Shown one piece after another: positions 1 through 22,713 of a stretch of 22,713 nt of DNA (the stretch's first letter is position 1; each line of letters starts with the position of its first letter). The translations under genes were made by a program, and so were the position numbers. The notes under the pieces are model-generated. The model did not search any database, had not been told where the DNA came from, and was given only the letters and a program-made list of their open reading frames with translations. This stretch comes from a virus, in the IMG/VR virus record IMGVR_UViG_3300017951_000150, positions 1-22,713 of that record; one strand, given 5' to 3'.

Positions 1-273
1 GGGTTTAGTTTCTTTTTCTGGTTTAATCTCTACAAGAACCGTTCTACCATCCTTGTATGTAATCTTAAGATCCATAAAGTATCTATGATACCTTTTATCT
101 ATATCCCAGAAATATGGTATGACTACTTCTTCAGACGACCAATGCTTGACATGTGGATTTTCATCGCACCATTTGAATGCATTACGTTCCCACATTGATC
201 TATAAACTACATTATCAACATCACCTTTATACTTACTACGATGTTTGACTTTGTATTTCCCAGAATAAGCCAT
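1..273 (-). CDS. 4: Head completion protein gp4 (T4 gp50/gp65 family), 3' end outside the window
   Basis: Reading the reverse complement from the ATG at 273-271 gives 91 codons without a stop, so the C-terminus lies beyond the left edge. The protein begins MAYSGKYKVKHRSKYKGD and contains YRSMWERNAFKWCDENP, VIPYFWDIDKRYHRYFMDL and VEIKPEKETKP. These blocks match T4 gp4 as I remember it (MAYSGKW..., YRSNWE, VIPYF, RRYFMD, EIKPKKETQP) almost position for position. T4 gp4 finishes the DNA-filled head before tail joining. The E/D...D...E-x-K pattern resembles an endonuclease fold, but activity here is inference. It is the only minus-strand gene and is divergent from the baseplate block, with about 50 bases of shared control region. 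T4 gp4 is about 150 aa, so roughly a third or more of the protein is missing here. Confidence 0.93.
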   Translation of the reverse strand, partial: MAYSGKYKVKHRSKYKGDVDNVVYRSMWERNAFKWCDENPHVKHWSSEEVVIPYFWDIDKRYHRYFMDLKITYKDGRTVLVEIKPEKETKP

Positions 274-281
274 AAATACCT

Positions 282-289
282 TATAAATA
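282..289 (+). promoter_or_regulatory. T4-type late promoter (TATAAATA) for the tube-cap/hub operon
   Basis: An exact TATAAATA octamer, the T4 late promoter -10 consensus recognised by gp55-type sigma factors, lies 35 bases upstream of the ATG at 325 in the divergent intergenic region. It is followed by AT-rich DNA and an AGGA ribosome-binding site at 315-318. A CATAAATA variant at 271-278 overlaps the gene 4 start codon and may be a weaker tandem site. Start of transcription would be near 300. Confidence 0.8.
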
Positions 290-306
290 ATCTTAAGATT
301 TTTCTA

Positions 307-314
307 TATTTATT
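307..314 (-). promoter_or_regulatory. Possible late promoter for gene 4 (AATAAATA)
   Basis: The minus strand reads AATAAATA here, one mismatch from the T4 late consensus, and lies 33 bases upstream of the gene 4 ATG. Gene 4 needs a promoter in this 51-base gap, and its T4 counterpart is a late gene, so this is the best candidate. The first-position mismatch makes it weaker evidence than the plus-strand site. Confidence 0.35.
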
Positions 315-324
315 AGGATAGAAC

Positions 325-1251
325 ATGACACTTAGATTCGGCTTAACTGAACCAATTTATAGGTATAATTTTCCTCTTACAGATCAAGATGATTATAAGG
401 GCAGAATTACATTTACTGCTATAGAAACAAAATACGAAAATTTGATAAAAAGAACATCTGACTTTATTTCTACAGAAAGTTCTAATTCTGGATCTCCAGG
501 ATTTAGGGATGGGCCTGTATCAGTTACTCCTGCCAGAAAACCTGTATCTAGACCTGTTGGTCAAGTTAGATTGTATCTACCACCATCTTTAACTTTCAAC
601 GATGGTATTGATTACACAAACGCTGATTTAGGTGCATTAGGTGCAGGTGTTGCTGCTGGAATTCAAAGTGGGAAGAATGCAGGACAATTAGCAAAAGATG
701 CTATAAATGGATTATATGAAAATACTACTTCTCTTGTTGATGCTATAAAAAGCGATCAATTTGGTGAAACAGCACAATTAGCTGTATTAAGAACTATTGG
801 TAAAGCTAGTAATACTGTAAGAGGGGCCGTTGAGGTATCTACAGGACTAACACTAAACCCAAATAGAAGATCTACACTACGTGGCGTTTCAATTAGAAAA
901 TTTACTTTTAATTTTAACCTAATACCAGAGACGTATAAAGAAGCTGAAATGATTAAAGAAATCATATTTTTCTTTAGGGAACAGATGTATCCTGATGACG
1001 TACAAATAGGTGATGGATCTGGAATTAATGTGGGTTATAGATTTCCAAATAAATTTAGAATTAATATGACATATGACGGCAAACCAATTGCTACTAGAAT
1101 CTTAGATTGTTTTTTAGATGGATTTAATACTAATTATAATCCTAATAGTATGTCTTTCCACGAAGATGGTAATTTCCCAGAAGTTAATATTGCGCTATCA
1201 TTTATAGAAGAAAGAACATTACGCAAAAAAGATATCAGGGAAGGTTTTTAA
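325..1251 (+). CDS. 48: Baseplate tail-tube cap protein, gp48-like
   Basis: This 308-aa protein resembles the gp48 tube-cap family of marine T4-like phages, as I recall it. In that family the cap sits on the central hub and nucleates tail-tube assembly. Recognisable blocks are VRLYLPPSLTFNDGIDYTNADL (about residues 81-102) followed by a Gly/Ala-rich helix region, then a C-terminal domain with RKFTFNFNLIPETYKEAEMI, an FFFREQMYPDD block, GYRFPNKFRINM, SMSFHEDG and SFIEERTL. The C-terminal half has the look of a tail-tube-like beta fold, as expected for a cap. The start is supported by AGGA six bases upstream of the ATG. It is the first gene after the late promoter and is followed one base later by gp53. 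T4 gp48 is longer (about 364 aa). A gp54-like role is the main alternative. Confidence 0.72.
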   Translation: MTLRFGLTEPIYRYNFPLTDQDDYKGRITFTAIETKYENLIKRTSDFISTESSNSGSPGFRDGPVSVTPARKPVSRPVGQVRLYLPPSLTFNDGIDYTNADLGALGAGVAAGIQSGKNAGQLAKDAINGLYENTTSLVDAIKSDQFGETAQLAVLRTIGKASNTVRGAVEVSTGLTLNPNRRSTLRGVSIRKFTFNFNLIPETYKEAEMIKEIIFFFREQMYPDDVQIGDGSGINVGYRFPNKFRINMTYDGKPIATRILDCFLDGFNTNYNPNSMSFHEDGNFPEVNIALSFIEERTLRKKDIREGF

Positions 1252-1252
1252 A

Positions 1253-2719
1253 ATGGCATTTTTTACTAATTTTCCAGTTTTAAGTTATAAATTTGGTGAT
1301 GAAATTTTGCCAAGTGACTTTCAAAACCTGACAATTTATATTGATTTAATAGATCAGATTGCAGATGATGCAAACTTCTATGAATTATACACAATTATAG
1401 ATGGCGAAAGACCTGATGTGTTATCATATAAACTATATGGAACAACTGATCTATATTGGACGTTTTATCTTTTAAATGAAAAAATAAGAAGACAAGGTTG
1501 GCCTTTAACATTCCAAGAAATCTATAATAATAGATCTCTTTATTATCCACATAAAGTAATAAAAACAGAAGACACTTTTTTTGATAGAATGGATGTAGGT
1601 GATACTGTAATTCAGGGGTCATATAGTTCTCCCACAGCTATTGGTACGGTCGTAAAAAAAGATTATGACCATGGACAAATATTTGTAAGACCAGATAAAG
1701 AAGTAAGGTCAATTAATGTTACAAATGGAGGAAGTGGTTATACTGGATCTCCAACTATAACAATATACGACGAGCATGGAGAAAAACACGATCAAGCTAT
1801 TACAAATGCAAGTGCATCTGCTACAATTACAAATGGTGTTATTACTGCATTAAATGTAATTAGTGGCGGTAAGGGATATCAACATGCGCCTACTATAACA
1901 ATATCTGAACCTCAAGTTATTGATTGGGATGAGGTGGCTAAAAAAATAGAATTAGTCATAACTGGTAGGAGTGAAACATATCAAAACATTCTTAAATTTG
2001 TAAAAGATTTAAAAACTACAGGTGCTGATGATTCAGGTATACAAAAAGAAGCTATTAGAAAATGGGACTGGGACACTGTCCAAAAAGCCTATCAATATGA
2101 AATAGATAATGAGACAATAGGATATACAACAGATGTATATACTGATCTTTTAACAGAAACCTTTAACGGTTATAAGAGAGGCGATATTGCCAAAAAGGGT
2201 GAAATAACACAGGCAGATGCTGATATTATCCGCAGTTTTGCTAATAATCCAAACGGCGTGTTACCTGATTATAAGAGAAGAATCATTGATGGTTTAAAAA
2301 GACCTATACTAAACGATTATACTAGTTATCCATTATGGGTACCTCATAGTGATAGTGGTGTTACGGCTACAGCAACTCCAGTTCTTTCAAGTTCTACATT
2401 TACAAATAAACCATTAGCTAGTCATTCAGGTGTTTCTGATTGGCGTAACTTTGATCCTGCAGAAATAAAGACTATTAGTACTATTAGTGTAGTAGATCAA
2501 TATAATGCTGTTCATCATTATGAAGATGGTAACGGTAATTGGGTAGATATTGATCCTACTGATGTATCTTCAGCAGCCTCATATACACCTGTTACATATT
2601 TTGAAAGATTGCAGTCACAAAATGATGATCTCAAAATTATTAAAATATTAAAGCCTGATGTAGCACAACAAATTTATTCTGAATATCAGCGCCTTTTGAG
2701 AGATAATAATGTCAACTAA
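1253..2719 (+). CDS. 53: Baseplate wedge protein gp53, enlarged by a central insertion
   Basis: Residues 1-120 match the gp53 core: an extended N-terminus, YELYTIIDGERPDVLSYKLYG, then DLYWTFYLLNE and GWPLTFQE, equivalent to 'RPEELANAIYGNPQLYWVLL' in T4. The C-terminus (about 448-485, FERLQSQNDDLKIIKILKPD) matches the T4 'LENEKLRQIKIIAKSD' segment. gp53 belongs to the baseplate wedge and helps join wedges around the hub. At 488 aa it is about 2.5 times the T4 protein (196 aa). The extra roughly 280 residues lie between the two conserved ends and include two GGSGY/GGKGY beta repeats (about 155-220) and a charged region. AGGGAAGG upstream of the ATG supports the start. Its last 11 bases overlap the next gene. 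Confidence 0.85.
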   Translation: MAFFTNFPVLSYKFGDEILPSDFQNLTIYIDLIDQIADDANFYELYTIIDGERPDVLSYKLYGTTDLYWTFYLLNEKIRRQGWPLTFQEIYNNRSLYYPHKVIKTEDTFFDRMDVGDTVIQGSYSSPTAIGTVVKKDYDHGQIFVRPDKEVRSINVTNGGSGYTGSPTITIYDEHGEKHDQAITNASASATITNGVITALNVISGGKGYQHAPTITISEPQVIDWDEVAKKIELVITGRSETYQNILKFVKDLKTTGADDSGIQKEAIRKWDWDTVQKAYQYEIDNETIGYTTDVYTDLLTETFNGYKRGDIAKKGEITQADADIIRSFANNPNGVLPDYKRRIIDGLKRPILNDYTSYPLWVPHSDSGVTATATPVLSSSTFTNKPLASHSGVSDWRNFDPAEIKTISTISVVDQYNAVHHYEDGNGNWVDIDPTDVSSAASYTPVTYFERLQSQNDDLKIIKILKPDVAQQIYSEYQRLLRDNNVN

Positions 2720-4082
2720 TAATGTAATTTCACCTGAAGATTTTAGATTAAACAAAGTTTATATAACCGCAGATAGATTCTCTCGCGGGAAAACAATCGA
2801 TGTTACTAATATCACTATAGAATTTAATATTTATGAAAACATAAATTTACCATACTTGACAGGTTCTATCAGTTTTTTAGATGATAGCGGTTTATTTGAT
2901 GTTGCTGACTTTCAGGGAACTGAAGCTGTTACCATAGTTGTTTCACTTCCAGACCAACCAGATAATAACATAACTAAAACATTTATTTTAAATAGTATAG
3001 AAAAAACTCAACAGACAAATGATAGGTCAGCGGTTTTGATTTTTTCTATGGTGGAAGATGTTTTATTTCATAATAATGTACAAGCTGTAAGTAAAACTTA
3101 TGATGGCACAGGCGAAGAAATAATTGAAAAGATTATAAATGATAAGCTTAATAAGAAATTATACAAGGGTGAGCAGACCTTTACTAATTCATTTCAAAGC
3201 GCCTTTAGAATTATAAGTCCATATTTAAGTCCGTTTGAGATAATAAAAATGGCTTTAAATAAAATGACTACTGAAAATGGCAGTCCATATTTTCTATACT
3301 CTACGATTTACAGTAATGACTTAATTTTAGCTGATTTAGATACTATACTCAAATCGCCTTCATTTAATAAATTGCCTTATACCTATTCACAATCTAATAG
3401 CAATGATAAAAATAATGATCCTGTAACTGCAGCAAGGTCGATTTATGATATTAGTCTAGTTAATCAAGAAGACACTATGATGTTAAGTGAATTAGGAATT
3501 ATCAATTCATTTTTTGAAGCATATGATATTAGTAATGGAGATGTTTATAGCACCGACTTTAATTTAAGTCAGCTTTATGATAAGTTGTATTCAACAGGAA
3601 TTATAGACCCAAATCTTTCAACACGATTAATCGATTATAGTTTTATTCCAGATCAAACAAAAACCGATAATAGAGGTTTAGGTGACTATAGATCAAAACG
3701 ATTTAGTTTAGCAGTTGGAGCTAATACTTATCCTCTTGAATCTCAAATTAATAACTGGACTTCAGAAACTGATATATTCAGTTATATTTTGCGAATGAAT
3801 AGTTATGCTCTCAAAACCTTACTATTGAAAAATCAAGTTAAGCTATATGTACCAGGTATGAATTTTACGCATGGTGACAAGATTACATCTGTTGGCAAAA
3901 ACATAGACATATTATCTTATAAAACAAATGTGAGCATCAATATAGATAGGATGGAAAGAGATCATAAGAAATCAGGTAAGTTTTTAATTACCTCAAAAAG
4001 ACATGTTTTTAATGCTACTGAATTTAAACATAATGTTTCTCTGACTTGTTCTAGAATTTCTAATGAGAGGCCTGCCAAGTGA
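2709..4082 (+). CDS. 27: Baseplate hub protein, gp27-like
   Basis: This 457-aa protein sits directly before the gp5-type OB-fold gene and fits the gp27/VgrG-N/gpD-like hub family. In that family a trimer forms the torus that adapts the sixfold baseplate to the threefold spike. Family-like features are NITIEFNIYENINLPYLTGS leading into an early beta domain, an FILNSIEKTQ strand, IIEKIINDKLNKKL, then SPFEIIKMALNKMT followed by a Y-F-L-Y strand (about residues 175-200). The C-terminal part (VKLYVPGMNFTHGDKI, FLITSKRHVF) resembles the closing beta barrel that contacts the gp5 OB fold. T4 gp27 is 391 aa. The assignment rests on fold-like motifs and position, not strong residue identity. It overlaps the upstream gene by 11 bases and the downstream gene by 4 (GTGA). 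Confidence 0.65.
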   Translation: MSTNNVISPEDFRLNKVYITADRFSRGKTIDVTNITIEFNIYENINLPYLTGSISFLDDSGLFDVADFQGTEAVTIVVSLPDQPDNNITKTFILNSIEKTQQTNDRSAVLIFSMVEDVLFHNNVQAVSKTYDGTGEEIIEKIINDKLNKKLYKGEQTFTNSFQSAFRIISPYLSPFEIIKMALNKMTTENGSPYFLYSTIYSNDLILADLDTILKSPSFNKLPYTYSQSNSNDKNNDPVTAARSIYDISLVNQEDTMMLSELGIINSFFEAYDISNGDVYSTDFNLSQLYDKLYSTGIIDPNLSTRLIDYSFIPDQTKTDNRGLGDYRSKRFSLAVGANTYPLESQINNWTSETDIFSYILRMNSYALKTLLLKNQVKLYVPGMNFTHGDKITSVGKNIDILSYKTNVSINIDRMERDHKKSGKFLITSKRHVFNATEFKHNVSLTCSRISNERPAK

Positions 4083-4999
4083 ACTTACTCGATTATCCTT
4101 TTTATGGGGATCAGTTTAGATGGTTCCTAGGGAAAGTAATTAATAATAACGATCCTGATATGCTTGGCAGAGTTCAAGTAAGAATATCTGGCATTCATAG
4201 TAATAATCAGACTGACATTCCTGAACATACACTTCCATGGGCATCAGTATTAAATCCTGGAACAGAGGGTGGTACTTCAGGTATCGGGAAGATTCCACAA
4301 ATTTTACCAGGTGCTACAGTGTTTGGTATCTTTATAGATGGTAAACACTCACAAGTTCCATTAGTATTAGGATCAATTAATACGATTGAACGTCCTAGTT
4401 CAATTCAATCAGAACAATCAAATATTGATACAAGAAATACAGGATCTGATGGAGCTGTTGTAAGAAATGAAGTCTTAAATTCGACTAATAACAATTACAA
4501 CGTTAATGAGAGAAGATTAGTAGCTATGATATTTTTTACAGACAATGGCTATACCGCTTCTCAAGCTGCAGGCATTGTTGGCAATTTAGAAGCGGAATCT
4601 AATTTTAATAGCACAGTTGTTTCGGCTGTAGCTAATGAAAGCTCACAAGGTATAGCTCAATGGAATCCGGCTAAAGCAGCTGGTAATAGATTAAGTAAGT
4701 TAAAGGCATATGCACAAAATACAAATAGAAATTGGAGAGACTACGACCTTCAATTGCAATTTGTCTTGCATGAACTTAAAGGCCGGCCGAGAAATAATGA
4801 CGGCGGGGGAAGTTTTTCTAATGTGAATAATAAATTAATTAAGTGTACTAAATTTGACGGTGGTGTTGTACAAAACAATTCGACGTGGATTATTTGCAAA
4901 TATTATGAAATACCTGTAGACGCTGAAGGAAAATTAAGGCAAAGAGAAAATTATGCTAGAATTGCTTATAATCAATTTGTAAGTTCAGGGAGCGTGTAA
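4079..4999 (+). CDS. 5: gp5-type spike base: OB-fold domain plus tail lysozyme domain
   Basis: Residues about 10-105 form a gp5 N-terminal OB fold (WFLGKVINNNDPDMLGRVQV, LPWASVLNPG, PGATVFGIFIDGKHSQVPLV), which in T4 joins the spike to gp27. Residues about 143-300 look like a phage tail lysozyme (Phage_lysozyme2-like): VAMIFFTDNGYTASQAAGIV, GNLEAESNFNS with Glu173 (or Glu171) as likely catalytic acid, then SSQGIAQWN and LQLQFVLHEL. This differs from the T4-lysozyme-type domain inside T4 gp5. At 306 aa it lacks the beta-helix needle of T4 gp5 (575 aa), which is carried by the gene at 6566. It starts with GTG and its GTGA overlaps the stop of the hub gene, so the two are probably translationally coupled. 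Membership in gp5 is clear from the OB fold. The lysozyme family is inferred from motif order. Confidence 0.85.
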   Translation: MNLLDYPFYGDQFRWFLGKVINNNDPDMLGRVQVRISGIHSNNQTDIPEHTLPWASVLNPGTEGGTSGIGKIPQILPGATVFGIFIDGKHSQVPLVLGSINTIERPSSIQSEQSNIDTRNTGSDGAVVRNEVLNSTNNNYNVNERRLVAMIFFTDNGYTASQAAGIVGNLEAESNFNSTVVSAVANESSQGIAQWNPAKAAGNRLSKLKAYAQNTNRNWRDYDLQLQFVLHELKGRPRNNDGGGSFSNVNNKLIKCTKFDGGVVQNNSTWIICKYYEIPVDAEGKLRQRENYARIAYNQFVSSGSV

Positions 5000-5000
5000 T

Positions 5001-6566
5001 ATGGCTTTTTTGAGTGTCCAGAATGTAGTTGATAAATTAAATAATTTTACTAGAACATCAAACTTTAGTGGATCATTATCTGATTCACGTAGATTATTTG
5101 AACAGAATTTAGTTGCTAATACAAGTAAGTTTGGTAATACATTAAATCAAGAAGTTGCTGGATTTGTAAGCCTAACTAATAGTCTAGATGATATAGTTCC
5201 AGTAATTGATTATTCGATTCCTGATCAAAGTAGTGGCAATCTAGATATTGTTCAACTTACTGATGGCTTTCCAGGAGTCAAAAACAAATTAGTACAAGTA
5301 CTAGGAGGACTAACTTCTGATTTAGATTTGATAACCGGTGGATCCAATGTAGAATCTTTATTAAATATTAATATCACAAGTGGCATACCACAAGCTATAG
5401 GACAAAACTTAGCAAGTTTAGGAGTGTCAAACGGTGTTATAAAGGATGTAGTAGGAAACCTACAAAATTTAGAAAATGATTTGTTTGAAAAAATAGAAAC
5501 ATCTGCAAATGATATTTTGGGTAGTATATTAGGACCTGTCATAAATGTTTCTAACAGTATCAATAGTCTTAAAAATCAAGTATTTGATGAATTTAGTGCG
5601 TTAGCTGGTGGAATATTAGATGAAGTAGACCAGGGATTTACTTCAGTTATAGAAAATGTTGCTGAACAAATAACTGGTAATGGTAAAGAAATTATTAGAA
5701 ATACTATTACTGCCAATGGTGGCATTTTACCAGACGCCCAAACAATATCACTAGCTTTGAAATATGTAGGCCAAGGTAATAAAGAAGCAGCAGCAGAAGT
5801 TATTAGACAATCAATACCGAATATAAGGCTAGATGTTATTTTATCGGACTTAAACACAATTGACCTTAGAATTTCATCTAATCAGAATAGATTATCTACA
5901 CCTGGTGTAAGTACTTCGGTAACAAATTTAGCTGGATATGGAAATAACTGGGATGGATCTAACACAAAAGTAAAATCAGCAAAGTCTAGATCATCTACTG
6001 GTCATGCGTTCACTAATATTGCTACCCATGAAGAATTAGAGATAGAGCTTAAGAGTGTAAAAAGAGAAATAACAGAAATTATTACTCATTGGACAGAAAC
6101 GCATACTAACCAAGATATAGGCGCTGAAGAAATACAAAGAAGTAGTGGTAATATTCCTTATCATTATTTGATAAGAAGAAATGGTTCTTTACAAAGAGGC
6201 CTTCCTGTAGATTTGGTGGGTGGATCTTTAGCTAATGGTCACGAAAAGTATGCCATTCAAATTGCATTCGTCGGAGGAGTTAACTCACCAACTGGCATTG
6301 AAAACATTGAACGGTTTTTCTCAGCCGATTCATTAACAAGAAAACAAATGTCAACTTATCAAGAGTTTTTAAGAATTTCTTATTTAGCTTGGCCTGGTGT
6401 ACAAGTTATGGGACATAATGATATTGATAGAACACAACAAGATCCAGGGTTTGATGTTGTTAACTTTACAGAATTAAATTTCGGTAAAACAATAATATTT
6501 AAAGATCCTTCTTCTACTGGACCTTATTCTAGAACAGAATTGATTAAAACAAGGATACCTTATTAA
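5001..6566 (+). CDS. Baseplate hub-associated N-acetylmuramoyl-L-alanine amidase (Amidase_2/PGRP-like)
   Basis: This 521-aa protein has two parts. Residues 1-300 are unrecognised, rich in short amphipathic helices and Asn/Ser/Gly linkers, and may anchor it in the baseplate. Residues about 330-490 form an Amidase_2 domain: EITEIITHWTETH with His363, IPYHYLIRRNGSLQRGLPV with Tyr387, NGHEKYAIQIAFVGG, and VQVMGHNDIDRTQQDPGF with His472 and Asp481. By comparison with T7 lysozyme, His363 and His472 are zinc ligands and Asp481 takes the place of the Cys ligand, as in AmiD-type enzymes. The enzyme would cut the amide bond between muramic acid and the peptide stem. It lies between the OB-lysozyme gene and the needle gene, so it is probably a virion component rather than a lysis enzyme. 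AGGGAG upstream supports the ATG. Confidence 0.85.
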   Translation: MAFLSVQNVVDKLNNFTRTSNFSGSLSDSRRLFEQNLVANTSKFGNTLNQEVAGFVSLTNSLDDIVPVIDYSIPDQSSGNLDIVQLTDGFPGVKNKLVQVLGGLTSDLDLITGGSNVESLLNINITSGIPQAIGQNLASLGVSNGVIKDVVGNLQNLENDLFEKIETSANDILGSILGPVINVSNSINSLKNQVFDEFSALAGGILDEVDQGFTSVIENVAEQITGNGKEIIRNTITANGGILPDAQTISLALKYVGQGNKEAAAEVIRQSIPNIRLDVILSDLNTIDLRISSNQNRLSTPGVSTSVTNLAGYGNNWDGSNTKVKSAKSRSSTGHAFTNIATHEELEIELKSVKREITEIITHWTETHTNQDIGAEEIQRSSGNIPYHYLIRRNGSLQRGLPVDLVGGSLANGHEKYAIQIAFVGGVNSPTGIENIERFFSADSLTRKQMSTYQEFLRISYLAWPGVQVMGHNDIDRTQQDPGFDVVNFTELNFGKTIIFKDPSSTGPYSRTELIKTRIPY

Positions 6567-9136
6567 TGACTGGCGTAAATGATACCCGAGAACAAAGGAT
6601 AGCTGACTCTAAGGGTAGAGAGATTTCACAAGGCGTAAACCGTGATGGTAATCAAGATCCACGTGGAGAGTTTCCTTCTCCCCAATATTGGAACTCACCT
6701 AATACTAACTATGCCGCTACAGGCAATGTAACTAATGAGCTTTATGTTGGCGGTGGTGATAAAGAAGTTGATTTAGGTTTAGCTGATAAGAAAGCATCAC
6801 AGTATCCATATAATCAGGTCTCTGAAACTATTTCAGGACATGTAATTGAGGTTGATGATACTCCAGGTGGCGAAAGAATTCTTATTAAGCACAGAACAGG
6901 AGCTGGTGTAGAATTAAGACAAGACGGTACAGTTCTAGTAGCATCTACAAAAAACAAAATTGAAGTAACCGGAGACGATCATAATGTCATTGTTGAAGGT
7001 GATGGCAATATGGTTTATAAAGGCAATTTAAATATCCAAGTAACTGGTGAATTTAATGTAGAATGTACTGACTTTAACATTAAAACAAATGGTAATATGA
7101 ATACTAATGTCGTAGGATCTCAAAGAACTACAGTTGGTGAAACTAAATCAGATACTGTTCGTGGTGGCTTATCACAAACTGTAACTCAGCAGGTTACTAA
7201 CACATATTTGGGTGGATTATCTACAAATGTCAAAGGTACATTAAGTCATAATGTTGAAGGACCAGCTAATTATGTTTCAAGTGAAAATACTATTATGACA
7301 TCTGAAACTAAACTTAATATGTCATCTCCTGATGTAAACCTGGCCGCTGAAAATTTATCTGTGTTTGGAGACCAAGGTACAATTGGCGGTGAAAACATTA
7401 TTATGTACAACTATAACATGCATACGGGTCATTCAATTTATTCTGAAACAGTTACAACTAATCTTGTATATGGCGATTTAAAAGGTACTGCAGAAAAAGC
7501 AATAACCTCTGATGTAACTAACTCACAAAATTATGCTGACCCTGATCCAGGTGGAGGGACAGGCTCTGCAGCTGGATATACAATTGACACAACTGCAGAG
7601 GACACAAAAGCTACAGCGCTTCCAACAGGTGCATTGCTTGATGGTTATTTAAATCGTGGGGATGGTGGTGTTCGTAAGATTAAAATTGATGAAGGTGACT
7701 GGATTAAGAATCAGATTGATAAGACGGTTGCATACGATGGTATTTCTTCAACCCCTGTCTCACCAACTGTTGCTAGATCTAAGTTAAGAGACCCTTCAAA
7801 TCAAAATAATAAAACCTTTGTCTCACAAGCAACTGCTGAAGGCAATATATCACCAAACTGGAACAGGCCAACACCTGTTGGAATAGGTAGAACTGTATCT
7901 GGTGGATCAACCCCTAAATTTGGACAACAAATTTTCGGAAATGCTAGAGCTTCAGATGGTGCAAATCTATTCTTGCCTAGAAGTTTAAACGTACAGCTTG
8001 TGCCAGATCCCAGATTTAATCCTAATTTTAGAAATGAAATTACAGCTAAAACTAAGTTGAGTGAAGGTGTTTCTATATCAAAATTCATGGGTTCAAAGGG
8101 TGATCCCACAAATCTTAGTTTTATTCGTGATTTAGAGCAACGTAAACAGCTAGCTAGAAATTTATATGCTCATGCTGAATATGTCATGAAGTCTGTATCA
8201 ACAAATAAAGGTGATTTTAAAGATTTACGATTGATAGTTGCTGAGGGTGTATACAGACCTGGTCCTAGTGAAAAAATAACACCTGGTAGCATTAATGACT
8301 TAAAGCTAAAGGGACAAGCGATTGTTTATGAATTAGTTGATAACAAGGGTAAAATAGACGCTGCTAAAACATTTGACCTAGCTGAATATTGGAAAGACGC
8401 TATTTATTTTGACAAATTAATTTTAGACTATGATGAAATTGATCCGAATGAGGATCTAAACGCACAGATTATTGTAGTAATGCCAGAAATAACAGATGAC
8501 TTTTCTGCTACGTTTAATAGAAAGGTTGAAACATTTTATAATGGTAAAAAACTAGCGGATGCTGAATTAGTCGAGGCATTAACATATCCAGTTACATCTG
8601 TTCAAAGTACGATTAATATTCCATTAGATTCTGGTGGGAGATATGGTATTAATTTGTCTACAAGGTTTAAACCAATTATTGACACTTTAAATGGTACTTC
8701 TCCTAACCTAAGACCAGGCGCTTTAGAAAATATGAAGAGTATGCTTGAAAACGAATATACAAAAATGCAAGAATATTATGGTGGTAGACTTTATATTAAT
8801 GACGCGCTAGCTAAAGCTGGAACAAGTAGAACAGCTTCCACTCCGGCATCACAGCACTTTTTTGGTAGGGCACTAGACATCGATATTTCTGGAATGACAG
8901 ATTATCAAAAAATAAAACTAGCAAAGTCAGCAATGAAAGCTGGATTCAGAGGTTTTGGATTTGGTAATACAATTCTTCATGTCGATTTAGGATCAAGCCG
9001 TGGTTGGGGATACAACAATAGAATGTGGGCTGGTAAACCGGTCGGCGAGTTAATAAGAGATAACAAAGGAAATGTGATAGACATCACTAGTTATTGGAAC
9101 AGATGGGCTAGAAGATTATCACCAGAATTTGTTTAA
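6566..9136 (+). CDS. gp5C-type beta-helix needle fused to a C-terminal M15-type peptidase
   Basis: Residues about 85-320 match the gp5C/VgrG needle type: SGHVIEVDDTPGGERILIKH, LRQDGTVLVAS, then repeated short beta strands (NKIEVTGDDHNVIVEGDGN, NLNIQVTGEFNV and onward) expected to wind into a triple-stranded beta helix. A linker of about 180 residues follows. Residues about 515-645 look like an M15-type fold without zinc ligands. Residues about 715-825 look like an active Peptidase_M15_3 domain: SQHFFGRALDIDI gives H764-x6-D771, and ILHVDLG gives His805, the usual three zinc ligands of DD- or LD-carboxypeptidase-like enzymes. The protein would puncture the envelope and cut peptide stems. Its ATG shares one base with the stop of the amidase gene (TAATG). 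At 856 aa it exceeds whole T4 gp5, yet it lacks the OB and lysozyme domains. Confidence 0.85.
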   Translation: MTGVNDTREQRIADSKGREISQGVNRDGNQDPRGEFPSPQYWNSPNTNYAATGNVTNELYVGGGDKEVDLGLADKKASQYPYNQVSETISGHVIEVDDTPGGERILIKHRTGAGVELRQDGTVLVASTKNKIEVTGDDHNVIVEGDGNMVYKGNLNIQVTGEFNVECTDFNIKTNGNMNTNVVGSQRTTVGETKSDTVRGGLSQTVTQQVTNTYLGGLSTNVKGTLSHNVEGPANYVSSENTIMTSETKLNMSSPDVNLAAENLSVFGDQGTIGGENIIMYNYNMHTGHSIYSETVTTNLVYGDLKGTAEKAITSDVTNSQNYADPDPGGGTGSAAGYTIDTTAEDTKATALPTGALLDGYLNRGDGGVRKIKIDEGDWIKNQIDKTVAYDGISSTPVSPTVARSKLRDPSNQNNKTFVSQATAEGNISPNWNRPTPVGIGRTVSGGSTPKFGQQIFGNARASDGANLFLPRSLNVQLVPDPRFNPNFRNEITAKTKLSEGVSISKFMGSKGDPTNLSFIRDLEQRKQLARNLYAHAEYVMKSVSTNKGDFKDLRLIVAEGVYRPGPSEKITPGSINDLKLKGQAIVYELVDNKGKIDAAKTFDLAEYWKDAIYFDKLILDYDEIDPNEDLNAQIIVVMPEITDDFSATFNRKVETFYNGKKLADAELVEALTYPVTSVQSTINIPLDSGGRYGINLSTRFKPIIDTLNGTSPNLRPGALENMKSMLENEYTKMQEYYGGRLYINDALAKAGTSRTASTPASQHFFGRALDIDISGMTDYQKIKLAKSAMKAGFRGFGFGNTILHVDLGSSRGWGYNNRMWAGKPVGELIRDNKGNVIDITSYWNRWARRLSPEFV

Positions 9137-9148
9137 TCAAATAACGTA

Positions 9149-9156
9149 TATAAATA
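9149..9156 (+). promoter_or_regulatory. T4-type late promoter (TATAAATA) for gp25-gp6-gp7
   Basis: An exact TATAAATA octamer lies in the 39-base gap between the needle gene and gp25, 19 bases upstream of the gp25 ATG. The short distance leaves a leader of only a few bases, and no strong AGGA-type ribosome-binding site is visible before this ATG. Confidence 0.8.
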
Positions 9157-9175
9157 AAAGTAAAAGATTTTAAAC

Positions 9176-9619
9176 ATGGCAACAACAAGAGTTTTATCTA
9201 GGGAAGACGGAAATCTATCTAGTAGTATTCTTACTAGTAGAGACAAGAACTATACCGATATAGATCTATTATTTTCTGCTAAGCCTAATGGTGAAATTTA
9301 TACTAAAAGAGACGCGGCTGCCGTAAAGCAGTCCATCAAAACTTTAGTACAAACTAATCATTTCGAAAAACCTTTTTTGCCATTCTTTGGTGGTAACATT
9401 AGATCATTATTGTTTGAATTAGTTGATGAAGAAGATCCAACAGAAATTATCGATAATATAAGAGATACCGTCGAGGTATATGAACCACGAGCTAGAATAA
9501 TTGATATTAAGGTTTCACTAAAACCTGATAACAATTCAATAGATTTAACAATTGAATTTCAAACAGTAAGTACAGAAGAAACCGTAGTATTTACAACAGT
9601 AGTATCAAGGCTGAGATAA
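9176..9619 (+). CDS. 25: Baseplate wedge protein gp25 (GPW/gp25 family)
   Basis: At 147 aa it is close to T4 gp25 (132 aa). It has the expected order of motifs: an N-terminal DIDLLFSAKPNGEIYTKRD, a helix with AVKQSIKTLVQT, FEKPFLPFFGGNIRSLLFEL, and the family signature YEPRARI (Glu-Pro-Arg at 103-105), ending in a beta strand pair. gp25 packs with the gp6 dimer and gp53 in the inner wedge, where the Glu-Pro-Arg core contacts partners and the fold initiates sheath assembly. It leads its own late transcription unit and is followed after one base by gp6, its structural partner. Confidence 0.95.
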   Translation: MATTRVLSREDGNLSSSILTSRDKNYTDIDLLFSAKPNGEIYTKRDAAAVKQSIKTLVQTNHFEKPFLPFFGGNIRSLLFELVDEEDPTEIIDNIRDTVEVYEPRARIIDIKVSLKPDNNSIDLTIEFQTVSTEETVVFTTVVSRLR

Positions 9620-9620
9620 C

Positions 9621-11651
9621 ATGGCAACAACTATTAGATCATCCGCATTAGATTTTAATAATATAAAAAACAATCTAAAAACCTTCTTAGCGGCAAAAGA
9701 AGAGTTTAGAGATTATAATTTTGAGGCATCTGGTTTATCTAATATTTTAGATGTGCTAGCGCATAATACTCATATTAATGCATTGATTGCTAACTTTGCT
9801 TTAAACGAATCTTATTTAGGTACAGCACAATTAAGAAGTTCTGTTGTATCATTAGCTGAAGGTTTGGGTTATGTGCCAGATACTGATACAGCTTCACAGG
9901 CTGTGGTTAATGTAAGCTTTACTACATCACAAGCAGGTCGTGATACGGTTATTCAATTACCAGCAAAAACAACCTTTACATCTTCGGTTGATGATATTAC
10001 ATACACATTCCAAACTATTGAAGATTTTTATGCTACTGATGATGGAACAGGATTCTATGAGTTTGTAACTAGTAACGGTTCAAATGAACTTAGATTGTAT
10101 GAAGGTACTCAGAGAACTAAGACATTCTTAGTTGGTGAATATGAAGATAACCCAACATATGTTATTCCAGACACAAGCATTGATGCTGATACTGTAACAG
10201 TTTCAATCTATGAAAGCTTAACTAGTACGGCTGCTACAGTTTATACAAACATCATCGATGCTACTACTATCGATGCAAACTCAACAATCTTTATTTTGAA
10301 GGAATCTCCAAACGGATTCTTTGAGCTTTCATTTGGTGATGGCGAAACATTTGGTATTGCTCCTTCTGCAGGTAGTAAAATCGTAGTTGATTACTTATCG
10401 ACTAAGGGTGCACCAGCTAATGGAGCCACTGTATTTACGCCATCTAGTACATTTACTGGAGGTAATGTAACAGAAGTCAATTTATCTGTTACAACAGTTA
10501 CAAATTCTGTTGGTGGTGATACAAAAGAATCTTTAGAATCAATACGTAAAAACGCACCATTCCAATATGCTTCTCAAAACAGAATGGTCACAGCGGCTGA
10601 CTATTCATCTCTTATTCTTCGTAATTACTCAACACTTATTAAAGATATTAAAGCTTGGGGTGGTGAAGATAATATTGATCCAGAATTTGGTGCTGTTTAT
10701 GTTTCAATAGATTTTGAAGATGATGTTACTGAGTTAACACAAGCCAATACAAAACAAGGTATATTACAACTCGCAGAAGATCTAGCTATTATATCTTTTA
10801 GACTAAGATTTGCTGATCCAGTAATTACGTATGTTGAAGTTCAAAACTATTTCCAGTTTAACCCAAGACTAACATCACTAACAATAAATTCAGTTCAATC
10901 AAATGTATTACAAATTATAAATGATTATTTTGCCGAAAACACTGGTGGATTTGATAAAGCATTTAGAAGATCGAATCTTTTGACACTTATTGATGAATCT
11001 AATCCAGCTATTCTTTCCTCTAGAGCTGATGTAAAGATGCAACAAAGATTCTATCCTAGTTCAGTAACTGCTACTGATACTATAAACAATCTTACAAACT
11101 TTACTATACCAGATACTCCGCTTAATGAAGCTATAACATTCTTAGCTACAAATGATTATAAGTCAGCGGCTAATATAGTTGTAGATTATGCAACATCACA
11201 GTCGTATAGTAGTGTTTTAACAGCTCTGAGAACAATTAGTAATACATCGACTTATAATTTTACATTCCCTACTGCTATTGCAGCTGCTGATGATACAGTA
11301 AAAATTGTGACTAGTTCTACATTCTCATATAGACCACCAGCATCAAGTGGTATCACTTCAGCAACAGCTATTGATTGTATCATTACAAATAAGCTAAATT
11401 CAACTGTATTGCAAATTGAATCTACAGCTGGCGATGTGATTATTGATAACATTGGATCTTATGCTCCAGCTACAGGTAAAGTTACATTAACTAATTTTAC
11501 ACCTGAAGCAGTTTTAGGTGGTAGAGATTATATAAAAATTTCAGTGACACCAGCTAATCAAAGTGCATTAGTACCGACTAGAAACAATATCTTAGAATAC
11601 GATAGAGAAACATCTGCAGCTAGAGGCGTTTTAACGACAGCGACTAATTAA
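9621..11651 (+). CDS. 6: Baseplate wedge protein gp6
   Basis: At 676 aa the length is near T4 gp6 (660 aa). The N-terminus is diagnostic: NNIKNNLKTFLAAKEEFRDYNFEASGL, ILDVLAHNTHINAL, LNESYLGTAQLRSSVVSLAE and GLGYVPDT align with T4 'EIKQNLIEWLNGQNEFLDYDFEGS...LLAYNT...RTANLRSSVVQAAQDNGYLP'. Like other gp6/GpJ proteins it continues with a beta-rich middle part (VNVSFTTSQAG onward), a QNRMVTAADYSSLILRNYS block (about 320-340) typical of this family, and a helical dimerisation region. gp6 forms the continuous inner ring of the baseplate. It shares a TAATG junction with the next gene, so translation is probably coupled. The C-terminal about 120 residues are beta-rich and less recognisable. Confidence 0.93.
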   Translation: MATTIRSSALDFNNIKNNLKTFLAAKEEFRDYNFEASGLSNILDVLAHNTHINALIANFALNESYLGTAQLRSSVVSLAEGLGYVPDTDTASQAVVNVSFTTSQAGRDTVIQLPAKTTFTSSVDDITYTFQTIEDFYATDDGTGFYEFVTSNGSNELRLYEGTQRTKTFLVGEYEDNPTYVIPDTSIDADTVTVSIYESLTSTAATVYTNIIDATTIDANSTIFILKESPNGFFELSFGDGETFGIAPSAGSKIVVDYLSTKGAPANGATVFTPSSTFTGGNVTEVNLSVTTVTNSVGGDTKESLESIRKNAPFQYASQNRMVTAADYSSLILRNYSTLIKDIKAWGGEDNIDPEFGAVYVSIDFEDDVTELTQANTKQGILQLAEDLAIISFRLRFADPVITYVEVQNYFQFNPRLTSLTINSVQSNVLQIINDYFAENTGGFDKAFRRSNLLTLIDESNPAILSSRADVKMQQRFYPSSVTATDTINNLTNFTIPDTPLNEAITFLATNDYKSAANIVVDYATSQSYSSVLTALRTISNTSTYNFTFPTAIAAADDTVKIVTSSTFSYRPPASSGITSATAIDCIITNKLNSTVLQIESTAGDVIIDNIGSYAPATGKVTLTNFTPEAVLGGRDYIKISVTPANQSALVPTRNNILEYDRETSAARGVLTTATN

Positions 11652-12673
11652 TGGCTTTTTATTACGATAAAACAAACACAGATATTCGCCGCAGAGATAT
11701 TAACCTGCAAAAGGCATCTATTGAAAGTGTTCTTCCTGAGCATTTTCTAGAACAGTATCCAAAACTAATAGAGCTGTTTAAAGCGTATTATGAGTTTTTA
11801 GAAGACGAGGATCAGCCTGGTAAACAAATCAATGAAATGTATAAAAACAGAGATATTGCTCAAGTAGATGCAGATCTTTTACAATACATTGAAGACGAGT
11901 TGTTGTTAGGTCAAGCTTACTTTGGTGGGTTTATTAACAAACGTGAGGCCTCAAAGTTTTCTAATATTCTATATAGATCTAAAGGAACACGTTATAGTAT
12001 TCAGCAATTCTTTAGAGCATTTTTTGGAACAGATCCAGAAGTTGTATATACAAAAGAAAATGTTTTCAGAGTGGGTCCTATTGTTGATGATAATATATCG
12101 ACTTCAAATGATAATGGTTCTCAAGTAGTAGAACAAGCTTCAATAATTGGTGCTGAATCACAGCGTTATTTGACTGATGATAAGCTATATCAAACTCTAG
12201 CAATTCTGATTAAAACAGATATACCTATTAATGTTTGGAGAGAAGTTTATAAACTTTTCGTTCACCCGGCTGGTATGTATCTAGGTGGTCAAATTGTAAT
12301 ATCTAGCACTAATGCTACAGCTATTGATACTCTGATGCCTGAAGTTGCTGCAGCTGATGCTCTTGAAAACGCAATTGTTGTGGCTGGAGTGGCTGATGCT
12401 GGAATTGGTAATATGCCAGTTGCATCTGTGACTGGTCTAGAGGATAGCGCAGGTGAAGATTATAGAACAGATCTTATCACTACAATTGAAACAATCGGTG
12501 ACCTAACGTTTGAAGAATTCGAAGCTAGATATGCTACTATTAGTCAGTCTACCTCACCGTCTAAACCGACAATGGATGATAGTACAGGTGATGGTGGTTC
12601 AGTTAGATTCTCTGATTCTACTGGCAATGAAACATTTGACCAATCTTGGTTTGATTCTATTGGTACTTTCTAA
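11651..12673 (+). CDS. 7: Baseplate wedge protein gp7, minimal form
   Basis: This 340-aa protein corresponds to only the C-terminal third of T4 gp7 (1032 aa). Matching blocks are LPEHFLEQYPKLIELFKAYYEFLE (about 28-51; T4 'LLQDSNFEAFCEAYIQYL'), INKREASKFSNILYRSKGTRYSIQQFF with FRAFFGTDPEVVY (about 95-133; T4 'YSTKGIEASYKFLFKVLYNEEVEI'), and NVWREVYKLFVHPAGMYLGG (about 194-213; T4 'WKSDVIRFVHPVGF'). This region of gp7 interacts with gp6 and holds the wedge core, while the missing T4 N-terminal domains lie at the periphery and bind gp8/gp10. Residues about 220-340 are acidic, Ala/Ser-rich and probably flexible. Identification is by recalled alignment, gene order after gp6, and coupling through the TAATG overlap. 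Confidence 0.8.
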   Translation: MAFYYDKTNTDIRRRDINLQKASIESVLPEHFLEQYPKLIELFKAYYEFLEDEDQPGKQINEMYKNRDIAQVDADLLQYIEDELLLGQAYFGGFINKREASKFSNILYRSKGTRYSIQQFFRAFFGTDPEVVYTKENVFRVGPIVDDNISTSNDNGSQVVEQASIIGAESQRYLTDDKLYQTLAILIKTDIPINVWREVYKLFVHPAGMYLGGQIVISSTNATAIDTLMPEVAAADALENAIVVAGVADAGIGNMPVASVTGLEDSAGEDYRTDLITTIETIGDLTFEEFEARYATISQSTSPSKPTMDDSTGDGGSVRFSDSTGNETFDQSWFDSIGTF

Positions 12674-12679
12674 AACTAA

Positions 12680-12687
12680 TATAAATA
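12680..12687 (+). promoter_or_regulatory. T4-type late promoter (TATAAATA) for the distal tail gene group
   Basis: An exact TATAAATA octamer lies in the 40-base gap after gp7, 26 bases before the ATG at 12714, followed by a clear AAGGGA ribosome-binding site at 12703-12708. It would drive the attachment protein and gp8, and possibly the genes to the right edge, since no other exact TATAAATA was noticed downstream. Confidence 0.8.
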
Positions 12688-12713
12688 CAAATAAGTTATT
12701 TTAAGGGAACACT

Positions 12714-13724
12714 ATGGCACGTCAAATTATTAATACTGGTACAACGGCAAATGATAACACCGGTGATACACTACGTGTAGCGGGTACCAAAATCAATGAA
12801 AACTTTGTTGAGCTATATACTCAGCTTGGTGGTGGTGATTCTGGCGGATCATTGACTTCAGCTGTACGTTTGATAGATAGCGGTCTAGAATATATTGGTG
12901 TAACTAATAACACAGTTTTAGGTAATATTGAAGGCTCTGAAAAACTTACAATCTTATTGCCAGATTCAAGTGGAACTGTTATTGTTGATAGTGCCGAACA
13001 AAATATGTATAACAAGCATTTGTATAATACAAAAATTGATGGTGATTTAAGACTGCATGGTACTTCTGGTACAGGTTATTATAAAGTAAATTATGAGGGC
13101 ACAGTTCCTTCTGGTGATAGAAATATAAACTTACCTGCATTAGCTGATAGCGACACTTTAGTATTTGAGGATCATACTCAAACAATAACAAATAAAACAT
13201 TAAATAGTGCAACTTTAAATTCACCATCCATTAATACAGCAATACTAGATATTAATGGTGCCGAATCTATAAAAATTACAGCTACAGGTTCAGCAGCCAA
13301 TGAAATTACGGTTGCTAATGCTGCAGCCGGAAACAATCCAACTATATCAGCTTCTGGTACAGATACAAACATTGGTCTTAATATTGATCCTAAAGGAACT
13401 GGAGCAATACTATTAGGTAAGGTAGCTTACTCTAGTAAACAAATGGGTGTAGCAGATAGTGATATGTCAGAGCATACATTTATTGTATTTAATCCTACTG
13501 GTGCATCAAACTATACAATTGAGGACGGAACAATCAACGGTGAGTTGAAAATACTTTTGAACAGAGGCTCTGCAAACGCAACGATTTCTTCAGGAAATCT
13601 TGCTTTTGGTTCTTCATTTACCATGGCTCCAAACGCTATGGCTCAAATGATTTGGGAAAACGTTGAAACTAATTGGCATTTGTTAGGAACAGACTCAGCC
13701 TCTCCTAATATAACAATAACATAA
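12714..13724 (+). CDS. Baseplate-attached fibre-like protein with gp9/gp10-type N-terminal domain
   Basis: Residues 1-40 (IINTGTTANDNTGDTLRVAG, then TKINENFVELYTQLG) match the N-terminal attachment module shared by T4 gp9 and gp10 ('TGEIGNASTGD...KINSDFNAIY', 'VVDDGTGDYLRKGGIKINENFDELYYELG'). The middle (about 100-235) is typical marine-phage fibre beta sequence: QTITNKTLNSATLNSPSINT, GSAANEITVANAAAGN and DTNIGLNIDPKGTGAILLG. The C-terminal domain (about 245-336) is a compact beta fold with HTFIVFNPTG and NAMAQMIWENVETNWHLLG. It probably trimerises and binds the wedge periphery as a fibre socket or short fibre. It lies between gp7 and gp8 behind its own late promoter. At 336 aa it is shorter than T4 gp10 (602 aa) and near gp9 (288 aa). 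Which of the two it replaces cannot be settled. Confidence 0.7.
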   Translation: MARQIINTGTTANDNTGDTLRVAGTKINENFVELYTQLGGGDSGGSLTSAVRLIDSGLEYIGVTNNTVLGNIEGSEKLTILLPDSSGTVIVDSAEQNMYNKHLYNTKIDGDLRLHGTSGTGYYKVNYEGTVPSGDRNINLPALADSDTLVFEDHTQTITNKTLNSATLNSPSINTAILDINGAESIKITATGSAANEITVANAAAGNNPTISASGTDTNIGLNIDPKGTGAILLGKVAYSSKQMGVADSDMSEHTFIVFNPTGASNYTIEDGTINGELKILLNRGSANATISSGNLAFGSSFTMAPNAMAQMIWENVETNWHLLGTDSASPNITIT

Positions 13725-13735
13725 CGAGATAAAAA

Positions 13736-15085
13736 ATGGTAGCAATTATTACAGATAAATTAAAGGGCCAACTAGTTAAGTCTATGTTATCAGAATATGA
13801 TAACGGGACTAATAGATATTTTATTGGCTTAGGCGCGTCTGAAGCATGGGATAGTAGTGACACACCACCTACTCCAACAAATACTGAAAGAACAGAGCGT
13901 CAATTAAGATATAAATTGCAGGCTGTTAAAGGTGTATTAGATGCATCATTGGTTGTTACTCGTTACAACTGGTCATCAGGTACAATTTATCAACAGTTTA
14001 ATGATAATTCATCAGGTCAGGCTACTCGTTACTATGTTATTACAGATGAAAATAAAGTTTATGTTTGTATTAGACAGGGTAAAGATACGAATGGTAATGC
14101 TGTAATTTCAACAGTTCAACCAACAAGTACATCAGCAACGGCTTTGACTGAACTTGCAGATGGTTATGTTTGGAAATATCTTTATACAGTTGCTGCTCAA
14201 GATGCTACAAGATTCTTGACCGCTAACTATATGCCGGTTAAATTTGTAGATTCAGCTACAAGCGGTGACACATATTACTCTCAATATTTGGTTAAAGAAG
14301 CAGCAAAAGCTGGCCAGATTATCGGATATAGAGTAACAAACGCTGGTTCAGGTTATACTACACCAGGTACATTGAATGTGACAATAACAGGTAATGGTAC
14401 AGGTGCTCATGCAAGAGCCGTTATTACTTCTTCAAACACAATTGGTGCTATAGAGGTAGATGAGAGTGCTGGCGGTTTCCCATTCGGAATTAATTATGAT
14501 TATGCTGATGTTTCTATTACAGGTGGCGGTGGAGCAGGCGCTAAAGCTGTACCAGTTTTTGGTCCGCCTGAAGGTATTGGATATGACCCAACCGAAACTT
14601 TAAGAGCACGTGCCATTAACTTTAATATCTTGGCTGACGGTACAGAAGAAGGTGTATTCACTACAGGTAATGACTTTAGGCAATTGTGTATGCTAAGAGA
14701 TATTACACAGTACGATTCTACTGCTGCTTTCACTGCTGTGAGAGGTCTAGCTCTTAAACAAATGACATTATCTGCAGCAGATGATTTTGCAGCAGATCAG
14801 TTGATTACTGGTGGAACAACTGGCGCTAAAGCTTATATTGACTATTATGATGACTCTAATACTATTTGGTATCACCAAACTGAAACAACCGGATTTACTG
14901 CGTTCCAGGATGGAGAGGTAGTTACCACAACAACTGCAACCGCTAATAGAACTGCTGATTCTGCTGGTAAAAATCCAGACTTTGATCCGTTCAGCGGTGA
15001 TTTACTCTATATAGATAATAGAAACCTTTCTGTTACACGATCAGCTGATCAAACAGAAGATGTAAAAGTTATTATTCAACTTTAA
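13736..15085 (+). CDS. 8: Baseplate wedge protein gp8
   Basis: The 449-aa protein matches gp8 at both ends. Near the N-terminus, RYFIGLGASEAWDSSDTPPT aligns with T4 'IFITFGRSEPWSSNE', followed by LADGYVWKYLYTV (about 140-152; T4 'DGYVWEYLFEI'). At the C-terminus, FSGDLLYIDNRN and TRSADQTEDVKVIIQL align with T4 'HSGEMIYMENRP...MDQTEEINILFTF'. gp8 dimers sit at the wedge periphery next to gp7 and gp10. It is about 115 aa longer than T4 gp8 (334 aa), owing mainly to a Gly-rich beta insertion at about 195-275 with GSGYTTPGTLNVTI and SITGGGGAGAKAVPVF, similar to the repeats in gp53. It follows the attachment-protein gene by 11 bases. The ribosome-binding site is weak. Confidence 0.9.
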   Translation: MVAIITDKLKGQLVKSMLSEYDNGTNRYFIGLGASEAWDSSDTPPTPTNTERTERQLRYKLQAVKGVLDASLVVTRYNWSSGTIYQQFNDNSSGQATRYYVITDENKVYVCIRQGKDTNGNAVISTVQPTSTSATALTELADGYVWKYLYTVAAQDATRFLTANYMPVKFVDSATSGDTYYSQYLVKEAAKAGQIIGYRVTNAGSGYTTPGTLNVTITGNGTGAHARAVITSSNTIGAIEVDESAGGFPFGINYDYADVSITGGGGAGAKAVPVFGPPEGIGYDPTETLRARAINFNILADGTEEGVFTTGNDFRQLCMLRDITQYDSTAAFTAVRGLALKQMTLSAADDFAADQLITGGTTGAKAYIDYYDDSNTIWYHQTETTGFTAFQDGEVVTTTTATANRTADSAGKNPDFDPFSGDLLYIDNRNLSVTRSADQTEDVKVIIQL

Positions 15086-15094
15086 GGATAGATT

Positions 15095-18025
15095 ATGACT
15101 AGTCAGGTAATAAAATCAACATTTGCTAGCACATACAATGATGACTATAGGGATAGTGATAACTATCATAGAATATTGTTTAATAGCGGTAGAGCTCTAC
15201 AAGCAAGAGAGCTAACGCAACTTCAAACAATCATTCAAAGTGAAGTAGAACGTCTAGGCAAATATCTATTTAAAGAAAGTTCTATTATTACCGGCAATTT
15301 GGGTTCAGCTCAAATGCGTGGGTCTGCTATTTTCTTTGCAAAGTTAAATACATCAGTTAATTCACTACCATCTAATTATGCAGAGCTAAATGGCGCATAT
15401 TTTACCAATGCTGCTGGTCTTAAAGGCATTGTGAAAAAAATTATTCCTGCAGAGAATAGTGATCCTGCAACTATTCTATATTCTATCGTAGATGGTGCTG
15501 ATGAAGAAAGAGCTGCAGATTCAACCTTATCATCAAACTTCCAATCGGGTGATAATATTACAATTGGCTCTGTCACATTAAGTATCCAAACAATTAATAC
15601 AGTTGCAAATCCAGCGTTGGGTCGCGCTTCAATTATTGATGTACCTGAGACTGAAACATTTACTGCAGGCCATTTTGTATTTACGCCAGCACAAACCTTA
15701 GTAATTGACAAATACACATCTACGCCAACTGATACACTAGTTTATAAAGTAACAGAAGATATCATCACAGCTTCTGATGATCAAGCCCTATATGACAATG
15801 CTGGATCAACCCCTAATTTGACATCTCCAGGTGCAGATCGTTATAGAATTAGATTAACATTAGATCTATTAAGTAATATTTCAGGAAATACAACTTACAT
15901 ACCTCTTATTAATATTAAAAATGGTATAACTGAGCCTTTACAATTCCCTGATTCTATTCTAAATGAATTGGGCGATTTGATAGCTCAAAGAACTTATGAC
16001 ATGCATGGTGATTTTGTTGTAAATGATCCGTTAAACAGATTCCAATTAAGCGTAGAAGCTGATAGTGATGATGATTATTTAAATTATAGAATTAATCCTG
16101 GTACTGCTTTCATAGGTGGATACAGATTTGAAAGAGAACAAACTACAACAATTCGTGTCAAAAAACCTAGAACTGCAGGAACTGACATTTACTCAGTGAC
16201 AAATGAAAACGTTACAGCTGAATATGGTAACTACTTTTTAGCCGATTCTGCGTATGGTCTTTTAGATAAAACAGATAATTTAAATACAATTAATCTATAT
16301 GACAAAAAGCATAAAGCTGCCTCTTCAACTGTTCTTGGTACGGCTCGTATTAAAAACATTGAAAAGAATGCTCAAAACAATTATAAGTTTTATATGTTTG
16401 ATATTACTATGGATTCTAATGGATCTGGAATACTTTATGACATTGCTGATACAAAATCCATTGGTGAAGATTCGTCAAACTACGCTAACTTATTAGGAAC
16501 CGAAAATAAAGTACAACTTTTAGATCCTGGTGCAAATACTAATTTATTCAAATTACCGTTTGCAAGAACGCAAGAATTAGCTGGTACAATTAACTTAACA
16601 GTTAAAGATGTTTATACTGCTACAACTAATGGAGCGGGTGAAGCAGTATTTAATACAGCGGCCGCCGATGAAGATTTTGCAGATGAAAGTGAATGGTTAC
16701 TTTCATACGATAGTGATGGTGAAATTCTATCTACTTTTAATATAGCATCTGGTGGAGCAGGTAATACATCTGTTACTATTGATGGTTTGAATGCGTCTAA
16801 AGGTGTTAAATTATTGTGCTATGTAAACACATCTGCTACTATTATACCTAAATCAGAATTAACAAAAACTGAATCTTTATCTATTGTTAATAATGTTTTA
16901 ACTCTTACCGAACCAGATTTTACTTTATTAACGAGTGTAGTTGATGATAATACTAGTGAAGATATTACTTACAAATTTACTATAAGCCAAGGGTCAAATG
17001 ATAATGGTAATTTCTATCAGCCTACTAAGCTGAAATTATCTGGTGGATTTACTGCCCCGTCTGGTACAGTAACTGTAGTATACAAATATTTGTCCTCATC
17101 AGCTTCTGGTGATTTTTATGGTGTGAATTCATATAACTCTATTTCTTATAGTTCTATTCCCAGAGTAGGAAGAGCATCAGGTGCGACAAGTTTAGCTGAT
17201 GTATTAGATTTTAGATCTGTTAAAAATTCTAGTGGTGGATGGGATAGAATTGTAAGAGTACCAAGGAATAGAGACATAGTTACTATTGGTACAGCTAACT
17301 ATTTTTCTGGTAGAAGTGACCTAATTTATATGAATAGTAAAGGCTTTATCGATAAAAAATTAGGTAATGCCGGAACAAAACCTGTAAAAAGACCAGAATT
17401 AATACCATACACGCTGCCATTGCACTATGTTGATTTAGCAGCTTATACATACAATGTTGATGATTTAACTAGGGTTGGTATTAATCAATCTAGTTATAAA
17501 ATGTCTGATATTAGAAGATTAGAGAATAGAATTAACAATGTTGAGTATTTGACTTCTTTAACAATTAGTGAATTGAATTTAAGCTCATTGAGCGTTATAG
17601 ATGAAAATGGTTTAGAAAGAACTAAAGTTGGTATTTTCGCTGATAACTTTAGAGAGCAGGATAAATCTTTAGTTGCTGAAAATTTTGATTATAGAGCAGC
17701 AGCGCAAAAATCAGCTGGTTTATTAAGACCCCGTGCTTTGAAAAAACAGCTGGAAATGTACTATGATTCAGATCAATCTAGTGGTGTTGTTAGAAAAGGT
17801 GCTACTGTATGGCCAAAATATGATGAAGAAGTGTTTATTTCACAGACAATAGCAAGTAATCCAATAAATGTCAATCAAACACAATTGAGTGTATTTAATG
17901 GTTCACTGCAACTTACGCCTGATGGCGATACTTGGACTGAAGAAAGAACCCTCGACGGAAATAATGAAACAATAGCTATTCATGGGGATTTATCACAATA
18001 TGATGAATCACCAAAAGAATATTAA
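15095..18025 (+). CDS. DUF4815-type baseplate/tail-fibre structural protein
   Basis: The N-terminus has the DUF4815 hallmark of marine T4-like phages: DSDNYHRILFNSGRALQARE followed by LTQLQTIIQSEVERLG and LFKESSIITGNLG (about 20-75). A long beta-rich middle follows, including FVVNDPLNRFQLSVEADSDD and INPGTAFIGGYRFEREQTTT. Near the C-terminus a helical block (about 803-891) contains MSDIRRLENRINNVEYLTSL and NGLERTKVGIFADNF, which in relatives reads as 'LE.RI..LEYYTSL...GLDRFKNG...DNF'. This is a structural protein of the baseplate periphery, perhaps doing the job of T4 gp9-gp12 in holding fibres; the exact role is unknown. At 976 aa it ends where I recall longer homologues continuing into domains found here in the next two genes. 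An AGGAT ribosome-binding site precedes the ATG. Confidence 0.75.
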   Translation: MTSQVIKSTFASTYNDDYRDSDNYHRILFNSGRALQARELTQLQTIIQSEVERLGKYLFKESSIITGNLGSAQMRGSAIFFAKLNTSVNSLPSNYAELNGAYFTNAAGLKGIVKKIIPAENSDPATILYSIVDGADEERAADSTLSSNFQSGDNITIGSVTLSIQTINTVANPALGRASIIDVPETETFTAGHFVFTPAQTLVIDKYTSTPTDTLVYKVTEDIITASDDQALYDNAGSTPNLTSPGADRYRIRLTLDLLSNISGNTTYIPLINIKNGITEPLQFPDSILNELGDLIAQRTYDMHGDFVVNDPLNRFQLSVEADSDDDYLNYRINPGTAFIGGYRFEREQTTTIRVKKPRTAGTDIYSVTNENVTAEYGNYFLADSAYGLLDKTDNLNTINLYDKKHKAASSTVLGTARIKNIEKNAQNNYKFYMFDITMDSNGSGILYDIADTKSIGEDSSNYANLLGTENKVQLLDPGANTNLFKLPFARTQELAGTINLTVKDVYTATTNGAGEAVFNTAAADEDFADESEWLLSYDSDGEILSTFNIASGGAGNTSVTIDGLNASKGVKLLCYVNTSATIIPKSELTKTESLSIVNNVLTLTEPDFTLLTSVVDDNTSEDITYKFTISQGSNDNGNFYQPTKLKLSGGFTAPSGTVTVVYKYLSSSASGDFYGVNSYNSISYSSIPRVGRASGATSLADVLDFRSVKNSSGGWDRIVRVPRNRDIVTIGTANYFSGRSDLIYMNSKGFIDKKLGNAGTKPVKRPELIPYTLPLHYVDLAAYTYNVDDLTRVGINQSSYKMSDIRRLENRINNVEYLTSLTISELNLSSLSVIDENGLERTKVGIFADNFREQDKSLVAENFDYRAAAQKSAGLLRPRALKKQLEMYYDSDQSSGVVRKGATVWPKYDEEVFISQTIASNPINVNQTQLSVFNGSLQLTPDGDTWTEERTLDGNNETIAIHGDLSQYDESPKEY

Positions 18026-18036
18026 GGGAGTAGCCT

Positions 18037-19740
18037 ATGGGTTATGTAACACGAACAGGAACTGAAACGTACACTTATTATGTGACAAAATCAAGACGTG
18101 TTTTCACTGGCTTTGAAGATGCAACTAGGGCTAGAGCCAAGTTTATTTTCTTTAAGTGTGAGGGATTAACGCCAAACACAAGACATTTCTTTTTCTTTGA
18201 TAATAAAAATGTGACTAATTATGTTAGTACTGACTCAGTAAACGCACCTGATGATTATTACACATTACCAAGAAATAGCCCAAAAAGAAGTCCAGGTAAA
18301 AGATTTGCATCCGAGACTGGCTTCCCGACAGAATTTGGTGGTCCAACGTCTGAAATTTATTCAGATGATGAAGGTAAAATTGAAGGTCTATTTTATTTAC
18401 AAAGTAATAATAACTTTTATTTCCCAACAGGAACCAGAACATTTACTGCTATAGACATTAGTGTTTTAGATTTAGATAATGCAATTTCTAAATCACAGCA
18501 ACAGTTTATTATTGACGGTGGTATTGAACGCTATAAAATGGAATATTATTCAGTTAGAAGAACTGGTACTAGAAGTTATACATACCAAGAATATGTACCA
18601 GATCCACCCGATCCACCTGTTGGGGGTGGCGAAACTGGTACTGGAGGATCAGGTACCATAGTTTGCCATGGACCTGGATCTGGAGCAGAATGTTTCATTG
18701 CTGGAACACAAATTTCTATGTACGATGGTACTTATAAAAACATAGAAGATATTGCAGTTGGCGATGAAGTAATAGGATGGGATGCTGATAATCAAATTCA
18801 AAAAAATACAGTACTAAATGTTCATGATATAGTACCGCAGAAGCAAAAATTATGTACTATTAATAATCATATTACTTCAACGGACAGTCATTTATATTTA
18901 AGTAAACGTGGTTGGGTTTCAGTAAATCCAGAAAAATCTAAAGAAATTTATAGTGATTATAATTTAGACATCAGCGAAATGCAAATTGGTGATGAACTTT
19001 ATACTATGGGACTAGACGACGGTAAAGGTGGTACTTTTGATACGATAGTTGTAGATTCAATTGAAACTAATGACGAAGATGTAAAGGTTTATAATTTTAC
19101 TGTAGATAATACTAGTAGTTACATTGCAAATAATTTTGTTGTCCACAATAAATCATTAAAAGAACCAGATCCAGAACCATCGGGGCCTTCTGTAGTGCAG
19201 GTAGATGGACCATTTGACCCCGATGATTTTGCGGGTGGGGATTCTTCTCCATCATCGTCGTCTGTTATTGACGATGGACCTTTAGGTAACCGTAACGATA
19301 GCATAGTTGATGAAATGGTAGTCGGCGCTGTGGCTGGTGCGCTCATTGCTGGAACAGCTGCAGCTGCGACGGGTGCGGGGATAGGGGCAGCTATAGGTGC
19401 AGTGTTGGCGTGTTGCTTTATCATGTTAGAGGCACGTTATGGTGACGGCACAATGGATAAAGTTGTAAGACGATATCGCGATGAAAAAATGACAGATAGG
19501 AATAGACGTGGTTATTATAAAGTAGCAGAAGTACTAGTACCTATGATGCGCAAATCTAAATTTGCTAAGTGGTTGGTAACAAAAACTTTTGCAGATCCAC
19601 TTGTATGTTATGGTAAATGGTATTATGGTGAAAATAAATATGGTTGGATATTTAAACCTGTTGAAAAATTCTGGATGTGGGTATTTGAAACTGTAGGTGG
19701 CGAAGTAGAATTCATCAGAGCAAATGGTGAAGTAGTTTAA
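18037..19740 (+). CDS. Tail protein with an internal Hint (intein-like) domain and glycine-zipper C-terminal region
   Basis: The 567-aa protein has four parts. Residues about 20-185 form a beta domain (FFKCEGLTPNTRHFFFFDNK, EGLFYLQSNNNFYFPTGTRT) of a type that I recall following the DUF4815 region in related phages. A Pro/Gly linker (187-217) leads to a Hint domain at 219-371. A second acidic Pro/Ser linker (about 373-425) leads to a C-terminal module: a Gly/Ala-rich hydrophobic segment (about 427-463) and a basic, aromatic domain (RYGDGTMDKVVRRYRDEKMT onward). The Hint domain has no homing endonuclease. The Hint could cleave or splice the protein and separate the C-terminal module; this is inference. 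AAGGGAG precedes the ATG. The gene sits between two tail genes with gaps of 11 and 12 bases and is probably expressed with them. Confidence 0.8.
   Translation: MGYVTRTGTETYTYYVTKSRRVFTGFEDATRARAKFIFFKCEGLTPNTRHFFFFDNKNVTNYVSTDSVNAPDDYYTLPRNSPKRSPGKRFASETGFPTEFGGPTSEIYSDDEGKIEGLFYLQSNNNFYFPTGTRTFTAIDISVLDLDNAISKSQQQFIIDGGIERYKMEYYSVRRTGTRSYTYQEYVPDPPDPPVGGGETGTGGSGTIVCHGPGSGAECFIAGTQISMYDGTYKNIEDIAVGDEVIGWDADNQIQKNTVLNVHDIVPQKQKLCTINNHITSTDSHLYLSKRGWVSVNPEKSKEIYSDYNLDISEMQIGDELYTMGLDDGKGGTFDTIVVDSIETNDEDVKVYNFTVDNTSSYIANNFVVHNKSLKEPDPEPSGPSVVQVDGPFDPDDFAGGDSSPSSSSVIDDGPLGNRNDSIVDEMVVGAVAGALIAGTAAAATGAGIGAAIGAVLACCFIMLEARYGDGTMDKVVRRYRDEKMTDRNRRGYYKVAEVLVPMMRKSKFAKWLVTKTFADPLVCYGKWYYGENKYGWIFKPVEKFWMWVFETVGGEVEFIRANGEVV
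18691..19149 (+). other. Hint/bacterial-intein-like domain (residues 219-371)
   Basis: Intein block A is ECFIAGTQISMYDGTYKNIE with nucleophile Cys219 and the following VGDEVIGWD strand. Block B is HITSTDSHLYLSKRGWVSV with Thr282 and His285. Block F is VKVYNFTVDNTSSYIANNF, where the usual His is Ser. Block G is VVHN, with His370-Asn371. The next residue is Lys372, not Cys, Ser or Thr. This fits a bacterial-intein-like (A-type BIL) or cleaving Hint domain better than a classical splicing intein. At 153 residues there is no room for an endonuclease. Confidence 0.85.
19315..19425 (+). other. Predicted glycine-zipper membrane segment in a GC-rich patch
   Basis: Residues about 427-463 are uninterrupted Gly/Ala/Val/Ile/Leu with closely spaced glycines at 430, 434, 439, 446, 448, 450 and 454, ending ACCFIML. 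This length and spacing suit one or two membrane-inserting helices packed by glycine zippers. The DNA is unusually GC-rich for the window: 42 of 60 bases at 19321-19380 are G or C. Confidence 0.6.
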
Positions 19741-19752
19741 TAGGAAAAGATA

Positions 19753-21423
19753 ATGGTTCAAACATTAGATCTAACTCAAATAATTAACCCTTTAGCACAA
19801 ACTATTAGGGTTACTGAACCTGGTGGTGTTACAATCACTGGAATAGGATTATTTTTCTATTCTAAGCCTCCATCAGATTCACCTAATTTGCCAGTGACTT
19901 TAGAGGTAAGACCAGTAACAGAGGGTGGTCTACCCTCTAGTTACAATCGTTATCCAGGTACTATTTCAACTAAAGCTCGTGCTGACATTACAGCTCAAAC
20001 GGAATTTGATGCTGCAACAGGTGAAACTAAATTTGATTTTGAAGTTCCATTATATGTGCCAGAAAACACTGAAATTGCTTTAGTAGTTCATACAAATGCA
20101 GCTGCAGGTGAATATCAAATTTGGGCTGGTGATTTGGGTGAATTTGAATATGGTACCACTGAAAAACGTATCACCAAACAACCTTATGTCGGCTCATTCT
20201 TTGCTTCTTCAAACGGTACAACTTGGTCTGCATTACAAACTAGAGATATTGCCTTTAAAGTTTATAAAGCTAAATTTAGAACAATTAATAATGACGCAGT
20301 GTTTTTCGCTGATGTTCCGCCACCAGAACAACTGAGTTATAGTTCGGCATTGAAAAATCCATTATTCTTTACAGCAGGCGATAGCGATGTAAAGGTAATT
20401 CATGGTGCCCATGGATTGCAAAATGGGGATACCATAAAATTAACTGGTCTAGATTCTGCAACAGAATATGGCGGGGTTTTCGGCCGTAGTTTATTGGGCA
20501 AAAGAACAATTAAAAATGTAGATCCGTTTGGTTATACAATCACAGCAGATTCTGCAGCTGATTCTGATGTTAGAAGTGGTGGTAATGATATTTTCGCAAC
20601 TGGACAAATGCCTTTTGACAGATTTAAATTAATATCACCAGCTGAAATACCAGAAAATTCTGAAATTATTGCAGAACTTGATTATCGTACACATAAACAA
20701 TTTGGCAATAATGCTACTAAATATACTTCTGGCCCTAAATCTTCGTTTGTTATTAATGAGTGGCAGGACCCAACTCAAACTGGTGTTATAATGAATGAAT
20801 TCCAGGAGTCAGATTATTCTGTTACAGAAGGAAGTTTAAAAGCTACAATTAATTTAAAAACAGAAAATCAAAATGTAGCTCCTTATGTTAACGCAAATTT
20901 GATGCAGTTTTATGCTCTTCACAACTTAATTGATAACTCGCAGCCAGCCAGTGCATTTGCTGGAGCAGACGGGTATGATTCTAATGGAGCTGATGGTTAT
21001 AACATGGTTCATACTATTCCGTTTATAGCTGAAACTGAATCAGGTTTAGGATCTGCAACAGCACGCCATGTTACTAAAGTGATTTCGTTGAGTGCAAAAG
21101 CTACATCAATTAAAGCATTTATTGACTGCCTGAGACCAGTCGGTTCTGGTTTTGAAATGTATTATAGAACAGCTAATAGTAGTGAAATAGATTTACCAAT
21201 CGGCGCTAGAAATTGGGTTAAATTCAGCACAAACAATTCTACAGCAAATAGGTCAAACTATGAAGATTTGGGTGCATTAGGAAGAAATGACTATAGAGAA
21301 TACTACTTCTCTCAGTTTGATTTGCCCGACTTTGATTTAGTTCAACTAAAAATAACAATGTACAGTGAAAATACTCAAAAAGTCCCACTGTTCAAAAACT
21401 TAAGAGTATTGTCGACAATTTAA
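19753..21423 (+). CDS. Tail/baseplate structural protein with a domain recalled from the C-terminal half of long DUF4815-type proteins
   Basis: The N-terminus (NPLAQTIRVTEPGGVTITGI, GLFFYSKPPSDSPNLPVTLEVRPV) is a beta domain that I recall as '(V/D)PLAQ.F......G.F.T..D.YF..K......V...IR.V..G.P' in marine T4-like phages, typically as the downstream part of a longer protein. It continues with YVPENTEIALVVHTN, YQIWAGDLGEF and a beta-rich region up to residue 556 that ends in FDLPDFDLVQLKITMYSENT and a short strand. This suggests a carbohydrate-binding-like or jelly-roll arrangement at the baseplate edge, but the function is unknown. There is no signal peptide or membrane segment. It lies 12 bases after the Hint gene, with AGGAAAAG before the ATG, and one base before the small coiled-coil gene. 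Confidence 0.6.
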   Translation: MVQTLDLTQIINPLAQTIRVTEPGGVTITGIGLFFYSKPPSDSPNLPVTLEVRPVTEGGLPSSYNRYPGTISTKARADITAQTEFDAATGETKFDFEVPLYVPENTEIALVVHTNAAAGEYQIWAGDLGEFEYGTTEKRITKQPYVGSFFASSNGTTWSALQTRDIAFKVYKAKFRTINNDAVFFADVPPPEQLSYSSALKNPLFFTAGDSDVKVIHGAHGLQNGDTIKLTGLDSATEYGGVFGRSLLGKRTIKNVDPFGYTITADSAADSDVRSGGNDIFATGQMPFDRFKLISPAEIPENSEIIAELDYRTHKQFGNNATKYTSGPKSSFVINEWQDPTQTGVIMNEFQESDYSVTEGSLKATINLKTENQNVAPYVNANLMQFYALHNLIDNSQPASAFAGADGYDSNGADGYNMVHTIPFIAETESGLGSATARHVTKVISLSAKATSIKAFIDCLRPVGSGFEMYYRTANSSEIDLPIGARNWVKFSTNNSTANRSNYEDLGALGRNDYREYYFSQFDLPDFDLVQLKITMYSENTQKVPLFKNLRVLSTI

Positions 21424-21424
21424 T

Positions 21425-21634
21425 ATGAATAAAAATTTAATTAAAGTAAAAAGCCATGAAGATTTGAGAAAGGATCCATACTCTGGAGCCATAATTGACA
21501 TAAATATTGATAAGATCGAAGCTGATAGAAAAAAATTAAAAAAACAAAAGCAACAAATTGAAGAGATTAATCAATTAAAAAGTGATGTTTCTGATATTAA
21601 ATCAATGTTGCAACAACTGTTAGAGAAGAATTAG
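21425..21634 (+). CDS. Small coiled-coil protein of unknown function
   Basis: This 69-aa protein has a short N-terminal part (SHEDLRKDPYSGAIIDINID) and then a highly charged helix (about 27-69, EADRKKLKKQKQQIEEINQL followed by KSDVSDIKSMLQQLLEKN) with heptad-like hydrophobic spacing, so it probably forms a coiled coil. I recall similar small proteins with an 'L.RD..S.A.....' start and a 'SD...IK..L..L' end next to tail genes in marine T4-like phages, but I know no function. The position between two tail genes in tight spacing (TAATATG before, one base before the next ATG) supports a real gene. An assembly chaperone or fibre adaptor is possible but not shown. Confidence 0.7.
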   Translation: MNKNLIKVKSHEDLRKDPYSGAIIDINIDKIEADRKKLKKQKQQIEEINQLKSDVSDIKSMLQQLLEKN

Positions 21635-21635
21635 C

Positions 21636-22713
21636 ATGACTAAGATACCTAAAATAAACTTATCATCTCCTGTAAGTTCTTATCGAGTTAACTTCAATAG
21701 GCTCTTAGATTCTGTTGGTGATCTTGAGTTATTGAATACGGACTCAAGCACAACTATTGTTGCGGCTATTAATAGTGTTGATAGTAATCAGGGAACAAGA
21801 TTATCACTTACCACATCAGATAAAACAAATTTAGTTTCAGCAATTAATGAATTAGATGCTGAACTTGGTACTATTACATCAGGAGCAATGGGTACGACAG
21901 CAAGTACTGTTTCAACAGCCATTGCAGAACTTGATGGTAGATTAGACTCTATTAATAATACTCAATTAAATACACAAGATCTGTATGTTCAAGGAAATGC
22001 TCAGATCGATGGTACACTGACCGTTGATGGTGTTGTTAACTTCAAAGCTGGTTCAGCTGGATCAGTTACACTTGGTGATACTAATACAGACAATGTTGTA
22101 TTTAACGCTGATGTTAATTCACATATTATTCCAAATACAGATAACACTTATGACCTAGGTAGTTCTGGTCAAGAGTGGAGAAACCTATATGTAGACGGTA
22201 CAGCAAATATTGATAATCTAGCTGCTGATGCTGCTACAGTAATTGGCGATCTAGATGTTCAAGGTGTCACCACTTTGGATTCTGCTACTGTTGATGGTCC
22301 TTTGAGCGTAACTGGTGCATTAGATGTTACAGGAGCTTTAACATCTTCATCGAAAGCATTTACTGTTACATCAACTAAAAATCCAAGTGGTACTGATGTA
22401 AATCTTGGTGATACATTCTCTGTTGATTTAATGGACTCTGATTTAATTCAGTCTATGATCGATAGCAACTTTGGTGATTCTAGTTCAGTTTCAAGTATAC
22501 CTAATAAATTCATTGCAAATAGCAAACTAGCTAATAACTTTATTGTAATTAATGGCGTTCAATTTGATTTAGGTGATGATAGAAGCATTGACGTTTTTGA
22601 CTCTGGTAGTACTATTCCACTCATTAAATCTGTTATGAAATCGGTAGAGTCTACTGGTATTGCTTATGACTCTGCAAGAGGTGAGTTTAGCCTTGCATCT
22701 ATTCCTAATTCTA
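21636..22713 (+). CDS. Large tail fibre protein, N-terminal part; C-terminus outside the window
   Basis: From the ATG at 21636 the frame stays open for 359 codons to the right edge. The start follows the stop of the small gene by one base, with a weak GAGAAG site upstream. Residues about 38-105 hold three related helical segments (TIVAAINSVDSNQG, LVSAINELDAELG, STAIAELDGRLDS), as in fibre shafts or attachment stalks. Residues about 115-240 are short beta repeats (QIDGTLTVDGVVNFKAG, IIPNTDNTYDLGSSGQEWRN, DVQGVTTLDSATVDGPLSVT, then GALDVTGALTSS) typical of trimeric beta-structured phage fibres. The IPNTDNTYDLG.S...WRNLYVDG motif is common in marine phage tail fibres. It would be a receptor-binding or fibre-shaft protein. 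Receptor specificity would lie in the missing C-terminus. Confidence 0.82.
   Translation, partial: MTKIPKINLSSPVSSYRVNFNRLLDSVGDLELLNTDSSTTIVAAINSVDSNQGTRLSLTTSDKTNLVSAINELDAELGTITSGAMGTTASTVSTAIAELDGRLDSINNTQLNTQDLYVQGNAQIDGTLTVDGVVNFKAGSAGSVTLGDTNTDNVVFNADVNSHIIPNTDNTYDLGSSGQEWRNLYVDGTANIDNLAADAATVIGDLDVQGVTTLDSATVDGPLSVTGALDVTGALTSSSKAFTVTSTKNPSGTDVNLGDTFSVDLMDSDLIQSMIDSNFGDSSSVSSIPNKFIANSKLANNFIVINGVQFDLGDDRSIDVFDSGSTIPLIKSVMKSVESTGIAYDSARGEFSLASIPNS

Follow-up and report, generated by a model that had tools for sequence, protein, structure and literature searches.

A Hint domain followed directly by lysine interrupts a tail protein encoded in the 22,713-nt viral stretch analysed here (hereafter the window), and comparison of its relatives indicates that lysine at this +1 position is a conserved family trait, neither an oddity nor a decayed +1 residue. 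This conserved lysine suggests a self-processing step, either cutting or amine-ligating, in tail assembly. We consider it probable that residues 219-371 of the 567-aa protein form an active, type-A-BIL-like Hint that processes the tail protein post-translationally, leaving its flanks joined or cleaved.

The intact open reading frame (18037..19740; this and all window features below lie on the + strand) encodes, in order, an N domain, a linker, the Hint, a second linker, a Gly-zipper and a C-terminal module. The N domain (residues ~1-190, 18037..18606) is homologous to the central part of a longer, fused tail protein (phrog_358 positions 1205-1397; Phage C48C1 WJE88068), and gave no convincing PDB match by sequence search. 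It runs into a hypervariable Pro/Gly linker (residues 191-218, 18607..18690) whose last residue, Glu218, is the -1 position of the Hint domain (residues 219-371, 18691..19149). Behind the Hint come Lys372, a second hypervariable linker (residues 373-427, 19153..19317) with a conserved VIDDGPLGNRNDS region at its end, a Gly-zipper, membrane-type segment (residues 428-458, 19318..19410) that has weak PF05433 matches and is aligned in relatives, and a 109-aa CCFIMLEARYGDGTMD module (19411..19737). Downstream of the Hint, Pfam returned weak Gly-zipper matches only and no toxin domain; searched with Pfam at the sequence level, the whole protein had no ubiquitin-family match, and the N domain matches a phage tail protein. 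From its gene order and homology, we infer that the 567-aa protein is part of the virion tail.

Within the Hint, the block A nucleophile for thioester formation is Cys219 (18691..18693; Cys is first in 113 of 118 viral relatives), block B T-x-x-H is supplied by Thr282 and His285 (18880..18891; alignment columns T65 and H68 are invariant), and the block G pair for Asn cyclisation is His370-Asn371 (19144..19149; invariant among 66 aligned sequences). Lys372 (19150..19152) is the +1 residue, and the block F position where many relatives have His is Ser. The reading frame and all of these residues lie where the initial annotation had put them, and its reading that the residues for thioester formation and Asn cyclisation are intact while a classical +1 nucleophile is missing stands. 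All Hint-bearing close homologues keep both the Cys219 equivalent and His-Asn.

The same annotation called the domain a Hint inside a tail protein, which profile matches in Pfam and NCBIfam and an AlphaFold2 fold bear out. Several Hint-superfamily Pfam models match the 567-aa protein, each slightly below its cut-off (PF08517, 1.5e-7; PF05203, 2.8e-6; PF01079, 5e-5; PF07591, the PT-HINT model, 1.4e-4, at 22.5 bits against a cut-off of 27.7), and some relatives (L031, L012) pass the PF07591 cut-off. The NCBIfam model TIGR01443 (intein_Cterm) scores 19.0 bits, above its own cut-off of 15.6. In a single-sequence search the top PDB match is 2lwy, a BIL domain. The AlphaFold2 model of the Hint, built from an alignment of 66 relatives, reaches a pLDDT of 90.7 and a pTM of 0.87, and a fold search with it gave 51 PDB matches at E<=0.001, the matches listed being BIL, intein and Hedgehog structures. 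Shuffling the protein 20,000 times reproduces the residue spacing taken alone in 33 cases, and the Hint observation is well above chance. We also noted that the top Pfam match, PF08517, is the Ataxin-1/HBP1 AXH family, that many relatives exceed its cut-off (for example 3.7e-23 in the viral contig L154), and that ataxin-1 structures are among the matches of the Hint family profile.

To describe the +1 position across the family, we used Hints gathered by searches seeded with the 567-aa protein's own domain, 118 different ones from viruses and 63 from genome contigs of bacteria or archaea. Over 94 clusters at 55 percent identity, Lys at +1 has a weight of 51.8, and the information there is 1.56 bits as against at most 0.62 bits at every other position from five before to eight after. 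Roughly 40 percent of family members carry another residue at +1, Lys and Arg are both absent there from a quarter of the raw sequences, and Cys, Ser or Thr are in the minority (11 of 118 viral Hints). Where a single residue follows His-Asn, it is Lys in 19 of 19 proteins. The clusters are not independent, since the Lys label changes 23 times on the tree compared with 50 in shuffles, and by this measure Lys at +1 is partly shared by descent.

This preference sets the family apart from PT-HINT domains (PF07591, polymorphic toxins), which belong to the same superfamily, have mostly Asn at block F position 4 and share the HN end. In 26 PT-HINT controls, found with the Pfam model in ~630 genomes read on both strands, the +1 residue is A, S, C, T, D, G or R, with Lys in only one (Fisher p 8e-7 against the Hint family), and that one is itself a member of the HN-K Hint family. 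As a possible source of the lysine, we considered the host's own insertion-site residue and rejected it. At a second site occupied by family members, in front of a conserved DPLAQTF segment, 79 Hint-less copies carry Lys or Arg immediately before the segment in just 8 cases (Tyr 15, Gly 11, Val 7, Lys 4, Arg 4), in linkers that are poly-Pro, poly-Gly or otherwise variable. The residue before DPLAQTF is thus variable without a Hint and K/R with one, so that the basic residue comes with the Hint. Ser373 at +2 was rejected as a substitute nucleophile, +2 being an unconserved position (Ser in 6.6 of 84, weighted).

The catalytic residues persist in a domain that otherwise diverges. Cys1, T-x-x-H, His-Asn and Lys are kept while the remaining Hint sequence drops to ~55 percent identity. 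Between the 567-aa frame and its counterparts in two viral contigs of the same architecture, Hint included (L002, L003), dN is 0.10 in the N domain, ~0.38 in the Hint and 0.75-0.97 in the linkers, with dS ~1.5-1.9 (1.5-1.6 in the Hint), close to saturation. The L002 and L003 proteins have identical Hints and N domains that are 98 percent identical, and their linkers are only half alike. By these comparisons, the Hint is under purifying selection within hypervariable linkers. A Hint reduced to a spacer, inert or decaying around relic catalytic residues, would agree with its location in such linkers, its dispensability in relatives, its missing block F His and an activity that is so far a prediction; the retention of every catalytic residue and of Lys through this divergence, a dN far under dS, and the failure to find Lys at the corresponding place in seven relatives that lost His-Asn all argue against it, and we regard it as improbable. 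The initial annotation had counted the missing block F His towards its prediction of cleavage; it is not diagnostic, as this His is absent from relatives too, L002 having Asn there. Position 4 of block F is Asn in the domain, as in 2lwy and most of the PT-HINT controls, and Asp stands there in only 3 of 118 viral Hints, all three with Cys or Ser at +1. The absent block F His and the Glu at -1 could slow the Hint reactions.

Among known systems, the nearest homologue by both fold and profile is BIL2 of Tetrahymena thermophila BUBL1 (6tmm, 6y75; fold E 5e-9, TM 0.75; family profile 1e-22). In the fold list it is followed by the Mtu RecA intein and the type A BIL of Clostridium thermocellum (2lwy), with Hedgehog (1at0) lower at 2e-6; by family profile, BIL2 and 2lwy (8e-19) both rank well ahead of all inteins. 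The kinship to BILs that the initial annotation proposed is therefore what profile and fold searches recover. Like the phage domain, BIL2 sits between two independently folded domains, and its upstream domain is reportedly joined to the epsilon amine of a lysine (PMC8616854). Unlike it, BIL2 is eukaryotic, flanked by ubiquitin-like domains and activated by zinc, whereas the phage Hint lies in a tail protein that has no ubiquitin-family match in Pfam and has Lys directly at +1; BIL2's own +1 residue is not readable from the solved constructs. With type A BILs such as 2lwy the domain shares the Hint fold, Cys1, T-x-x-H, Asn at block F position 4, a C-terminal His-Asn, the absence of a required +1 Cys, Ser or Thr, and a non-conserved, hypervariable host region. 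It departs from the type A BILs described in the strong family preference for Lys at +1, in hosts of phage virion type, in tandem arrays and in one-residue (Lys) tails. The fold of Hedgehog Hog-Hint is similar and its N-terminal thioester chemistry may be too, but the phage Hint keeps a C-terminal His-Asn and has a module behind it.

With class 1 mini-inteins (Mtu RecA, Npu DnaB, gp41-1) the domain shares the fold and motifs A, B and G, and the remaining class 1 motifs are all present. Splicing that uses a thiol or hydroxyl side chain at +1 is nonetheless very improbable: the +1 residue is Lys, which excludes this route barring an unprecedented one, Ser at +2 is not a substitute, there is no homing endonuclease, and the insertion is in a hypervariable linker and not at a conserved enzyme site (compare PMC2814812). 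By +1 residue, site and lack of an endonuclease, the tail protein was also rejected as a normal intein host. On the features compared, the phage Hint is neither a class 1 intein, two of whose features it fails, nor a PT-HINT by the Pfam cut-off.

The window as a whole is a myovirus baseplate gene cluster, in which the Hint lies between the tail domain and the Gly-zipper and C-terminal module, the location given in the initial annotation. Of the annotated relatives found, Phage C48C1 is the nearest, and there one protein (WJE88068, 1661 aa) is the counterpart of three reading frames in the window: an upstream DUF4815 tail protein of 976 aa (15095..18025), whose equivalent in other phages is the N-terminal portion of the fusion; the N domain of the 567-aa protein; and a downstream tail protein of 556 aa (19753..21423), which starts near NPLAQTI and whose equivalent in other phages is the C-terminal portion. 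DUF4815 proteins have a solved relative, 9euf. The middle gene of this split tail protein has gained the Hint, the Gly-zipper segment and the 109-aa C-terminal module. Another tail protein of the same phage is in pieces: the reading frames 4079-4999 and 6566-9136 match different parts of phrog_430 (baseplate hub/tail lysozyme), with a frame of 521 aa between them.

Five viral contigs with the same gene order (L049/L457, L050/L458, L051/L454, L053/L456 and L455) lack the Hint and encode a single chain of 414-430 aa that comprises both the N domain and the C-terminal module, so the Hint is an optional insert in the linker and, as their reading frames indicate, the N domain and module stay covalently joined where it is absent in the lineage. 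Separation of the tail domain from the module, which the initial annotation had foreseen as the outcome of C-terminal cleavage, is therefore not required in this lineage. A Hint that only cleaves would give Hint-plus and Hint-minus phages different mature proteins, and one that ligates would give both the same build; the joined flanks of the Hint-less relatives thus favour ligation in a suggestive way, short of proof.

How a lysine could serve in ligation is indicated by described BILs. Type A BILs, with a His-Asn end and no +1 nucleophile, can splice when the freed amino group attacks the N-terminal thioester (PMC4031507; also PMC5874633), and BIL2 reportedly attaches its upstream domain to other proteins in an ATP-free way and makes isopeptide bonds of the K(epsilon)-C-terminal kind (PMC8616854), so Lys at +1 does not exclude ligation. 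The earlier statement that the domain cannot accept a normal splice accordingly holds for the class 1 route and fails for type A BILs, which can still join their flanks (PMC4031507). Likewise, its prediction of cleavage or BIL-type processing in place of classical splicing was right as to type, with cleavage only part of what such domains do, since type A BILs are able to splice without a +1 nucleophile.

In the route we propose, Cys219, aided by Thr282 and His285, would convert the Glu218-Cys219 bond to a thioester. Asn371 with His370 would then cyclise and release the C-terminal part with Lys372 as its new amino terminus. In the third and least certain step, Lys372 would use its alpha amine, or its epsilon amine as BIL2 reportedly does with lysine, to capture the N domain from the thioester, leaving the N domain joined to the Gly-zipper and C-terminal module, with the Hint gone. 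The conserved lysine would, on this inference, be the acceptor amine for the Cys219 thioester; it could alternatively promote cyclisation of Asn or keep the C-terminal strand in place. Were water to win at the thioester, the result would be cleavage, with N domain, Hint and module as separate chains. If the domain is active, ligation and cleavage each stand close to an even chance of being the main product, and transfer to another molecule is improbable.

A BIL that only cleaves, its thioester hydrolysed and Asn371 cyclised, would leave N domain, Hint and membrane-type module apart and make Lys372 merely a good leaving-side residue. Assayed BILs mostly cleave (PMC4031507, PMC7664689), and separated chains are evidently tolerated at other boundaries, because the same tail protein is already split into genes in this lineage; in one viral contig (L167) the Hint closes a gene at HNK-stop and the next domain opens the next gene. 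We hold this reading to be possible, if somewhat unlikely, as it sits poorly with the joined flanks of the five Hint-less relatives and leaves unexplained why a sole residue after His-Asn is always Lys.

Related Hints recur at various domain boundaries of this one baseplate-region protein, often at gene splits, in the contigs compared. Three viral contigs (L153, L163, L189) have one, two or four Hints between an N-domain homologue and the DPLAQTF segment, a further one (L174) has its Hint or Hints at the same boundary with a short spacer added, and the last Hint there ends HN-(K/R)-DPLAQTF. In two more (L167, L149) a Hint closes the DUF4815 gene and the N-domain homologue opens the next. The most elaborate case is L153 (3001-4908), where four tandem Hints with single lysines between them, Hint-K-Hint-K-Hint-K-Hint-K-DPLAQTF, lie in one tail protein. 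L154 (3001-4176) has two Hints, and the last of them runs straight into an intramolecular chaperone domain, Peptidase_S74, at HN-K-SDARLKRN. In bacterial contigs (L209, L213, L222, L226, L229, L231, L265) the same Hint stands at the protein end with HNK last or nearly last, and some of these proteins carry RHS repeats or FGE-sulfatase domains.

Hints at the extreme C-terminus of many relatives would suit a Hedgehog-like or trans reaction, in which the Cys219 thioester passes the N domain to a sugar, a lipid or a lysine on a neighbouring baseplate protein, and the C-terminal reaction plays a secondary part. BIL2's conjugation of its upstream domain to other proteins (PMC8616854) is a precedent, and the C-terminal Hint of Achromobacter phage JWF has no His-Asn end. 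Even so, HN-K at the C-terminus would not persist if the N-terminal reaction alone mattered, and a conserved module follows the Hint in the 567-aa protein; we judge such transfer decidedly improbable as the main activity. The JWF protein (L207, 3077-4528), from an isolated phage, is tail-fibre-like, and CNCDCNCNCSC precedes its Hint. Isolated phages are otherwise nearly empty of close Hint relatives: the Hint of contig L019 had zero matches among 50,697 phage records, and that of L153 gave only intein-like or fragmentary matches in phage records.

Returning to amine ligation by the conserved lysine, its bearing is on a question BILs pose in general, namely what stands in for the missing +1 nucleophile. 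If Lys at +1 is the acyl acceptor, the family would provide a large natural stock of new chemistry for peptide or isopeptide ligation without Cys, Ser or Thr, and the constant final Lys of many Hint proteins would be explained. A bolder and rather unlikely extension is that HN-K Hints are self-contained, ATP-free amine ligases whose +1 Lys is the dedicated acceptor for the Cys1 thioester and which stitch adjoining domains, or different chains, of phage baseplates together by an isopeptide or peptide bond. Similarly doubtful is that this reading carries over to bacterial surface proteins, and that it would amount to ubiquitin-like conjugation in virion assembly without E1-E2-E3. What distinguishes the family from described BILs is its lysine, its tandem arrays and its hosts in phage baseplates. 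The open-access literature, our scope as distinct from subscription journals, yielded no account of a tail baseplate protein that matures by splicing or ligating itself, and on BIL or Hint domains in tail baseplates it holds annotation lines only, the original subscription BIL papers, which possibly report Lys at +1, lying outside that scope.

The CCFIMLEARYGDGTMD module has a wide distribution of its own. It is predicted to be all-helical, and its predicted fold had no match in the PDB. Phages carry it very often (a single scan confirmed 164 relatives, of which the best 80 were retained), and it sits C-terminally on unrelated proteins behind Gly/Ser-rich or Gly-zipper linkers, and all three members tested match the NCBIfam model CFI_box_CTERM (NF041770) weakly, at best with E 0.012. 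In Roseobacter phage CRP-13, for example, gp55 (L005, 4704-8330) is a 1208-aa protein with the module behind a serine run, encoded between the portal and coat genes of a 55-kb genome.
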